A stretch of DNA of 64,000 nt from assembly GCF_023276435.1 (NCBI RefSeq), contig NZ_JALLPO010000042.1, positions 1-64,000 of the forward strand, written 5' to 3'. The stretch is from Sphaerisporangium perillae. Its GTDB lineage: Bacteria > Actinomycetota > Actinomycetes > Streptosporangiales > Streptosporangiaceae. Position 1 is the first letter of the stretch, and every line of letters begins with the position of its first letter. The notes beneath the pieces were generated by a model. The model searched no databases, was not told the DNA's origin, and was given only the letters and a program-made list of their open reading frames with translations. The position numbers and the translations under genes were made by a program. Positions 1 to 64,000 of the stretch are shown piece after piece.

Positions 1-339
1 CGACACTGGTCAACCGGAGGCGACCGCACATCCTTCAAACGGGTAGTCGTTCAGCGCCACACGCGCGGACACGGATGCGCGGCCAGGCCCGAGAGAACGC
101 CGGCCGCGGGCGCGGCCCCGGACGGGCGGGGCACGGCCGCCGCCCCAGGCCGGGTCGCTAGCCGAATGGAGGATGCCGCCCCGTCCAGAAGCGTCCCCCG
201 CGCGCTGTGTACTGTGGAGAAGAGCAGGTGAGCCGGGTACCGTCCGGCGGGCCGGCGCGCGGGCACAGCCGTGGCGGCCCTCCCGGGACATCGGAGAACG
301 CCCCCTCGAAGAACCCCGGCCCCTCGTCGCGGGGGAGAC
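1..339. other. non-coding upstream region
   Basis: No convincing gene is visible here. Open frames on both strands are Arg/Ala/Pro-rich and overlap the regulator that follows, as expected for high-GC shadow frames. The only clear signal is the ribosome binding site GGGGGAG at 331-337, which belongs to the gene starting at 340. Confidence 0.5.
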
Positions 340-3204
340 ATGCGTGGACGCGAGCCTGAATGGCAGATCGTCAGCCGTCTACTGCGGACGGCCGAGGACG
401 GCGGCGGCGGAACGCTGCTCATCGAGGGCGAGCCGGGCACGGGCAAGAGCCTGCTGCTCGCCGAAGCGGCCACCCAGGCGTCACGGCGGGGCTTCGCGCT
501 CGCCACAGGACGCGCCGAGCGGCTCGACCCGTTCATCCCCCTGACCTCGCCGTTCCTGGCTTTGGACAAGCCCTCCGCTCCGCCGCCCGGAGCCGGGGAG
601 GCGCTCGCGGGAGGCTGGGAGCCGCGGATCCGCATACTGGAGCGGCTGCGGATCCGGCTCACCCAGGGCAGGGCCGGCCGGCCGGTGCTGATCAGCCTGG
701 ACGATCTCCAGTGGGCCGACACGGCCACGCTCGCGGCGCTGTGCGGCCTGCACCATGAGCTCGGTTCGCGGCGGGTGGTGTGGCTGCTGTCCCGGTCCGT
801 CACCGGCCGCGGGTACCGCCGCCCGGAGGCGGCGTCCGTACGGACCGGCGGGCCGGCGTCCGGCCCCCCGCCGCATGAGGCGCCCCAGGAGGGCGGGGAG
901 GAGACCGAGCTCCTGTTCGGCGTCCTGGAACAGCACGGGGCGACCCGGCTGGCGCTGCGCCCCCTCCCCGAGGACGTGGTCGCCGTGGTGGCCGCCGACG
1001 TGCTCGGAGCGGTGCCCCAGCCCGACCTGCTCGCCTTGGCCGCCGGCGCGCGAGGCAACCCCTACCTGCTGGTCGAGCTCCTGCAGGGGCTACGCGAGGA
1101 AGGCGCCGTCGAGATCTCCGGCGGCCGCGCACGCCTGCTGTGCCCCGAGCCGCCCGAGCGGGTCCGGTCCGTCGTACGGCACCGCCTCGGCGCGCTTGGC
1201 CGGGAGGCACGGCAGCTGATCGAGGTCGCCGCCGTGCTGGGCCGCCGCTTCTCACCCGAGGACGTGGCCGAGCTGGTCGGGACGACCCCGGCGGCGCTGC
1301 TCCCCGCCGTGGAGGAGGCGCTGGACGCCGGGATCCTCCTCGCCACCGACGAGACGCTCGAATTCCGCCAGGAACTGGCCTGGCGGGCCGTCCTCGCCGA
1401 CCTCCCTCCCCCGATGCGGCACGCGCTGCACCACCAGATCGGGCAGAACCTGCTGAACCGGGGCGGTTCGGCGGAGGAGGCCGCCGGTCACCTGATCGAG
1501 GGCACCCGGCCGGGCGACCCGCGCACCCTCGCCGGCCTGGACCAGGCGGTGACGGAGGTCCTCGCGACCTCGCCGTGCGCCGCCGCCGACCTCGCCGTCC
1601 AGGCGGTCGAGCTGAGCGACCTCACCGACCCCGGCAGGCCGGCCCGCGTGGTCACCGCCATCGAGGCGACCACCGAGGCCGGACGGCTCGCCGACGCGGG
1701 AAGGCTGGTGCGCGCGGCGCTGACCCGGCCGGTCTCGGCCCCGGCCGCCGCCGAGCTGCACTGCGCGCTCTCGGGCATCCTGTTCATGGGCGGGCGTGCC
1801 GACGAGGCCGTCACGGAGGCCGAGGCCGCGCTGCGCGAGCCCACCTTGCCGGTCCACCTGCGCGACCGCGCCACGCTCGCCCTGCTGTACGCCCTCGCGG
1901 GCCTGCCCGACAGCCGGCGGGCCGTCCAGGAGGCCGAGAAGGTCCTCATGGCGGCCGAGCACCACGGGGAGGCGGTCGCCGTCGGCGCGACGGTCGTCCT
2001 GGCGATGATCAGATGGGAGGCCGGGCACCTCGCCGACGGGCTGAGCCTCGCCCGGGAGGCCGTCCGCCGGGCGCGGGGCGGCCCGGTGCCGGTACGCCGC
2101 ACCCACCCGCGCCTCGCGCTGGCCTCGATGCTGGCCGACATCCGCCGCCTGGACGAGGCGCGCGCCGTGCTGCGGGAGGCCGGCGAGGAGGTCGAGGCGC
2201 TCGGGCACAGCGCCTGGGAGGCCGGCCCGGCCGTGCTGCGCGCGCGGATCGAGCTGATCGCCGGGCGGCTGGACGACGCGGTGGCGGAGGCGCGGGCCGG
2301 GCTCGACCTCACCGAGGCCCTCGGCAGCCACCTGTTCGGCCCGCTCGCCGCCCGCGTGCTCGGCGAGGTCGCCCTGCGCCAGGGCGACCTGCGCGCGGCG
2401 GCCCAGCACCTGGACGCCGGCCAGGGCCTCCCCTCCCGCCACGCCGGGCCGGCGCCCGCGCCCCACGTGGTGGCGGCGGCCCGGATCACCGAGGCGCGGG
2501 ACGGGCCTGCCGCCGCGATGAGGCGGCTCGCCCCCCTCTGTGCAGGGCTGGGCAGGCAGCCTGGCGTCCTCGTGGGCGAACCGGCCTGCGCACCGTGGCT
2601 GGCCCGCGTCGCCCTCGCCGCGGGCGACCGCGAAAGCGCCCGGCTCGCGGTCGCGGCGGCGGAGCGCCTCGCGGACGGCAACCCCGGGTTCCTGACCATG
2701 CGCACGGCCGCCACGCACGCCCGTGGCCTGCTGGAAGGCGACGCCGAGGCGCTGGGCCTCGCCGCGAAGGAAGGCGCCGACCCCTGGGCCCGTGCCTCCG
2801 CCGCCGAGGATCTGGGCGTGACGCTGGCGGCGGGAGGCGACCGGCAGGGGGCCGTACGCAGCCTGGACCAGGCGCTGGCCTGCTACGAGGAGAGCGGATC
2901 GACCAGGGACGCGGCCCGCCTGCGCCGCAGGCTGCGCAGGATGGGCGTGCGGCACCGGCACTGGGCCACGGCCGACCGGCCGGTCACCGGGTGGGCGAGT
3001 CTGACCGAGACCGAGCGCGCGGTCTCCCTGCTGGTCACCCAGGGGTGGACCAACCGGCAGGTCGCCGACCAGATGTTCATCAGCGTCCACACGGTGGCCT
3101 TCCACCTGCGCCAGATCTTCCGCAAGCTCGGGATCGGCTCCCGGGTCGAGCTGACCCGTTTCGTACTCGAGCAGGACCACGACGCGGGCCCGGAGCGTCA
3201 CTGA
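340..3204 (+). CDS. LuxR-family transcriptional regulator with N-terminal AAA ATPase (LAL type)
   Basis: A 954-residue cytoplasmic regulator of the large ATP-binding LuxR class. A Walker A motif GEPGTGKS lies near residue 30 and a Walker B-like segment (VLISLDDLQWAD) near residue 120. The long middle is Ala/Leu/Glu-rich helical sequence typical of TPR-like repeats. The C-terminal 60 residues are a LuxR helix-turn-helix (LTETERAVSLL, then NRQVADQMFISVHTVAFHL). I chose the ATG at 340 because GGGGGAG sits three bases upstream and the Walker A is then at the usual distance from the N terminus; a GTG at 271 is in frame but has no such site. It lies directly upstream of an amino-acid ABC cluster and could control it, but its ligand and targets cannot be read from sequence. 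Confidence 0.9.
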   Translation: MRGREPEWQIVSRLLRTAEDGGGGTLLIEGEPGTGKSLLLAEAATQASRRGFALATGRAERLDPFIPLTSPFLALDKPSAPPPGAGEALAGGWEPRIRILERLRIRLTQGRAGRPVLISLDDLQWADTATLAALCGLHHELGSRRVVWLLSRSVTGRGYRRPEAASVRTGGPASGPPPHEAPQEGGEETELLFGVLEQHGATRLALRPLPEDVVAVVAADVLGAVPQPDLLALAAGARGNPYLLVELLQGLREEGAVEISGGRARLLCPEPPERVRSVVRHRLGALGREARQLIEVAAVLGRRFSPEDVAELVGTTPAALLPAVEEALDAGILLATDETLEFRQELAWRAVLADLPPPMRHALHHQIGQNLLNRGGSAEEAAGHLIEGTRPGDPRTLAGLDQAVTEVLATSPCAAADLAVQAVELSDLTDPGRPARVVTAIEATTEAGRLADAGRLVRAALTRPVSAPAAAELHCALSGILFMGGRADEAVTEAEAALREPTLPVHLRDRATLALLYALAGLPDSRRAVQEAEKVLMAAEHHGEAVAVGATVVLAMIRWEAGHLADGLSLAREAVRRARGGPVPVRRTHPRLALASMLADIRRLDEARAVLREAGEEVEALGHSAWEAGPAVLRARIELIAGRLDDAVAEARAGLDLTEALGSHLFGPLAARVLGEVALRQGDLRAAAQHLDAGQGLPSRHAGPAPAPHVVAAARITEARDGPAAAMRRLAPLCAGLGRQPGVLVGEPACAPWLARVALAAGDRESARLAVAAAERLADGNPGFLTMRTAATHARGLLEGDAEALGLAAKEGADPWARASAAEDLGVTLAAGGDRQGAVRSLDQALACYEESGSTRDAARLRRRLRRMGVRHRHWATADRPVTGWASLTETERAVSLLVTQGWTNRQVADQMFISVHTVAFHLRQIFRKLGIGSRVELTRFVLEQDHDAGPERH

Positions 3205-3279
3205 CCCGGGGATCTCACCTGTCCCCGGTGAGCGTGGTGTCGGGACGGCCGGCGCGCCGCCGAGATCAGCTCGCTGAGA

Positions 3280-3301
3280 CCGACCGGCGGGCGCCGGTCG
3301 G
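3280..3301 (+). terminator. strong hairpin after the LuxR gene
   Basis: Arms CCGACCGGC and GCCGGTCGG (9 bp, perfect) enclose the tetraloop GGGC, 75 bp after the stop codon. A weaker CCGGGG/CCCCGG stem lies at 3206-3228. There is no T-run, which is common for actinobacterial terminators, so function is inferred from position and stem strength. Confidence 0.5.
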
Positions 3302-3309
3302 CGCGGCCG

Positions 3310-3330
3310 AGCATCGAAAACTTCGATGCT
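3310..3330. promoter_or_regulatory. 9-bp-arm inverted repeat upstream of the ABC operon
   Basis: Arms AGCATCGAA and TTCGATGCT are perfect complements separated by AAC. The element lies about 83 bp upstream of the binding-protein start and is much AT-richer than its surroundings, so it is a candidate operator or leader hairpin for the transporter operon. Confidence 0.45.
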
Positions 3331-3413
3331 GAGGATCGCAAGCGTTCACGACTGTTGGGCCTGTGACCCACCGTCGCAAGCATATGTCCAGGCCCCAGCA
3401 AATAGGAGATTCC

Positions 3414-4298
3414 ATGACAAAGCGCCTATACGTCGCTATCGCCACTGCGCTGGCCATCTCGGCGCTCGCCGGCGGCTGCGGGCGTTCGTCGTCAGGAGCC
3501 GAGAGCGGCAAGAGCACGGCCGCCGCCCAGGCGAAGACCGCCAAGGACCTCGTGCCCGACGCTCTGCGCACCACCGGGGAACTCCGCGTGGCGACCTCCG
3601 AGGGCTACCCGCCGATGGAGATGTACAAGAAGGGCACCCAGGAGCTGACCGGCGTCGACCCCGACCTCGCCGCCGCGATCGCCGCCAAGCTCGGGCTCAA
3701 GGTCACGATCACCAACGCGGCCTTCGACGGCCTGATCCCCGGCCTCCAGGGCCGCCGATGGGACCTGGTGCTGTCCTCCCTCAGCGACACCGAGGAGCGC
3801 CGCGCCGCGGTGAACTTCGTCGACTACTTCAACGCCGGCGGCGCCATCATGGTCAAGAAGGGCAACCCCGAGGCCATCAAGACCCTCGACGACCTCTGCG
3901 GCAGGACCGTGGTGCTCGCCAAGGGCAGCTCCAACCTCGCGATCGGCGAGAAGCAGAACGAGAAGTGCGCCGAGAAGATGAAGATCATGCAGAGCGAGGA
4001 CGCCCCCACCGGGCTGCTCAGCATCGACTCAGGTCGCGCGGTCGCCACCATCGTCGACTCCCCCGTCGCCGCGATGTACGCGAAGGAGACCGGCAAGTAC
4101 GACGTGCTCTCCGAGCAGTACGACGCGGGACCGTGGGGCATCGCGATCGACAAGCGCGACACGGGCCTGCGCGACGCCGTGGCCAAGGCCATGGAGGAGC
4201 TGATGGCCGACGGCGGCTACCAGGGGATCCTTCGCAAGTACGGGGTGAGCGCCAACGCCGTCCCGAAGGTGCTCGTCAACACCCGGCCATGGCAGTGA
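3414..4298 (+). CDS. polar amino-acid ABC transporter substrate-binding lipoprotein
   Basis: A 294-residue extracellular solute-binding protein of family 3. The N terminus has basic residues (MTKR), a hydrophobic stretch, and a lipobox-like LAGGC near residue 22, so the mature protein should be lipid-anchored. The following sequence ([14 protein letters not shown], then [13 protein letters not shown]) is the classical start of the family-3 fold. The ATG at 3414 has AGGAG at 3404-3408; an in-frame upstream start at 3363 lacks a site and would bury the signal peptide. It overlaps the permease gene by 10 bp, so the three transporter genes form one operon. The neighbouring D-aminoacylase suggests the ligand may be an amino acid or acyl-amino acid, which is inference. 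Confidence 0.93.
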
Positions 4299-5293
4299 GC
4301 CGTACCGGCGACCCCACCCCGGCCGACCGCACCCGAGCCCCGGAGGCCCGGCTCTCCGGCCCGGCGAGCCGGGCCGGAGGGCCCGAGGCGGAGACCCGGG
4401 CCGGAGAGCCCGAACTCGCGATCAAGGCGGTACGGCCGCCGCGGCCCGGACGGTGGCTCACCGCCGGGCTGGCCACCCTCTTCCTGGTCTGGCTCGCCTA
4501 CACGATCATCGTCAACGAGAACCTCCACTGGGACGTCATCGCCGCGTTCCTCCTCGACGGCAGGATCCTCGGCGGACTGTGGGTGACGATCCAGCTCACT
4601 GTGCTGTCCATGGCCATCGGCCTGGTGCTCGGCGTGCTCGCCGCCGTCATGCAGCTGTCCGGCAACCCGGTGCTGCGCTACGCCTCGGCCCTCTACACGT
4701 GGTTCTTCCGGGGAACACCGCTGCTCGTCCAGCTGATCTTCTGGTTCAACATCGGCCTGGTCTTCCCGACGTTCGGCGTGGGCGTGCCGTTCGGCGGCCC
4801 CAAGCTGATCGAATTGCAGGCCAACGAGCTCATCACGCCGTTCACCGCGGCGCTGCTGGGGCTGGCGATCAACGAGGGCGCGTACATGGCCGAGATCGTG
4901 CGGGCGGGCATCCGCTCGGTCGACCCCGGCCAGCGCGAGGCCGCCGAATCGCTCGGCATGTCCCACCGGCAGGTGCTCCGCCGCGTCGTCCTCCCCCAGG
5001 CCATGCGCGTCATCATCCCGCCGACCGGCAACCAGTTCATCTCCATGCTGAAGACCACCTCGATGGTGTCGGTCATCGCGGGCGCCGAGCTGCTGACCGT
5101 CTCCCAGCGCATCTACCTCGGCAACTTCGAGGTCATCGCGCTGCTCATCGTGGCCTCGGTCTGGTACGTCGTGCTCACCACCCTGGCCACCATCGGCCAG
5201 CACTACGTCGAGAAGCGGTTCGAGCGCGGCCACCACGCGCTGCCCGCCCGGATCCGCCGCAACCTGCGGCCGTTCGCGAGAGGCGGCGCATGA
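4289..5293 (+). CDS. polar amino-acid ABC transporter permease
   Basis: A 334-residue membrane permease of the HisM/GlnP type. An unusual cytosolic N-terminal tail of about 50 residues, rich in Pro, Ala and Arg, precedes the first membrane segment. The cytoplasmic coupling loop is visible as [20 protein letters not shown], the EAA motif that contacts the ATPase. The ATG at 4289 overlaps the binding-protein stop by 10 bp; a GTG at 4295 gives a GTGA overlap and is an equally good start. The 3' end overlaps the ATPase start in an ATGA arrangement, indicating translational coupling. Only one permease gene is present, so the membrane channel is probably a homodimer. Confidence 0.92.
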
Positions 5294-6057
5294 TGGCCGA
5301 ACCCATGGTGAAGATCCGCTCGGTGCGCAAGCGGTTCGGGCCGCTGGAAGTGCTCAAGGGCATCAGCCTGGACGTGCTGGCCGGCGGCGTGGTCTGCGTC
5401 GTCGGCCCCTCGGGCTCGGGCAAGTCCACGCTGCTGCGGTGCGTCAACCGGCTGGAGACCCTCGACTCGGGCCGCATCTGGGTGGACGGTGACCTCATCG
5501 GCTACCGCGAACAGGACGAGAAGCTCCACATGCTCCGCCCGGCCGAGCTGTCCCGGCAGCGGCAGGACATCGGCATGGTGTTCCAGCGCTTCCACCTCTT
5601 CCCGCACCGCACCGCGCTGGAGAACGTCATGGAGGGCCCGGTCACCGTCAAGCGCGCCTCCAAGGCGGAAGCGCGGCAGCGGGCCGCCGAGCTACTGGAA
5701 CGGGTCGGGCTGGCCGACCGGGCCCACCACTACCCCGCCCAGCTGTCCGGAGGGCAGCAGCAGCGCGTGGCGATCGCGCGCAGCCTCGCCATGAGCCCCA
5801 AACTGATGCTGTTCGACGAGCCGACCAGCGCGCTCGACCCCGAACTCGTCCAGGAGGTGCTCGCGGTGATGCGCGATCTCGCCGGGAGCGGCATGACGAT
5901 GATGGTGGTCACCCACGAGATGGGCTTCGCCCGCGAGGTCGGCGACCACCTCGTCTTCATCGACGGCGGCGTGATCGTCGAGCAGGGCCACCCGCGCGAG
6001 GTGCTCGCCGACCCCCGCCATGAGCGCTTCCGCACCTTCCTCGGGCAGGTCCGGTGA
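5290..6057 (+). CDS. polar amino-acid ABC transporter ATP-binding protein
   Basis: A 255-residue ABC ATPase that powers the permease. Walker [10 protein letters not shown] lies near residue 40, the signature LSGGQQQR follows, and Walker B is [14 protein letters not shown] with the catalytic Glu present. The H-loop (VVTHEMGFA) is intact. The start ATG overlaps the permease stop by 4 bp (ATGA), with a second ATG right after it. Length and motif spacing match the GlnQ/HisP subfamily. The next gene, a D-aminoacylase, starts 76 bp downstream on the same strand. Confidence 0.95.
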
Positions 6058-6133
6058 ACGGCACCGCCGCAGGCGCGTACGGCGCGCGGGGCGGGGGTTC
6101 CGGGATCGGCGGCGAGGAGAAGGGGATGGGTCC

Positions 6134-7807
6134 GTGGTGAGCTTCGACCTGCTGGTCCGCGGCGGCCTGGTGGTCGACGGCACCGCCGCGGCGGCCCGCC
6201 TCGCCGACATCGGCGTGGCGAAGGGCCGCGTCACGGTCCTCCCGCCGGGACATCCGGCGGCGGCGCCGGAGGTGCTCGACGCCGAGGGGATGGCCGTCGC
6301 GCCCGGCTTCATCGACGTGCACACCCACTCCGACGCCGTCTCCCTCCTGCCCGGGCGGGAGTCCGGGGCGTCCATCGGCGGTCCGGGCGAAGCGGCGGCG
6401 CGAGACCCTGGCGAGGGCCCCTCCGGCGGGCCCGGGGCCGGGGCGCTGGTGTGGGCGTCGGTGGTCCAGGGGGTGACCACCGAGATCTGCGGGAACTGCG
6501 GCTCCAGCCTCTTCCCCGCCCTGCCGGAACGGCTCGCGGAGATGCGCAGGGAGACCCGGGTCACCTTCGGCGGCGAGGTCGGGATCTTCGAGGACTTCGC
6601 CGGGTTCGCCGCGCGGCACTCCGCCCTCCCCCGCGCCAACCACCTGACCTCCCTGGTCGGACACGGCACGCTGCGCGCGGGCGTCCTCGGCCACGCGGAC
6701 CGGCCCGCGACCCCGGCCGAGCTGGACACCATGTGCTCCCTGCTCGACCTGGCGCTCTCCCAGGGCGCGGCGGGGCTCTCGACCGGCCTCATCTACACCC
6801 CGGGAACGTACGCGAGCACCGACGAGGTCGTCGCGCTCGCCGCCGTCGCGGCCCGCCACGGCAAGCCGTACGTCACCCACCTGCGCGACGAGATGTCCCG
6901 CGTCGAGGAGGCGCTGGAGGAGGCCGTCGAGATCGCCCGAAGGAGCGGCGCGGCGCTGCACGTCTCCCATCACAAGACCGCCGGCAAGTACGCCTGGGGC
7001 CGTACCGAGCGCACCCTGCCGCGGATCGCCGAGTTGCGCGACTCCGGCATGGACCTCACCTGCGACGTCTACCCGTACACGGCGGGCAGCACGTCCCTGG
7101 CCGCCATGCTGCCGCCCTGGGCCAACGACGGCGGGTTCGCGGCGCTGGCGGTCCGGCTCGCCGACCCCGCCGAGCGGGAACGGATGCGGCGGGCCATCGC
7201 CGAAGGCGTGCCGGGGTGGGAGAACACCGTCGGCAACGGCGGCTGGGACCGCATCTCCATCGCCTGCGCGCCGCGCCACCCCGAGCTCGAGGGGCGCACG
7301 GTCGCCGACCTGGCCGCGTCCGCGAACGCCGACCCGGTCGACGTCGCCGCCGACCTGCTGCTCGCCGAGGGCGGCGAGGTGACGATCATCAGTCACTCGA
7401 TGGTGGAGGAGGACGTCCAGCGGGTGCTGGCCGCGCCGTACGCCATGATCGGCTCGGACGGGGTGCCGAAGCCGGGCGGGCGCCCGCACCCCCGCTGGGC
7501 GGGCACCTACCCGCGGGTCCTCGGCCGCTACCGCCGCGACCTCGGGCTGCTCTCCCTGGAGACGGCGGTGCACAAGATGACCGGAATGCCGGCCGCCCGT
7601 TTCGGGCTCACCGACCGCGGGGTGATACGTGACGGCGCCCACGCCGACCTCGTGGTGTTCGACCCCGCGACCGTGGCCGACCGCGCCACCTTCGGCGAGC
7701 CCCTCCTGCCGCCCGTCGGGATCCACGCGGTGATCGTCGCCGGCGAGATCGTCGTCCATGACGGCACCCCCCGCGCCGCCCGCCCGGGAACGGTCGTCCG
7801 AACGTGA
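6134..7807 (+). CDS. N-acyl-D-amino-acid deacylase (D-aminoacylase, amidohydrolase superfamily)
   Basis: A 557-residue cytoplasmic metal-dependent amidohydrolase expected to release D-amino acids from N-acyl derivatives. The metal-binding motif DVHTHSD is near residue 60 and the family hallmark EICGNCG follows. A conserved HHK segment (HVSHHKTAGK) and the late catalytic Asp region (MIGSDG) are present. The C-terminal beta segment (DLVVFDPATV) is typical. I chose GTG 6134 because GGAGAAGGGG lies about 9 bases upstream; a longer in-frame form starting at 6020 adds Arg-rich residues unlike the family. An insertion near residues 75-100, rich in Gly and Pro, is longer than usual. Its place after an amino-acid ABC operon suggests import and deacylation of the same substrate. 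Confidence 0.9.
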   Translation: MVSFDLLVRGGLVVDGTAAAARLADIGVAKGRVTVLPPGHPAAAPEVLDAEGMAVAPGFIDVHTHSDAVSLLPGRESGASIGGPGEAAARDPGEGPSGGPGAGALVWASVVQGVTTEICGNCGSSLFPALPERLAEMRRETRVTFGGEVGIFEDFAGFAARHSALPRANHLTSLVGHGTLRAGVLGHADRPATPAELDTMCSLLDLALSQGAAGLSTGLIYTPGTYASTDEVVALAAVAARHGKPYVTHLRDEMSRVEEALEEAVEIARRSGAALHVSHHKTAGKYAWGRTERTLPRIAELRDSGMDLTCDVYPYTAGSTSLAAMLPPWANDGGFAALAVRLADPAERERMRRAIAEGVPGWENTVGNGGWDRISIACAPRHPELEGRTVADLAASANADPVDVAADLLLAEGGEVTIISHSMVEEDVQRVLAAPYAMIGSDGVPKPGGRPHPRWAGTYPRVLGRYRRDLGLLSLETAVHKMTGMPAARFGLTDRGVIRDGAHADLVVFDPATVADRATFGEPLLPPVGIHAVIVAGEIVVHDGTPRAARPGTVVRT

Positions 7808-7931
7808 CCGGCCGTCCGAACCTCACCGGCCGTCCCAACGTCACCCGCGCTCCGGAGACGGGCACGGCCGACCGGCCGGCGGAAGCGGAAACGGTGAACC
7901 GCCACGCCGTGCGAGCGGGCACGGTGGTGCG

Positions 7932-8747
7932 ATGGGAGACAGTGCCGTGATGGACCTCGAACCGGTCGCGGGCGGGTGTCCCGGCACGCTGGCGGTCTCG
8001 GTGCCGGGCCTGCTCGCCCTCAACGAGGACGTGGAGCTGCCGCTGGCCAGTGCCGGCAAGTTGCTCCTGCTCGCCGAGGTCGCCCGGAGCGTCTCCGCCG
8101 GCTCCCTGGACCCCGCGGAGACCGTGACGCTGCTGGACGACGACTACTGCGGCGGGTCCGGGCTGCTCGGCGGCCTGTCGGCCCGCCGCTGGACGATCGG
8201 CGACCTCGCGCTCCTCACGGCGGCCGTGAGCGACAACACGGCGACCAACGCGTTGATCCGGCGGCTCGGCCTCGACCGGGTCAACGAGCGGGCGGCCGAT
8301 CTGGGATTCGTCCGCACCCGCGTCCTGGACCGGATCCGCGAGCCGCGCCTGCCCGAGCATCCGGCGACCTTCGCCGTCGGCACGGCCGCCGAGCTGGCCC
8401 GGTTCGCGGCCGACCTGGTCGACGCGGCCGATCCCGCGCCGTGGAAGCGGAAGCTGATCGGGTGGATGGCGCACAACACCGACCGCAGCCTGGTGCCCGC
8501 CCTGCTGCCGCACGAGCCGGAGGACCGCGACCTGCCGGCCGGGCCGGTGCCGTCCGGCACGGTGTGGGCGGCGAACAAGACCGGCACGGACACCGGGGTG
8601 CGGACCGACGTGGGCGTGCTGATCGGGGTCCGCCGGGTGGGGTACGCCGTGCTGACCCTCGGACTGGCAGGCCAGGAACCCGCGCTGGTCACGGCGGTGC
8701 GCCAGGCGGGCATCAGGATCGGCGCCCTGGCCCTGCGCCGCACCTGA
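7932..8747 (+). CDS. class A beta-lactamase-fold serine hydrolase, no signal peptide
   Basis: About 271 residues with all class A active-site landmarks: SAGK (Ser-x-x-Lys), SDN, and KTG. A candidate general-base Glu lies in REPRLP, where class A enzymes have EPELN. There is no signal peptide or lipobox from any plausible start, so the protein should be cytoplasmic and is probably not a resistance enzyme against external beta-lactams. Starts at ATG 7932, GTG 7947 and ATG 7950 are possible; GGGAG at 7933-7937 favours 7947 or 7950. It lies 124 bp after the D-aminoacylase on the same strand, so hydrolysis of a D-configured amide or ester linkage is a reasonable inference. Confidence 0.8.
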   Translation: MGDSAVMDLEPVAGGCPGTLAVSVPGLLALNEDVELPLASAGKLLLLAEVARSVSAGSLDPAETVTLLDDDYCGGSGLLGGLSARRWTIGDLALLTAAVSDNTATNALIRRLGLDRVNERAADLGFVRTRVLDRIREPRLPEHPATFAVGTAAELARFAADLVDAADPAPWKRKLIGWMAHNTDRSLVPALLPHEPEDRDLPAGPVPSGTVWAANKTGTDTGVRTDVGVLIGVRRVGYAVLTLGLAGQEPALVTAVRQAGIRIGALALRRT

Positions 8748-8825
8748 TCAGCGCAGGGCGTCGGGTGGCGCGGGTCCGGCAGGACGCGACCCGTCTCCGC
8801 CGCCCCGCCGCCCGGCCGGGGGTGA

Positions 8826-9737
8826 TCAGCGCAGGGCGTTCCGGAGCTGGGCCGAGGCGTCGCGCAGGTAGTCGATGAAGGAGCGCAGGGCCGGATTGGG
8901 GTTGGTGGGCCGTACGGCGGCGCCGATGCGGCGGTAGAGCTTCGGGCCCTCCACCCGGCAGACGTGGATGCCCGCGGCGCCCTGCGCGCCGAGGCTCGGC
9001 ACCAGCGCCACGCCCAGCCCGGCCCGTACGAGCCCGAGCGTGACCTCGTAGTGGTCGCTGCGGCAGCGGATCGTCGGGTTGAAGCCCTCCAGCGCGCTGG
9101 CCCGCTCCAGCACCGACACCGGGGTTTCCGTGCCGTAGGTGGTGATCCATGGCTCGTCGGCGAGGTCGGCGAGCCGTACCCGGGAGCGCTGGCCGGCCGG
9201 GTGCCCGACCGGCACGACGAGCAGTTGCGGCTCGTCGAACAAGTGGATCACCTCGACCCCGTCCGGGGCCTTCCACGGGTCCAGCCCGTGCTCGAACACC
9301 ACCAGGACGTCCAGCGCGCCGCGTTCGAGATCGGGCAGCAGCTCGTGGGGCTGGCCCAGCACCAGGTCGAGCTCCACGCCGGGGTGCCGGGCGCTGAACG
9401 TCGACAGCGCGAGCGGCAGCAGCCGGTAGCCGGCGGAGGCGAAGAAGCCGATGCTCAGCTGTCCCGCGTCGGCCCGCGCCTGGGCCAGCAGGTCCTTCTC
9501 GGCGGCCTCGATGATGTCGAGCACCTCCTGCGCCCGCGTGGCGAGCCGGCGTCCGGCGGCCGTGAGCCGCAGGCTGTGCGCTCCCCGCTCGACCAGCCCG
9601 ACGCCCGCCTCCCCTTCCAGCCGGGAGAGCTGGTGGGACACGGCGGACGGCGAGAGCCGCAGGTTCCGCGCGGCTCCCGCGATGCTTCCGGTCCTGAAGA
9701 TCTCAAGGAGCACGTTGAGGCGGTTACTGCTGAGCAC
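8826..9737 (-). CDS. LysR-family transcriptional regulator
   Basis: A 303-residue LysR regulator. The N-terminal winged helix-turn-helix is clear (residues 1-60, with GSIAGAARNLRLSPSAVSHQLSRLE), followed by the linker helix and a type 2 periplasmic-binding-protein fold (residues 90-295). GTG at 9735-9737 is used as start. The gene is convergent with the beta-lactamase-fold gene, ending 78 bp from it, so it does not sit in the divergent position that usually reveals a LysR target. It may still serve the D-amino-acid cluster. Confidence 0.9.
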   Translation of the reverse strand: MLSSNRLNVLLEIFRTGSIAGAARNLRLSPSAVSHQLSRLEGEAGVGLVERGAHSLRLTAAGRRLATRAQEVLDIIEAAEKDLLAQARADAGQLSIGFFASAGYRLLPLALSTFSARHPGVELDLVLGQPHELLPDLERGALDVLVVFEHGLDPWKAPDGVEVIHLFDEPQLLVVPVGHPAGQRSRVRLADLADEPWITTYGTETPVSVLERASALEGFNPTIRCRSDHYEVTLGLVRAGLGVALVPSLGAQGAAGIHVCRVEGPKLYRRIGAAVRPTNPNPALRSFIDYLRDASAQLRNALR

Positions 9738-9868
9738 CCCACCAGTATCCGGGCAGTCAGAACAGACAATGACAAATCACAACAGATGGGACCAGGAAGC
9801 CCGGCGCCGGATCACCAGTGGCACACCGGGCGGAGACAGGCGGGCACCTCGGCCCGCGCAGGGGCACG

Positions 9869-10390
9869 CTAAGCGGAGGCGCGGTTCCGGCCGTAGGCGG
9901 CGGGGGTGACGTAGGGGGCGGCGAAGGCGGCCCACACCAGCTTCCCGTGGCCCTCCATGATCCTCCAGCCCCAGGAGCAGCTCAGGCTCTCGACCAGGTG
10001 CAGCCCCCGGCCGGTCTCGGCGAAGTAGTCGGCCTCGGTCACGACGGGCGGCCGGTCCTGGGAGTCGAAGACGGCGCACACGAGGTGGGACGCGCGGTGG
10101 AGCAGGCGGAGCCGGGTCGGCTCACCCGCGTGCCGCACGGCGTTGGTGACGAGCTCGGAGACCACGAGGCGCGTGTCGTAGGCCAGCTCGGACAGACCCC
10201 AGTTGTTCAGAGTCGCCACGGTGAAGTCCCGCGCGATCTTGATCGATGCTCCCGTGCGGCCAAGGCCGCCCAGCTCGGCGCCCACAGGCTCCCAGGCGTC
10301 GCCCTCCATCGCCGGCAGCAGCCACCATGGAGCCTCACCCCGTACCACCGATCGCCGGCGTGCCTGGTGTGCGGTCATCAAGGTCCTCAC
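9869..10390 (-). CDS. ATP-binding protein, anti-sigma (RsbW-like) HATPase family
   Basis: A 173-residue histidine-kinase-like ATPase without a dimerisation or receiver domain. The N box is ELVTNAVRHAG near residue 80 and the G box is TGRGLHLVESL near residue 128. Such small ATPases are very abundant in streptomycete-type actinomycetes and are often paired with XRE/DUF5753 regulators, as here, where the regulator is divergent with a 251-bp intergenic region. A start at 10375 (MTAHQ) is also possible. The function is probably partner-switching regulation; the partner is unknown. Confidence 0.8.
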   Translation of the reverse strand: MRTLMTAHQARRRSVVRGEAPWWLLPAMEGDAWEPVGAELGGLGRTGASIKIARDFTVATLNNWGLSELAYDTRLVVSELVTNAVRHAGEPTRLRLLHRASHLVCAVFDSQDRPPVVTEADYFAETGRGLHLVESLSCSWGWRIMEGHGKLVWAAFAAPYVTPAAYGRNRASA

Positions 10391-10454
10391 TACGCTTGGG
10401 CCGTTTCACGCGGTCCGGACATGACGGAGACAGTCAATCTTTCTTCACAACTCG

Positions 10455-10476
10455 TACGTATGCAAGTACGGATGCA
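10455..10476. promoter_or_regulatory. 12-bp-spaced direct repeat in a divergent promoter region
   Basis: TACGTATGCA at 10455-10464 and TACGGATGCA at 10467-10476 are nearly identical and start 12 bp apart. They lie between the divergent ATPase and XRE genes, in a region otherwise AT-richer than its surroundings. A regulator binding site is inferred. Confidence 0.35.
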
Positions 10477-10641
10477 CGTGCAGAACCCCCCTTTTTCCCT
10501 AGATAGATGAGATATAGCCCCTAATGCCGGATTTATCGTAAAAGTCCGCACAAATGGGTGTGCAACGGAGACCTGGTGTACGAGGCATGGCCGGGGATGA
10601 GACACTGTCGGCTCATTCATCCGTGGCTCCAGGGAGCTCGC

Positions 10642-11547
10642 ATGATCTCGGCGCTCGGGCAAGACGACACGCCAGGCGGACACATCCTGGCCTACGCGCG
10701 CGGCGGACCGACCGCCCTGCGCATCCTGCTGGGCGCCCACCTGCGCCGGCTCCGCACCGCCAAGGGCATCACCCGCGAGGACGCGGGCGAGGCCATCCGC
10801 GCCTCACACGCCAAGATCAGCCGCCTGGAGCTCGGCCGGGTGGGCTTCAAGACCCGCGACGTCAGCGACCTGCTCACGCTCTACGGGGTGACCGAGCCGG
10901 AGGAGCGCGGGACCTTCCTCCTACTCGCGCAGCAGGCCAACACCCCCGGCTGGTGGCACAAGTACAGCGACCTCCTGCCGACGTGGTTCGAGCTCTACGT
11001 CGGCCTGGAGGAGGCCGCCTCGATCATCCGCACGTACGAGATCCAGTTCGTCCCCGGCCTCATCCAGACCGAGGACTACGCGCGCGCCGTGATCATGCTC
11101 GGTCACTCCGAGGCGTCCGCCGAGGAGATCGACCGCCGCATCGCGCTGCGGATGACCCGGCAGCGCCGCATCACCTCGCCCGACGGGCCGCGGCTCTGGG
11201 CCCTGGTGGACGAGGCGGCGCTGCGGCGCCCGCTCGGCGGCACGAAGGTCATGCGTGCCCAGGTCGACCGTCTCCTGGAGCTGACCGAGTCGCCCGACAT
11301 CACCCTCCAGGTCGTCCCGTTCGGCCAGGGCGGCCACGCGGCGGCGGGCGGCCCGTTCACGATCCTGCGCTTCACCGAGCGCGACCTGCCGGACGTCGTG
11401 TACATGGAGCAGCTCACCAGCGCCCTCTACCTCGACAAGCGCGAGGAGACCGACCCTTACATGAAGGTCATGGACCGCCTGTGCGTGGAGGCCGCCACCG
11501 TGGTCGAGTCCCGCCGCTTCCTGGACGCGCTCCGCAAGGAGATGTAA
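10642..11547 (+). CDS. XRE-family regulator with DUF5753 domain
   Basis: A 301-residue DNA-binding protein. The helix-turn-helix covers about residues 30-85 (LRRLRTAKGITREDAGEAIRAS, with the recognition segment ISRLELGR). The rest is the DUF5753 domain, recognisable from the YEIQFVPGLIQTEDYARAV segment. ATG 10642 has GGGAG five bases upstream and is preferred over an in-frame ATG at 10558. Homologues act with a small DUF397 protein and an RsbW-like ATPase in development or antibiotic control. Here the ATPase is divergent and no DUF397 gene is visible. Confidence 0.88.
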   Translation: MISALGQDDTPGGHILAYARGGPTALRILLGAHLRRLRTAKGITREDAGEAIRASHAKISRLELGRVGFKTRDVSDLLTLYGVTEPEERGTFLLLAQQANTPGWWHKYSDLLPTWFELYVGLEEAASIIRTYEIQFVPGLIQTEDYARAVIMLGHSEASAEEIDRRIALRMTRQRRITSPDGPRLWALVDEAALRRPLGGTKVMRAQVDRLLELTESPDITLQVVPFGQGGHAAAGGPFTILRFTERDLPDVVYMEQLTSALYLDKREETDPYMKVMDRLCVEAATVVESRRFLDALRKEM

Positions 11548-11561
11548 GACACTTCACATCC

Positions 11562-11582
11562 TTTCGCGTATATATGGCGAAA
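11562..11582. promoter_or_regulatory. inverted repeat TTTCGC/GCGAAA before the DJ-1 family gene
   Basis: Arms TTTCGC and GCGAAA are separated by the AT-rich GTATATATG. The element begins 14 bp after the XRE stop codon and ends 50 bp before the next start. It could be an operator overlapping a -10-like TATATAT sequence, or a weak terminator. Confidence 0.35.
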
Positions 11583-11632
11583 TGTCGGGCACGAGCTAGC
11601 GAGGAAGGAAAACGCAGCTCAGAGGAGGCATC

Positions 11633-12178
11633 ATGCTTCAGGGCAAGACGATCGCCTTTCTGGTCGCTCCCGAGGGCATCGAGCAGGTCGAGCTGACCGA
11701 GCCGTGGAAGGCCGTGCAACAGGCCGGCGGCACGCCCCGCCTGATCTCCACCCGGCACGGCAAGGCCCAGGCCTTCAACCACCTGGACAAGGCCGACAGG
11801 TTCGACATCGACGCCACCGTCGATGAGGTCAGCGTCGACGACTTCGACGGCCTCGTGCTCCCGGGCGGCGTCGCCAACCCCGACAACCTCCGGCTCCACG
11901 ACAACGCCGTGCGGTTCGCGCGCGGATTCTTCGACGCCCGCAAGCCGGTCGCGGCGATCTGCCACGCGCCGTGGACGCTCATCGAGGCACGCGTCGTCGG
12001 CGACCGCGCGCTCACCTCCTGGCCCAGCCTGAAGACCGACCTGCAGAACGCGGGCGCGTCCTGGGTCGACCAGGAAGTGATGATCTGCACGAACGGCCCG
12101 AACAAGCTCATCACCAGCCGCAAGCCCGACGACCTCAAGGCCTTCTGCCAGGCCGCCATCGACGCCTTCGGCGATTAG
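11633..12178 (+). CDS. DJ-1/PfpI family protein
   Basis: A 181-residue single-domain protein of the DJ-1/PfpI class I glutamine-amidotransferase-like fold. The nucleophile elbow AICHAPW carries the conserved Cys near residue 105 followed by His, and an N-terminal Glu (PEGIEQVEL) is in the usual position for the third catalytic residue. Length matches the PfpI/YhbO group. GAGGAGG lies six bases before the ATG. Members act as proteases, glyoxalases or protein deglycases in stress responses; which applies here is not visible. Confidence 0.9.
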   Translation: MLQGKTIAFLVAPEGIEQVELTEPWKAVQQAGGTPRLISTRHGKAQAFNHLDKADRFDIDATVDEVSVDDFDGLVLPGGVANPDNLRLHDNAVRFARGFFDARKPVAAICHAPWTLIEARVVGDRALTSWPSLKTDLQNAGASWVDQEVMICTNGPNKLITSRKPDDLKAFCQAAIDAFGD

Positions 12179-12326
12179 CCGGAAACGGGAAGGCGCCCCC
12201 CAAGGACACGGTCGCGCGTCGTCGCGCCCGGGAAGCCGCCATCTCGTTGTGGGGGCCATCGGTCTCTGCCATGCTTTCCGCCATCAGCGGCAGAAGGGCA
12301 TGTCGCCTGGCACGAAAGATCCTGAC

Positions 12327-13214
12327 ATGACCGAGGTCTTCACGCTCGGCGAGGCACTGGGCGTCGTCTCCGCCGACCGTCTCCGCCATGACACGGACGT
12401 GCGCCTCGACGTCGCCGGTGCCGAACTGACCGCCGCCGTGGGCCTCGCCCGGCTGGGCCACTCCGTGACCTGGCTGGGCCGGGTCGGCGCCGACGAGCTC
12501 GGCGCGCGCATCGTCACCGTGCTACGCGGCGAGGGGGTCGACGTCTCCCACGTGCAGTCCGACCCCGGGGCGCACACCGGCCTGGCGATCAGGCAGCGGC
12601 GCATCGGCCGGGTCGGCCACGTCGTCCACTACCGCGGCGGGTCGGCCGGCTCCCGGCTCGGCCCCGGCGACATCCCCGCGCGGGCCCTGCAGGCGGCCAA
12701 GGTCCTGCACCTCACCGGGATCACCCCGGCGCTCAGCGGCACCGCGTGGAGCGCCGCCCACCACGCGATCAAGCTCGCCCGCGAGGCCGGCGTCACGGTC
12801 TCCGTCGACGTGAACCACCGGCCGCAGCTCTGGGTCGACCGCCAGGAGGCCGTCGAGGCGCTGACCGAGCTCGCGACCGGCGCGGATGTGCTGTTCACGA
12901 ACCAGGACGAGCTGCAGCTCATCGAGCCGGCGATTGGAACGGTCCGCGAGCTGGTGGTCACCCGGGCCGGCAAAGGGGCGAGCGCCACGATCAACGGCAT
13001 GCGGTACGACGCGCAGGCCGCACCGGTGACCGTGGTCGACCCGGCGGGCGCGGGCGGCGCCTTCGCCGCCGGCTACCTCAGCGGCCTGCTGGAAGAACTC
13101 CACCCGACCGACCGGCTCCGCCGCGGCTCCGCGCTCGCCGCCTTCACCATCGCCAGCACCAGCCACTGGCAAGGCCTCCCCACCCGCTCCGAACTCCCGC
13201 CCCTCACCTTCTAG
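12327..13214 (+). CDS. PfkB-family sugar kinase homologue with altered active site
   Basis: About 295 residues resembling 2-keto-3-deoxygluconate kinases of actinomycetes: GEALGV at the N terminus, then VAGAELTAAVGLARLG, and LHLTGITPALS. The family's C-terminal signature normally reads GAGD, whose Asp is the catalytic base. Here it reads DPAGAGGAFAAG, so the Asp is replaced by Gly (codon GGC near 13053). The Asn of the N-terminal substrate motif (AGAESNVA-like) is also replaced, by Thr. The protein may be inactive as a kinase or have a different role. ATG 12327 is chosen; ATG 12300 is an alternative. Confidence 0.82.
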   Translation: MTEVFTLGEALGVVSADRLRHDTDVRLDVAGAELTAAVGLARLGHSVTWLGRVGADELGARIVTVLRGEGVDVSHVQSDPGAHTGLAIRQRRIGRVGHVVHYRGGSAGSRLGPGDIPARALQAAKVLHLTGITPALSGTAWSAAHHAIKLAREAGVTVSVDVNHRPQLWVDRQEAVEALTELATGADVLFTNQDELQLIEPAIGTVRELVVTRAGKGASATINGMRYDAQAAPVTVVDPAGAGGAFAAGYLSGLLEELHPTDRLRRGSALAAFTIASTSHWQGLPTRSELPPLTF

Positions 13215-13260
13215 CCCGACACTCCCTCGCCCCTGGCCGCCGGATCGCTCCCCGGCCGGC

Positions 13261-13353
13261 CGAGGACGGGTCAGGCCGGCCGAGGACGGGTCAGGCCGGC
13301 CGAGGACGGGTCAGGCCGCGGGAACAGACCGGTCGAGGACAGACCGGTCGAGG
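13261..13353 (+). repeat. two adjacent tandem repeats
   Basis: Three copies of a 20-bp unit (CGAGGACGGGTCAGGCCGGC) run from 13261 to about 13320. They are followed by two copies of a 15-bp unit (ACAGACCGGTCGAGG) at 13324-13338 and 13339-13353. They fill the gap between convergent genes and end 5 bp before the DoxX stop codon. Confidence 0.9.
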
Positions 13354-13358
13354 GCGAG

Positions 13359-13733
13359 TCAGAAGGAGTACGGACCAAAGCGGCCCCAGGCCACCACGGC
13401 GAACAGCACCAGGAGCACCAGGTTGACGACGATCACCGGGTACTCCTTGCGGCGGGCGTGGGTGACGGTGGCGCCCACCATGACCAGCGCCAGTCCGAGT
13501 GCGGCCAGCGGCACCAGCACGGGTGCGATGTCCAGGACCGCGGGCAGGATCAGGCCGAGCGCGCCCAGGATCTCCAGCGCCCCGATGGCCTTGACCACAC
13601 CGGGCGAGAAGTCCTCGGCCCAGGCCATACCGGAGGCGGCCAGCTTCTCCTTCGGCTGACTGATCTTCATCAGTCCGGCGGCGAGGAACGCGAGGGCGAG
13701 CAGGGCGGCGACGATCCACAGAACGATGTTCAT
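13359..13733 (-). CDS. DoxX-family membrane protein
   Basis: A 124-residue integral membrane protein with four predicted hydrophobic segments, beginning MNIVLWIVAALLALAFLAAG. The GLMKISQPKEKL segment after the first helix is typical of the DoxX/DoxX-like family. Function in this family is poorly defined; links to redox or thiol stress are known for some members. The start at 13733 is chosen because upstream in-frame sequence is not family-like. A perfect palindrome lies 27 bp upstream and probably controls it. Confidence 0.82.
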   Translation of the reverse strand: MNIVLWIVAALLALAFLAAGLMKISQPKEKLAASGMAWAEDFSPGVVKAIGALEILGALGLILPAVLDIAPVLVPLAALGLALVMVGATVTHARRKEYPVIVVNLVLLVLFAVVAWGRFGPYSF

Positions 13734-13759
13734 CGGGGGTCCGATCCGAGAGGAGGCAA

Positions 13760-13773
13760 CTTGAAGCTTCAAG
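13760..13773. promoter_or_regulatory. perfect 14-bp palindrome upstream of doxX-like gene
   Basis: CTTGAAGCTTCAAG is fully self-complementary and lies 26 bp before the DoxX start. The TTGAAG half site resembles operators of MarR/HxlR-type regulators that often control DoxX genes. No such regulator gene is adjacent. Confidence 0.5.
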
Positions 13774-14253
13774 CGACTGTAGGGCGCATCAACTTGCAGC
13801 GTCGACACGTGGAGGCGGTCCGCGGCTTCGTCTTCGCCCCCCTCACCAACACGCAGACCCGGCAGCTACACGAAATCGGACGCCGCATAGCGATTCGCCC
13901 GCGCTTACCATCCAGGTACATAGGAGAGGGCGTTAGCCCTGGTCGGCAGGCCATTCTTTGTGCCGATTCCGCGCCGACGGTTCTCCGATGCTCCGCTATG
14001 GCCACCTGCCGCAAAGAAAGTCCTGGTGGAAGCTGTCACGCAGATGGACTGCCGGTATCAGTGCCGAGTTCGGCAGCTTTCTGAACCCCGCCGAACCGAC
14101 GACTTTCAAGGCGCTGCTGGCCCACGCCGAGCGAAACGGCGCAGGTCCCCCGCCGTACGCCGGCGCCGACACCGCCGCACCACTCCTCGCCGACCCGGCG
14201 CCGAAGAAGACACCACACCTGGCGAGGAGGAAGAGGCCACCCGCACGCCAGGT
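13774..14253. other. gap without a convincing gene
   Basis: Two overlapping plus-strand frames (from about 13958 and 13960) translate into partly protein-like segments, AEFGSFLNPAEPTTFKALL in one and APLWPPAAKKVLVEAVTQMD in the other. Neither has a clear ribosome binding site and both end in low-complexity Arg/Pro sequence. A frame-disrupted remnant of a small gene is possible, but I cannot name a family. Confidence 0.3.
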
Positions 14254-14355
14254 GGGGAAACGGCTGCGCTCTGATGTTCGAGGTGAAGGGGAAACGGCTG
14301 CGTTCTGGTGTTCGAGGTGAAGGGGAAACGGCTGCGTTCTGGTGTTAGAGGTGGA
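14254..14355. repeat. three tandem copies of a 34-bp unit
   Basis: Units start with GGGGAAACGGCTGCG at 14254, 14288 and 14322, an exact 34-bp period with two or three substitutions. The last copy runs into the 3' end of the P450 gene, whose stop codon is at 14345-14347. The unit has no strong hairpin. Confidence 0.9.
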
Positions 14356-15850
14356 GGGGGAGGTGGGCTAGGCGCCAGGAGCCGGGCATGGGTTGGCGGT
14401 CGAGGTCCTCGGGAGCGACGGCCAGAGCCAGGGCGGGGAAGCGCCTGAGCAGCGCCTCGAACGCGACCTCCCCCTCCTGGCGCGCCAGCGCGGCCCCGAG
14501 GCAGTAGTGCATGCCGTGCCCGAACCCCACGTGGTTCTCCTTGCGGCCGTCCGGCTCGCGGGTGATGTCGAGCCGTTCGGGCTCGTCGAACTCGCGGGGA
14601 TCGTAGTTGGCGCCGACCAGCACCGCCATCACGGCCTCGCCCTTGCGCACCGGCATGCCGCCGATCTCGAGGTCCTGCGCGGCGTACCGCAGCCGGGTGG
14701 CCTGGACGGGCCCGCACCAGCGCATCAGCTCGTGGACGGCGCGGGGCATCAGCGCGGGGTCCTCGCGGAGAAGGGCCAGCTGGTCGGGATGGGTGAGCAG
14801 GGCGGCGACCCCGTTGCCGATCAGGTGGGCGGTGGTCTCATGGCCCGCCAGGACCAGGGTCAGGACGAGCGTGACCATCTCGGTGTCGCTGAGCCGGTCG
14901 CCGTCCTCGTCGTGGGTGCGGATGAGGCCGGTCAGCAGGTCGGCGGTGGGCGCGGCCCGTCGGCGTTCGATGAGCTCGTGGATGTGCCGCACCATGTCGC
15001 GCAGGGCGGTGGCCATGCCGCCCGATTCGAGCGTCACCAGGGCCTTGCCCCATTCGCGCCACTGCGCGCGGTCCTCTTCCGGGATGCCCACCAGCTCGCA
15101 GATCACCGTGATCGGCAGCGGGTAGGCGAAGTGTTCCATCAGGTCCACGACGCCGTCCTGCCCCAGGACGGCCAGCCGGTCGAGGAGCCCTTCGGTGATC
15201 TCTTCCACGCGGGGGCGCAGCTCCGCGACGCGGCGCGCGGTGAAGGTGCGCGACACGAGCTTGCGCAGCCGCAGGTGGTCGGCGCCGTCGGCGTCCAGGA
15301 TGCTGTCGAGCACGTACTGCGCGTACTCCTTGGGGACGCCGCGCGCCTCGATCTCCCTCTCGCGGATGTTCTTCAGGTCCATGCCCGTGACGTTCGCCGG
15401 GTCGTTCACGAAGCGCGGGTCGCCCAGGACCATCTTGACGTCCTCGTAGCGGGTGACGAGCCAGATCGGCGTGCCGCGCCCGAAGAAGGAGCCTCGTACC
15501 AGGGGCGCCTGCTCGCGCAGCCGCGAGTATCCGCCGAACGGGTCCCGCATGAGCTCGAAGTCCATCATGTTGACCATGCCGGCCGCGTCCGCCGGGGCAG
15601 CCGTCGCGCTGGCCATGTCCGTCGCGCTGGCCATGTCCGTCGCGCTCGTCATGTCGGTCGCGCTCGTCATGTCCGTCATGTTCGTCGCGCTCACGCTGGT
15701 CGTGTCGCCCACGCTGGTCGCGTCCCTCACGCTGGTCGCGTGGCTCATGCTGGTCGCGTCGGTCACGCGTGTCGCGTCCGTGGTGGTCGTGGCGTCCGTG
15801 GTGGTGGTGCTCGTGGTGCCGGTGGTGCCTGGGTCGGCCGAAGTGCCCAT
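14345..15850 (-). CDS. cytochrome P450 with N-terminal hexapeptide-repeat extension
   Basis: A 501-residue P450, about 90 residues longer than typical soluble bacterial P450s. The conserved core begins near residue 94 (MMDFELMRDPFGGYSRLREQ). The I-helix oxygen-activation motif AGHETT, the K-helix ExxR (HELMR) and the heme loop FGHGMHYCLGA with its Cys ligand are intact. Residues about 18-85 are Thr/Asp/Ala/Met-rich hexapeptide repeats (TDATSV, TDMTSA and variants). GAGGAGGG lies 6 bases upstream of the ATG at 15850, whereas the internal Met codons near the core have no such site, so the extension is probably translated. Redox partner and substrate are unknown; no ferredoxin gene is adjacent. 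Confidence 0.92.
   Translation of the reverse strand: MGTSADPGTTGTTSTTTTDATTTTDATRVTDATSMSHATSVRDATSVGDTTSVSATNMTDMTSATDMTSATDMASATDMASATAAPADAAGMVNMMDFELMRDPFGGYSRLREQAPLVRGSFFGRGTPIWLVTRYEDVKMVLGDPRFVNDPANVTGMDLKNIREREIEARGVPKEYAQYVLDSILDADGADHLRLRKLVSRTFTARRVAELRPRVEEITEGLLDRLAVLGQDGVVDLMEHFAYPLPITVICELVGIPEEDRAQWREWGKALVTLESGGMATALRDMVRHIHELIERRRAAPTADLLTGLIRTHDEDGDRLSDTEMVTLVLTLVLAGHETTAHLIGNGVAALLTHPDQLALLREDPALMPRAVHELMRWCGPVQATRLRYAAQDLEIGGMPVRKGEAVMAVLVGANYDPREFDEPERLDITREPDGRKENHVGFGHGMHYCLGAALARQEGEVAFEALLRRFPALALAVAPEDLDRQPMPGSWRLAHLPLHL
15603..15830 (-). repeat. 18-bp minisatellite inside the P450 gene
   Basis: Near-identical 18-bp units run from 15603 (GTCGCGCTGGCCATGTCC at 15603-15620 and again at 15621-15638) and then diverge gradually towards 15830. 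The period is six codons, so copy-number changes keep the reading frame. Confidence 0.9.
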
Positions 15851-16037
15851 GCTTGCCCTCCTCGAGCGTCGGGTGAGGTCGCGCCTGGTGATCTCCTCCT
15901 TGCCGCCGTCTCCGCGATGCTCGACTACCCCGGAACGGGGGCGCCGCGGAGTAAGGAGGACCGCGTAGATCTATGCGCGCTCCGGACGTTCCTCAACCCT
16001 GCCGCACCGCAACTGTGGCACTGGCGTGAACCCGTCT

Positions 16038-18695
16038 TCACGATCCGGGGAGGCGGCGGACCCGCTTGTTGCTCGGGTCGTAGAGCGGCTCTGCCACGAT
16101 CTCGGCCGGGACCCAGGTGCCGTTGACGCCGATCTCGACCTGGCCGGTAGGCGCGCCGCCGTCCGCGCCCTGCTCTCCCGCCGGCAGGTAGGCGTAGGCG
16201 ATCGAGCGGTCGACCCGGTGGCCGTACCCGCCGCTGGTCACCCGGGACGCCGGGACGCCGTCGACCCGCACCGGCTCCCCGCCGAGGCAGACCTGCCTGG
16301 GGTCGGCGAGCACCAGGCAGCGCAGCGAACGCCGGGGGGCGGCCAGCGCGTCGCGGCCGATGAAGTCCTTGCCGGCCGCGACGGCGAAGCCCAGACCTGC
16401 CTCCAGGGGCGTGGTCTCGGGTGTGATGTCCAGCCCCCAGATGCGGTAGCCCTTCTCCAGGCGCAGGCAGTCCAGGGCGCGGTAGCCGGCCGGGCGCATC
16501 CCGTGCGGCGATCCAGCTTCCATGAGGACGTCCCACAAGGTCAGGCCGTATTCGGACGGGCAGTACAGTTCCCAGCCGAACTCCCCGGCGAAGGTGACCC
16601 GCTGGGCCAGCACGGGCACGTTCCCGACGCTGATCTCACGGGCCCGCATGTATCCGAACGTGAGGTCGTCGTCGCTCAGCTCGCCGAGGATGTCGAGCGC
16701 CTTCGGCCCCCACAGGCAGTAGCAGGCGTACGCCGAGGTGACGTCCCGCACGTCGAGCCCGTGACCGCGCACCCAGGCCGCGTCGTGCACGCCGAACGCC
16801 GTCCCGGTGACCATGCGGAAGCGGTCCTCGGCGAGCCGGGTGACGGTCACGTCCGCCTCGATGCCGCCGCGCTCGTTGAGCATTTGGGTGTAGATCACCG
16901 AGCCGACGGGCCGGTCGAGGTCGTTGGCGCAGAGGCGCTGGAGGCCGGCGAGCCCGGTGATGTCCAGCTTGGAGAAGGAGGTCTGGTCGAACAGCGCGGC
17001 GGTGTCGCGGGTGGCGAGGCACTCGGCCCTGATCGCGGGTGACCAGAACTTTCCGGCCCACCCAGCGGGCCGGAACGCCTCCGCCTCCTCCGGTTCCGGG
17101 GTGCCCGCGAACCCCTCCGGTGCCTGGGTGACCGCGAACCCCTCCGGTGCCTGGGTGACTGCGGACTCCTCCCACGCCGGAGCGGCCGCGAGCTTCTGTG
17201 GTGCCGGGGTGACCGCGAACCAGTTCACCCGTTCCCAGCCGGCCTTTTCGCCGAACGCGGCGCCGAGGTCGACGTGCCGTGCCCAGGCCGGGGATCGGCG
17301 CAGCGGCCGTGCGGCCGTTCGCTCCTCGCCCGGGTACACCACGTCGTAGTACTTGCTGTAGGAGTCGAGCGCCTTGGCGCGAGCCCAGCGGGAGCCGCGT
17401 GCGTGAGAGCCGAACCGGCGGATGTCCATGCCGAAGACGTCGTACTCCGGCGAGCCGTCGACGATCCATTCGGCCATGACCTTGCCGACGCCGCCGGCCG
17501 CCGCGAGTCCGTGGACGCAGAACCCGGCCGCGACCCACAGCCCGGCCACGGAGGTCTCGCCGAGCAGGAACTCCCCGTCGGGGGTGAACGCCTCCGGGCC
17601 GTGCACGACCTTGGCGAACGCCGCCGCGTCCTCCCCGCCATCGGTCATCCCGGCTGTACCGCCGCCGGTCGCCCCCGCCATACCGCCGCCGGTCGCCCCG
17701 GCCGTACCGCCGCCGGTCGCCCCAGGCGTGTCGCCGCCGGTGCCGGAACCGGCGGCCGGCCGGGGGAGGTCGCCGAGTGCGGGCAGCCGGCGCCGCGCCG
17801 ACTCCCACGATTCACGAAATTTCGGCATATTCGGCTCGAACAGCGTCCGGGGCTCCGCCAGCGGCGCGGAGACGTCCCAGACCTCCGGTGTCCGGATGTA
17901 CCCGCCGACGAGGATGCCGCCGTCCTCCTCGCGGAAGTAAACGATGTTGTCCGGGTCGCGAACGGTGGGCGTCGACGCCGGCACGCCGAACGGCCGGGTC
18001 ACGACGTACTGGTGCTTGATCGGCACGATCGGGATGTCGGCCCCGGCCAGCCGCCCGACCTTCCCTGCCGCCGCGCCCGCCGCGTTCACGACGGTTTCGG
18101 TCCTGATGACCTGCTCACCGGCCCGCACCGCGCGCACCCGGCCGTCCTGGACGTCCAGCCCGGTCACCGTGACGCCGGTCACGATGCGCACGCCGAGCTT
18201 CTCGGCTCCGGCCGCGAGGGCCCGGGCGAGGCTCGCCGGGTCCAGCCAGCCGTCCCCGGGCAGCCACAGGGCGGCGCGCACGTCGCCGACCTCCATCAGC
18301 GGCAGCATGGCCTGGGCCCGCTCCGCCGAGACGATCTCCATGTCGAGCCCGTAGGTCTCGGCGGCGCCCGCTTGGCGCAGCAGTTCCTCGTGCCGTTCGG
18401 CTGTGGTGGCCAGGCGCAGGCCGCCCACGCCGTGCCAGCCGGGATCGAGCCCGGTCAGCTCGCGGAGCTCGGGGTACAGCCCGGCCGAGTACATGATCAT
18501 GCGGGTCTGGGTGACCGTGGACCTGAGCTGGCCGACGAATCCGGCCGAATGCCAGGTGGTGCCTTCCGTCAGGCCGTGCTGTTCGAGCAGGATGACATCG
18601 GTCCAGCCGAGCCGTGCCAGGTGGTAGGCGACACTGCACCCGGCGACGCCGCCGCCGATGACGACGGCCTGCGCCTCGGCGGGAAGTTTCACCAT
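16038..18695 (-). CDS. FAD-dependent oxidoreductase / GcvT fusion (dimethylglycine or sarcosine dehydrogenase-like)
   Basis: An 885-residue two-part enzyme. The N-terminal half is a DAO-type FAD oxidoreductase with the dinucleotide motif VVIGGGVAGCSVAYHLARLG near residue 11 and the flavin-attachment-like segment EGTTWHSAGFVGQL. The C-terminal half is a GcvT/aminomethyltransferase domain (SKLDITG, then CLRLEKGYRIWGLDITPETTP). Such fusions oxidise N-methyl groups and pass the one-carbon unit to tetrahydrofolate. Two low-complexity insertions break the usual sequence: Gly/Thr/Ala repeats encoded at 17651-17746 and a VTQAPEGFA repeat encoded near 17107-17160. ATG 18695 with GGGGG upstream is chosen. 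The divergent kinase-permease pair suggests a methylated amine such as choline, betaine or a derivative. Confidence 0.88.
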   Translation of the reverse strand: MVKLPAEAQAVVIGGGVAGCSVAYHLARLGWTDVILLEQHGLTEGTTWHSAGFVGQLRSTVTQTRMIMYSAGLYPELRELTGLDPGWHGVGGLRLATTAERHEELLRQAGAAETYGLDMEIVSAERAQAMLPLMEVGDVRAALWLPGDGWLDPASLARALAAGAEKLGVRIVTGVTVTGLDVQDGRVRAVRAGEQVIRTETVVNAAGAAAGKVGRLAGADIPIVPIKHQYVVTRPFGVPASTPTVRDPDNIVYFREEDGGILVGGYIRTPEVWDVSAPLAEPRTLFEPNMPKFRESWESARRRLPALGDLPRPAAGSGTGGDTPGATGGGTAGATGGGMAGATGGGTAGMTDGGEDAAAFAKVVHGPEAFTPDGEFLLGETSVAGLWVAAGFCVHGLAAAGGVGKVMAEWIVDGSPEYDVFGMDIRRFGSHARGSRWARAKALDSYSKYYDVVYPGEERTAARPLRRSPAWARHVDLGAAFGEKAGWERVNWFAVTPAPQKLAAAPAWEESAVTQAPEGFAVTQAPEGFAGTPEPEEAEAFRPAGWAGKFWSPAIRAECLATRDTAALFDQTSFSKLDITGLAGLQRLCANDLDRPVGSVIYTQMLNERGGIEADVTVTRLAEDRFRMVTGTAFGVHDAAWVRGHGLDVRDVTSAYACYCLWGPKALDILGELSDDDLTFGYMRAREISVGNVPVLAQRVTFAGEFGWELYCPSEYGLTLWDVLMEAGSPHGMRPAGYRALDCLRLEKGYRIWGLDITPETTPLEAGLGFAVAAGKDFIGRDALAAPRRSLRCLVLADPRQVCLGGEPVRVDGVPASRVTSGGYGHRVDRSIAYAYLPAGEQGADGGAPTGQVEIGVNGTWVPAEIVAEPLYDPSNKRVRRLPGS
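17107..17160 (-). repeat. 27-bp in-frame tandem repeat in the FAD/GcvT gene
   Basis: Two near-perfect 27-bp units start at 17107 and 17134 (each GCGAACCCCTCCGGTGCC...), with a diverged third. They encode the nonapeptide VTQAPEGFA in the linker between the FAD and GcvT domains. Confidence 0.85.
17651..17746 (-). repeat. 24-bp in-frame tandem repeat in the FAD/GcvT gene
   Basis: Four units of 24 bp start at 17651, 17675, 17699 and 17723, sharing the core CCGCCGGTCGCCC. They encode Gly/Ala/Thr octapeptides (GATGGGTA-like) inside the FAD domain, in a position likely to be a surface loop. Confidence 0.88.
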
Positions 18696-18736
18696 CGGTA
18701 CCCCCGTGTAACAACCGGCCCACAGAATCGGATCAA

Positions 18737-18754
18737 TGGTCTGAAGGTAGACCA
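18737..18754. promoter_or_regulatory. inverted repeat operator in the divergent FAD/GcvT-kinase promoter
   Basis: Arms TGGTCT and AGACCA are perfect complements around GAAGGT. The 18-bp element fills the middle of a 71-bp divergent promoter region and ends just before the AAGGAGG of the kinase gene. The TGGTC/GACCA half sites resemble those bound by FadR-type GntR regulators. The regulator itself is not in this window's neighbourhood. Confidence 0.6.
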
Positions 18755-18766
18755 AAGGAGGCCCGC

Positions 18767-19744
18767 GTGCCAGACCTTGGCTCGGCGCTCGAACTCGTCA
18801 CGGCCTGGGCGGGCCGGCCCGTCACCCATACCCAGATCAAGGGCGGGTTGAGCCACCGCATCGTCCGGGTCGACACCGAGGCGGGAGATCGCTGGCTGCT
18901 GCGCATCCTCGACCCGCGCGTCTCCGCCGCCGGTCTCGGCATCCCGCTGGACATGGAGATCGTCAACACGGTCAGGGCCGCCCAGGCGGGGGTCGGCGCG
19001 GACGTGCTGCTGCGCCTCCCGGGCGCGGTCCTGCTGGAGTACATCGACGGCGTCACGCTCGACGCCGCGGCCGTCCGCGATCCGGCGATGACGGACGGCA
19101 TCGCCCAGGCCTGCCGGCGCCTGCACGCCGGGCCGCGCTTCGCCACCGACTTCTCGATCTTCCGCAAGCTCGACGAGCTGCTCGCGCTGTGCCACGCCCA
19201 CGGCCTGCGGATTCCCGACGGGTACGAGGACCGGCTGCCCACCGTCGCCGAGATCGAGGCGGCGATGGACGTACGGCGGCCGCCGACCGTCCCGTGCCAC
19301 AACGACCTGCTGCCGGAGAACTTCATCTTCGACGGCTCGGCGGTCCGCATCGTGGACTACCAGCTGTCCGGAAACAACGATCCGGCCTTCGAGCTGGGCG
19401 ACATCGCGGCCGAGGCCGATTACGACCCCGAAATGGTCAGACGGTTGACGCGGGCCTACTTCGGGGACGAGGATCCCGCGGCAAGGGTTCAGCTTTATCT
19501 GATCATGTCCAACTTCACCTGGACGTTGTGGTTCAGCGTCCATCACGGTCTGCTCACCGAGCAGGCCGCGGCGGCCGACTTCGACTACGAGGCCGAGGGG
19601 GCCGACAAGTTCGCCCAGGCCGTACGCGATCTCGACGATCCCGGATTCGGCCTGATCATCGACGACGTCCGAGGCCGGCGACGCCCGGCCGGAGGCGCAC
19701 CACCCCTACCCACTCCCACGGCACCCCCACCTCTGGCACCCTGA
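18767..19744 (+). CDS. choline/aminoglycoside-kinase-fold phosphotransferase
   Basis: A 325-residue small-molecule kinase. The catalytic-loop motif CHNDLLPENF (HxDxxxxN form) is near residue 183 and the Mg-binding segment IVDYQLSGNNDPAFELGD follows, both characteristic of the choline/ethanolamine kinase branch of the APH fold. GTG 18767 has AAGGAGG five bases upstream. The C-terminal 30 residues are Pro/Ala-rich and look like a dispensable tail. It is divergent from the FAD/GcvT gene and 76 bp ahead of an APC permease, so phosphorylation of an imported amino alcohol is a plausible role, inferred from context. Confidence 0.85.
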   Translation: MPDLGSALELVTAWAGRPVTHTQIKGGLSHRIVRVDTEAGDRWLLRILDPRVSAAGLGIPLDMEIVNTVRAAQAGVGADVLLRLPGAVLLEYIDGVTLDAAAVRDPAMTDGIAQACRRLHAGPRFATDFSIFRKLDELLALCHAHGLRIPDGYEDRLPTVAEIEAAMDVRRPPTVPCHNDLLPENFIFDGSAVRIVDYQLSGNNDPAFELGDIAAEADYDPEMVRRLTRAYFGDEDPAARVQLYLIMSNFTWTLWFSVHHGLLTEQAAAADFDYEAEGADKFAQAVRDLDDPGFGLIIDDVRGRRRPAGGAPPLPTPTAPPPLAP

Positions 19745-19820
19745 CGGGTTCCCCGCGACACCCCCCACCTGGCCCGTAGCACCGCACCACCGCATCACCC
19801 GCGCCACGCAAGGAGGCCTG

Positions 19821-21371
19821 ATGGCCCAGCCCCAGATCGACGACGACGCCGAGCGCCTGGCCGAACTCGGATACAAGCAAGAACTCTCGCGAACCTGGAG
19901 CGGCTTCTCCAACTTCGCGATCTCCTTCTCGATCATCTCCATCCTGGCCGGCTGCTTCACGACGTTCGGCCAGGCATGGAACAACGGCGGGCCGATCGCC
20001 ATCTCCATCGGCTGGCCGCTGATCTCGGTGTTCATCCTCATCATCGGCTTTTGCATGTCGGAGCTGGTCTCGGCCTACCCGACGGCGGGCGGCATCTACT
20101 GGTGGGCCGCCAAGCTGGGCCGGCCGATCCACGGCTGGTTCACCGGCTGGCTGAACCTGATCGGGCTCATCGCCGTCACCGCGTCGGTGGACTACGGCTG
20201 CGCGACGTTCCTCAACATCACCATCGGCCGGTTCAGCGACAGCTGGGCGAGCGGCGACCCGCTGCGCCAGACGTTCCTGCTGTTCGCGGTGGTGCTGGTG
20301 TTGCACGCGCTGATCAACATCTTCAGCCACCGCCTGATCTCGGTGCTGCAGAACATCTCGGTGTGGTGGCACGTGTTCGGCGCGGCCGTGGTCGTGCTCA
20401 TCCTCATCTTCGGCCCGTCCAAGCACCAGAACGTGGGCTTCCTGTTCGAGCAGTTCAACAACTCGGGCTTCGGATCCGGCAACTCGGGGGCGACGTTCTG
20501 GCTGTACGTGCTCCCGCTGGGCTTCCTGCTCACCCAGTACACGATCACCGGCTTCGACGCCTGTGCCCACGTCTCGGAGGAGACGCACGGCGCGGCCATG
20601 AGCGCGGCGAAGGGGCTGTGGAAGTCGATCTTCTACTCGGCCATCGGCGGCTGGATCCTGCTGCTCGCCTTCCTGTTCGCCGCCACCGATGTGGACGCCG
20701 TCAACAAGGAGGCCGGCTTCGTCGGCGCGATCTTCACCTCGTCGCTGACCCCGAGCCTCGCCACGGTGATCTTCGGCATCTCGACGATCGGGCAGTTCTT
20801 CTGCGGCATGAGCTGCGTGACGTCGATGTCCCGGATGACCTACGCGTTCTCCCGTGACGGCGCCATCCCCGGCTGGCGGCTGTGGTCGCGCGTCGACCGC
20901 AACAGGACGCCGGTCAACGCGATCATCGCCGGCTGCATCGTCGCCCTTCTGATCACGGTCCCCGCCCTGTACGCGCCCGAGGGCACCACTACCCCCGTGG
21001 CGTTCCTGGCCGTGGTCTCGATCGCGGTGATCGGGCTCTACCTGGCCTTCCTCATCCCGATCTGGCTCCGCCTGCGCATGGGCGACGGCTTCAAGCCCGG
21101 GCCGTGGACGCTGGGCCGCAAGTACAAGGTGTTCGGCTGGATCGCGGTGATCGAGATCGCCATCATCTCGATCTACTTCATCCTGCCGATCAGCCCCGCC
21201 GGTGTGCCCGGCGCGGCGGACTTCACCTGGACCTCGGTGAACTACGCGCCGATCGCGGTCGGAGCCGTCCTGCTCGGCATCGCCCTGTGGTGGGCGTTGT
21301 CGGCCCGGCACTGGTTCACCGGCCCTCGCCGCAACATCGACGAGGTGCCGCTGGACGAGCCGGTCGCCTGA
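19821..21371 (+). CDS. APC-superfamily amino acid/amine permease
   Basis: A 516-residue membrane transporter with about 12 predicted helices and cytosolic ends. The N-terminal sequence up to SRTWSGFSNFAISFSIISIL and the segment SAYPTAGGIYWWAAKLGRP are typical of the APC amino-acid/choline transporter branch. AAGGAGG lies six bases upstream of the ATG. It follows the kinase on the same strand and is closed by a strong terminator, so kinase and permease form a two-gene unit for uptake and modification of a small nitrogenous compound. Confidence 0.9.
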   Translation: MAQPQIDDDAERLAELGYKQELSRTWSGFSNFAISFSIISILAGCFTTFGQAWNNGGPIAISIGWPLISVFILIIGFCMSELVSAYPTAGGIYWWAAKLGRPIHGWFTGWLNLIGLIAVTASVDYGCATFLNITIGRFSDSWASGDPLRQTFLLFAVVLVLHALINIFSHRLISVLQNISVWWHVFGAAVVVLILIFGPSKHQNVGFLFEQFNNSGFGSGNSGATFWLYVLPLGFLLTQYTITGFDACAHVSEETHGAAMSAAKGLWKSIFYSAIGGWILLLAFLFAATDVDAVNKEAGFVGAIFTSSLTPSLATVIFGISTIGQFFCGMSCVTSMSRMTYAFSRDGAIPGWRLWSRVDRNRTPVNAIIAGCIVALLITVPALYAPEGTTTPVAFLAVVSIAVIGLYLAFLIPIWLRLRMGDGFKPGPWTLGRKYKVFGWIAVIEIAIISIYFILPISPAGVPGAADFTWTSVNYAPIAVGAVLLGIALWWALSARHWFTGPRRNIDEVPLDEPVA

Positions 21372-21381
21372 CCTGCCCGCT

Positions 21382-21412
21382 CCGCCTGGGCGTCCGTACG
21401 ACGCCCAGGCGG
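21382..21412. terminator. bidirectional terminator between permease and lipB
   Basis: Arms CCGCCTGGGCGTC and GACGCCCAGGCGG form a perfect 13-bp stem with a 5-nt loop. It begins 10 bp after the permease stop and ends 20 bp from the lipB stop, serving both convergent genes. Confidence 0.85.
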
Positions 21413-21432
21413 GGAGGCTCGCGGCCGCGCCT

Positions 21433-22107
21433 TCAGGAGGCGGAGGACGCCTCGAAGGCCTCGGCGACCACCCTGCGGACGTGCTCGGAGACCAGCGGCT
21501 CGGGCAGCTCGCGCGCGAGCGAGGTCATGTCCACGTCGGGCATGCCGCACGGTACTGCGTAGTGCCACGGATCGAGGTCACCGTCGACGTTGAGCGCGAA
21601 GCCGTGACTGGTGACGCCCCGGCCGGCGCGCATGCCGATCGAGACTATCTTCCGGCCGGTCTCGCGGGTCCAGACGCCGGTGAGCAGCTCCGACCCGGGC
21701 GGGGTCTCACGACGCTCCGCCGGGAGGCCGAGCTTCTCCAGCGCCTCGACCAGCCGCAGCTCCACCTCACGGACGTAGTCGACGACGCCCTCGTCCGGGC
21801 GGAGCTTGACGATCAGATAGCCCACGAGCTGCCCCGGCCCGTGGTAGGTCAGCTGGCCGCCGCGGCCCGTGGGGATGACCGGGATGCCGTGTGAGGGGTC
21901 GGGCAGGTGCTCGGCCGCGGTCCGCTTCCCGACGGTGAACACCTGCGGGTGGCTGAGCAGCCACAGCGTGTCCGGAATCTCATCGCCCTGCCGCGCGGCG
22001 ACCAGCTCGGTCATGCGGTCCATGGCCTGCTCGTAGTCGACCAGATCGTCCTGGACCAAGGCGAGTGGCCGCGCACGTACGATTCGTTCGCTCACGCGTC
22101 CGAGCAT
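21433..22107 (-). CDS. lipB: octanoyltransferase LipB
   Basis: A 224-residue cytoplasmic enzyme that transfers octanoyl groups from acyl carrier protein to lipoyl domains. The family signatures RGGQLTYHGPGQLVGY (residues 82-97), the catalytic Lys in GRKIVSIGMR and the catalytic Cys in AVPCGMPDVDMTSL are all present. ATG 22107 directly abuts an inverted repeat and has no ribosome binding site; GTG 22095 (VSERIV) is a possible alternative start. No lipA is in the window. Confidence 0.95.
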   Translation of the reverse strand: MLGRVSERIVRARPLALVQDDLVDYEQAMDRMTELVAARQGDEIPDTLWLLSHPQVFTVGKRTAAEHLPDPSHGIPVIPTGRGGQLTYHGPGQLVGYLIVKLRPDEGVVDYVREVELRLVEALEKLGLPAERRETPPGSELLTGVWTRETGRKIVSIGMRAGRGVTSHGFALNVDGDLDPWHYAVPCGMPDVDMTSLARELPEPLVSEHVRRVVAEAFEASSAS

Positions 22108-22126
22108 ACGTCCTACGAAAGGACGT
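22108..22126. promoter_or_regulatory. inverted repeat abutting the lipB start
   Basis: Arms ACGTCCT and AGGACGT surround ACGAA. The element is immediately upstream of the lipB ATG, so it may be an operator over the transcription start of a leaderless or short-leader mRNA, or a hairpin affecting initiation. Confidence 0.45.
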
Positions 22127-22195
22127 CATCCTGCCCTGTCCCGCGGCCCGTCAACCCCTCACCCGCCGCCCGTCACCTGCCGTCTGGGGCCGCCG

Positions 22196-22393
22196 TCACC
22201 ACTGGCCGTGGGCCGAGCGTGCCGGAGCCTTCGGGATGAAGGCCCACATGATCAGGTAGATGATGAACTGCGGTCCCGGCAGGACGCAGGACAGGACGAA
22301 CAGCAGGCGCACCATGGTGGGCGCCCAGCCCCACTTCTCCGCGATGCCGCCACAGACACCCGCGATCATCTTGTGCTCTCTTGACCGGTACAT
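22196..22393 (-). CDS. PspC-domain small membrane protein
   Basis: A 65-residue protein consisting of a single PspC domain. It starts MYRSREHKMIAGVCGGIAEKWG and continues with one hydrophobic hairpin-like membrane region (LLFVLSCVLPGPQFIIYLIMWAFIP). The VCGGIAE motif is diagnostic. GGGGGGAG lies upstream of the ATG. PspC proteins act in membrane-stress responses. Nothing else of the phage-shock system is adjacent. Confidence 0.9.
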   Translation of the reverse strand: MYRSREHKMIAGVCGGIAEKWGWAPTMVRLLFVLSCVLPGPQFIIYLIMWAFIPKAPARSAHGQW

Positions 22394-22543
22394 GATGACT
22401 CCCCCCGTGTCGATTCATTCTGTTCAACGATCGTTTCCCCTGCCCCGTTCCTGGAAGGTCATTCGTCTTCTCCGCGCCAAGCGCGCGCGTTGAACGACCG
22501 GGGAAAGCCTTAGGGTGGCAATCCCCTGACTATGGAGTGCAAC

Positions 22544-23122
22544 GTGGACCTCCCGACCTTGCAGGCCCAGCGCCGCCTGCTCGTCCGCCAGAAGATCACC
22601 ATGATGGTGAACCGCTACGTGGTCCACATAGAACTGCCCGACGGCTCGGAAGGGCCGATGGTCGCCTTCGCCGAGCAGAAGCGCATGGCGTTCAAGGAGC
22701 AGGTCACGCTTTACACCGACGAGTCACGCCAGTACGTGCTCGCGGGCTTCAAGGCCCGCAAGGTGCTCGACCTTGGCAGCGGGTACGACGTCCTGGACCA
22801 CGCCGGCCAGCCGATCGGCTACTTCCGCAAGGAGTTCGGCGCGTCGCTGATCCGTTCCACGTGGCACTTCCAGCAGCCCGGCCTGCCGACCTTCACCGGC
22901 CAGGAGCGCAACGTGCTGGTGAGCATCCTGCGCCGGTTCGTCGACTCGCTGTCGTGGCTGCCCTACCACTTCGACTTCGGGGCGGGCGCGCAGATCGCGT
23001 TCTCGGTCGACCGCAAGTTCGGCCTGCGCGACCGGTACATCGTCGACATCCAGGACCCGCGGGTCGACCGGCGGCTGATCATCGCGATGGCTGTCGCCCT
23101 CGACGCCCTCCAGGCACGCTGA
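22544..23122 (+). CDS. scramblase/LURP-one-related (tubby-like fold) protein
   Basis: A 192-residue protein resembling the LURP-one-related/phospholipid-scramblase-like family, a tubby-type beta barrel around a helix. Supporting segments are VTLYTDESRQYVLAGFKARK and YDVLDHAGQPIGYFRKEFG. GTG 22544 is preferred because GGAG lies six bases upstream; the ATG at 22532 has none. Biochemical role is unknown in bacteria; membrane association is a family-level guess. Confidence 0.75.
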   Translation: MDLPTLQAQRRLLVRQKITMMVNRYVVHIELPDGSEGPMVAFAEQKRMAFKEQVTLYTDESRQYVLAGFKARKVLDLGSGYDVLDHAGQPIGYFRKEFGASLIRSTWHFQQPGLPTFTGQERNVLVSILRRFVDSLSWLPYHFDFGAGAQIAFSVDRKFGLRDRYIVDIQDPRVDRRLIIAMAVALDALQAR

Positions 23123-23249
23123 GGCCTAGCAGCGCCCAGGCCGTCCATCCCAGGATCAGCACGGCCCAGTACGAGATCAGGAGGTAGATCGCCACCACGG
23201 CCGCCGCGGCCACCGCCGTCATCCCTGCGCTGACGAAGGTCGCGGCCAT
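23079..23249 (-). CDS. small membrane protein, unknown function
   Basis: A 56-residue frame beginning MAATFVSAGMTAVAAAAVV. It contains one or two hydrophobic segments (AVAAAAVVAIYLLISYWAVLIL, LGWTAWALLGLSV) and a basic C terminus. GGAGG lies five bases before the ATG. It overlaps the 3' end of the scramblase-like gene by 44 bp on the opposite strand and runs towards it. The hydrophobicity and good start site support a real gene, but the length is short and no family is recognised. Confidence 0.5.
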   Translation of the reverse strand: MAATFVSAGMTAVAAAAVVAIYLLISYWAVLILGWTAWALLGLSVPGGRRGRQPSR

Positions 23250-23311
23250 GCCGACCTCCGGCGAGGGCTCCCGCGCGGCCGCCGCGCGGTCTCCACGATC
23301 GAGGAGATTAG

Positions 23312-25843
23312 ATGACCGTCGACGAGTCACGCGCCGGTGACCTTCCCGTCCGCCACGCGCTGCCTGAACTGCGTGCCGCGCTGGAGGAGGCCGGCGGCGC
23401 CGTCCTCACCGCGCCGCCCGGCACGGGCAAGACGACCCTGGTCCCGCTGGCGCTGGCCGGCCTCGACGGCGGCGGCCCGCCACGGCGGGTGATCGTGGCC
23501 GAGCCCAGGCGCATTGCGACCCGCGCGGCGGCCAGGCGCATGGCGTGGCTGCTGCGCTCCGAGGTCGGCCAGGAAGTCGGGTTCACCGTACGCGGCGAGC
23601 ACCGGCCCGGCCGGCGGGTCCAGGTCATGACGACCGGCGTGCTGCTCCAGCGGCTCCAGCGCGATCCCGAACTCGACGGCGTCGACGCCGTGCTCGTCGA
23701 CGAGTGCCACGAGCGTCACCTGGACGCCGACACCGCGCTGGCGTTCCTGCTCGACGTCCGGGCGACCCTCCGGCCCGACCTGCGGCTCCTCGCCGCCTCC
23801 GCCACCGCCGACGCCGCTCCCTGGGCCCGGCTCCTCGGCGGCGCGCCCGTGGTGCACGCCTCCGGCACGGCGCACGAGGTCGAGGTCGTGTGGGCGCCGC
23901 CACCGCGCCCGGTCGCCCCGCCGCACGGCATGCGCGTCGATCCCGCCCTGCTCGCCCACGTCGCCGGAGTCGTCCATCGCGCCCTGGCGGAGCGGGCCGG
24001 TGACGTGCTGTGCTTCCTGCCGGGCGTCGGGGAGATCGGCCGGGTCGCCGCCGCGCTCGCCGGCCTGGCACCGCGGATCGACGTCCTGCAGGTCCACGGC
24101 AGGGCGGAGACGCTGGACGCGGTGCTGTCGCCCGGCCCGCGCAGGCGGGTGATCCTCGCGACCTCGGTGGCCGAGTCGAGCCTGACCGTTCCGGGGGTCC
24201 GGATGGTGGTGGACGCCGGCCTGGCGCGCGAGCCGCGTACCGACCAGGGCCGCGGCCTCGGCTCGCTCACGACCGTGCGGGTGTCGAAGGCGTCCGCCGA
24301 GCAGCGTGCGGGACGGGCCGGACGCGAGGCGCCGGGCACCGTCTACCGATGCTGGACCGAGGCGGAGCACGCGCGGCTGCCCGACCACGCCCAGCCGGAG
24401 ATCGCGCTGGCCGACCTGACGGCGTTCGCGCTCCAGGCCGCCTGCTGGGGCACGCCGGACGCCTCCGCGCTCGCGCTGCTCGACCCGCCGCCCGCCGCCT
24501 CCATGGCCGTGGCCGGCCGTACGCTGCACGCGCTCGGCGCGCTCACGGACGGGCGGGTCACCGAGCGGGGGCGCAGCATGGCGGGAATCGGCGTCCACCC
24601 CCGGCTGGCCCGGGCGCTCCTCGACGGCCCGCCGGAGGCCGCCGAGGTGGTGGCCCTGCTGTCCGGCGAGCTTCCCCGCTCCGCCCCGGACGACCTCGTG
24701 GCCGTCTGGCGCGAGGCCCGGCGCGGCGGCTCCCGCGACTGGCGGAAGGAGACCCGCCGCCTCACCCAGGCCGTACGGGACGCCGGACGCCCGGCGCGGT
24801 CCGCACCGGACTCCGGTGGCCCCGCGCCGGACTCCGGTGGCCCCGCCCGGACGCCGGCGCGGTCCGGCTCGGCCGCCGCGACCCCGTACGGCGGCGGCGC
24901 GGGCGACGACGCGGTGGCGGGGCTGGTCGTGGCGCTCGCCTACCCCGAGCGCGTGGCGCGCCGCCGCTCCGGCGGGTACCTCATGGTGTCGGGCACGGCC
25001 GCGACGCTCCCCCGCGACTCGCGGCTCGCCTCGGCGGAGTGGCTGGCCATCGCGGTCGCCGACCGGCCCGCGGGCTCCGCCTCGGCGCGGGTACGGCAGG
25101 CCGTGGTGATCGACGAGGACGTCGCCAAGGAGGCGGCCAAGCCGTTCCACCAGGTGGAGGAGGAGATCGGCTGGGACGGGGACGTCGTGGCGAGGCGGGT
25201 CGAGCGCCTCGGGGCGATCGAGCTGTCCTCGGTCCCGCTCCCGGACGCCGATGTGGGCGAGGCGATCCTGGCCGGCCTGCGCGCCGAAGGGCTGTCGCTG
25301 CTGCGCTGGACGCCGGACGCCGTGGCGCTGCGCGAGCGCATGGCGTTCTGCCGGCGCGTGCTGGGCGACCCCTGGCCGGACGTCTCGGACGCGGGGCTCA
25401 TCGAGGGGGCCTGGAACTGGCTCGACCTGCCCAAGCTGCGCCGCCGTGCCGACCTGCGGCGGGTCGACGTGGCATCCTCGCTCAGGCGGCTGCTGCCCTG
25501 GCGGTTGCGGCTGGACGAGGTCGCCCCGGAACGGATCACCGTCCCCAGCGGGTCACGTGTGCGGGTCGACTACTCCGGCGAGCAGCCGGTGCTGGCCGCC
25601 AAGCTCCAGGAGCTGTTCGGGTGGGACGCCGCTCCCCAGGTCGCCGGAGTTCCCTTGGTGGTCCATCTGCTGTCCCCCGCCGGCAGGCCCGCCGCCGTCA
25701 CCGCGGACCTGGCGTCGTTCTGGCGCGAGGGGTACCGCGCGGTCCGCGCCGAGCTGCGCGGCCGCTATCCCAAGCATCCCTGGCCGGAGGATCCTCTCGC
25801 CGCCGTCCCCACCCGGGGCACCAACCGCCGAGGATCGGGCTGA
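23312..25843 (+). CDS. hrpB: ATP-dependent helicase HrpB (DEAH-box family)
   Basis: An 843-residue RNA-helicase-type protein. Walker A APPGTGKTT is at residues 34-42, the DEAH-box motif reads DECH near residue 130, and motif VI (QRAGRAGREAPGTVYRCW) is near residue 330. The C-terminal region carries the HrpB-specific domain. A Pro/Ser/Gly-rich insertion around residues 490-525, partly built of 21-bp repeats, interrupts the helical region. GAGGAG lies just before the ATG. The cellular role of HrpB is not well defined; related DEAH proteins remodel RNA. Confidence 0.92.
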   Translation: MTVDESRAGDLPVRHALPELRAALEEAGGAVLTAPPGTGKTTLVPLALAGLDGGGPPRRVIVAEPRRIATRAAARRMAWLLRSEVGQEVGFTVRGEHRPGRRVQVMTTGVLLQRLQRDPELDGVDAVLVDECHERHLDADTALAFLLDVRATLRPDLRLLAASATADAAPWARLLGGAPVVHASGTAHEVEVVWAPPPRPVAPPHGMRVDPALLAHVAGVVHRALAERAGDVLCFLPGVGEIGRVAAALAGLAPRIDVLQVHGRAETLDAVLSPGPRRRVILATSVAESSLTVPGVRMVVDAGLAREPRTDQGRGLGSLTTVRVSKASAEQRAGRAGREAPGTVYRCWTEAEHARLPDHAQPEIALADLTAFALQAACWGTPDASALALLDPPPAASMAVAGRTLHALGALTDGRVTERGRSMAGIGVHPRLARALLDGPPEAAEVVALLSGELPRSAPDDLVAVWREARRGGSRDWRKETRRLTQAVRDAGRPARSAPDSGGPAPDSGGPARTPARSGSAAATPYGGGAGDDAVAGLVVALAYPERVARRRSGGYLMVSGTAATLPRDSRLASAEWLAIAVADRPAGSASARVRQAVVIDEDVAKEAAKPFHQVEEEIGWDGDVVARRVERLGAIELSSVPLPDADVGEAILAGLRAEGLSLLRWTPDAVALRERMAFCRRVLGDPWPDVSDAGLIEGAWNWLDLPKLRRRADLRRVDVASSLRRLLPWRLRLDEVAPERITVPSGSRVRVDYSGEQPVLAAKLQELFGWDAAPQVAGVPLVVHLLSPAGRPAAVTADLASFWREGYRAVRAELRGRYPKHPWPEDPLAAVPTRGTNRRGSG
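24806..24847 (+). repeat. 21-bp in-frame tandem duplication in hrpB
   Basis: CCGGACTCCGGTGGCCCCGC occurs at 24806 and again at 24827, giving the duplicated peptide PDSGGPA. The period is seven codons. Confidence 0.85.
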
Positions 25844-25907
25844 GCCGATCAAGGCCGAGAACCGGCCGCTTCGCAAACCAGTCAATTAATCGCTAAACAG
25901 CCTCAAG

Positions 25908-25936
25908 GTCGATCTTTTCCTTAGATCGACGTTTTT
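25908..25936 (+). terminator. rho-independent terminator after hrpB
   Basis: Perfect 8-bp arms GTCGATCT and AGATCGAC with loop TTTCCTT are followed by GTTTTT. This is a textbook intrinsic terminator, unusually T-rich for this genome. Confidence 0.75.
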
Positions 25937-26098
25937 CATAATATAGCCGCACGAACATTATTTCACGGGTCTCGGTTCCATCAAGAAAGCCGGCCCGGCT
26001 TCTCCGCGCGTCAACCGTCGATGCGGGTCGAGCGATTTCTCTGTGTCAGGTACCACCCGCACCGCACGCACAGAGCCGGAGGAGTTCGGATCCCGTCA

Positions 26099-27892
26099 AT
26101 GAAATGGTCCAACATCTGCTTCGTCACACTCGGAACCGCCAGCGCGGTGTCCGGCTGGCTGGCATTCCTGCCGCTCCCCGGAGATCGGAGCATGAACGCC
26201 TCCCAGCCCGGGATGCTCATCCATTTGCGACCATGGATGGCCGTCGCGTGCCTCGGCTTCGCCGTCGCGCTCGTCGTGCTGCGCAATGGCCGGTACAAGA
26301 GACACGCCAAGCCCGTGACGCCCTCTCCCTGGGACGGCGTCACGATGTCCACGATGCAGAAGGTCATGGCGCTCCGCGACGAAGCCGTCCGCTCCGACAA
26401 GCTCACATCCGTGCCGATCTTCCTGTCGATGCTCCTCCAGCCGGAGAAGTCACGGACGCGGACGGTGGAGACCATCTCCCTGGAGGGCCGCGTCGTCGTC
26501 CAGGACGTCAGGGTCGAGATGTCGCTCTCGGCCCTGGAGGGTCCCTGGAGCATGGGCACGCCGGCCTCCGGCGTACGCGGCCGCCTGCGAGGCGCCACCG
26601 CGGGCCCGCAACAGCCGAGCGGGGAGGTCTACGCGCCCATCCTCACCTGTCTCAAACGGGAAATGGTCGACAACTTCGAGGTCAGGGACCGTGACGGAGG
26701 GTCGCTCGACATCCTGTGCTACGAGGAGACGATCCAGCTCATCTCGTCGTCACTGCACTTCCTGATCAAGTTGGCGTTACGGGAGACCCACGGGGGCTCG
26801 TCCGTCACCGCCGACAGGATCGACCGGGCGGTGGTCTCCTTCCTCATGCCGATCTGCGGCCGCATGTCCCCCAAGGCGTCGGCCACCGCCATCCACAAGG
26901 GGCTCGCCTACATCGGCATCGGGGACGATGACCTCTCCGACAACGTCATGTGGCTGAAGGAGTTCCTGGCGACCCTCGACCAGGCATTCCCGATCGTGGT
27001 CGTCATCCCGCACACGATGGACTCCCAGCGCCTGCAGATCTCCTACCGCCGGACGATGGTCCCCCCGAACAAGTCGCGGCAGGCCCGGCACCGGCTTCGG
27101 CTGACCCTCGGGCTCCGGCCGGTGACCATGCAGATGGCGCCCGGCATGGCGCACAACTCCAAGGTGTACCACCTGCAGATCAAGGCGCCCGAGTCGCAGT
27201 ACCTGATGGAGCAGACCCTGCGCTGCACCGACTGCGGCAGCAAGCTCAGCAACTCGGAGATCGAGACGGACGGCTCGCAGACCTGCTCCCACGTGAAGCT
27301 GTCCCAGGAGGCCGAGCCGTACTTCCAGCTCCTGTCCAAGCGCGGCCAGAACTACGCGCACCTGTACATGCGCGGCTTCACCGGCATGGACTGGAAGAAG
27401 ATCAGGTTCACCTCGTCGTTCGGTGAGGTGCCGCCCGGCACGCTCGCCAGCGCGGTGGTCACGGCGGCGACGTCCCTGTTCCTGATCGGCGCCGTCGCCC
27501 TGGCAGAGGCACGAGGGCTTCCCCGCACCAGTGACGTGCCGGCCCTGCTGCTGGCGCTCCCGGCCGTCGCCGCCTCGTGGTTCGGCTTCTCGTCGGACAA
27601 CGAGGCCGTGCTCCGGTCCTCGCTCGCGGCCCGATGTTCCCTGCTTTTGGGCGGTTTAACATCATTAGCCGCATGCGCCCTTTTTATCCTGACGCGAACC
27701 GTCGATCATACGCAATCGATCGATTCGGTGACCCTGATGGACAACGAGATGCGATGGTGGGGATGGGTGGGGCTGGCCTACCTGGCCGGCGTCAACTTCG
27801 GCTATGTGCTGATCCAGCTCATAATCCGCTCGGGCGCTTACCGTCGCCTCTTGCGAAAGGAGTCCGTGGTAAATGACAATACGGTTATCTGA
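26099..27892 (+). CDS. large membrane protein of unknown function
   Basis: About 597 residues, family not recognised. Two N-terminal membrane segments (near residues 5-25 and 45-65) precede a soluble region of about 370 residues, and four hydrophobic segments form the C terminus (about residues 455-585). The soluble part contains a Cys-rich stretch with CTDCGSK and a later CSH that could bind zinc. I chose ATG 26099, with GGAGGAG 15 bases upstream; an in-frame ATG at 26021 lacks a site. The region before it and the C-terminal coding sequence near 27640-27720 are AT-richer than the rest of the window, a hint of transfer. The next gene overlaps it by 20 bp. Confidence 0.75.
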   Translation: MKWSNICFVTLGTASAVSGWLAFLPLPGDRSMNASQPGMLIHLRPWMAVACLGFAVALVVLRNGRYKRHAKPVTPSPWDGVTMSTMQKVMALRDEAVRSDKLTSVPIFLSMLLQPEKSRTRTVETISLEGRVVVQDVRVEMSLSALEGPWSMGTPASGVRGRLRGATAGPQQPSGEVYAPILTCLKREMVDNFEVRDRDGGSLDILCYEETIQLISSSLHFLIKLALRETHGGSSVTADRIDRAVVSFLMPICGRMSPKASATAIHKGLAYIGIGDDDLSDNVMWLKEFLATLDQAFPIVVVIPHTMDSQRLQISYRRTMVPPNKSRQARHRLRLTLGLRPVTMQMAPGMAHNSKVYHLQIKAPESQYLMEQTLRCTDCGSKLSNSEIETDGSQTCSHVKLSQEAEPYFQLLSKRGQNYAHLYMRGFTGMDWKKIRFTSSFGEVPPGTLASAVVTAATSLFLIGAVALAEARGLPRTSDVPALLLALPAVAASWFGFSSDNEAVLRSSLAARCSLLLGGLTSLAACALFILTRTVDHTQSIDSVTLMDNEMRWWGWVGLAYLAGVNFGYVLIQLIIRSGAYRRLLRKESVVNDNTVI

Positions 27893-28130
27893 GAAGGTGG
27901 TGCCGCCTATGCCCGATGACCGACCCGACGGCGTCTACGTCGTAGAGCCCATCGAGTACATCCGGTCGCGCGCGCTGCCCGACATCCCGACGCTGCAGAA
28001 CCCCGAGCAGGTCCAGAGCCTGCTGCGAGACACCCGGGACTCCATCCGGTCATGCTCTCCCGACAACCTGACCCGGCTGATCAACGAGGTGTTCCAGGAC
28101 CAGGAAGAGACCGGCCGCGTCCATCACTGA
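27873..28130 (+). CDS. small protein of unknown function, partner of the membrane protein
   Basis: An 85-residue soluble protein with mixed charged composition and no membrane segment. It overlaps the large membrane-protein gene by 20 bp, which indicates coupled translation and a shared role. ATG 27873 has AAAGGAG ten bases upstream; ATG 27909 is a possible alternative. The middle (SRALPDIPTLQNPEQVQSLL) and the C-terminal helix-rich part (NLTRLINEVFQDQEE) look folded. No family is recognised. Confidence 0.65.
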   Translation: MTIRLSEKVVPPMPDDRPDGVYVVEPIEYIRSRALPDIPTLQNPEQVQSLLRDTRDSIRSCSPDNLTRLINEVFQDQEETGRVHH

Positions 28131-28147
28131 GCCCCCACGCCGCAGCG

Positions 28148-28175
28148 GGACGACCCCGGCGAACCGGGGCCGTCC
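28148..28175. terminator. bidirectional terminator
   Basis: Arms GGACGACCCCGG and CCGGGGCCGTCC pair over 12 positions with one mismatch around the loop CGAA. It lies between the convergent membrane-protein operon and the aldehyde-dehydrogenase operon. Confidence 0.8.
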
Positions 28176-28197
28176 ACGCCAGGCGAGAGCGCGGGGC

Positions 28198-29067
28198 TCA
28201 CACCCCGATCGGGTGCCAGACGGTCTTGGTCTCCAGGAAGGCCGTCATCCGCTCGATGCCCGGCTCGGCCAGCCAGTCGACCTTTCCGGACGGGCGGAGG
28301 ACGCGCTTGAGGTTCTCGGCCGCGTCCTGCTCGCAGGACACCGCCAGCTCCTCCGGGCAGCCCGTCAGGTCCACCGCGTTGACGTCCATGTGGGACGCCA
28401 GCCACGGCGCGAGCTCGGCGAGCCTTCCGGTCAGCAGGTTGACCACGCCACCCGGCAGGTCGGAGGTGGCCAGCACCTCCGCCAGGGTGATCGCCGGGAG
28501 CGGCGCGCGCTCGGAGGCCACCACCACGCAGGTGTTGCCCGTGACGATCACCGGCGCGATCACCGAGATCAGCCCGAGCAGCGGCCCCTCCTGCGGCGCC
28601 ACGACGGCGACGACGCCGGTCGGCTCGGAGGTGGACAGGTTGAAGTAGGGCCCGGCGACCGGGTTCGCCGCCCCCTGGATCACCCCGATCTTGTCCGACC
28701 AGCCCGCGTACCAGACCAGCCGGTCGACGGCCGCGTCCACCAGCTCGCCGGCCTTGCGCGCCGACACCCCGTCCGCGGCGACCACCTCGTCGACGAACTG
28801 CGCGCGGCGGCCCTCCATCATCTCGGCGATGCGGTAGAGGATCTGCCCGCGGTTGTAGGCGGTCGCCCCCGACCAGCCGGGGAACGCCTTGCGGGCCGCC
28901 GACACCGCGTCGCGGGCGTCCTTGCGCGAGGCGCGGGAGGCGTTGGCGAGGAAGTCGCCCTTGGAGGAGGTCACGGCGTAGGACCTTCCGCTCTCCGAAC
29001 GCGGGAACGCCCCGCCGATGTACAGCTTGTACGTCTTGCGCACGGCGAGCCTGCCTGGCTCAGTCAT
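28198..29067 (-). CDS. truncated aldehyde-dehydrogenase-family protein without catalytic half
   Basis: A 289-residue protein matching only the N-terminal NAD-binding part of aldehyde dehydrogenases (KLYIGGAFPRSESGRSYAV, then GPLLGLISVIAPVIVTGNTCVV). Where active enzymes have the general-base Glu in an ELGGK motif it reads LTGCPEELAV, and the domain carrying the catalytic Cys is absent. The frame is intact and the coding sequence is translationally coupled to the gene before it by an 8-bp overlap, so it looks like a maintained inactive paralogue rather than debris. It may bind or stabilise the full-length dehydrogenase encoded two genes upstream. That role is inferred. Confidence 0.82.
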   Translation of the reverse strand: MTEPGRLAVRKTYKLYIGGAFPRSESGRSYAVTSSKGDFLANASRASRKDARDAVSAARKAFPGWSGATAYNRGQILYRIAEMMEGRRAQFVDEVVAADGVSARKAGELVDAAVDRLVWYAGWSDKIGVIQGAANPVAGPYFNLSTSEPTGVVAVVAPQEGPLLGLISVIAPVIVTGNTCVVVASERAPLPAITLAEVLATSDLPGGVVNLLTGRLAELAPWLASHMDVNAVDLTGCPEELAVSCEQDAAENLKRVLRPSGKVDWLAEPGIERMTAFLETKTVWHPIGV

Positions 29068-29269
29068 CGCCTCTCCAGGTCATCTCTTCCGGGGAGAGCC
29101 GTGCGAGCAGGAACACCTGCCGGCAGCGGCTCACCCCGCAGCGGTGGGCGAACCAGCCCTGGCGGGCGGTCGTGTTCCTACGCCCGGACCGGGCGTAGGC
29201 CTGTCCGTGGGTCATCTGCGCGCGCCGGGCGCGGCGGGGCGCCCGGCGGTGCTCGCAGGGGTCAGACAT
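29060..29269 (-). CDS. small Arg/Cys/His-rich protein inside the deoC-ALDH operon
   Basis: A 69-residue frame beginning MSDPCEHRRAPRRARR. Its ATG overlaps the end of the full-length aldehyde-dehydrogenase gene by 8 bp (ATGTCTGA) and its end overlaps the next start by 8 bp (ATGACTGA). This double coupling and the strongly GC-biased third codon positions support a real gene. Cys and His residues (CEH near residue 5, then AHRCGVSRC near residue 50) could form a small metal site. Function is unknown. Confidence 0.6.
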   Translation of the reverse strand: MSDPCEHRRAPRRARRAQMTHGQAYARSGRRNTTARQGWFAHRCGVSRCRQVFLLARLSPEEMTWRGDD

Positions 29270-30719
29270 CGAGATACGCCTCCAGTCCATGCCGGCCGCC
29301 CTCGCGGCCGTATCCGGACTCCTTGTAGCCGCCGAACGGCGACGTAGGGTCGAAGCGGTTGAAGGTGTTGGCCCAGACGACGCCGGCGCGGAGCTTGTCC
29401 GCCATCCACAGGATGCGCGAGCCCTTCTCGGTCCAAACCCCGGCGGACAGGCCGAAGGGGCTGTTGTTCGCCTTCTCGACGGCCTCGGCCGGGGTGCGGA
29501 AGGTGAGGACCGACAGCACCGGGCCGAAGATCTCCTCCCGGGCGATCCTGTGGGACTGGGCGACGCCGGTGAACAGGGTCGGCGGGAACCAGAAGCCCTT
29601 CTCGGGGATCGGGCACGACGGCGACCAGCGTTCGGCGCCCTCCTGCTCTCCCGCCTCGCTCAGCGAGGTGATCTTCGCAAGCTGGGCGGCCGAGTTGATC
29701 GCGCCGATGTCGGTGTTCTTGTCCAGCGGGTCGCCGAGCCGAAGCGTGGCCAGACGCCGCTTGAGGGCGTCCAGTAGCTCGGTCTCGATGGACTCCTGGA
29801 CCAGCAGCCGGGAGCCCGCGCAGCAGACGTGGCCCTGGTTGAAGAAGATGCCGTTGACGATGCCCTCGACGGCCTGGTCCAGTGCGGCGTCCTCGAAGAC
29901 GATGTTGGCGGCCTTCCCGCCGAGCTCCAGCGTCAGCTTCTTGCCCGACCCCGCGACCGTACGCGCGATCATGCGGCCGACCTCGGTGGACCCGGTGAAG
30001 GCGACCTTGTTCACGTCGGGGTGGCCGACGAGCGCCTGCCCGGTGGCCCCGGCTCCGGTCACGATATTGACCACGCCGGGAGGCAGGTCGGCCTGGCGGC
30101 AGATCTCGGCGAACGCCAGCGCGGTGAGCGGCGTCGTCTCGGCGGGCTTGAGGACCACGGTGTTGCCGCAGGCCAGCGCCGGCGCGATCTTCCAGGCGAG
30201 CATCAGCAGGGGGAAGTTCCACGGGATGACCTGGGCGGCGACTCCGAGCGGCCTGGGGTCCGCGCCGCTCTGCCCGTCGGCCGTCCTGCGGCCGAATCCG
30301 GCGTAGCCCAGCTTGTCGGCCCAGCCGGCGTAGTAGAAGAAGTGCGCCGCGACCAGGGGAAGGTCGACGTCGCGCGACTCGCGGATCGGCTTGCCGTTGT
30401 CCAGGGACTCCAGCACGGCCAGTTCGCGCGCCCGCTCCTGGATCAGGCGGGCGATCCGGAACAGGTACTTGGCGCGCTCGCGGCCGGGGAGCCGGCCCCA
30501 GACCGACTCGTACGCCTTGCGCGCCGCCGAGACGGCCCGGTCGACGTCGGCGTCGCTCGCGATGGCGAACTCCGAGAGCACCTCTTCGGTCGCCGGGTTG
30601 ATGGTCTTCTCCCGCTCGTCGCCCAGGGAGTCGACCCACTCGCCGTTGATGAACAGGCCGTAGGACGGGCGGATGTCGACGATGTCGCGCGACTCGGGCG
30701 CCGGTGCGTATTCGAACAT
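29262..30719 (-). CDS. NAD(P)-dependent aldehyde dehydrogenase
   Basis: A 485-residue full-length aldehyde dehydrogenase. The general-base motif LELGGKAANIVF is near residue 255 and the catalytic loop FNQGHVCCAGSRL is near residue 290. The Rossmann segment PWNFPLLMLAWKIAPALACGN is intact. It starts 9 bp after deoC, so it probably oxidises the acetaldehyde released by the aldolase. The downstream small gene overlaps its 3' end. Confidence 0.93.
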   Translation of the reverse strand: MFEYAPAPESRDIVDIRPSYGLFINGEWVDSLGDEREKTINPATEEVLSEFAIASDADVDRAVSAARKAYESVWGRLPGRERAKYLFRIARLIQERARELAVLESLDNGKPIRESRDVDLPLVAAHFFYYAGWADKLGYAGFGRRTADGQSGADPRPLGVAAQVIPWNFPLLMLAWKIAPALACGNTVVLKPAETTPLTALAFAEICRQADLPPGVVNIVTGAGATGQALVGHPDVNKVAFTGSTEVGRMIARTVAGSGKKLTLELGGKAANIVFEDAALDQAVEGIVNGIFFNQGHVCCAGSRLLVQESIETELLDALKRRLATLRLGDPLDKNTDIGAINSAAQLAKITSLSEAGEQEGAERWSPSCPIPEKGFWFPPTLFTGVAQSHRIAREEIFGPVLSVLTFRTPAEAVEKANNSPFGLSAGVWTEKGSRILWMADKLRAGVVWANTFNRFDPTSPFGGYKESGYGREGGRHGLEAYLDV

Positions 30720-30728
30720 GGGGCCGCC

Positions 30729-31703
30729 TCAGTCGAGGGTGAAGTAGTCGGGACCGGCGTAGCGACCGGTGGCCATCTTCTGGCGCTGCATCAGCAGGTC
30801 GTTCAGCAGGCTGGACGCGCCGAACCTGAACAGGTCAGGGGTCAGCCAGTCCTCCCCGGCGGTCTCGTTGACCAGCACGAGGTATTTGATCGCGTCCTTG
30901 GTGGTGCGGATGCCGCCGGCCGGCTTGACGCCGATCACGCGCCCGGTCTGGGCTCGGAAGTCGCGCACGGCCTCCAGCATCACCAGCGTGACGGGGAGGG
31001 TCGCCGCCGGGGAGACCTTGCCGGTCGAGGTCTTGATGAAGTCCGCCCCGGCCAGCATGGCGAGCCATGAGGCGCGGCGCACGTTGTCGTAGGTCGCGAG
31101 CTCCCCGGTCTCCAGGATGACCTTCAGGTGGGCGTCACCCTTGCCGGGCGTGCCCGCCTCGCGGGCGCAGGCGGCCTTGATGGCGACGATCTCCTCGTAC
31201 ACCTTGCGGTAGTCGCCGGAGAGGAACGCGCCGCGGTCGATCACCATGTCGATCTCGCCGGCGCCCGCCGCTACGGCCAGCCGGGTCTCCTCCACCTTGA
31301 CGCCGAGGGAGGATCTGCCGCTGGGGAACGCGGTGGCCACGCTCGCCACCCGGACACCGGACCGTCCGAGCGCGTCCACGGCCTGCTCGACGAGGTCGGG
31401 ATACACGCAGACGGCGGCCGCCTTCGGAACGGAGGGGTCGCCGGGATCGGGCCGGACGGCCTTGGCGCACATCGCGCGCACCTTGCCGGGGGTGTCCGCC
31501 CCTTCCAGGGTGGTCAGGTCGACCATGGAGATGGCCAGGTCGATGGCTTGCGCCTTGGCGGTCGTCTTGATGGATCGGGTGCTCAGCATCGCGGCGCGCT
31601 GATCGGCACCCACACGATCGACACCGGGCAGGCCCTGCAGGAATGCCCGCAGGGCCGCGTTCGATGACGCGATCTCCGCGAGCGAGGTCGTCAGTGTTGA
31701 CAC
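30729..31703 (-). CDS. deoC: deoxyribose-phosphate aldolase
   Basis: About 324 residues, longer than the minimal 220-250-residue DeoC. It cleaves 2-deoxyribose 5-phosphate to acetaldehyde and glyceraldehyde 3-phosphate. The Schiff-base region FIKTSTGK and the second conserved Lys in VIGVKPAGGIRT are present, and the first sheet reads VCVYPDLV. The start is uncertain: GTG 31703 (STLTTSLAEIA) is chosen, with ATG 31748 possible. It is first in an operon with two dehydrogenase-family genes and a small gene, consistent with deoxynucleoside breakdown. Confidence 0.9.
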   Translation of the reverse strand: MSTLTTSLAEIASSNAALRAFLQGLPGVDRVGADQRAAMLSTRSIKTTAKAQAIDLAISMVDLTTLEGADTPGKVRAMCAKAVRPDPGDPSVPKAAAVCVYPDLVEQAVDALGRSGVRVASVATAFPSGRSSLGVKVEETRLAVAAGAGEIDMVIDRGAFLSGDYRKVYEEIVAIKAACAREAGTPGKGDAHLKVILETGELATYDNVRRASWLAMLAGADFIKTSTGKVSPAATLPVTLVMLEAVRDFRAQTGRVIGVKPAGGIRTTKDAIKYLVLVNETAGEDWLTPDLFRFGASSLLNDLLMQRQKMATGRYAGPDYFTLD

Positions 31704-32089
31704 CTCACCAGCATCGCCGACCAGCGTGATTGTTCCAAACCGGGCCATCAGCCGAGAGCGCCTACGACATTTCATCAAATGTCGCCCAGAGCCGCCGGCC
31801 GGAGCCGATATGCGGCCGGCGATCCACCCGTCAATAGAGGTCCCATGCCCGCCCGGCCGGTCGGCCGTCCCGCCTATAGGGAGGGTCCAAGGCCGCCGAC
31901 CAGCCCGAACAGGAAGGCCTAAGGCCGCCTGACCGGCCCCGCGACCGTTCTCTAAGGCTCTGCCGGGGGGCTTAGACGGTCCTAGGCCGAAGGGCGCCCG
32001 GGAGATAAGGCATCCGCCCGATGTGAGGAGGGGGGCCTTAGCCCGACTCTTGAGATGTAAGAGAAGGACGACATCAAGGAGACGCCGAA
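31704..32089. other. intergenic region with clustered CTAAGG/CCTTAG words
   Basis: No gene seen. Between about 31915 and 32046 the word CTAAGGC or its complement occurs several times (GGCCTAAGGCC near 31916, TCTAAGGC near 31951, GGCTTAGA near 31969, GGCCTTAGCCC near 32034). TCTAAG and CTTAGA can pair. The region holds the promoters of deoC and of the small gene at 32090. Confidence 0.4.
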
Positions 32090-32257
32090 ATGGCTCCCGA
32101 GCTTCACTACCAGCTCATCATCAACCGCGTAGCCGAGCTTCACGAAGAGGCCAGCAACCACCGCCGCGCCAACGAGGCCATCGCCGGCAGGAAGGCGCAG
32201 GCACGCAGCTCCCAGCAGCGCCTGCGCGCCGCCTTCGGCAAGCTCCGCACCTCGTGA
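32090..32257 (+). CDS. small basic helical protein, unknown function
   Basis: A 55-residue protein beginning MAPELHYQLIINRVAELHEEA and continuing NHRRANEAIAGRKAQARSS. It is charged and helical with no membrane segment. AAGGAG is eight bases before the ATG. Similar short proteins rich in HRRA and RKA motifs are common in actinomycetes; their function is not known. It lies 270 bp upstream of a large LuxR regulator on the same strand. Confidence 0.7.
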   Translation: MAPELHYQLIINRVAELHEEASNHRRANEAIAGRKAQARSSQQRLRAAFGKLRTS

Positions 32258-32526
32258 TCACGCGGTACGACGCTCGCGCCACCCGCCTCCGTCACGGGGT
32301 GGGGCGAGCCGCTTCACCGGAGCCCGGGCGACCTCGGTCGCGATGGGGGGATCCCGCCATCAAGGGGCACCCTCGCCGGGAGAAACCCTCGACCGCGACG
32401 CCCGGCCGGAGCCTCCCTCCCGGCCGGGCCTCGCAGCCTCCGTAGCCGGCCGTCGCCCTCCTCCGGGGGGGCGTCGCCCTGTTCAGCCGGTGGATAAACA
32501 ATGCGAAAACGTCGTAGGTGCGTGAC

Positions 32527-35427
32527 ATGCTTGCAGACATGGTGGGTCGGATGGTGAGTCCTGTCTTCGTGGGACGGGAAGCCGAGTTGAGAACACTGTC
32601 CGAGGCCTTCGAGCAGGCACGCAAGGAGGCCGCGTCGGCGGTGCTCCTCGGCGGTGAGGCAGGCGGCGGCAAGACCCGCCTGGTGACCCGATTCACCGAG
32701 GAGGCCGCCTGCACCGGAGCGCACGTCATCAGCGGCGGGTGCGTGGAGCTCTCCACCGAGGGCCTCGCCTACGCGCCCTTCACCGCGGCGCTGCGCCAGC
32801 TCGTCAAGGAGATGGGCGCCCCCGAGGTGACCTCCCTGCTCCCGGACGGCGCCTCGCGCGACCTGGCCAGGCTCCTGCCCGAGTTCGGCGAGCCGACCGG
32901 CGACCGCGAGACCGAGACCGGCCGGGCCCGGCTCTTCGAGCAGATCCTCACGCTCCTGCAACGTCTCGCCGAGCGGCGCTCGGTGATACTCGTCATCGAG
33001 GACATCCACTGGGCCGACCGGTCCAGCCGCGACCTGATCGCCTTCCTCAGCCGCAACCTCAGGACCTCACCGGTCCTCATGATCATGACGTACCGTTCGG
33101 ACGAGCTGCACCGCCAGCACCCGCTCCGGCCGGTGCTCGCCGAGCTGAGCCGCGTCGAAGGCGTGGTCCGGCTCGACGTGCCCCGGCTCAGCGAGAGCGA
33201 GGTCGCCGCGCAGATCGCCGGCATCCGCGGTGACGTCCCCGAGTTCGCCCTGGTCAAGAGCATCTACCAGCGCAGCGAGGGCATCCCGCTGTTCGTCGAG
33301 GCGCTGATGGAGCGCGATGACGACTGCAGCGTCCCCGAGTCCCTCCAAGATCTGATCATCGGCTCGGTCGAGCGGCTGCCCGAGGAGACCCAGCGCCTGC
33401 TCCGCATCGCGGCGGCCGGCGGCAACCGCGTCGGCCACGAGCTGCTCGCCGCGGTCGCCGACCTGTCCGACGTGGACCTCGAGAACGCTTTGCGGCCCGC
33501 GATCGCCGGCAACGTCATCCAGGTGGACGGGCGGGCGTACGCCTTCCGGCACTCGCTGATCCGGGAGGCCGTGCACGAGGAGATGCTCCCCGGCGAGCAC
33601 AACCGCATCCACGCCCGCTTCGCCGAGGAGATCGACCGCGACCGCAGGCTGGTCCCGCCGGGACGGGCGGCCATCGAGATCGCCCACCACTGGTATTCCG
33701 CGCGCGACCACCTCTGGGCGCTCATCTCGGCGTGGGAGGCCGCGGAGAAGGCCGCCCACGCCTTCGCCTACACCGAGCAGATCCAGCTGCTGGAACGCGT
33801 GCTCTCGCTCTGGGACCGCGTTCCGGACGCCGCCGAGCGCATCGGGGCCGACCACACCAAGGTCCTGGAGCTCGCCTCGGAGGCCGCCGTCATCTGTGGC
33901 GAGATCGAGCGCGGCCTGAAGTTCGTGAAGGGCGCCCTGGCCGAGCTGGACGAGACCACCGAGCCCGACCGGGTCGCCCACCTGCTCATCCGCCGGGCCC
34001 AGCTCAAGAGCGACAGGGGACGGCGAGGCGGTCTCGACGACCTCCGCTACGCCGAGCGGCTCGTGTCCGGCGCCAGCGCCGCCCGCACCCAGGTCCTCAC
34101 GCGGCTCGGCTCGTGGCTCATGTTCACCAACCAGACGGTCGAGGGCACCGCGCTCACCCAGGAGGCGCTCGGCATCGCCCGGAACATCGGGGACGAGTGC
34201 CTTGAGGCCGAGCTGCTCACCAACCTCGCGCTCGGGCAGTCACTCGACGGCGACCTGGAGGCGACGCTCCGCACCAACGAGCGCGCCATGGAGATCGGCG
34301 CCAAAATCGACTCCGGACGCATCATCCTGCGCGCCCTGGCCAACAACGTGGACGCCCTGAACAACCTCGGCCGTTCGGAGGAGGCCGTGGCCCTCGCCCT
34401 GAAAGGCGAGAAGATGGCCAGGAAGTACGGCCGCAGCCGCGTGTCGGGGGCGTTCATCGCCAACAACCGCGCCGAGGCGCTGGAAGCGCTCGGCCGCTGG
34501 GACGAGACGGTCGACACGGTCGAGCAGGCCCTGGCCCTGGACCCGCCACCGAAGATCCGCGGGCATCTCCTGCGGATGCACGGCGAGATCGCGGCCGGCC
34601 GGGGGGAGGCCGAGCTGCTGGAGCACCTCCTCGTCAAGGTCGGCGCCTTCCACAACGAGCGAGACGAATACGCCCAGGAGTGGATAACCAACCTGCGCCT
34701 CCTCGTCAAGCTCCACCTGCTCCGCGGCAGGCCGGTCGAGGCCCTCGATGTGGTCGAGGAGATGCTGGAGGCCAGCGGGCAGCCCCACTCGAACAAGGCG
34801 ATGCTCGGATGGCGGGCCATGGCGCAGGCCCGGATGGTCTGCGATCTGGCCGCCACGGTGGCCCCGGAACGCGCGTTGGCGGTGGCGGCACGAGCCGAGG
34901 CCAGCGAGGCGACCATGACCTCGGACGGCCCGGTCGCCGACGCCTTCCGGCTGATGTTCGTCCGCGACTACGACGCGGCCGCCGCGGCCTGGGAGCACCT
35001 CGGGCGCTCGTACTGGCGGGCCATGGCCCTCGCGCAGGCCGGCTCGGCCCGCGCCAAGGCAGGCGACCGCGACGGGGCGGCGGCACGGCTGCGCGGGGCC
35101 TACCCCATCGCGGTGGCGCTCGGCGCCCGCCCGCTGCTCGGCGAGATCGAGGCGCTCGCCCGCCGTGCCGGGGTCATGCTCACAACGGCGCCCGCCGAGA
35201 ACGGCCATGGCGGCCAGAACGGCTCCGCCGTCGCCGAGCTGACCCCGCGCGAGCTGGAGGTGCTGCGGCTCGTGGCCCTCGGCCGCTCGAACCGGGACAT
35301 CGCGGGTGAGCTCTTCATCTCGGCGAAGACCGTGAGCGTGCACGTCTCCAACATCCTCGGCAAGCTCGGCGCCTCCACCCGCGGCGAAGCCGCCGCGGCC
35401 GCCCACCGCCTCGCCCTCCTCACCTGA
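32527..35427 (+). CDS. LuxR-family regulator with N-terminal AAA ATPase (LAL type)
   Basis: About 966 residues. The N terminus (FVGREAELRTLSEAF) is the usual start of AAA_16 regulators; Walker A GGEAGGGKT is near residue 45 and the Walker B region VILVIEDIHWADRSS near residue 155. The middle is TPR-like. The C-terminal LuxR domain is LTPRELEVLRLVALGRSNRDIA, followed by ISAKTVSVHVSNILGKLG. Several starts between 32518 and 32551 are in frame and none has a decisive ribosome binding site. It is unrelated in detail to the regulator at 340-3204. Targets are unknown. Confidence 0.88.
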   Translation: MLADMVGRMVSPVFVGREAELRTLSEAFEQARKEAASAVLLGGEAGGGKTRLVTRFTEEAACTGAHVISGGCVELSTEGLAYAPFTAALRQLVKEMGAPEVTSLLPDGASRDLARLLPEFGEPTGDRETETGRARLFEQILTLLQRLAERRSVILVIEDIHWADRSSRDLIAFLSRNLRTSPVLMIMTYRSDELHRQHPLRPVLAELSRVEGVVRLDVPRLSESEVAAQIAGIRGDVPEFALVKSIYQRSEGIPLFVEALMERDDDCSVPESLQDLIIGSVERLPEETQRLLRIAAAGGNRVGHELLAAVADLSDVDLENALRPAIAGNVIQVDGRAYAFRHSLIREAVHEEMLPGEHNRIHARFAEEIDRDRRLVPPGRAAIEIAHHWYSARDHLWALISAWEAAEKAAHAFAYTEQIQLLERVLSLWDRVPDAAERIGADHTKVLELASEAAVICGEIERGLKFVKGALAELDETTEPDRVAHLLIRRAQLKSDRGRRGGLDDLRYAERLVSGASAARTQVLTRLGSWLMFTNQTVEGTALTQEALGIARNIGDECLEAELLTNLALGQSLDGDLEATLRTNERAMEIGAKIDSGRIILRALANNVDALNNLGRSEEAVALALKGEKMARKYGRSRVSGAFIANNRAEALEALGRWDETVDTVEQALALDPPPKIRGHLLRMHGEIAAGRGEAELLEHLLVKVGAFHNERDEYAQEWITNLRLLVKLHLLRGRPVEALDVVEEMLEASGQPHSNKAMLGWRAMAQARMVCDLAATVAPERALAVAARAEASEATMTSDGPVADAFRLMFVRDYDAAAAAWEHLGRSYWRAMALAQAGSARAKAGDRDGAAARLRGAYPIAVALGARPLLGEIEALARRAGVMLTTAPAENGHGGQNGSAVAELTPRELEVLRLVALGRSNRDIAGELFISAKTVSVHVSNILGKLGASTRGEAAAAAHRLALLT

Positions 35428-35499
35428 CAGGCACCGCCGCCGAGTGAGCACCTCGTCACCGGTACTCCTCAAAGCACCTCCTTCATGAGGCGGCCGGCA

Positions 35500-35593
35500 C
35501 AGGTCAGGATCACGGAGACCGAGGCATCACGGGGGCCGACGCAGGTCAGGATCACGAGGACCGAGGCATCACACGGGCCGACGCAGGTCAGGG
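35500..35593 (+). repeat. 42-bp tandem repeat, intergenic
   Basis: The word CAGGTCAGG starts copies at 35500, 35542 and 35584, an exact 42-bp period with about 2.2 copies. It lies just upstream of the riboswitch and may contain the promoter region of the manganese exporter gene. Confidence 0.88.
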
Positions 35594-35618
35594 CTTCGGA
35601 TATGGTTGGGGCGAAACA

Positions 35619-35797
35619 CCGAAGGGGAGTAGTCCCGAATCGCGTGATCGACATGCTGGCGTAAGCCCGGTCGCGCGAGCCTCGGCCCCACCGAGGCGGA
35701 CGAGACCTTCGGCCCAGTTGCTGTGCACGCGCACGCGACCGGGCCGAAGCTCATGCCCGGACCTCCCCGTGGTGCCGCTTCCGGCCCGGTCGCGCGA
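35619..35797 (+). promoter_or_regulatory. yybP-ykoY-type manganese riboswitch and expression platform
   Basis: The hallmark GGGGAGTAG is at 35624-35632 and the second conserved loop appears as GAGACCTTCGG. Helix P1 is CCGAAGG (35619-35625) with CCTTCGG (35706-35712). The P1 3' strand can instead pair with GGGCCGAAG at 35741-35749. A further segment, CGCGACCGGGCC (35734-35745), is perfectly complementary to GGCCCGGTCGCG (35783-35794), just before the ribosome binding site GGAAGGG. It controls the exporter gene at 35818. Binding of Mn2+ is known for this riboswitch class; the exact folding here is inferred. Confidence 0.82.
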
Positions 35798-35817
35798 TAT
35801 GGAAGGGCGACCCCCCT

Positions 35818-36384
35818 GTGGAAGCGTTCTGGATCAGTCTCGGCGTCATCTTCGTGGCCGAGCTGGGTGACAAGAGCCAGCTCATGGCCATGACCTTCGC
35901 GACCCGGTTCAAGCCGTGGCCGGTACTGGCCGGCATCACCCTGGCGACCGCCGTCGTCCACCTGTTCAGCGTGGGACTCGGCGGCCTCATCGGGGACGCG
36001 CTCCCGACGACGGCCATCTCCATCGTGGCGGGCCTGGCGTTCCTCGCCTTCGCCCTGTGGACGCTGCGCGGTGACGAGCTGAGCGACGAGGAGTCGCGCA
36101 AGGCCGAACAGACCACGCGCAGCGCCCTGATCGCCGTGACCGTGGCGTTCTTCCTCGCCGAACTGGGCGACAAGACCATGCTCGCCACGATCACGCTGGC
36201 CACCCAGCACGGATGGTTCGGCACCTGGGTCGGCTCCACGATCGGCATGGTGGCCGCCGACGCACTCGCCATCGCCGTCGGGCGGATGCTCGGCAAGCAC
36301 CTCCCCGAGAAGGTCATCCGCTACGGCGCCGCAGCCGCCTTCGCCATCTTCGGCATCCTCCTCCTCGCCGAAGCCCTCCTCTAA
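35818..36384 (+). CDS. TMEM165/GDT1-family (UPF0016) manganese exporter
   Basis: A 188-residue membrane protein with six predicted helices in two inverted halves, each carrying the family motif: ELGDKSQ near residue 15 and ELGDKTM near residue 118. Family members export Mn2+ (or exchange Ca2+/Mn2+). The riboswitch directly upstream fits induction by manganese. GTG 35818 has GGAAGGG 11 bases upstream. Confidence 0.93.
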   Translation: MEAFWISLGVIFVAELGDKSQLMAMTFATRFKPWPVLAGITLATAVVHLFSVGLGGLIGDALPTTAISIVAGLAFLAFALWTLRGDELSDEESRKAEQTTRSALIAVTVAFFLAELGDKTMLATITLATQHGWFGTWVGSTIGMVAADALAIAVGRMLGKHLPEKVIRYGAAAAFAIFGILLLAEALL

Positions 36385-36576
36385 CAGAGCGCCCGCGAAC
36401 GTCCCCCAACCCGGCCGGCGTACGACGGCGCCGGCATCCCCGTACCACTCCCCACCGCCCCGGCGCCGTTGTGCGGCGGGCCGTCTGGTGGGTCGCGACG
36501 TTCAGAGCGGGCTCGTCCCAGGGCGGGCTACCCGGTGGCGAGGTCCGGGACAGGGCCGCCCGTGGACCGGGGCGGT

Positions 36577-37722
36577 TCAGAGGTGGAGGGCTACGAGGAT
36601 GGGCTCGTTGATGAGGGTTATGCCGAATTTGGCCTCGACGCCCTGCCTGACCTCTCTGGCCAGCTCCAGCAGGTCGGCCGCCGTCGCGGCGGTGTCGACG
36701 GGCTTGGTGGGGGTGGTGCCGGGCGCGGCGGTGGGGTTGTGGAGGGCCGGTTGCTCTGGGTCGGTCGGGAAGCCGGTGACTCGGTGGCCGCCGGGGTTGG
36801 TGAGGGCGAGCGTGTGCTTGGTGGAGATGCGGGCGGGGCCGCGGCGGTACCCCTTGGTGAAGCCCGCGTGCTCGATGAGCCACGCCGCGGGCACCTTCAC
36901 GGCGCCATCGGGCATGTCCCAGCGGGGGAACCCCGGGGCACGCCGCTCCAGCTCGGCCGCCTCCTGGGCGCTCAGGATGGGGTTGGTGAAGAACGAGCCG
37001 GCGCTGCAGGTGTCGGGGTCGGCGGCGTCGAGCACCATACCCTTGCCCCGGCGGAGCTCCAGCACGGCGTGCCGGGCCTCGTGCAGGGTGACCCGCTCGC
37101 CGAGCTCGACCCCCAGCTTCGCCGCGAGCTCTTTGTAAGCGACCGGCCCGGACTTGTCGGACTTGTCGAACGCGTAGGTCACCGAGATGACGACATAGCG
37201 CGCCAGGTCAGCCTTGAAGGCGCTGTGCCGGTAGGCGAACCCGCACTGGGCGGCGTCGAGATCGAGCAGCTCACCCGCCCGGCGGTCGTAGACGCGGACC
37301 CCGGTGACGGTCTGCGAGACATCCTGCCCGTACGCGCCGACGTTCTGGATCGGGGTCGACCCGACCAGCCCCGGGATCCCGGACAGGCACTCGATGCCCG
37401 ACCAGCCTTCCGCGACGGCTCGGGTCACCAGCGCGTCCCAGTCCTCACCGGCCTGCGCGGTCAGCACGACCCGGTCGCCCTTGTCCCGGACGTCGACGCC
37501 GCGCGAGCAGACCCGTACCGCGAGCCCCTCGAAGCCCTCGTCGGAGATGACCAGGTTGCTGCCGCCGCCGAGGATGAGCACGGGCTCACCGGCGCGGTCC
37601 GCCTCCGCCACCAGCTCGACGAGCTCCTCGCCCGTGGACACCTCGGCGAAGGCGCGGGCGGGCCCGCCCACTCTCAACGTGGTGAACGGCGCGAGCCGTA
37701 CACCTGCCACTCGGTCAGCCAT
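36577..37722 (-). CDS. murB: UDP-N-acetylenolpyruvoylglucosamine reductase MurB
   Basis: A 381-residue flavoenzyme of peptidoglycan precursor synthesis. FAD-binding signatures TTLRVGGPA and ILGGGSNLVISD, the GIPGLVGSTPIQNVGAYGQ segment, the catalytic Ser region AGSFFTNPI and the late Glu-containing tail are visible. An unusual Pro/Thr-rich insertion (roughly residues 310-345, FPTDPEQPALHNPTAAPG and following) interrupts the otherwise conserved ALTNPGG...TAADLLELA junction. ATG 37722 is chosen; upstream in-frame sequence is Arg-rich and not family-like. Confidence 0.95.
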   Translation of the reverse strand: MADRVAGVRLAPFTTLRVGGPARAFAEVSTGEELVELVAEADRAGEPVLILGGGSNLVISDEGFEGLAVRVCSRGVDVRDKGDRVVLTAQAGEDWDALVTRAVAEGWSGIECLSGIPGLVGSTPIQNVGAYGQDVSQTVTGVRVYDRRAGELLDLDAAQCGFAYRHSAFKADLARYVVISVTYAFDKSDKSGPVAYKELAAKLGVELGERVTLHEARHAVLELRRGKGMVLDAADPDTCSAGSFFTNPILSAQEAAELERRAPGFPRWDMPDGAVKVPAAWLIEHAGFTKGYRRGPARISTKHTLALTNPGGHRVTGFPTDPEQPALHNPTAAPGTTPTKPVDTAATAADLLELAREVRQGVEAKFGITLINEPILVALHL

Positions 37723-37879
37723 GCGCCTTCCCCAGCACGTACGAACCGGCGCGCGAAGGCCGCGCACCGGCCATCAGCCTAGACCGGCCCACCACCGCCT
37801 CCCGCCCCGTACTCCCGGCCCGCCCGCCGGCCATCCCCGTCCGAGGGCGGCGCGTACGAGCGGACCGGCGGCACGCGGG

Positions 37880-38989
37880 TCAGGGGGTGGCTGCCGAGCG
37901 GAGGAGGCGCAGGACGCGGTCGTAGGTGCGGCGCGACTCGCGGTCGCGGTACTCCGGGTCCACGTCGTGGTAGCCGCGGTGCCGCTCCTGGTGGACGGGC
38001 AGCCGCTCGTGCGGCACGACCAGCGTGCCGGGCAGTGCGAGCGAGAACTCCAGGTCGGCGTTGCGGTAGTAGCGGGCCTTCTCCGGGAAGCCGCCCGCGG
38101 CGAGGGCCTGTTCGCGCCGGACGGCGAGCAGGTATCCGAGGAGCCCTCTCACCTGGCCCGGTCCCGCCTCGTGCCAGTCGCGGCCGTCGGTGTCGGGGTC
38201 GACGCCCTTCCACCCGGCCGCCACGACGTCGCCGTCGATGGCCGCGACGAGCGGGGCGATCGCGTCGCCGTCCAGGATGGTCGAGGTCTCCATCACGACA
38301 TGCACGTCGCCGGAGTCCAGCGCGAGGAGCTTGTTGCGGCTCGCGCCCCAGCCGGCCGCGCCGCCGCGCCAGTGCGGGGTCTCGGCGACGTGCCAGGCCT
38401 CGATCCGCTCGGGATGGCGTTCGGCCAGCTCGTGCAGGACGACACCGGCTCCCTCGACGTTCCCGAGATCCAGCGCGATGATCTTCGCATCGCTGTGGGC
38501 GAGCAGCGCGTCGAGGCATTTGCGCAGGTCGGACGGAGCACCGTCGACCAGCAGGGCCACGGTCACCGTGCTCGAGGGGACCTCCGCGTGGTCCTGGGCG
38601 GTGGGGGCGACGCTGATCGCCTCGACCAGCCGGGACGTCGCCAGCGTCGCGTCCCACAGGACCTGGGAGGCGACCATGTTCTCCGTGCCGGTCTCCGCCT
38701 CGGCGCGGTCCTCCGCACGACGGTCCCCGTCGGCCGGGTGCTGCTCATGAGCGCCGTCCGCGTGGCGGTCCTGGCCGGGCCCGGACGGCACGGGAATCGA
38801 CGCGACCGTGGGCCACACCTTGAACGGCGGCTTCACGGTCAGCACGAATCCCTCGGCCGCGTCACGGATCAGCCAGCCCTCGTCCTCGATCGCCTGGCGC
38901 AGGATGTCGGCCGTCGTGAAGTCGCGCTCCGCCCGGGCCTTCGCCCGCTGCTCGGCGAGTCCATGTACGTGGTTCGGTGCCTCTGTCAC
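37880..38989 (-). CDS. glycosyltransferase family 2-like protein with CysRS C-terminal-like helical domain
   Basis: About 369 residues. The N-terminal 60 residues (EQRAKARAERDFTTADILRQ, then GWLIRDAAEGFVL) closely resemble the C-terminal helical tail of cysteinyl-tRNA synthetases. A linker of charged low-complexity sequence follows, then a GT2-like domain (VTVALLVDGAPSDLRKCLDAL, WGASRNKLLAL, YYRNADLEFSLALPG). GTG 38989 is chosen over ATG 39025. It is downstream of the hadB-hadA genes but separated by about 135 bp. Acceptor and sugar are unknown. Confidence 0.75.
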   Translation of the reverse strand: MTEAPNHVHGLAEQRAKARAERDFTTADILRQAIEDEGWLIRDAAEGFVLTVKPPFKVWPTVASIPVPSGPGQDRHADGAHEQHPADGDRRAEDRAEAETGTENMVASQVLWDATLATSRLVEAISVAPTAQDHAEVPSSTVTVALLVDGAPSDLRKCLDALLAHSDAKIIALDLGNVEGAGVVLHELAERHPERIEAWHVAETPHWRGGAAGWGASRNKLLALDSGDVHVVMETSTILDGDAIAPLVAAIDGDVVAAGWKGVDPDTDGRDWHEAGPGQVRGLLGYLLAVRREQALAAGGFPEKARYYRNADLEFSLALPGTLVVPHERLPVHQERHRGYHDVDPEYRDRESRRTYDRVLRLLRSAATP

Positions 38990-39124
38990 GCTCGCCCAGT
39001 ACCCACCTGGCATCGAAGCATTCAAGACCGGCCCAGGTCGACCATGGATTCCGGCCCTCAGGCGAGCCGCATGGCAGGACGACCGTACCGCCGGGCCGGC
39101 CGTCCCGTCAGGTGAGCCGCGCTG

Positions 39125-39553
39125 TCAGGCGAGCCGTACCGTCGCGCGGGCCCTGGAGAGCACCCGGGCGTCGCCGGATCTGGCCGTGAGCGCGACCACA
39201 ACGCGGTTGTCGTCCAGCTTCTCCTCGACGACACCGCTCACCGTGATCACGGCGCCCTCGTCGTTGTCCGGGACGACCACCATGGAGGAGAAGCGGACGC
39301 CGTAGTCGACCATCGCTCCGGGGTCGCCGGCCCAGTCGGTCACGAAACGGCCGGCCTCGGCCATCGTGAACATGCCGTGCGCGATCACGTCGGGCAGGCC
39401 CACCGCCTTGGCGTGCCGCTCGTTCCAGTGGATGGGGTTGAAGTCCCCCGAGGCTCCGGCGTACATCACGAGGTTGACGCGGCGGACGGGGTAGTCGACG
39501 GCCGGGATCTGCTGCCCGACTTCGATCTCGTCGTACTTCACGGTCGCGGTCAT
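39125..39553 (-). CDS. hadB: MaoC-family (3R)-hydroxyacyl dehydratase subunit, HadB-like
   Basis: A 142-residue hot-dog-fold protein. The hydratase-2 motif is present as YAGASGDFNPIHWNERHA with the catalytic Asp and His. Length and gene order (rpmG, then an N-terminal-type hot-dog protein, then this one) match the mycobacterial HadA-HadB dehydratase pair of fatty-acid elongation. Only three bases separate it from the upstream partner. The exact acyl substrate in this organism is inferred, not seen. Confidence 0.88.
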   Translation of the reverse strand: MTATVKYDEIEVGQQIPAVDYPVRRVNLVMYAGASGDFNPIHWNERHAKAVGLPDVIAHGMFTMAEAGRFVTDWAGDPGAMVDYGVRFSSMVVVPDNDEGAVITVSGVVEEKLDDNRVVVALTARSGDARVLSRARATVRLA

Positions 39554-39556
39554 CGG

Positions 39557-40006
39557 TTACGCCGCCCCTCCGCGCTCGATAAGGGTGTTGTAGGTCCTGC
39601 AGACCGGCTCGCCCTGCGCGGTCGTCACCTCGCTCGTGACCGTGAGCAGCTCGTTACGGCCGACGCTGCGGATCTCGGAGATGGTCGAGGCGCACAGCAG
39701 CTCGTCACCGGCGTAGATCGGGCGGGTGTACTCGAAGCGCTGCTCGCCGTGGACGACCATGGAGAAGTCGAGTCCGAGCTCGGGGTCGGCGAGGGCCTCC
39801 GCGGCGCCCGTCAGGCTGAACACGATGGGGAAGGTCGGCGGGGCGACGACGTCGGGATGGCCTGCGGCCTTCGCCACCTCGGGGTCGCGGTAGATCGGGT
39901 TGTCGTCGCCGATCGCGGCGGCGAACTCCCTGATCTTGACGCGGCCGACTTCGTAGGAGCTGGACGCCGGATATGTCCGTCCGACGAAATCACGGTTCAA
40001 AGCCAT
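39557..40006 (-). CDS. hadA: MaoC N-terminal-like dehydratase subunit, HadA-like
   Basis: A 149-residue hot-dog-fold protein (FVGRTYPASSSYEVGRVKIR, then GDDNPIYRDPEVAKAAGH). It lacks the full hydratase His/Asp set, as expected for the non-catalytic, substrate-binding subunit that pairs with the next gene. The two genes are 3 bp apart. Context with rpmG and tRNA genes is conserved across actinobacteria. Confidence 0.87.
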   Translation of the reverse strand: MALNRDFVGRTYPASSSYEVGRVKIREFAAAIGDDNPIYRDPEVAKAAGHPDVVAPPTFPIVFSLTGAAEALADPELGLDFSMVVHGEQRFEYTRPIYAGDELLCASTISEIRSVGRNELLTVTSEVTTAQGEPVCRTYNTLIERGGAA

Positions 40007-40385
40007 CGTGCCGGTGCCCTTTCGGAACGCGCGAGCTGACGAGCCCGACGGTAACAGAACAAGCTTCGGCCTTCATGGACCCGTTCGACTGACCGGGACG
40101 ACCGACGGGGGACGACGTCAGCCGGGACGACGCCAACCGACCGGGACGACGGCGGCCGACCTGGCGCCTGTGGAGCCGGACCCGCACCCGCACCCGCCGG
40201 AAGCGTGAGCGATGGGCTGTTTCCGGACGCGACAAACCGGCGCCCTCGTGGAGAACGCCGGTCGTGCGTGATGATGCCGAGTGTCGCCGAAGGCGCCCCG
40301 CCTCCGAACTCACCGTGCTCTGCCGCCGTTCACAGGGGAACGGCGGCACCCACCCCGGCCTGCCGGCCTGGCGGGTGGTGATGCC
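40007..40385. other. intergenic region between hadA and rpmG
   Basis: No gene seen. The stretch 40085-40165 has several imperfect copies of CCGGGACGAC. It should hold the hadA promoter. The open frames present are Arg-rich and overlap the hadA start. Confidence 0.4.
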
Positions 40386-40550
40386 CTAGCGCGTCTCGCG
40401 GTGCGGGCGGTGGCACTTGCAGTTGGGGCAGTACTTCTTCAGCTCAAGCCGGTCCGGGTCGTTACGCCGGTTCTTCCGCGTGATGTAGTTGCGGTGCTTG
40501 CACTCCTGGCAGGCCAGCGTGATCTTCGGCCTAACGTCGGTGGCAGCCAC
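40386..40550 (-). CDS. rpmG: 50S ribosomal protein L33
   Basis: A 54-residue protein reading [20 protein letters not shown] at its start, with the zinc-ribbon pairs CQEC and CPNC, so it is the zinc-binding (C+) form. The core [20 protein letters not shown] is diagnostic. Start is GTG at 40548-40550. It sits between tRNA-Met and hadA, the standard actinobacterial arrangement. Confidence 0.95.
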
Positions 40551-40596
40551 GTGGGAGTGCCTTTCTACGTTTGGGACACATGGACAACCCGAACCT

Positions 40597-40617
40597 GGTC
40601 ACCCCTTACAGGGGACC
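40597..40617 (-). terminator. hairpin between tRNA-Met and rpmG
   Basis: On the minus strand GGTCCCC-type arms (GGGG/CCCC extended by GGT/ACC with one bulge) enclose TGTAA. It may end or process the tRNA transcript ahead of rpmG. Confidence 0.4.
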
Positions 40618-40628
40618 CGGCAGGGTAG

Positions 40629-40702
40629 TAGCGGAGGCCGGACTTGAACCGGCGACACAGCGATTATGAGCCGCTTGCTCTGCCTGACTGAGCTACTCCG
40701 CC
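40629..40702 (-). tRNA. tRNA-Met (CAT)
   Basis: A full cloverleaf can be written on the minus strand: acceptor GGCGGAG/CTCCGCT, D arm GCTC/GAGC, anticodon loop CTCATAA with anticodon CAT, and T arm GCCGG-TTCAAGT-CCGGC. Length is 74 nt with no encoded CCA. The sequence has the elongator form. It lies between tRNA-Thr and rpmG. Confidence 0.95.
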
Positions 40703-40884
40703 TCAGGACCGGCGAACTCGCCAGCCTCGATGAGGATACCCGACCTGTACGACGATCGCGCACGCCCATCGCGTGCCCGATCTGGGGCAGGCGCTCCCAG
40801 TATGCCTGATCACTGGGCCCCTACACTTCCCCTATTTCGAGCGACCGGTGAGCTCGGCCTGGTATCCACAAGCGAAAAGCCCCA

Positions 40885-40898
40885 CCCGGAATTCCGGG
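40885..40898 (-). terminator. hairpin after tRNA-Thr
   Basis: CCCGGAATTCCGGG is a perfect 14-bp palindrome; on the minus strand it is followed by TGGGGCTTTTC. It lies about 20 bp downstream of tRNA-Thr, consistent with an intrinsic terminator or processing signal. Confidence 0.55.
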
Positions 40899-40918
40899 AG
40901 AGGGCGTTTACGCTGTCG

Positions 40919-40991
40919 AGCCCCTTTACGGAATCGAACCGTAGACCTTCTCCTTACCATGGAGACGCTCTGCCGACTGAGCTAAAGGGGC
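40919..40991 (-). tRNA. tRNA-Thr (GGT)
   Basis: On the minus strand: acceptor GCCCCTT/AAGGGGC, D arm GCTC/GAGC, anticodon stem TCTCC/GGAGA with loop ATGGTAA giving anticodon GGT, and T arm TACGG-TTCGATT-CCGTA. Length is 73 nt without CCA. The order tRNA-Thr, tRNA-Met, rpmG, hadA, hadB is that of other actinobacteria. Confidence 0.95.
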
Positions 40992-41366
40992 CGGTCGCGC
41001 TCGCGTTTCGCGTCACCGCGCCGCGCTGCGGACAGGTGTAACCATACACGGACCCCGCGGCCGATGCGAATCAGAACGCCCACTCGGGCCGCCCGCACAG
41101 CCCCCGCCACGGGGAGCACAGACCCGGCCACGCCGGGCATCCAAGCTCCCTCCTCCGAAGGGTCACCCGAAGCGTCCGGACCGCCACCCCGCAAGGTCAC
41201 CGGAAGCATCCGGGCCCTCTCTTCCCGAGGCCCCCAAAGGCGCCGGCCGGCCGCTCAGAGGCCCCGAAAGGGGCGACGACGGCAGGCCGGGCATTCCCCC
41301 AGGCAAACGGCACCCTCGGGGCCCAGACGGCCTCTCCGCCGGTCCAGCCCGAGGGCAGCGGCGCGG
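40992..41366. other. intergenic region upstream of tRNA-Thr
   Basis: No gene seen. It should contain the tRNA-Thr promoter on the minus strand. The middle (41155-41215) contains two loosely similar GGTCACC-GAAGC segments. Confidence 0.4.
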
Positions 41367-41585
41367 CTAGCGGAGGGCCTCCCGCCGGCCGCGCGAGGAG
41401 CGCTCGCCGAACGGCAGGGCGATCACTTCGCAGAGGTCGGCGAGGTCGACGAACCGGCGGAGCTCATCGACGCTGAAGCAGTCGGTGACGAACTCGCCGT
41501 GCCGCCGGAGGCGGAGCACCTGGCGGTCGCCGCGCGTCGCGGCAGAGATCTCATAGCCCTCGGGCCCGACCCAGCGCGTCTCCAT
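41367..41585 (-). CDS. conserved-looking small protein, unknown function
   Basis: A 72-residue soluble protein beginning METRWVGPEGYEISAATRGD, with a predicted short beta sheet followed by the acidic helix SVDELRRFVDLADLCEVI and a basic tail. Composition is balanced and coding-like. Similar short proteins occur in actinomycetes without known role. It is transcribed away from the hemerythrin gene. Confidence 0.65.
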   Translation of the reverse strand: METRWVGPEGYEISAATRGDRQVLRLRRHGEFVTDCFSVDELRRFVDLADLCEVIALPFGERSSRGRREALR

Positions 41586-41789
41586 AGCCGGACAGAGTAT
41601 GCCTGATCACCATTGGTTTCTCGAAATGCCAGCAATCTCTATGCCACCAACCTCCACGCGGGACGCCCACCGCACCTTTGGACGCTTGGTGAGCTGGAGC
41701 GTCGAGCCCAAGTCGGTACCAAGAGAGCGCTAAGTGCCCTCGAGCACGCTGGTCGGCGACAGGCACCATTCTGGCAAGGAGAACCGACA

Positions 41790-42470
41790 ATGACCCCCAC
41801 CACCGGCACACCCGACGTCCTCGGGATCCGCATCGCCCACCGTGCCATGCGAGGGGACGTCCGCCGCCTGGCCGTGACCATGGCGGAGGTCGCCGGCGGA
41901 AGGCAGCCCTGCGACCAGGCCAGGGCCGCCGCGATCGCCGGGTTCGTCACCAAGCTCTGCGAGAGCATCCACCATCACCACACCACCGAGGACACGGTCA
42001 TGTGGCCCGTCCTGGAACGCTCGGCCGGCGCCGAGGTAGACCTCTCCGATCTCACCGACGACCACGCCGAGCTGGATCCGCTGCTGAACGAGGTGCACAC
42101 GGCCGCCGTCGCGTTCATGACCGACCGCTCGCAGGCGCACCGACTGGCCGCCGTACTCGCCACCCTCGCCGACCTCCTCGACGGGCACATCGAGGAGGAG
42201 GAGCGGACCCTCTTCCCGATCATCGAGAAGTACGTCTCCACGGCCGATTGGCTCACCGTCGAGACCGCGGCCCGCAAGGGGAGCAGCATCGGATTCGAGC
42301 TACCGCGCATCGGCCAGTACGCGACGCCGGAAGAACTGGCCGAGCTTCGCAAGCTCGCGAGCCCGATCCTCTACCTGATGCTGACGCTGATGCGCGGGCC
42401 GCACCGGCGCCGTCAGCGTCTCATCTTCGGGTCGCCCGCGGACGTCCCGGCCTCCTCGTCCCAGGCCTGA
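41790..42470 (+). CDS. hemerythrin HHE-domain protein
   Basis: A 226-residue cytoplasmic protein with a hemerythrin-like four-helix bundle in residues 10-150. Candidate diiron ligands are in SIHHHHTTEDTVMWPVLE, DDHAELDPLL and DGHIEEEERTLFPIIEKY. Such proteins bind O2 or NO, or repair iron centres. AAGGAGA is nine bases before the ATG. The C-terminal 70 residues are an extra helical region. The immediate neighbours do not reveal a pathway. Confidence 0.88.
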   Translation: MTPTTGTPDVLGIRIAHRAMRGDVRRLAVTMAEVAGGRQPCDQARAAAIAGFVTKLCESIHHHHTTEDTVMWPVLERSAGAEVDLSDLTDDHAELDPLLNEVHTAAVAFMTDRSQAHRLAAVLATLADLLDGHIEEEERTLFPIIEKYVSTADWLTVETAARKGSSIGFELPRIGQYATPEELAELRKLASPILYLMLTLMRGPHRRRQRLIFGSPADVPASSSQA

Positions 42471-42580
42471 CCTGCACCAGGATCCTCGCCGCCCGGTCCG
42501 CTCCCCCGCCCCTCCCCCAAGGCATCACCGTCTACGCCCCCGGCAACCCCGGCGGCGTGGCCCTCCCCACCAAGTGAGGA

Positions 42581-43186
42581 TCAGGCGGAGCCGGGCTCGC
42601 CGGCGGTGGCCGTGAGGTCGTTGAAGCGGGCGAGCATCGCGGCCAGCAGGCGCACGTCGTCCTGCGGCCAGGTGCCGAGCAGCGCGTAGAAGCGCTTCTG
42701 GCGGGCCGAGCGCGCCCGGTCGAGCCTGCGCATCCCCTCGTCGGTGAGTTCCAGCAGGTGGGCGCGGCCGTCCACCGGATCGGGCTCGCGCTTGATCAGG
42801 CCGAGCTCCTCCAGCACCTTCAGCTGGCGGCTGATCGTCGCCTTGCCGACGCCGAAGTAGGCGGCGAGGTCGGTCGAGCGTGCCGGCGCGACCTCTCCGA
42901 CCCGGACGAGAATGCTGTACGCGCCCGGCTCCAGCTCGGGGTGCACCTCCCGCCCCATGTCGGCGGACAGCGCCCGGGACCTCCGGAAGAGGACGCCGAG
43001 CTGGCGCTCGAGCGCGCAGTACGCCTCGTATTCGTCGACGGGCACCGCCTCCTGGTCCGGTGCCGTCGCCTGGACGGGTGCCCGCCTCGGGCCGGGCCCC
43101 CTCGCTGCGACCGCCTGCCCGGCAGGTGCCGCCTCTTCGATGGTGACCGGCTCCTGGACGGGTGCCGCCGCTCGTGTGTCGGGCAT
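42581..43186 (-). CDS. MarR-family transcriptional regulator with long N-terminal tail
   Basis: About 201 residues. Residues 1-50 are an Ala/Pro/Val-rich disordered tail (VTIEEAAPAGQAVAARGPGP), longer than in usual MarR proteins. The winged-helix core follows (STDLAAYFGVGKATISRQLKVLEELGLIKREPDPVDGR in the DNA-binding part). GGAGGAGGAGG lies just upstream of ATG 43186. It is the last gene of the MarR-MFS-YceI-MarR block and begins 43 bp after the YceI gene. Confidence 0.87.
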   Translation of the reverse strand: MPDTRAAAPVQEPVTIEEAAPAGQAVAARGPGPRRAPVQATAPDQEAVPVDEYEAYCALERQLGVLFRRSRALSADMGREVHPELEPGAYSILVRVGEVAPARSTDLAAYFGVGKATISRQLKVLEELGLIKREPDPVDGRAHLLELTDEGMRRLDRARSARQKRFYALLGTWPQDDVRLLAAMLARFNDLTATAGEPGSA

Positions 43187-43228
43187 CGTGCCGCCTCCTC
43201 CTCCCCTGCTGTGGACTACGTACAACGA

Positions 43229-44086
43229 TCAGGACTGCGGGGTGGGTTCCCCCCGCACCGCCTGGACGTCCAGCTCCACCTTCAGTGTCGCTCCTATCAG
43301 CGAGATCCCCGCCTGCACCACCTGGTTGTAGTTCATCGCGAAGTCCTCGCGGCGCAGCTCCGTGACCGCGTGGAACGCCGCCCGAAGGCCGCCCCACGGA
43401 TCGGGGCTCGTACCGAGGTAGGACAGGTCCAGGTCCACCAGGCGGGTGACGCCCGCGAGCGTCAGCACGCCGCGCACGGTCCACCGGTCCGGGCCGGCGG
43501 CGGACACCCCGGTGCTCCGGTAGGAGATCACCGGGTTCAGGTCCACGTGCATGAAGTCGGCCGAGCGCAGGTGGTCGTCGCGCGTCCGGTTGCCGGTGCC
43601 GATCGACGCCGCCTCGATCTCGGCCACGACGGAAGAGGTCTCGGCGGTGGGGCCGATGTCGATGCGGCCGGTGAACTCCGAGAACCTCCCCTGGACGCTG
43701 GACAGCCCCAGGTGCTGCGCGGTCGCGGAGACCTTGGAGTGGGCCGGGTCGATCGTCCACACGCCGGGCGGCGGCAGGTCGACGCCTCCCTGCCGCGCCA
43801 GTTCGAGTACGCCCAGCTCGGCGGTGCCCGACGCGGTGGCGATCGCGGTCACGGCGACCGGCATGTAGCCGACGGCGGTCACCACGACGGTGTGGACGCC
43901 GGGGGGCAGGGGCGCGGTCATGACCTCGCCCTCGGCGTCCACCTCGGCGCGCACGACCTGGTGGCCGGACATGTCGGTCACGGTGACGACCGCGTGCCGC
44001 ACCGCCCAGCCGTCCTTGGTGCGCACCACGGCATGCAGGCCGTGCCGCGCGGTGCTCGGGTAGGCGGTGTGAAGTCCGATGTCCAT
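43229..44086 (-). CDS. YceI-family protein fused to an N-terminal carboxypeptidase-regulatory-like beta domain
   Basis: A 285-residue protein. Residues 15-95 form a beta-sandwich of the carboxypeptidase-regulatory type (VTVTDMSGHQVVRAEVDAEG, then PPGVHTVVVTAVGYMPVAV). Residues 105-285 are a YceI lipocalin-like barrel (WTIDPAHSKVSATAQHLGLS, then GRFSEFTGRIDIG). YceI proteins bind isoprenoid-like lipids. No signal peptide is visible from ATG 44086, which has GGGAG six bases upstream. The same beta domain occurs three times in the transporter encoded just upstream. Confidence 0.88.
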   Translation of the reverse strand: MDIGLHTAYPSTARHGLHAVVRTKDGWAVRHAVVTVTDMSGHQVVRAEVDAEGEVMTAPLPPGVHTVVVTAVGYMPVAVTAIATASGTAELGVLELARQGGVDLPPPGVWTIDPAHSKVSATAQHLGLSSVQGRFSEFTGRIDIGPTAETSSVVAEIEAASIGTGNRTRDDHLRSADFMHVDLNPVISYRSTGVSAAGPDRWTVRGVLTLAGVTRLVDLDLSYLGTSPDPWGGLRAAFHAVTELRREDFAMNYNQVVQAGISLIGATLKVELDVQAVRGEPTPQS

Positions 44087-44184
44087 GCTCTCGCTCCCAC
44101 CGCGCGTCCCTGTCGTACCGGGAGACGCGGTCAGTCCTCGCTCGCCGGTCCTTCCGAAAGACGCGGTCACACGTCGCTCGCGGC

Positions 44185-46776
44185 TCATTCGGGGTGACCG
44201 AGCCACACGTCGTGCGCGTCGTCGCCCTGCCCGGAGAGGTTCACCGTGCTCGCCACGGGCGGGTACCCGGTGGCGATGACGGTGTACTGGCCACCGGTCA
44301 GGTCCGCGAAGGCGTACTCGCCGTCCTCGCCGGTGGTCGCGGTACCGACCACGTTCCCGGCGGCGTCCAGCAGCGTGATCCTGGCGTCGGCCAGCGGCCG
44401 GTCGCCGTTCCTGACCCGGACGGTGCCCCTGACCCGGACGCCGCGCAGCAGCACCACGTCCTGCCTGGTCTGGCCGGTGCCGACCTCGACGGGCACCGCG
44501 GCCGGGCGGTACCCCTCCGCGCTCACCGCGAGCGTGTAGCCGCCCGCGACGACCCCGGCGAAGCCGAAACCGCCGTCGTCGCCGGTCACGCCCGTGGTGA
44601 CGACCTCGCCGCGAACGTCCGCCACGACGACCATCGCCTGGGCGACGGCGACGCCCTCCGGGTCGCGGACCGTCCCGATGAGCCGGCCGGAGCCGGTGAG
44701 CACCAGGTCGAAGTCCAGCGGACGGTCCCCGACGACCAGCGTCGCGACCTGCGGATCATGCTCGCCGGCGGAGGCGATGAGGACGTAGGTGCCGCCACCG
44801 GGCGTCCACAGGCTGTAGCTGCCGTCGTCCTGCGTGACCGCCCGGCCGAGCTGGTGGCCGCGCAGGTCGATGAGGGTGAGCGTCGCCTGGCCCACCGGCG
44901 AGCCGTCACCGCCCCGGATCACTCCGCGGATCCCGCTGTCGCCCTGCGGCTCGGCGGTGTAGGACGTCTCGTCCTGTCCCTGGGAGGCGTAGACCGTCTC
45001 CCGGGTCTGTCCATATACACCGGCCGTCTGTCCCGGGACGGGAGCGTTCGCCTCGAAGGCGGCGTAGGCCGCCTGTCCCGCGCGCGCCGGCGGAGCGGCG
45101 AACCCGTTGAAGCCGGACGAGGCGCCGGCGCCCACGGACACCAGTTGCTCGGCCTTCCGCTGGGCGTGGCGGCCGGGTCCGGTGTTGTCGGGCACCGGTG
45201 CGTCGGCGTCGGTGTCCGACCGCATCTGCTCGGCGTTCGTCGTACGCAGCGGGACCTCCTTGATGAACAGCACGGCGATGAGCGCCAGCAGGCCGAACGG
45301 CGCCGCGTACAGGAACAGGTCGCCGACGCCGTGCCCGTACGCGCTCTCGACCACCGTCCGGACGGGGGCGGGGAGCGCGGATATCTGGGGGATCGAACCG
45401 TCGCTCACGGCGTTGTTGACACCCAGCTTGGCCAGGCCCTCCTGCATGTATTCGATGACCCTTTGGCCGAGGAGGGCTCCGAGGGCCCCGACGCCGACCG
45501 CGCCGCCGAGCGTGCGGAAGAAGGCGACGACCGAGCTGGCCGCGCCGAGCTCCTGCGGCTTGACCTGGTTCTGGACCGACAGCACGAGGTTCTGCATCGT
45601 CATGCCGACGCCCGCGCCGATGAGGAACATGTAGACGGCGACGAGCCAGTATTCGGTGTCGAAGCGCAGCGAGCTCATCAGCCCGAAGCCGGCGGTGAGG
45701 GACACGCCGCCGATGACGAGGAAGACCTTCCAGCGGCCGGTGCGGGTGATGATCTGACCACTGACGGTCGAGGACAGCACCAGGCCGAGGATCATCGGCA
45801 GGGTCATGATGCCCGCCATCGTCGGCGTCTCGCCGCGTGCGAGCTGGAAGTACTGGGCGAGGAACGTGGTCCCGCCGAACATGGCCACGCCGACCAACAT
45901 GCTGGCCACCACGGCGAGCGAGATGGCGCTGTTGCGGAACAGGTGCAGGGGGATGATCGGCTCGGCGGCCCGGGACTCCACGAGGATGAAGAACAGCGCC
46001 AGAACCAGCGCACCGCCCACCATCGCGCCGGTCTGCCACGAGAGCCAGTCGTAGTTGTGCCCGGCGAACGAGATCCACACCAGCAGCAGCGAGACCGCCG
46101 CCGTGATCAGCGTGGCGCCGAACCAGTCGATCTTGACCTCGCGCTTGTACACGGGGATGTGCAGCGTCTTCTGCAGGACGATCAGCGCCGCGACGGCGAA
46201 CGGCACCCCGACGTAGAAGCACCACCGCCAGCCGAGCCAGGAGGTGTCCACGATCACGCCGCCGATGAGCGGCCCGCCGATGGTGCCGAGGGCCATGACC
46301 GCGCCGAGATAGCCGGAGTAACGGCCGCGCTCACGCGGCGAGATGATCGCCGCCATGATCACCTGCGCCAGGGCGGTGAGGCCGCCGGCGCCGAGTCCCT
46401 GGATCACCCGGGCGGCGATCAGCATGCCGGGGTTCTGGGAGAGACCGGCGATGGCCGAGCCGATGACGAAGACGACCAGCCCGAGCTGCACGAGGATCTT
46501 CTTGCTCACCAGGTCGGCGAGCTTGCCCCACAGGGGCGTGGACACCGTGGTCGCGAGCAGGGTGGCGGTGATCACCCAGGTGTAGGTGGTCTCGTCCGCG
46601 TGCAGATCGGCGATGATCGTGGGCAGTGCGTTCGACACGACCGTGGACGACAGGATCGCCACGAACATGCCGAGCAATAGTCCCGACAGCGCTTCGAGGA
46701 TCTGCCTGTGCGACATAGGTGCCCCCGGATCGGGTGCCGCCTCCCGCGTCCCCGTCGGTACTGCGGTTGTCATCAA
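44185..46776 (-). CDS. DHA2-type MFS efflux transporter with three C-terminal beta-sandwich domains
   Basis: An 863-residue protein. Residues 25-520 are a 14-helix drug:H+ antiporter of the EmrB/QacA class (motif WGKLADLVSKK near residue 83, and GLGAGGLTALAQV). After a disordered linker rich in Ala, Gly and Gln come three carboxypeptidase-regulatory-like repeats, about residues 610-690, 690-770 and 770-860 (for example IRGVIRGGDGSPVGQATLTL and VRGTVRVRNGDRPLADARI). In DHA2 proteins both ends are cytosolic, so these usually extracellular domains would face the cytoplasm. The ATG overlaps the upstream MarR stop by 4 bp. Confidence 0.9.
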   Translation of the reverse strand: MMTTAVPTGTREAAPDPGAPMSHRQILEALSGLLLGMFVAILSSTVVSNALPTIIADLHADETTYTWVITATLLATTVSTPLWGKLADLVSKKILVQLGLVVFVIGSAIAGLSQNPGMLIAARVIQGLGAGGLTALAQVIMAAIISPRERGRYSGYLGAVMALGTIGGPLIGGVIVDTSWLGWRWCFYVGVPFAVAALIVLQKTLHIPVYKREVKIDWFGATLITAAVSLLLVWISFAGHNYDWLSWQTGAMVGGALVLALFFILVESRAAEPIIPLHLFRNSAISLAVVASMLVGVAMFGGTTFLAQYFQLARGETPTMAGIMTLPMILGLVLSSTVSGQIITRTGRWKVFLVIGGVSLTAGFGLMSSLRFDTEYWLVAVYMFLIGAGVGMTMQNLVLSVQNQVKPQELGAASSVVAFFRTLGGAVGVGALGALLGQRVIEYMQEGLAKLGVNNAVSDGSIPQISALPAPVRTVVESAYGHGVGDLFLYAAPFGLLALIAVLFIKEVPLRTTNAEQMRSDTDADAPVPDNTGPGRHAQRKAEQLVSVGAGASSGFNGFAAPPARAGQAAYAAFEANAPVPGQTAGVYGQTRETVYASQGQDETSYTAEPQGDSGIRGVIRGGDGSPVGQATLTLIDLRGHQLGRAVTQDDGSYSLWTPGGGTYVLIASAGEHDPQVATLVVGDRPLDFDLVLTGSGRLIGTVRDPEGVAVAQAMVVVADVRGEVVTTGVTGDDGGFGFAGVVAGGYTLAVSAEGYRPAAVPVEVGTGQTRQDVVLLRGVRVRGTVRVRNGDRPLADARITLLDAAGNVVGTATTGEDGEYAFADLTGGQYTVIATGYPPVASTVNLSGQGDDAHDVWLGHPE

Positions 46777-47252
46777 TGTCCTTTCACTGTCTGAGCCGTG
46801 CGGGGAAGGTGCTCGGCCCGAGCCCTATGCGCGTGGAAACTCGTCCGGAGGCGGCCGAGGAGGCCGGAGAGTTCGGCGACCTCCTCGTCGGTCCAGTCGT
46901 CCAGGGTGCTCGCGAACATCCGCCGGACGTAGGCGATGGTCTCGTCCGTCACCCGCTCGCCCTCTGGCGCGAGCCGGACGTGCCATGAGCGCCCGTCATG
47001 AGGGTTGGGGACGCGCTCGACCCACCCTCGCTCCTCGAGCTCCGCGACGTGCCTGCTGATCACCGACTGGTCGACCTCGGACCACTCGGCCAGTTGCCCC
47101 ATGCGCAGCTGACCGCATCGGCGCAGCGCGAAGAGCAGGCCTATGCCGGCCCGGGGACCGGTGAAGGGCAGATCGCGCTTGATCGCCTTCACGATCGGTA
47201 CCACCTCGCCCAGCCGGGCGAGGAGTTCCTCGCAGCCGACCTCCGATGCCAT
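46773..47252 (-). CDS. MarR-family regulator of the MFS operon
   Basis: A 159-residue winged-helix regulator (LRMGQLAEWSEVDQSVISRHVAELEERGWVERVPNPHDGR spans the DNA-binding region). GGAGG lies five bases before ATG 47252; ATG 47264 is an in-frame alternative. Its stop overlaps the transporter start (ATGA). Two palindromes directly upstream are likely its own operators, so it probably represses the whole operon until a transported compound binds it. Confidence 0.9.
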   Translation of the reverse strand: MASEVGCEELLARLGEVVPIVKAIKRDLPFTGPRAGIGLLFALRRCGQLRMGQLAEWSEVDQSVISRHVAELEERGWVERVPNPHDGRSWHVRLAPEGERVTDETIAYVRRMFASTLDDWTDEEVAELSGLLGRLRTSFHAHRARAEHLPRTAQTVKGH

Positions 47253-47268
47253 GACCGCCTCCATCTGG

Positions 47269-47304
47269 TTGCCTTAGGCAAACATATATGATTGCTTAAG
47301 GCAA
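47269..47304 (-). promoter_or_regulatory. paired MarR operators
   Basis: TTGCCTTAGGCAA (47269-47281) is a perfect palindrome, and TTGCTTAAGGCAA (47292-47304) matches it with one mismatched pair. Their centres are 23 bp apart, about two helical turns, and flank an AT-rich CATATATG that could be a -10 region. Position directly before the marR gene supports autoregulation. Confidence 0.75.
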
Positions 47305-47342
47305 CTTTTGGAGGGGTACAAACATTCCCCCCGCCACGCGGA

Positions 47343-47382
47343 ACGGCGCCGCCCCCGCCCTGATGGGCGAAGACGGCGCCGT
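47343..47382 (-). terminator. hairpin after phoX
   Basis: Outer arms ACGGCGCC and GGCGCCGT and an inner GCCC/GGGC stem with loop TGAT lie about 50 bp downstream of the phoX stop on the minus strand. No T-run. Confidence 0.5.
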
Positions 47383-47430
47383 GCGCTCGTAGCGTGCTTG
47401 CCGGCCATCCTCAGCGGATGGCGGTGAAGG

Positions 47431-48906
47431 TCAGTGCTGGCCGCCCCCGTCGCCCGGACGGCGCCACGGGCCGGTGATGGCGAACACGTAACCGGGCGTC
47501 TGGATGTTGGCGAACAGGATCTTCCCGTCCGCGCTGAACGTCGGACCCGTGAACTCGCTCTCGTTGAGCTCGTTGCGGGCCATCGGGTAGGGAGTGCCCT
47601 GCTGGGTGACGCCCACCAGGTGCGAGACGCCCTCTCCGTCCTCGGCCAGGATGACCCCGCCGTACGGCGAGACGGTGATGTTGTCCGGCCCGTCATAGTT
47701 GGTGTCCTGCGCGGGGTCGGGGTTGACCCCGAAGATGGTCTTCAGCGTGACCGTCTCGGACCTTGGGTCGTAGAACCAGACCTGGCCGTCGTGCTCGTTG
47801 ACGCTGCCGTCGGCGGTGCGGGCGTAGCTGGCCACGAAGTAGGCGCCGCCGTCACTCCACCAGGCGCCCTCCAGCTTCCTGCTGTGCGTCACCTGGTCGG
47901 CGGTGAACTGCTTGCGCACCGAGGTCGTGGCGGCGTCGCGGTCGGGGACGTCGACCCACTCGACCTTGTACCGGGTGCCCGGCTGGGTGGCCTCGGACAG
48001 GTCGGCGATGTGCTTGCTGCCCTTGTAGCAGCTCATGGCCTGCAGCTTGCCGGCGGTGTCGCCGCCCTCGGAGAGCGCGAGCGCCCGCAGCGCGCCCTTG
48101 CGGCCACGGAAGTTCCGCGGCGGCACCCAGCGGAAGTACAGCCCGTTCGGCCCGCTCGCGTCCTCGGTCTCGTAGATGACGGAGGTCTCCGGGTCGACCG
48201 CGACCGCCTCGTGCGCGAACCTGCCGAGGAACTTCAGCGCGACGGGGTCACGGTTGGCGGCCCGGTCGAACGGGTCCACCTCGAAGACGTACCCGTGGTC
48301 CTTCTGGAACGCCCCGCCCTTGCGCTGCTCGGTCTCCTCGCAGGTCAGCCAGGTCTTCCACGGCGTGATCCCGCCCGCGCAGTTGTTGTGGGTGCCGGCC
48401 ACGCTGACGTACTCGCGGACGCGGTCGCCGTTCCGGTCGACCTCGATGTTGGTCGTGCCGCCGTGCGCGCCCGGGTCGTAGGTCAGCCCCTCCAGCGTCG
48501 GCACGCCATAGGGCTCCCCACCGCCGATCTCGTGGTTGTTGACCAGGACGAACCCGTTGGGGCCACGGAAGCATCCGGTGCCGTCGGCGTCGCTGGGGGT
48601 CGGCTCACCGGTCTCCAGCAGCGTCTTTCCGGCCTGAGCGACGATCTTGTACGAGAAGCCGGGGGGAAGCGCGAGCAGCCCCGCCGGGTCCGCGACGACG
48701 GCGCCATAGCCGACCGCTCCACGCGCGCCGGACTGGGCGAAGGCGGCCGGACCGATGATCGACTCAAGGCTGCCGGCGATGGCGATGCCCAGGCCGCCTA
48801 CCGCGCCGGCACGGAACAGGTCGCGGCGGGAGACGCCACGAGAAGGCGTGTCACCGTCGGACACTTCGCCGCGTGACATCTCGGGACGAGACATCGAGGA
48901 GGTCAT
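47431..48906 (-). CDS. phoX: PhoX-family (DUF839) phosphatase, Tat-exported
   Basis: A 491-residue protein with a twin-arginine signal: SRRDLFRAGAVGGLGIAIAG at about residues 26-45, so it is exported folded. The mature part has PhoX/DUF839 features (LPPGFSYKIVAQAGKTL, NHEIGGGEPYG, GGITPWKTWLTCEET, and FVASYARTADG). PhoX enzymes use Fe and Ca and release phosphate from organic esters. Regulation by phosphate is expected for the family; I see no clear PHO box. Confidence 0.88.
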   Translation of the reverse strand: MTSSMSRPEMSRGEVSDGDTPSRGVSRRDLFRAGAVGGLGIAIAGSLESIIGPAAFAQSGARGAVGYGAVVADPAGLLALPPGFSYKIVAQAGKTLLETGEPTPSDADGTGCFRGPNGFVLVNNHEIGGGEPYGVPTLEGLTYDPGAHGGTTNIEVDRNGDRVREYVSVAGTHNNCAGGITPWKTWLTCEETEQRKGGAFQKDHGYVFEVDPFDRAANRDPVALKFLGRFAHEAVAVDPETSVIYETEDASGPNGLYFRWVPPRNFRGRKGALRALALSEGGDTAGKLQAMSCYKGSKHIADLSEATQPGTRYKVEWVDVPDRDAATTSVRKQFTADQVTHSRKLEGAWWSDGGAYFVASYARTADGSVNEHDGQVWFYDPRSETVTLKTIFGVNPDPAQDTNYDGPDNITVSPYGGVILAEDGEGVSHLVGVTQQGTPYPMARNELNESEFTGPTFSADGKILFANIQTPGYVFAITGPWRRPGDGGGQH

Positions 48907-49447
48907 GAGAGCACCTTTTCCATTCGCATGATCACAGACATGTTCGACCCAAGTCCTCGGAAATGAACGGTTCCTCCCTTGATGCGGACCTTTTGGTTAA
49001 TGAAGGGCTAACGTCCCCTACTTCCTGATGACGATGGTTCTGCGTGCATCGGCGCACGACTTCCCCCAACCGAACCAGCGACACGGCATCTGAATCAAGC
49101 GCCGGGCGACAACTCGTCTCATCCCTTCCGCGCCCTTCCGTGCCGCCCAGAGCGCACGGCCGAGTCCGTCGTCACGGGTTCCGTGACGGCCCGAGGACGT
49201 ACAGACGTGGTGACCTGCGGGGATCGGGAGTTCTGCCAATCCGACGCGATTAGTTAGGAAAATTTACACCTTTCCTAACTCACCCTAGGAAGGATATCTA
49301 CTTACTCAAATCCGATCATATGCGGCCGAAAGGAGGCCTTCCCGCTCTCCTCGCCCCACGCGGCCGCCGCGGCCCCGGCGCCCACGGAACCTTCCGCAGC
49401 CTTCCGCCCCCGCGGCCGTTCTTCCGGCACCCCCCTCGGAGGATCAC
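48907..49447. other. long intergenic region between phoX and the lysozyme gene
   Basis: No convincing gene. A 73-codon minus-strand frame (49018-49239) lacks a ribosome binding site and family features. The part nearest the lysozyme (49245-49320) is strikingly AT-rich and contains an inverted repeat at 49252-49280. It holds the divergent promoters of phoX and the lysozyme gene. Confidence 0.5.
49252..49280. promoter_or_regulatory. 10-bp-arm inverted repeat upstream of the lysozyme gene
   Basis: Arms AGTTAGGAAA and TTTCCTAACT are perfect complements separated by the 9-nt ATTTACACC. The GGAAA/TTTCC halves resemble operators of ROK-type regulators such as the chitosanase regulator CsnR, but with wider spacing; the resemblance is from memory. 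It lies about 170 bp before the lysozyme start. Confidence 0.55.
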
Positions 49448-50392
49448 GTGGCATCACGCAATCACCCGTCCCGGACAGCGTTCACCCCACGACTCAAGGC
49501 GCTCACATCCCGGCTCGAGGCGCTCCCATCCCTGTTCAGAGCGCTCCCACCCCTGGTCAAGGCGCTCGGCTCCGCGCGCAAGGCACTCACCGTCGCGGCC
49601 GCCGCCTGCCTCACGGTCACCCTCGGCGCCCCGGCCGCCACCGCCGCTCCGATGGCTCCCCCGGCGCCCGGCGATCCGGTCACCCATCCCGAACGGGACT
49701 GGATGGGCTCACAGGTCGCCAAGCACGAGCCGGCGAACGGCGAAGTGGTCATCAGGCCGGCCGTCGCCCAGACCCCCGGCCTGGACGTCAGCGGCTGGCA
49801 GGGCAACGTCAACTGGTCGGCGGTCGCCGCCAACGGCGCCAAGTTCGCCTACGTCAAGGCGACCGAGTCCACCACCTACACCAATCCCTATTTCAGCCAG
49901 CAGTACACCGGCGCGTACTACGCGGGCATCATCCACGGCGCGTACCACTTCGCCACGCCGAACACCTCCTCCGGCGCCACCCAGGCCGACTACTTCCTGG
50001 CGCACGGCGGCGGCTGGTCGCGGGACGGCATGACGCTGCCCGGCCTGCTGGACATGGAGTGGAACCCCTATGGCGCGGCCTGCTACGGGCTCTCGGCCTC
50101 CGGCATGGTCAACTGGATCCTCTCGTTCAGCAACCGCTACCACGCCAGAACCGGCCGCTGGCCGGTGATCTACACGGCGACCAGCTGGTGGAGCCAGTGC
50201 ACCGGCAACATCGGCGACTTCTCCTCCACCAACCCGCTGATGCTCGCGAACTACAACGGCTCCCCCGGGCCCATGCCGTACAACTGGGGCTACCAGACCA
50301 TCTGGCAGTACGCCGACCACGGCACCTTCCCCGGTGACCAGGACCTCTTCAACGGCGACTACTCCCGCGTCCAGGCCCTCGCGAACGGCTGA
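49448..50392 (+). CDS. secreted GH25 lysozyme (N,O-diacetylmuramidase)
   Basis: A 314-residue secreted muramidase. A basic, repeat-built stretch of about 50 residues precedes the hydrophobic signal core (LTVAAAACLTVTLGAPAATAA, with cleavage likely after ATAA). The catalytic domain spans residues 112-310: LDVSGWQGNVNW with the first Asp, and LLDMEWNP with the catalytic Asp-x-Glu. The C-terminal IWQYADHG segment is typical. GTG 49448 has CGGAGG just upstream. It probably remodels or lyses peptidoglycan outside the cell. Confidence 0.92.
   Translation: MASRNHPSRTAFTPRLKALTSRLEALPSLFRALPPLVKALGSARKALTVAAAACLTVTLGAPAATAAPMAPPAPGDPVTHPERDWMGSQVAKHEPANGEVVIRPAVAQTPGLDVSGWQGNVNWSAVAANGAKFAYVKATESTTYTNPYFSQQYTGAYYAGIIHGAYHFATPNTSSGATQADYFLAHGGGWSRDGMTLPGLLDMEWNPYGAACYGLSASGMVNWILSFSNRYHARTGRWPVIYTATSWWSQCTGNIGDFSSTNPLMLANYNGSPGPMPYNWGYQTIWQYADHGTFPGDQDLFNGDYSRVQALANG
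49490..49594 (+). repeat. 21-bp repeats encoding heptads before the lysozyme signal peptide
   Basis: Five diverged 21-bp units encode RLKALTS, RLEALPS, LFRALPP, LVKALGS and ARKALTV. The period is seven codons. They extend the n-region of the signal peptide. Confidence 0.8.
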
Positions 50393-50410
50393 CCCCGTTC
50401 ACCGCATGGC

Positions 50411-50632
50411 ATGACGGCAAGCGCTGCTGCAGGTGCGGCCGGCCGGCCCGGACCTGCGGGCGGCCCTGGCCCGGGGCGAGGCGCCGCTGGTAGCGGCGGT
50501 GCCCACCGACACGACGATCCGGACTACGTCGACTCCTGGTACACGCTGTCGACCTCCAGCGGCGGCCGCCTCAACGGCGCCCGCGCGAACGGCTGGATGG
50601 ACGTGTCCCCGTACTGGGTGTCCCAGCTCTGA
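50411..50632 (+). pseudogene. possible remnant of a small secreted protein
   Basis: The end of this frame (DYVDSWYTLSTSSGGRLNGA, then NGWMDVSPYWVSQL) looks like a real folded C terminus. Its upstream half is Gly/Pro-rich noise, while another frame there reads LRAALARGEAPLVAAVPTD. A frameshifted remnant is the simplest reading. The family is not recognised. Confidence 0.3.
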
Positions 50633-50785
50633 ACCGGACGAAAGGCAGTGTGGTGTGGCGGTCACTCGGATCCGCCACATCACACGATCTCGCTGTCAAT
50701 ACGCCCATTCCGGCACGTCAGTGCACACGGCTCTGATCGCAGTTCACCCTGTCGCTCCCGCTCCAGGCGTCGGCGGACCTCCCAC

Positions 50786-51610
50786 TCAAGCCGGCCAGGT
50801 GGCCGCATGGTCGGCGAGGAAGGCGGCCAAGGAGCGGGGGCGGTGGCCGGTGACGTCCTCCACGGTCGATGTGGTCGTCGACCAGCGGCCGTCCCCCGTG
50901 TCCGCCATCAACCGGGCGAGGTCGCGGGCGAACGGTTCGGGGATGCCTTGGCCTGCCAGATGGGCGGCCATCTCCGGCACCGGGAGGTCCACGTAGCGGA
51001 CCTCGCGGCCGAGGGCGCCGCTCACCGCGGCGGCGATCTCGTCCTGCGTCGGAGCGTCGGGACCGGTGAGGACGTAGGTACCGTCCGGACCGACCGGGCG
51101 GGTCAGGAGAGCCGCCGCGACGTCCGCTATGTCCCTGGTGTCGATGTAGCCCACCCGGCCCTGGCCGTAGGAGCCGTAGATCCGGCCGTCGCGGACGTCG
51201 GTCAGGAGGTTCTGCATAAAGCCGACCGGCCGCAGGATCGACCACGGCACCCCGGAGGCCCTGAGATGGTCGTCGACCTCGCCGTGCATGCCCCCGGCCA
51301 GCGGCGCACCTGGCGCCGCGCCCCGTACCGAGACCGAGACCACCTGGGCCACCCCCGCCTCCCTGGCCAGGTCGATCACCGCGCGATGCCCCCGCACGAA
51401 GCCCGGCCACGGCGAGGTGTTCAAGAACAGCCGATCTCCGGCCGACAGCGCCTCGCCGACCGTCTCCGGCCGATCGAAGTCGCCGAGCACGTACTCGCAG
51501 CCCAGGTCGGCGGGACGGCGGAGTACGGCCAGGACCTCCTCACCCTCGCCGTCCAGCCGCTCGATGAGCGCCCTGCCGATGGAACCGGTGGCACCCGTCA
51601 CCACGATCAT
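50786..51610 (-). CDS. NmrA-like NAD(P)H-binding oxidoreductase (atypical SDR)
   Basis: A 274-residue Rossmann protein of the atypical SDR/NmrA group. The cofactor motif VTGATGSIGRALIERL is at residues 4-19, and the middle (VSVSVRGAAPGAP, then WSILRPVGFMQNLL) is typical of quinone-reductase-like family members. The catalytic Tyr-x-x-x-Lys of classical SDRs is absent, as usual here. It is divergent from a TetR gene, which probably represses it. Confidence 0.88.
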   Translation of the reverse strand: MIVVTGATGSIGRALIERLDGEGEEVLAVLRRPADLGCEYVLGDFDRPETVGEALSAGDRLFLNTSPWPGFVRGHRAVIDLAREAGVAQVVSVSVRGAAPGAPLAGGMHGEVDDHLRASGVPWSILRPVGFMQNLLTDVRDGRIYGSYGQGRVGYIDTRDIADVAAALLTRPVGPDGTYVLTGPDAPTQDEIAAAVSGALGREVRYVDLPVPEMAAHLAGQGIPEPFARDLARLMADTGDGRWSTTTSTVEDVTGHRPRSLAAFLADHAATWPA

Positions 51611-51634
51611 TACGACCCCCTAAGCGGAAGGCTA

Positions 51635-51670
51635 GATTCCGGTTGTCCGGACGGTACACTAACCGGAATC
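51635..51670. promoter_or_regulatory. inverted repeat between the NmrA and TetR genes
   Basis: Perfect 10-bp arms GATTCCGGTT and AACCGGAATC are separated by 16 bp. It occupies the centre of the 124-bp divergent promoter region, the expected position for the TetR operator. Confidence 0.7.
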
Positions 51671-51734
51671 ACATCGTCCACTTCGAGCGCGTCTTGCCCA
51701 CCCCGAGATCGCCTCGGTCACTTTGGAGTCGTAC

Positions 51735-52322
51735 GTGCGCGCGGATGCCCGGAGAAACCTCGACAAGATCGTCACGGCGGCTGCCGCCGTGGTCGCCGAA
51801 CGCGGCATCGAAGCCCCCATGGAGGTCATCGCCCGACGTGCCGGCGTCGGCGTCGGCACGCTCTACCGCCGCTTCCCCGACCGCAATGCCCTCATCGCGG
51901 CGCTAGGGGACCACTACGTCCACTCGCTGGCCGACGCCCTGCGCAGGTCGGAGGAGAACGTCCCCGACGCGTGGACCGCGCTACGCGAGCACCTCACCTG
52001 GACCGTCGATCCGGGCCGCGGCGCCCTCGCCAGCGCGATGGCCGAACTGCCCGACGAGGTGTTCCTGGACAGGCCCGACTTCGCCAGAGCGCGCGGGCAC
52101 TGGCTCGAGATGCTCGACGCGCTCGTACACCGAGCCCAGGCCGAGGGAGCGATGCGCCCCGACGTGACCACCGAGGAAGTGCTGGCGCTCCTCAACCTCT
52201 TCGCCTGCCACCCGGCCGACCTCCCCGCCGCCGTGGCCGCCCGGCCGGCCAGGTTCCTCCGCCTGATCCTCGACGGCCTCCAGGCCACGGCCGCCACCGA
52301 GCCACCTACCGCCCCGGCCTGA
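51735..52322 (+). CDS. TetR-family transcriptional regulator
   Basis: A 195-residue TetR regulator. The helix-turn-helix is at about residues 8-55 (KIVTAAAAVVAERG, then VIARRAGVGVGTLYRRFPDR). The C-terminal ligand domain is of the kind found next to NmrA oxidoreductases. GTG 51735 has GGAG six bases upstream; the TTG at 51723 is unlikely. It likely represses itself and the divergent oxidoreductase. Confidence 0.9.
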   Translation: MRADARRNLDKIVTAAAAVVAERGIEAPMEVIARRAGVGVGTLYRRFPDRNALIAALGDHYVHSLADALRRSEENVPDAWTALREHLTWTVDPGRGALASAMAELPDEVFLDRPDFARARGHWLEMLDALVHRAQAEGAMRPDVTTEEVLALLNLFACHPADLPAAVAARPARFLRLILDGLQATAATEPPTAPA

Positions 52323-52399
52323 CCAGGCCGGCCGGCCGCGATAGTCCAATAGCGAGTCCGGAGCACCGGATGTCTCGTGCGGAATGGCCGCGGAAGGCG

Positions 52400-52927
52400 T
52401 CAGTCACCTGCGACGGTCCGCAGCCATCTGCCGGCTTCCCCCGGAGTGCCGAAACGAATGACCCGCAACGCACCGAAACGAGGATCCAGGGAACGCCGGC
52501 CGATTTCGGCGCGACGGGCCGCGTGCTGGGACCATGCCCACCACGCGGGGTGATCTCGGCGGAACCAGTTCGCCAATGTCTCCCGGTTGCCGCCGAAGAC
52601 GCGCTCGCGCAGCAGCGTCCTGCGCAGCGATCGTCGCAGGACCCGGGGCATGATGACCCGCTTGGGATAGTCCAGCCACACCACCGTGTCGGCGTGTTCC
52701 CACAGCAGGTCGCGGACTTCGGGGTAGCCCAACGAGTCGAATATCCAGCTCGGCGAGGAGACGACCCGCGCCACCTTGACGGAGAAATCCTCATCCACGG
52801 CCCAGCCGGGTCCGGTGAAGTAGAACGCGTCCATCTCGTGATAGGGCAGCGCGAGTCTCTTGCTCAACGTCCGCGCCATCGTGGATTTCCCCGCTCCGGT
52901 GATACCGACGACGAGGATGCGCTGCAT
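52400..52927 (-). CDS. P-loop NTPase/kinase of the adenylate-kinase-like (topology modulation) type
   Basis: About 175 residues. Walker A GITGAGKST is near residue 8 and the substrate-side segments HEMDAFYFTGPGW and WIFDSLGYPEVRDLLWE follow, as in FlaR/topology-modulation kinases. An Arg-rich lid (VLRRSLRRTLLRERVFG) is present. ATG 52927 is chosen, with ATG 52948 possible. It starts 72 bp after the RNA-repair protein gene on the same strand, so it may be a third member of that operon. Substrate unknown. Confidence 0.8.
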   Translation of the reverse strand: MQRILVVGITGAGKSTMARTLSKRLALPYHEMDAFYFTGPGWAVDEDFSVKVARVVSSPSWIFDSLGYPEVRDLLWEHADTVVWLDYPKRVIMPRVLRRSLRRTLLRERVFGGNRETLANWFRRDHPAWWAWSQHAARRAEIGRRSLDPRFGALRVIRFGTPGEAGRWLRTVAGD

Positions 52928-52999
52928 GCGCGCAGGATACGCGGACATCCCACCACGACCGGTACTGCCCGCGAACCGGTGGAAGCCCTTTGGGCGCAT

Positions 53000-55900
53000 T
53001 CACACGGACCGTAGCGTCGGCACCTCGCCGCACTCGGCCCACTCGACACCGGTGCCGCGCAGGCCCGCGGCCCATGGTCCGACGGTCTCGGCGAGCCGGG
53101 CCGCGTCCGGCGGCGTACGACCGAGCCCTACCGCGAACCGCGCCGAATCCGGCCCGATCTCGAACGGCCGGGGCCACGCGTGCGCACCCCGCGTCCCCGC
53201 GCGTTCCAGGGCGGTGAGCAGCGCGCGCATCCGGCCGCGGACGCGGCCCAGCGTCACACCGAACTCCTCGCCCCGCCCCGCTCGCACGGTCACGACGGCC
53301 CACGCCGCATGACGCCGGTGCAACGGGGGCGCCGACAGCAGCTCGGGCCGGGGATCCCGGCCGGTCTCCGCCGCGGCCTCCACGATCTCCCAGGCGCGAT
53401 AAAGCTCCTGCGTCAGGAGATCTCGCCCGCTGATGCCGACCTGCTCGCTGCACAGGCGGATCGGAGCCGTAGGGGTCATGATCTGCACCACCGCGTCCGA
53501 GGTCCCGCCCGGCAGGCCCTCCTGTCCGGGTAGGGCGACATCCGGGCGCAGCGCGATCGGCTCACGCCAGTCCCATGCGGCCCACCCGCCGAAGAAGTGC
53601 CGGAGCAGGTCGACGAGCGGGAGGTCCCCGGCATCGCGCACCGTCCGTGCCACGAGGACGGTCCAGGCCAGACCCGGCAACCCGCCGAACGGAGCCGAGT
53701 CCAGCCCCCGCGCCTTCGCCCACGCCTTCACTTCCCGGGCCAGCCCGGCGAAGCCGACACGGCTCTCGCCGACCGCCTCGAGCAGCGCGTCCGCGTCGCT
53801 GACCGCGCTCAGTGCGATCGCCGACGACTCTCCAAGCTCGGTACGGCGGGACACGGCCTCGGTGGGCGCGACGCTCCCGGTCGCCACGACGACCAGGTCG
53901 ACGTCGAGATCGTCGACGCGCAGCCGCAGCCCGGGCACCCGGGCGCCGACCACACGCCTCACCCCGGTGGCCTCCGGCAGCACCGTCTTGACCCGCGCCT
54001 CGACGTCCGCGATGTCGGCCGCCCCCGGCAGCGCCACCACCAGGTCCAGGTCCGTACCGTGCAGCGCGCAGCCGAGGCGTCGCGACCCGGCCACGTGGAC
54101 CACACCCTGCGCCATCGAACCGCGCAGCCGCTCCACGACCCGTTGCGCCCACGCGACCCTGGACCGCTCCCCCGCCTCAGGATCGCGCCAGGAGCGCCGC
54201 TCCGCTCCCGGCGCGTTTCCAGGACGTGTTTCCGCGACGTTCCCGTGGCCCGTGCCGGGGGTGACCCCTGGGCGTCCCAGGTCCGGCACCTGGTCGTCGG
54301 GTGCGCCGGTCTCGTCGTCGAGCCGGCGCACCTCCCCGGTCCCCAAGGCGACGGTCAGCCGAGGCCGCATGGGCTCCGCACCCCTGCGTGACAGCACGAC
54401 GAGCTCGCCGACACGCGCGGACATGCCGCCGAGCCGTGCCGCGCAGTCGGCGACGAGGCGGCGCGGATCGCGCGTCCTTCCCAGACTCAGATGCGGGACG
54501 TAGCCCGCGGCGCCGCCCCGGCAGCGGGGGAATCCGCGCTCCAGCGCGCCGCGTAGCCCCGCCCACGGTTCCGACCCGGCCGCGGCCGGGTCGAGCCAGA
54601 CCACGGCGCCCTCACGATGAGGGAAAGCGTGGACGCCCTCAAGTCGCGCGGTGAACGGGACGGTCGCGGCCCCGGCGGCGGCCAGGATGGGCACCGCCTC
54701 CTCGAAGTCGGATTCCGGCACGAAACCGAACATCAGCGTGACGTGCGGCGGCCATCTGCGGGCCTTGGGGTCGTGCTCCTGGCGGATCTCCTGGATCCTC
54801 GGCCATAGCTCTCCAGGAGGGATCCAGACCACTGCCGTCCGTGCCGTGGGTCGCGCGTCGAGGGTGCCGGCGGCCCCGCGCCCGCTCCGGCTCTCACCCT
54901 CGCCCTCGCCCGTGAACTGGCCCGTACCTTCGCCCTGGCCTGCGCCACCGCCCTCGCCCTCGCCCTCGCCGATGGCGACGTCCACCATCACGCCGTAATG
55001 GTCCGATATGAACAGGCCGTCGGGGGTCGCCGGAGAGTCACCCCGCAGGACCGCGGTGGCCGCTCGCAGGCCGGGGCCGCGCAGCAGCACGCGATCGAGC
55101 CGGGAGGCGCGGCCGGAGAGCGAGGACAGCGCCGCCAGCGGATTGACCCGCGGGTCGAAGGTCACGGTCGGGTCCGAAGGGCCGTGCACCTCCGTCCAAG
55201 CGTCCCGCAGGCCGAGCACCCCGGCGGGCCCGCTACCGCCGTCGTTCAGGTCACCCAGCAGGATCACGTCCCCGTCCAGCCCGGTGAGCACCTCGGCGAG
55301 CCGGGTGAGCTCGGCTTCACGCCTGGCCTTACCGTTCTCGGAGTGATCACTGGTGAGATGCGTGACGGCCACCACGATCGGCCCGGCGGCGGACTCCACG
55401 GTGACGGCGGCGACGGATTTGTGCGGACCGAGGACATGCACGCCCGCCTCCCGCACGGGCAGGCGGCTGAGCAGCAGGAGCCCGCCGTCGTCGACATCCC
55501 GGCCCGCCGGGTCGGTGCTCAACGTGTATCCGGAGCGGACCCACCGGGACAACAGCAGCATGCTCAGCAGCTCGGCCTCGACCTCCTGCAGCGCGATGAC
55601 GTCCGCGTCCGCCTGTTCAAGGGCGTCCAGCAGCAGCGGCCTGCGCCGGGCGGTGTCGATTCGGTCGCTGTCGTAGCGATCCCACAGGGTGTTCCAGGTC
55701 AGCACGCGCAGACGGGCCGCCGTCGGCGCCACGCGCAGGCGGGCCGCCGTCGGCGCCCGCCCGGTCGGTACGTCTTCCGCGGGCTGCCAGCCCACGGCGG
55801 GATCCCACGCGAACGGTGTTCTGGCCGTGAAGAACGGCGCCCGGAGTCTGCGCGGACTTCGCACCCGGCTGGCCTGCGAGGAGTCGATGCGGTCCACGCC

Positions 55901-56101
55901 CGCCGACCGGTCCCAGACCACCTCGCCGTCCGCCTCCACGAACAGGATCCGATGCCAGGGGATGTCCCCTCCGGGTACGAAGGCGGGCAGCGGCACGCGC
56001 TTGGCCGCGGACTCGCGCACGTTGATCCCCAGGACGAACCGCGCGGGATCGAAGCGCGGGTCCCAGCGGACCCGGTGGTAGACCTCTTCACTCGTCCGCA
56101 T
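53000..56101 (-). CDS. multidomain RNA-repair protein: MJ1316/DUF504, EEP phosphatase, 2H phosphoesterase, poly(A)-polymerase-like nucleotidyltransferase
   Basis: A 1033-residue cytoplasmic protein with four domains. Residues 1-75 match MJ1316/DUF504, predicted to recognise RNA cyclic ends ([26 protein letters not shown]). Residues 130-378 are an endonuclease/exonuclease/phosphatase domain with TWNTLW, LQEVEAE, GDLND (283-287) and SDHYG (366-370). Residues 420-590 are a 2H phosphoesterase with HVT (453) and HLS (537). Residues 645-1000 are a nucleotidyltransferase with GS (672), D684, D686 and D735, and eukaryotic poly(A)-polymerase-like segments GLPGLAW and [10 protein letters not shown] Gly/Glu linker (378-410) and a duplicated APTAARLRV are low-complexity. 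It starts 2 bp after the ligase gene. Confidence 0.9.
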
Positions 56102-56103
56102 GC

Positions 56104-57948
56104 TCAGCCTTCCTCGCCGTCCAGAGACCCGGCGACGTCACGGACGTCCCCCTCCGATCCGATGTACCACGTGCGGTGCGCCTCTCCCGGATAGGGCGGG
56201 GAGAAGCGGCGGAGCTGGGCCGAGAGCACCTCCGCCGGCACCGGGTGCGCGCGGCCGCCGTTACGCCTGGCCAGCACGTCACCGGGGACCAGCATCACCG
56301 CGTGCGTCGTCAGCGCGTCACGGCGGCCGGCCACGGCGTGCACCAGCGAACGCTGGTGCCGGTTCAGGGCCGTGGCGTCCCAGACGACCGTCCCGCCACC
56401 GGCCAAGAGCGCGTCGAGCCGGTGCAGGCCCTCGCGGAGTACCGCCGGATTGGCCCGCTGGTCCGACCGCGATCCACGGGTCTGGCGCAGGTCGTCGAGC
56501 GACACGACGGCGTCGACGCCCGGAAGGGCACGGGCGAAGGTGCTCTTCCCGCTGCCGGACGGCCCGACCATGATGACGAGCCGGGGAAACCGGCCCGATC
56601 GCCACCGCCGGCTCAGCGCCAGAGCCTCCTCGACCGTGGCGATCCGGCCCAGCGCGTACGCCTCCCGGGCCTCGGCCCAGCACCGATCCGCCACCTGGGG
56701 ATCGCACCCGCCGAGCGCCCGGCACAGGCCTGCGCGCAGCGGCTCCAGTGGCGCCTCGCCGAGCAGGCAGGCCTCCTCGGCGTGGAGTTCAGACCAGTCG
56801 ACCTGCTCGCCCGCCTCGGCGGCGGCTCCGGCATCGCCGTCGGCGCTTCCGCCCCTGGCCAGGACCGCGGCGGCGACCGCATGCAGGACGCCCACGTCGG
56901 TCGCTGCGGCGAGCCGTACCAGACCGGCCCTGCGCGCCTCGTCAGGGAACGGGCGGTGCAGGCGGGCGGACAATTCGGCCAGATCGGCGACCCGCCGCGC
57001 CAGGGGCATGCCGAGGGGCGCCACCAATCGGGGCGCCAGCCAGGAGCGGTGCGTACCGTGGAACAAGGCCCCCAGCACCCCCGCCAGCCGGGCATCCCCG
57101 GACCGGCCCAGCAGATCGAGCCGAGCGGAGACCTCGGCCACGGCCGCTTCGACCCGTTCGACGACCGCGGGCTCCGGTACGGCGGGCCCGCGCAAGCGCT
57201 CGGGCGCGGCGGCCCCGCGCAGACTCTCCAGTACGGCGGGCCAGCGCAGGTCGCCACTGGCCAGGCCTACCGCGGCGAGGAGCGATGGCACGTCTGCGCC
57301 GCCGCCCGAACGCACCTGCCACAGGGCGGCGGCAGGGCTCAGTTCGTTCTCGACGACGCGTGCGAGCATCCAGTGCTCATCGGTTCGCACGTGCCCAGGC
57401 CGTACCCATTTGGCCACGCGGTGAGCGAACTCCTCGTGCTGGAACCCCTCGACGGTCCGCACGACGTAGCCCTCGTGCCGAGCGGTGTCCAGGCGCAGCG
57501 CCCTGAGCACCCGCTCGTCGAAGGTGCCGCGCCACAGCACCCGCGGGACCGGGATTCCCAGCCGCCGGGTGAAGCGCACGGTCTGGTCCCAGTCCAGGCA
57601 GAAGTCGCCGTTCCAGACAGAGAAGGCGTAGAACCAGCCCTCCAGGTCCCGGTAGGCGATCGAGTGCCGGGCGTAGAGGTTCTCCCCGCACACCCGCCCG
57701 CCCGGCGGAATCGCCTTGGCGATCCTGCCGTGCAGGGCCTTGACCCATGCGCGGGACGGATGATGCGCCGAGTCCAGCGAACGGGCGTGCAACCCGTCCG
57801 GGTACATGGTCGTGTTCTCCCCGTCCAGCTTCTCGGTGATGACGACCTCCCGGCCCGCCAGCCCCGACAGGCCGCGGGCACGCACATCGTCCGAGGCCGC
57901 CCCCGGCGACCAGGGCAGGTGGGGAGTGCGAGGGTAGTGGACTCGCAT
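56104..57948 (-). CDS. RNA ligase-polynucleotide kinase fusion
   Basis: A 614-residue protein. The N-terminal ligase has the adenylation motif [10 protein letters not shown] with Lys40, motif III-like [10 protein letters not shown], motif IV HEGYVVR (159-164) and motif V RVAKWVR (177-183). A helical region of about 230 residues follows. Residues 455-614 are a P-loop kinase with GPSGSGKST (462-470) and [14 protein letters not shown], like 5'-polynucleotide kinases. ATG 57948 has GGGAG six bases upstream; an in-frame start at 58104 has no site. Two bases separate it from the next repair gene. The pair could heal and seal broken RNA; tRNA is a likely but unproven substrate. Confidence 0.92.
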
Positions 57949-58199
57949 GATCTGCTCCCGGTGACGATGTGCGTCCGGCGACTGTATGAGACACGGAAGG
58001 AGCGAATCCACCGAATAACCCCGGCCCCGCGCCGCCTGTTCACCCGAGGTTGGCGTACTGGTGCCGATGAAAGACACCCCCACCGCGACGAAGGACGACG
58101 ACAAACGTCGCCCAACCCGCCCAGCACCACGAGGTCATCACCACGACGACATCAGCACCACCGAGGGCGCCGGCACCACGAGGACGTCAGTGCCGTCGA

Positions 58200-58440
58200 A
58201 GCACAGGGCGAGTGCGTAACGCGAGTGACCGATTCCCGCAGGTGAAGGGGACCGGTGACCGGTGCCCCGTACATGAGACGGGGCTCGCCACGGCACTCAC
58301 CGCCGAGACAAGCCCCTTGACCGGACGTAGAAGGTCCGATCCGATGCAAAACCCTAGTTGAGCGAGCCGTCCCCGTAAGGGATTCCGCGCTATTCGCAAG
58401 GCGACCGCCACTGAAGCGGGCAGGCCCTTCAGGGCATGAT
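58200..58440 (+). mobile_element. probable group II intron remnant (5' domain I part)
   Basis: Sequence blocks resemble domain I of bacterial group II introns: GTGCGTAACGCGAGTGACC, then AGGTGAAGGGG, a perfect hairpin GCCCCGT-ACATGAG-ACGGGGC (58264-58284), GTTGAGCGAGCCGTCC, GTAAGGGATTCCGCGC, TTCGCAAGGCGACC and the hairpin GCCC-TTCA-GGGC. No reverse transcriptase and no domain V hairpin follow, so only the 5' part seems to remain. The match is from memory of intron sequences and needs a covariance-model test. Confidence 0.5.
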
Positions 58441-58582
58441 TCTTCCAAAATGCTCATTCCCCCGGCACAAGGCGGCTGCCCCGCGACGGGTTCGAACCCG
58501 AGGAGAACGCGCTTCTCGTAGCACAGCGGGACCGTCGCGAAATCCGGTTGCTCCATCACCTCGTCGCTGGTTCGGTGGGCGG

Positions 58583-59359
58583 ATGGATCGTGATGCGGTG
58601 CTGGCGACGTTCGACCATCAGATGCGGCAGAACGCCCAGTCTGACGGCCCCGAAGCCCGGGTCGAGCGAGTGGGCGGCGTGGTGCGGCAGCTCGGCGCCG
58701 ACCATGGCTGGAATGGTGTCATCTGGTCGGACCTGGACGAGACGACCGCGGATACCGCGATCGCGGAGCAGGTGCGTTATTTCACTGCGATGGGCCGCGA
58801 GTTCGAGTGGAAGCTGTACGCCCACGACCGGCCCGCCGACCTCGCGGCCCGGCTGCGGACGGCCGGTTTCGCGCCCGAACCGGAGGAGACACTGATGGTC
58901 GCCCAGGTCAGCGACCTGCCCACCAACGTCGAACTTCCCGAGGGCGTGCACTTGCGCCCGGTGACCGACCCGGCCGGGGTGGAGCTGATGGCGGACGTCC
59001 ATGAGCAGGCATTCGGCACCGACGGCTCCAAGCTCAGACGTCAGCTGCTCGCCCAACTCGCCAAGGAGCCGGAGACGCTCGCCGCGGTCGTCGCCATGGC
59101 AGGTGACCTGCCGGTGAGCTCGGCCCGCATGGAGTTGCCGCCAGGCGTTCAGTTCGCCGGCCTGTGGGGCGGCGGCACCGTGGAAGCCTGGCGCGGACAG
59201 GGCATCTACCGAGCACTGGTCGCATTTCGCGCCCGCATCGCGGCCGAACGCGGCTACCGCTACTTGCAGGTCGACGCCTCCAGCCAGAGCCGCCCCATCC
59301 TGCGACGCCTCGGGTTCGTGCCCTTGAGCACCACCACCCCGCACGTCCACCAGCCCTAG
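58583..59359 (+). CDS. GNAT-family N-acetyltransferase
   Basis: A 258-residue protein with a C-terminal GNAT domain. The acetyl-CoA-binding loop is WRGQGIYRALVAFRARIAAERG near residue 203, followed by YLQVDASSQSRPILRRLGF. The N-terminal half (FDHQMRQNAQ, then VRYFTAMGREFEWKLYAHD) is a degenerate second GNAT-like fold seen in some actinobacterial members. ATG 58583 is chosen; in-frame sequence upstream to 58436 lies over the intron-like region and is Arg-rich. Substrate unknown. Confidence 0.85.
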   Translation: MDRDAVLATFDHQMRQNAQSDGPEARVERVGGVVRQLGADHGWNGVIWSDLDETTADTAIAEQVRYFTAMGREFEWKLYAHDRPADLAARLRTAGFAPEPEETLMVAQVSDLPTNVELPEGVHLRPVTDPAGVELMADVHEQAFGTDGSKLRRQLLAQLAKEPETLAAVVAMAGDLPVSSARMELPPGVQFAGLWGGGTVEAWRGQGIYRALVAFRARIAAERGYRYLQVDASSQSRPILRRLGFVPLSTTTPHVHQP

Positions 59360-59452
59360 CGGCTCCACCTGGAGAGGCGTCCCGGTTGAGCTGTTGACCA
59401 CACGTTAAGGTCGTGGACGCATCCTGCCTTCGTCGAGTCGAACGGAGGTCGG

Positions 59453-60080
59453 GTGGAACGCATCGCGGTGGTCGTCCATGCGCACGACCCCATTTCCCGC
59501 GCCGGGGTGGTGAGCCGGCTCCGGCCGCGTCCCGAGGTCCGCGTCCTCGAACAGACCCGGCTCGACGAGGCACGGGTCGCGCTCGTCGTCACCGACAGGC
59601 GTGTGTTCCGACACTCTGCGCGTCCTGCGGGCCCTGCGCTGTCGCAGCGAACTTCGGCTGGTCGTCGTCGCGGGAAAGGTCGACGACACCGGGCTGCTCG
59701 CGGTGGTGGAGATCGGCGTCGCGGGTGTGGTGCGGCGCGCCGAAGCCACCCCGGAACGCCTCATCTCGGTGATCGAGTCCGCTGCCGCCGGTGACGGCAG
59801 CATCCCACCGGACCTCCTCGGCAGGCTCCTGTCCCAGGTCAGCATGATCCAGCGCGATGTGCTCGGCCCGCGCGGGCTGAACTTCACCGGTCTCGCCGAT
59901 CGGGAGATCGAGGTGCTGCGCCTGATCGCGGAGGGGTACGACACCGCCGAGATAGCGGCCGCCCTGTCGTACTCGCAGCGCACGGTGAAGACCGTCCTGC
60001 ACGATGTCACGACCAGGCTCAACCTGCGCAATCGGTCGCATGCGGTCGCGTACGAACCCGGCAGGGGCGATCACCATGGT
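59453..60080 (+). pseudogene. frameshifted LuxR-type regulator
   Basis: The first 49 codons (MERIAVVVHAHDPISRAGVV and on to ALVVTDR) continue in another frame from about 59601 (TLRVLRALRCRSELRL, then GLADREIEVLRLIAEGYDTAEIA and SQRTVKTVLHDVTTRLNLRN). Removing one C at about 59600 restores a continuous receiver-like plus LuxR helix-turn-helix protein. After HAVAY near 60050 the expected short end is also lost and the frame runs on. Two lesions suggest a pseudogene; a sequencing error at 59600 is an alternative for the first. Confidence 0.75.
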
Positions 60081-60419
60081 CAGGCAGGACGGCGGAGCGT
60101 CCGCGAACTCCACGAGCAGCCGGCTCCTCACCAGCCCGGTCCGCCCCCCGTCCGCTCCCCGCCCGGACATGCGCCGCCACCCCCTTCCCGCCAAGACACG
60201 CACCGGCCCCGTTCCGGGGTGCCCGCGCGGGTGCCGGCAACCAGAAGGACCTCGCGACGGCCGGTCACGCATGAGTGCCCTTGTCCACACATCCCCGAAG
60301 AAACAGCCCGGATCAAGCACCGACGGGCAGGCGATACTTCTTGTTTAGTGGCACACTTCCGACTTTTGCCCGGTCTATCGCCTTCTCGGACCCCAAGCGC
60401 CCGCCGAGCACAGCACCCC

Positions 60420-60563
60420 CGGCCGGCGACCTTCGGCCAGCTCAACGAGGACGACGGGTTCTTCGACACCTACATCGACGAGCTGTACGGCCACATCGAC
60501 CTGGCCATCCCCAACGGCCAGACGCGCGGCTTCAACTCCGCCGTCATCACCGGCTACTACTGA
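60420..60563 (+). other. orphan peptide-like C-terminal fragment
   Basis: In the frame that runs on from the broken LuxR gene, the last 45 codons read like a real peptide: FGQLNEDDGFFDTYIDELYG, then HIDLAIPNGQTRGFNSAVIT, ending GYY. It is acidic, aromatic-rich and unlike the Arg/Pro noise before it. It has no own ribosome binding site. It may be the end of a decayed gene or part of a small precursor peptide; I recognise no family. Confidence 0.35.
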
Positions 60564-60580
60564 TCGGAAGACCGAGGCCT

Positions 60581-61462
60581 TCAGAAGGCGGTCGCGCCGA
60601 CCCGCTCCGCCAGTGCTCTCAGCCCCTTCTCCGTCGCCGACCCTTTCGGTGCCGTGTACGTGCACAGGCGCTGGCCCGGATCGGTCGGCAACGCGAACGC
60701 CTCATACGTCAGCACCAGCTCGCCCACTTCCGGGTGCAGCATGCGCTTCGTGCCGCGGCTCCGTTCCCACACCGCCTGCGCCTCCCAGTAGTGCCGGAAC
60801 TCCTCGCTCGCCTCCCGTAGATCACAGACGACACGCTGCACCCGGGACTGGTCGTGACGGCGCCCGATCTCCGCGCGGAGGCTCGCCACCGTCTCTTCCG
60901 CGTCCTGCTCCCATTCGGGAAGCAGCGCCTTGGCGTCGGGATTCAGGAAGATCAGCCGGGCGCCGTTGAGGTCCGCCTCGGGGAGGGCGTCGAAGTCGAA
61001 CGAGATCCGGCCGGCGATCCGGTTCCAGGCCAGAATGTCCGTGCCCGGGCCGTAGACGATGGCGGGGACGGTGTCGTCCATCGCGTCCAGCAGCTCCTGG
61101 ATCTGCGGCCGCACTCGCGGCCGGGGGCCTCTGCCCGCGTCGCAGACGCCGGCATCGGCACTGGCCCGCCGCCGAGCCTGCGTGATGTTGCGCAGGTACG
61201 TGTGCTCGTCGAGGGTCAGCCGCAACGCCCGCGCGACCGCGTCGACCACCGCGTCGGAGACGGCGTGCGCGCGGCCCTGCTCGATGCGGGTGTAGTAGTC
61301 GACGCTGACCCCGGCGAGCTGGGCGACCTCCTCGCGGCGCAGGCCGCGTACCCGCCGCCGGGCGAACCCGTCCGGCAGGCCGAGCGTGGCGGCGTCCAGC
61401 GCGGCCCGCCGCGCCTTCAGGAACGGCCCGATCTCGTCCTCAGCATGGCCCATACCTGCCAT
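60581..61462 (-). CDS. XRE-family regulator with MmyB-like ligand-binding domain
   Basis: A 293-residue regulator. The helix-turn-helix lies at about residues 35-90 (RGLRREEVAQLAGVSVDYYTRIEQGR) and the MmyB-type PAS-like domain follows (PAIVYGPGTDILAWNRIA, then NGARLIFLNPDAKALLPEWE). Members bind fatty acids or similar ligands. It is divergent from an aldo/keto reductase with two inverted repeats between them, the usual arrangement for a regulator and its target. ATG 61453 is an alternative start. Confidence 0.92.
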   Translation of the reverse strand: MAGMGHAEDEIGPFLKARRAALDAATLGLPDGFARRRVRGLRREEVAQLAGVSVDYYTRIEQGRAHAVSDAVVDAVARALRLTLDEHTYLRNITQARRRASADAGVCDAGRGPRPRVRPQIQELLDAMDDTVPAIVYGPGTDILAWNRIAGRISFDFDALPEADLNGARLIFLNPDAKALLPEWEQDAEETVASLRAEIGRRHDQSRVQRVVCDLREASEEFRHYWEAQAVWERSRGTKRMLHPEVGELVLTYEAFALPTDPGQRLCTYTAPKGSATEKGLRALAERVGATAF

Positions 61463-61486
61463 TATGCGACGGCGTGCGGTTTGGGG

Positions 61487-61532
61487 GGGTCTGTCAGACC
61501 CAGGTTAGGCCGGGCCTGGTACCGGGCCCGGC
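61487..61532. promoter_or_regulatory. two inverted repeats in the MmyB/aldo-keto reductase promoter region
   Basis: GGGTCT-GTC-AGACCC at 61487-61501 has perfect 6-bp arms. GCCGGGCC and GGCCCGGC (61509-61532) are 8-bp arms 8 bp apart. Both lie in the 124-bp divergent region and are candidates for the regulator's binding site. Confidence 0.55.
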
Positions 61533-61586
61533 GCGGGTTGAGGCTGGATCCGTATCCACGAAACGATCCGCAGGAGGCATTACCTC

Positions 61587-62639
61587 ATGAAGCGCAGGAT
61601 CCTCGGCGGCACGGGCATCTCGGTCAGCCAGTACGCGCTCGGCGCGATGATGTTCGGCGCCCTCGCCAACGAGGACCACGACGAGTGCGTGCGCATCATC
61701 CACCGCGCCCTCGACGCTGGAATCAACTTCGTCGACACCGCCGACATCTATTCGCGGGGAGAGTCGGAGGAGATCGTCGGCAAGGCGCTCAAGGGCCGTC
61801 GCGACGACGTCGTCCTGGCGACCAAGGCCCACGGTTCGATGGGCCCGGACGCCAACCACGGCGGGAACTCCCGGCGCTGGCTCGTCCGCGAGGTCGAGAA
61901 CAGCCTGCGGCGCCTGGGCACCGACTACATCGACCTGTATCAGATCCACCGCCCCGACCCGGCCACGGACATCGACGAGACGCTCTCCGCCCTCACCGAC
62001 CTGGTCCGGGCGGGCAAGGTCCGGGCCGTGGGCAGCTCCACCTTCCCGGCGGAGCAGATCGTCGAGGCGCAGTGGGCATCCGAGCGGCGCGGCCACGTCC
62101 GCTTCCGCACCGAGCAGCCCCCGTACTCGATCCTGGCGCGCGGTGTGGAGGCGGCGGTGCTGCCGACCACGCAGAAGTACGGGATGGGCGTGCTGACCTG
62201 GGGCCCGCTGTCGGCGGGCTGGCTGTCCGGCCGCTACACCCAGGCGGCCGACATCGACCTGACGGGCACCGGCCGCGCGGCCTTCGAGCGCCACAAGTTC
62301 GACCCGTCGCTGCCCGAGAACGCGCTCAAACTCCAGGCCGTCGGTGAGCTGACGAAACTCGCGGCGGAGGCCGGTCTGTCGCTGCCGCACCTGGCCGTCG
62401 GATTCGTCCTGGCCCACCCGGCCGTCACCTCGGTGATCATCGGGCCGCGCACCATGGAGCACCTCGACGACCTGCTGGCCGGGGCCGACACGGTGCTGAG
62501 CGAGGACGTGCTGGACCGGATCGACGAGATCGTGCCGCCGGGCACCGACCTCAACCGGGCGGACAGCTACTACGTGCCGCCGGCCCTGGCGGACAAGACG
62601 CTACGCCGGCGGGCCGGGGCAGATCTCGCAGGCAGGTAG
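61587..62639 (+). CDS. aldo/keto reductase
   Basis: A 350-residue TIM-barrel NADP-dependent oxidoreductase. The catalytic tetrad region is visible: FVDTADIYSRGESEEIVGKAL (Asp, Tyr), then VLATKAHGS with the Lys, and YIDLYQIHRPDP with the His. The cofactor-binding C terminus (VTSVIIGPRTMEHLDDLLAG) is intact. GCAGGAGG lies just upstream of the ATG. The divergent MmyB-type regulator probably controls it in response to a small ligand. Confidence 0.93.
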   Translation: MKRRILGGTGISVSQYALGAMMFGALANEDHDECVRIIHRALDAGINFVDTADIYSRGESEEIVGKALKGRRDDVVLATKAHGSMGPDANHGGNSRRWLVREVENSLRRLGTDYIDLYQIHRPDPATDIDETLSALTDLVRAGKVRAVGSSTFPAEQIVEAQWASERRGHVRFRTEQPPYSILARGVEAAVLPTTQKYGMGVLTWGPLSAGWLSGRYTQAADIDLTGTGRAAFERHKFDPSLPENALKLQAVGELTKLAAEAGLSLPHLAVGFVLAHPAVTSVIIGPRTMEHLDDLLAGADTVLSEDVLDRIDEIVPPGTDLNRADSYYVPPALADKTLRRRAGADLAGR

Positions 62640-62644
62640 CCCGC

Positions 62645-62766
62645 GGCGGCGGTTCGCGGCACATGTGCGATGTCGGTTCAGCGGATGCCTGAAGTGCTCG
62701 TCCGGCTGAGCCTGACGGAGCCGCGAACCGTCGCCCCCTCCGACCGGCTGAACCCTTCAGGCATCC
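62645..62766. repeat. three interleaved inverted-repeat pairs
   Basis: Pair A: GGCGGCGGTTCGCGG (62645) with CCGCGAACCGTCGCC (62721), one mismatch. Pair B: GGTTCAGC (62675) with GCTGAACC (62747). Pair C: GGATGCCTGAAG (62683) with CTTCAGGCATCC (62755), perfect and overlapping the permease stop. The order A-B-C-A'-B'-C' means the three helices cannot form as one nested structure. Confidence 0.85.
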
Positions 62767-63536
62767 CGCGAGTAGAACAGGGCGAACGCCATGGCCAGCA
62801 GCACGGCCGTGAAGGCGGCCATCAGCCCCAACCCCGCCCAGGGGGTCAGCCGGTCGGCGTTCTGAACGGTGGTGGCGACCTGGAGACCGGCCGAGATGGG
62901 CCAGTACGTCATCAGCACCTCACCAGCCGACTCGGGCAGGAGCCTGGGTCCGATGATGGGGATGAGGAAGTTGACCGCCACCAGCACGGTGACAGCCATC
63001 ATGGTGCTCCGCAGCAGGCAGCCCAGTGCCACGCCCACCAGGCCCACCAGCCCCCAGATCAGCCCCATCCCGGCGACCGCCCGCAGCACTCCGGGCTGCC
63101 CGAGCGTCGCGGTGGGGGCACCGGCGGCGCCGATCGCCGCTTGCCCGAGCAAGAACGAGGCGAAGCTCGCGACCTCTCCCGCGACCAGGGCGATTCCCCC
63201 GAACAATCCGACCTTGGCGGCCAGCAGCCGTCCTCGCCGCGGCACCACGGTCAGGCTCGTCCGGATCATCCCGGTGACGTATTCCGAGGTCATCACCAGC
63301 ACGCCCAACGCACCCACGGCGATCTCGGCGAACAGGAACCCGCCGTACATGCTGATGTACGTGGCGTCGAACGCCCGGCTCGCCGCCGCCTGGTAACCCT
63401 CGCCCGCGCGGTAGGCGGTGACAGTGCCGAGACCCACCATGAGCACCACGGCGGTCAGCATGGTGGAGATGTTCGACGGGATCGTGCGGAACTTGGTCCA
63501 CTCCGACCGGAACGTGTCCGCGATGGTGGCCCTCAT
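62757..63536 (-). CDS. ABC-2-type transporter permease
   Basis: A 259-residue membrane protein with six predicted helices. The N terminus (TFRSEWTKFRTIPSN) and the segment SEYVTGMIRTSLTVVPRRGRLLAAK are characteristic of ABC-2 permeases that work with CcmA/DrrA-type ATPases in export or membrane resistance. Its ATG overlaps the stop of the upstream ATPase gene by 4 bp (ATGA). The substrate is unknown. Its 3' end lies in an inverted-repeat cluster. Confidence 0.9.
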   Translation of the reverse strand: MRATIADTFRSEWTKFRTIPSNISTMLTAVVLMVGLGTVTAYRAGEGYQAAASRAFDATYISMYGGFLFAEIAVGALGVLVMTSEYVTGMIRTSLTVVPRRGRLLAAKVGLFGGIALVAGEVASFASFLLGQAAIGAAGAPTATLGQPGVLRAVAGMGLIWGLVGLVGVALGCLLRSTMMAVTVLVAVNFLIPIIGPRLLPESAGEVLMTYWPISAGLQVATTVQNADRLTPWAGLGLMAAFTAVLLAMAFALFYSRDA

Positions 63537-64000
63537 GCCACGACCGCCTGGAACTCGAGGCTGTCACGGGTCAGGTTCATGTACGCCTCCTCCAGGGAGA
63601 GCCGCTGGGGTGTCAGCTCCGACAGCACCACCCTGGCCTCCGTTGCCAGCCTGCCGATCTCCTTGGCCTCCAGCCCTGTGACGACGAGAGCGCCCTCGGC
63701 GCCCGGCTCCACACAGGCGCCCGCCTCGGTCAGGCGGCGGGTGAGAAGTCCCTGGTCCTCCGCGCGGACCAGCACGCCGGAGCTGTGCCGGACGAACTCC
63801 CGCATTTCGACGTCCGCGATCAGCTTCCCCTTGCCGATGACGACGAGGTGGTCGGCGGTCAGCGCCATCTCGCTCATCAGATGGCTGGAGACCAGGACGG
63901 TGCGGCCGTCGTCGGCCAGTCCGCGCATCAACTCGCGGATCCACTTGATGCCTTCGGGATCGAGGCCGTTGACCGGCTCGTCGAACAGCAGCACCTTCGA
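63533..64000 (-). CDS. ABC transporter ATP-binding protein, partial at window edge
   Basis: The C-terminal 155 residues of an ABC ATPase; the Walker A and signature lie beyond the window. Visible are Walker B LLFDEPVNGLDPEGIKW, the H-loop VLVSSHLMSEMALTADHLVVI and the DrrA-like C-terminal domain. It overlaps the permease gene by 4 bp, so the two form an export unit. Confidence 0.92.
   Translation of the reverse strand, partial: SKVLLFDEPVNGLDPEGIKWIRELMRGLADDGRTVLVSSHLMSEMALTADHLVVIGKGKLIADVEMREFVRHSSGVLVRAEDQGLLTRRLTEAGACVEPGAEGALVVTGLEAKEIGRLATEARVVLSELTPQRLSLEEAYMNLTRDSLEFQAVVA

Follow-up and report, generated by a model that had tools for sequence, protein, structure and literature searches.

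The gene pair and its domains

What task do two adjoining genes of Sphaerisporangium perillae and other filamentous soil bacteria perform, when one encodes a ligase-kinase and the other a protein of four further domains? We examined them within the window, that is, the whole stretch of 64,000 nucleotides analysed (GCF_023276435.1, contig NZ_JALLPO010000042.1, positions 1-64,000; genome 9.3 Mb). Both reading frames are open, and the TGA stop codon of P0002 is followed by two bases and then the ATG of P0001 (Table 1), the 2-bp spacing being that given in a sequence-only reading of this DNA. The six domains claimed in that reading all scored above the Pfam gathering cut-offs: RNA_ligase and AAA_33 in P0002, and MJ1316, EEP, 2H and PAP_central in P0001. 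Pfam models for the nucleotidyltransferase palm stayed below their own cut-offs in P0001, but phmmer and Foldseek place the region with poly(A) polymerases (PAPs). Domain searches, which that reading had proposed as its refutation test, recovered similarity to DUF504 (MJ1316), 2H and PAP, and the key residues noted in both proteins are conserved in 46-47 aligned sequences. Its suggestion that the pair acts in RNA repair finds support in profile matches, in structure models, in the conservation of active sites and in the co-occurrence of the two genes. At gathering scores, the only Rfam families in the window are two tRNAs (~40.6-41.0 kb), and PADLOC gave no match for P0001 and only weak matches for the other two proteins.

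Table 1. Features of the gene pair, with positions in the window
Feature	Position	Strand	Basis or remark
P0002, RNA ligase - degenerate HD - 5'-OH polynucleotide kinase (predicted), 614 aa	56104..57948	-	open ORF, Pfam
RNA ligase nucleotidyltransferase domain, P0002 residues 33-182	57403..57852	-	PF09414 2e-31
Degenerate HD phosphoesterase domain (predicted), ~residues 196-452 of P0002	56593..57363	-	hhalign
Polynucleotide 5' kinase domain, P0002 residues 457-585	56194..56580	-	PF13671 (AAA_33) 7.2e-22
P0001, putative four-domain end-healing/nucleotidyltransferase protein, 1033 aa	53000..56101	-	open ORF, Pfam
MJ1316 domain, P0001 residues 1-65	55907..56101	-	PF04457 1.8e-18
EEP domain, P0001 residues 134-368	54998..55702	-	PF03372 2.1e-19
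2H phosphoesterase domain, P0001 residues 428-574, motifs at H453 and H537	54380..54820	-	PF13563 5.2e-31
Eukaryotic-type poly(A) polymerase region, P0001 residues 665-980, D684, D686, D735	53162..54109	-	phmmer, profile, Foldseek
Conserved promoter-like element TATTCGGTGGATTCG-N15-ATACAGTCGCCGG	57975..58017	-	ends 26 bases before P0002 start codon

A ligase-kinase with a degenerate HD domain

The ligase domain of P0002 belongs with the DRB0100-like RNA ligases (PF09414), the nucleotidyltransferase motifs with lysine K40 being present, and it is 55.6% identical to a D. radiodurans MP1 protein over ~204 residues. K40, by alignment the expected adenylated lysine, is the same in 46/46 sequences, as is every other motif residue checked except E39 (45/46). 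At the other end of the chain lies a predicted P-loop 5'-OH kinase of the HD-Pnk type with its catalytic residues present (Pfam, alignment and Foldseek). The best Foldseek match of the P0002 model was the Clostridium thermocellum polynucleotide kinase 4jt2 (E 5.6e-6).

The ligase and P-loop kinase of the originally proposed fusion thus stand, but that description was incomplete in that it missed what lies between them. The linker aligned with the HD region of four HD-Pnk proteins (hhalign probability 97.2, E 4.2e-11; 13 controls gave E 0.02 or worse), and judged by this profile comparison it shares ancestry with the HD domain of HD-Pnk, in degenerate form. The region is helical in the structure model of P0002; Foldseek of that model did not confirm the HD fold, the best 50 of 586 matches being kinases or kinase-bearing enzymes. 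In all 71 P0002-type sequences (71/71 at each position), H108 falls in a deleted stretch, one of three consecutive HD histidines is L, and the late D of the motif is missing; the Deinococcus relatives retain these three residues. None of the eight records with a P0001 match is a plasmid record of such an intact-HD relative, of which there are four from Deinococcus and one from Proteus. From the alignment, the HD active site of P0002 appears lost. Some HD residues do persist, with one histidine position being H in 54/71 sequences, another in 44/71, and the D of the doublet retained in 7/71, which could speak for an unrecognised catalytic role of the domain, so that 3' healing was never handed over. 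The three losses common to every sequence make this highly improbable in our view, as does the fact that none of 46 P0002 members matched a Pfam HD model.

MJ1316, EEP and 2H domains of the four-domain protein

MJ1316 proteins have reportedly been predicted to take part in RNA repair, in work by Burroughs and Aravind on RNA damage in biological conflicts. The MJ1316 domain of P0001 scored 67.4 bits against a curated cut-off of 26.3 and was found in 47/47 members. The 2H domain is present in 42/47 aligned sequences and absent in 5/47. Both of its motifs take the form HxT/S in the window protein (HVT, HLS), and the first is instead HxN in 35/42 sequences with the domain. Free-standing MJ1316-2H proteins occur in four genomes, which supports a pairing of these two domains. 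2H matches turned up in each of 14 genomes examined, which says nothing on whether another 2H protein makes up for the loss.

In the EEP domain, N137, E173, H248, D284, N286, D367 and H368 are invariant in 47 sequences. TDP2 is its nearest solved relative by profile search and Foldseek, and with this conserved residue set a specific EEP activity is not assignable from sequence. DNA ends are a possible substrate, given this relationship and the radiation induction of the related operon in D. radiodurans. That the pair tidies and joins DNA ends left by oxidative or radiation damage, its EEP acting as TDP2 does, nevertheless seems unlikely to us. The presence of 2H, MJ1316 and PAP domains suggests action on the 3' ends of RNA, and 2',3'-cyclic phosphates require a 2'-OH, which counts against DNA. 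Moreover, P0001 has no match on the D. radiodurans plasmid that bears the radiation-induced operon. In favor of DNA, the portion of PMC1997131 used here describes the Deinococcus operon as radiation-induced and proposes it for DNA repair, and the title of a paper in a reference list has HD-Pnk abetting resistance to ionizing radiation.

A polymerase region of eukaryotic type

Residues 665-980 of P0001 align by phmmer with eukaryotic PAPs (PAP gamma from the PDB, E 9.5e-20), the profile match to PAP reached 2.6e-37, and PAP_central spans 788-911 (Pfam, E 8.2e-10). Foldseek of the P0001 model against human PAP gamma gave 4.5e-19 over 437 columns of the 467-residue target. The catalytic Asp triad and the central domain of a eukaryotic-type PAP are present, D686 being N in 1/47 sequences. 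PAP_central occurs in 47/47 alignment members; L077 and L081 had been candidates for lacking PAP, which was rejected as the tblastn match ended early and both sequences contain it.

By these comparisons the polymerase resembles canonical eukaryotic PAP. With the usual domain borders of the eukaryotic enzymes, it shares with PAP alpha/gamma and Pap1 the palm, the central domain and part, if not all, of the RNA-binding region, and the Asp triad is kept. It differs in being bacterial and C-terminal in a four-domain chain, and in its nucleotide-contact pocket, whose residues in yeast Pap1 we take to be Y224 and N226; the aligned positions are D801 (45/47) and A803 (47/47). Adenine specificity is doubtful because these two pocket residues are replaced relative to yeast PAP. 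The initial label of poly(A)-polymerase-like therefore holds for domain similarity and is in doubt for poly(A) specificity. The protein BAY66805 of a Calothrix brevissima plasmid, predicted to be conjugative, has the same four-domain order and is 30% identical to P0001, but unlike P0001 it retains the Y and N of the pocket; its record has no P0002 match.

Linkage, co-occurrence and neighbouring genes

The ligase-kinase gene lies upstream of the four-domain gene in 75/79 related loci, and 72 of these have a gap of -20 to +20 bases, so the linkage claimed from the window alone extends to other genomes. Among 394 genomes of the class (its own included), the ligase-kinase was found in 17, MJ1316 in 19 and both in 17 (Fisher 6.5e-28, a nominal value as the genomes are related). 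Pairwise distances of P0001 and P0002 over 44 loci correlate (r 0.85; 0/2000 permutations), which is what joint descent would lead one to expect. Three genomes have the four-domain gene with only weak kinase-like matches to P0002. Together with the absence of 2H noted above, this implies that not every step is obligatory.

These three genomes, the Calothrix plasmid and the PAP likeness over ~315 residues would also fit a system for decay, in which the four-domain protein cleans 3' ends, a tail marks the fragments and ligation is secondary. Such a role is improbable, as the ligase-kinase is so regularly adjacent and the PAP pocket residues are replaced.

The promoter-like element (at most 5 substitutions per half, spacing 14 or 15) was matched in 40/71 upstream regions and in 3/1380 random stretches, and its core pattern occurs once in the S. 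perillae genome, upstream of P0002. A small kinase gene (52400-52999) starts directly after the P0001 gene and had been suggested as a third component; we rejected it since tblastn (E 1e-5) against the 79 related loci gave no match; a few of these loci stop at or close to the gene. Besides the pair and antisense frames inside the P0001 gene, clustered in 25 loci, no gene-model cluster recurred in >16 loci. In up to 14 loci there are ribosomal protein genes close to the P0001 gene. A phage or viral origin was rejected as well: no P0001 or P0004 match was found in phages, and a scan of viral contigs with two short patterns found no relative.

Comparison with known systems and a proposed mechanism

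The yeast and plant tRNA ligase Trl1 has a ligase, a kinase and a 2H cyclic phosphodiesterase working together in a single chain, which is not known to carry EEP, MJ1316 or polymerase. Here ligase, kinase and CPDase do not share one chain but are split over two genes. In Deinococcus radiodurans, DRB0100-DRB0099-DRB0098 form a ligase, PARG and HD-Pnk operon. Its HD and kinase regions align with P0002, as does the ligase, but its chains are separate, its HD motif is intact and the PARG gene lies between, whereas here the chains are fused, the HD domain is degenerate and the partner is the four-domain protein. As far as the consulted portion of PMC1997131 goes, K40 of DRB0100 is adenylated with no ligation seen, and DRB0098 has 5' kinase activity. 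Its H81A or D82E changes caused no loss of 3'-phosphatase activity, contamination being suspected, so the role of an intact HD domain in that activity is unsettled. The part of PMC7824862 used here offers examples of RNA repair in which 2H, phosphatase and nucleotidyltransferase steps occur, and its RlaP-bearing systems likewise combine a ligase, end-cleaning enzymes and a base-restoring nucleotidyltransferase. Unlike them, P0001 has no family named RlaP among its Pfam matches (E up to 1) and carries a PAP-type nucleotidyltransferase instead.

Overall, the pair is probably an RNA end-healing, end-extending and sealing system; its reactions, RNA substrate and order of steps, and the hand-over of 3' healing, are what we infer from the observed domains, active sites, HD homology and decay, linkage, co-occurrence and promoter-like element. 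MJ1316 would hold the 3' end of an RNA that carries a 2',3'-cyclic phosphate there, the ring would be opened by the 2H domain, and removal of the phosphate left behind would fall to EEP or to the KptA of the cell. The PAP-type nucleotidyltransferase may then extend the 3'-OH by a single nucleotide or a few, replacing those lost to damage, while the P0002 kinase would phosphorylate the 5'-OH and the ligase domain, via adenylated K40, would seal the break. P0002 may have arisen from a separate ligase and HD-Pnk of the DRB0100/DRB0098 kind, its HD domain (a predicted 3'-phosphatase) having lost the active site and surviving as a scaffold, with 3'-end healing handed to the second gene. A narrower proposal, more speculative and somewhat doubtful, is complete gap-filling RNA repair, in which the ligase-kinase, on losing its HD active site, acquired a four-domain partner that heals 3' ends and restores missing nucleotides with a re-tooled eukaryotic-type PAP. 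Literature searches found nothing under DUF504 and, on RNA repair enzymes in bacteria, no paper among those listed whose title or abstract start describes the pair, though it may already figure in Burroughs and Aravind (2016).

If correct, one healing enzyme would have displaced another inside a repair operon, the degenerate HD domain making the second gene necessary for 3' healing here, though not in Deinococcus. The polymerase would give canonical eukaryotic PAP a relative among bacteria, of help in tracing the origin of that family. Gap-filling, if true, would mean repair of RNAs from which a nuclease removed a nucleotide, and Streptomyces and relatives would offer a tractable system for the mending of RNAs with missing nucleotides.

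The gene pair and its conservation

The pair formed by the ligase-kinase P0002 (RNA ligase, degenerate HD and 5'-OH polynucleotide kinase regions) and the four-domain protein P0001 (MJ1316, EEP, 2H and PAP-type nucleotidyltransferase) is real and conserved. All the domains that the sequence-only reading had named in the two proteins were recovered by Pfam, every one above its curated cut-off, and the 2 bp spacing it had noted was confirmed, with 2 bases between the P0002 stop and the P0001 start. A profile of 47 aligned sequences related the C-terminal part of P0001 to human PAP gamma (E 2.6e-37) and its EEP domain to TDP2 (E 5e-9). The AlphaFold models are of good quality (P0002, mean pLDDT 85.1, pTM 0.88; P0001, 84.4 and 0.66), and with them Foldseek retrieved eukaryotic PAPs (4lt6, E 4.5e-19) and TDP2 (E 1e-9) for P0001, and the Clostridium thermocellum polynucleotide kinase (E 5.6e-6) for the P0002 kinase. 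The catalytic residues checked in the MJ1316, EEP, PAP, ligase and kinase domains are invariant or nearly so across 46-47 sequences, and the first 2H motif reads HxN in 35 of 42.

Features of the window and of related records (window positions unless a record is named)
Feature	Position	Strand	Remark
P0002, ligase-kinase, 614 aa	56104-57948	-	ORF
P0001, four-domain protein, 1033 aa	53000-56101	-	ORF
Promoter-like element, conserved	57975-58017	-	5' of operon
Small P-loop kinase	52400-52999	-	begins directly after four-domain gene
Two tRNA genes, Met and Thr	40628-40991	-	
Host RtcB gene	L159:121-2238	-	
Four-domain protein, Calothrix brevissima plasmid	L102:7995-10970		

Scanning genome contigs yielded 123 stretches, among them 89 relatives; the best 80 of these were retained and form 79 loci whose genera, going by record titles, we take to be actinomycete. 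The two genes had been expected to stay linked in other genomes, and they do: the ligase-kinase lies upstream of the four-domain gene on the same strand in 75 of the 79 loci, a few being partly cut by a contig end. Measured to the point where the alignment of P0001 begins, the gap is -20 to +20 bases in 72/75, most commonly a 1-base overlap (38 loci); the outliers are L035 (50), L081 (112) and L034, where a stop within the match makes the figure spurious. Among the four loci lacking an upstream ligase-kinase, L071 starts right at the end of a contig, and a ligase-kinase is present in that genome. In the other three, L021, L025 and L073 from Streptomyces ISL strains, the four-domain gene is present, and a search of their whole genomes for the ligase-kinase gave weak kinase-like matches only.

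In a class survey of 394 genomes, the window's own included, P0002 (E <= 1e-30) was found in 17, MJ1316 in 19 and both in 17, the matches adjoining by their coordinates in 17/17. The two MJ1316-only genomes encode, as read by eye, short MJ1316-2H proteins. Two of the 17 carry a P0002 copy with a stop (G726) or without its middle (G741), which points to loss, or assembly error, in places. Across a phylum survey of 396 genomes, P0001 matches occurred in 10, in 7 of them confined to the 2H region or its flank.

The small kinase, proposed earlier as a third component, was not borne out as such: tblastn at E 1e-5 gave no match to it in the 79 loci, although a few of them stop at the gene or close to it. 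It matches a 'DNA topology modulation protein' model below cut-off.

Variants and plasmid relatives

The 2H domain is missing from 5 of 47 aligned sequences and, by tblastn, from L087 and L091 also, while L085 terminates after EEP. Free-standing short MJ1316-2H proteins occur in four class genomes (L140, L154, L155 and L157), those of L154 and L155 having no ligase-kinase match. The plasmid carrying the Calothrix four-domain protein is predicted to be conjugative, and its record contains no P0002 match. Pieces of the Streptomyces plasmids L105 and L107 match the MJ1316 and 2H parts of P0001.

A conserved upstream element

The region 5' of the ligase-kinase fits [T/A]ATTCGnTGGATCCG-N14/15-CTACAGTGACCGG with <=5 substitutions per half in 40 of 71 loci, the consensus having been derived from these same upstream regions. 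The match lies 26-34 bases from the start in 35/40. Random stretches downstream of the genes, mostly coding, matched in 3/1380, and the 9.3 Mb genome of the window has a single copy of the core pattern. In the three genomes that lack the ligase-kinase, the 700 bases 5' of the four-domain gene contain no match. This putative promoter looks like an activator-assisted one.

Degeneration of the HD domain

The relatives of P0002 in Deinococcus are two separate proteins, an RNA ligase and a kinase. The ligase of D. radiodurans MP1 (211 codons) is 55.6% identical to P0002 over ~204 residues and corresponds to DRB0100: the cloning primer given in PMC1997131 agrees with its start, and the K40 of that paper with its catalytic lysine. 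The kinase has HD and AAA_33 domains by Pfam in 2/2 species scanned. When the middle stretch of P0002 was compared by hhalign with four HD-Pnk proteins of Deinococcus, it aligned over its length to their HD region (probability 97.2, E 4.2e-11, 213 columns); for the controls, of which one was reversed and 12 were column-shuffled, E lay between 0.023 and 0.81. No Pfam HD model was among the matches of 46 P0002-type members.

HD residues, which we take to be metal ligands, were counted in 71 actinomycete sequences (the window's own and 70 from the 75 loci, the other five being cut or offset and so excluded). All 71 have lost H108 to a deletion, carry L in place of one histidine in a run of three, and have no late D. 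The HD doublet keeps its D in 7/71, and two histidine positions are conserved in 54/71 and 44/71. In Proteus mirabilis, one record encodes the ligase separately from an HD-Pnk whose HD motifs look intact by eye. P0001 matches occur in 8 records, none of them a plasmid record of these Deinococcus and Proteus relatives. The HD site is thus lost in the sequences accompanied by the four-domain partner; this is a correlation only, with five intact sequences set against 71 related degenerate ones. In PMC1997131, HD mutants of DRB0098, the D. radiodurans HD-Pnk, retained 3'-phosphatase activity, and the authors suspected contamination; the activity of an intact HD domain is therefore itself predicted.

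Polymerase pocket

The PAP match covers P0001 residues 665-980. Aligned with yeast PAP, the Y224 position becomes D801 (45/47) and the N226 position A803 (47/47), the numbering and contact role of the yeast residues being our assumption. Y and N are both retained in the Calothrix protein, whose PAP is more eukaryote-like (yeast PAP similarity, E 7.7e-38 vs 1.5e-15 for P0001). We infer that nucleotide choice changed in the actinomycetes.

Relation to known RNA repair

In the proposed order of steps, MJ1316 would bind an RNA 3' end carrying a 2',3'-cyclic phosphate, 2H would open the ring, EEP or the cell's KptA would take off the phosphate left behind, the PAP-type domain would add one or a few nucleotides, and kinase and ligase would rejoin the ends. 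Several papers lend support. ANGEL2 is an EEP-type enzyme. According to PMC9525292 it hydrolyses RNA 2',3'-cyclic phosphates. Other sources describe recognition of RNA cyclic ends by the MJ1316 domain (PMC6514570), RNA-repair systems in which a 2H enzyme opens the cyclic end before phosphatases act and nucleotidyltransferases put bases back (PMC7824862), removal of the 2'-phosphate by KptA (PMC9503650), and a proposed repair of ADP-ribosylated ends by the PARG of the Deinococcus operon (PMC11833690). Both the KptA and the RtcB family have members in the host genome, whose RtcB gene has an in-frame insert within the NCHHN motif that on reading looks intein-like.

The gene pair is a new arrangement within a known class, RNA-repair systems built on an ATP-dependent ligase, and may already have been listed by Burroughs and Aravind in 2016; to this the present analysis adds the degenerate HD domain, the altered polymerase pocket and the promoter-like element conserved 5' of the operon.
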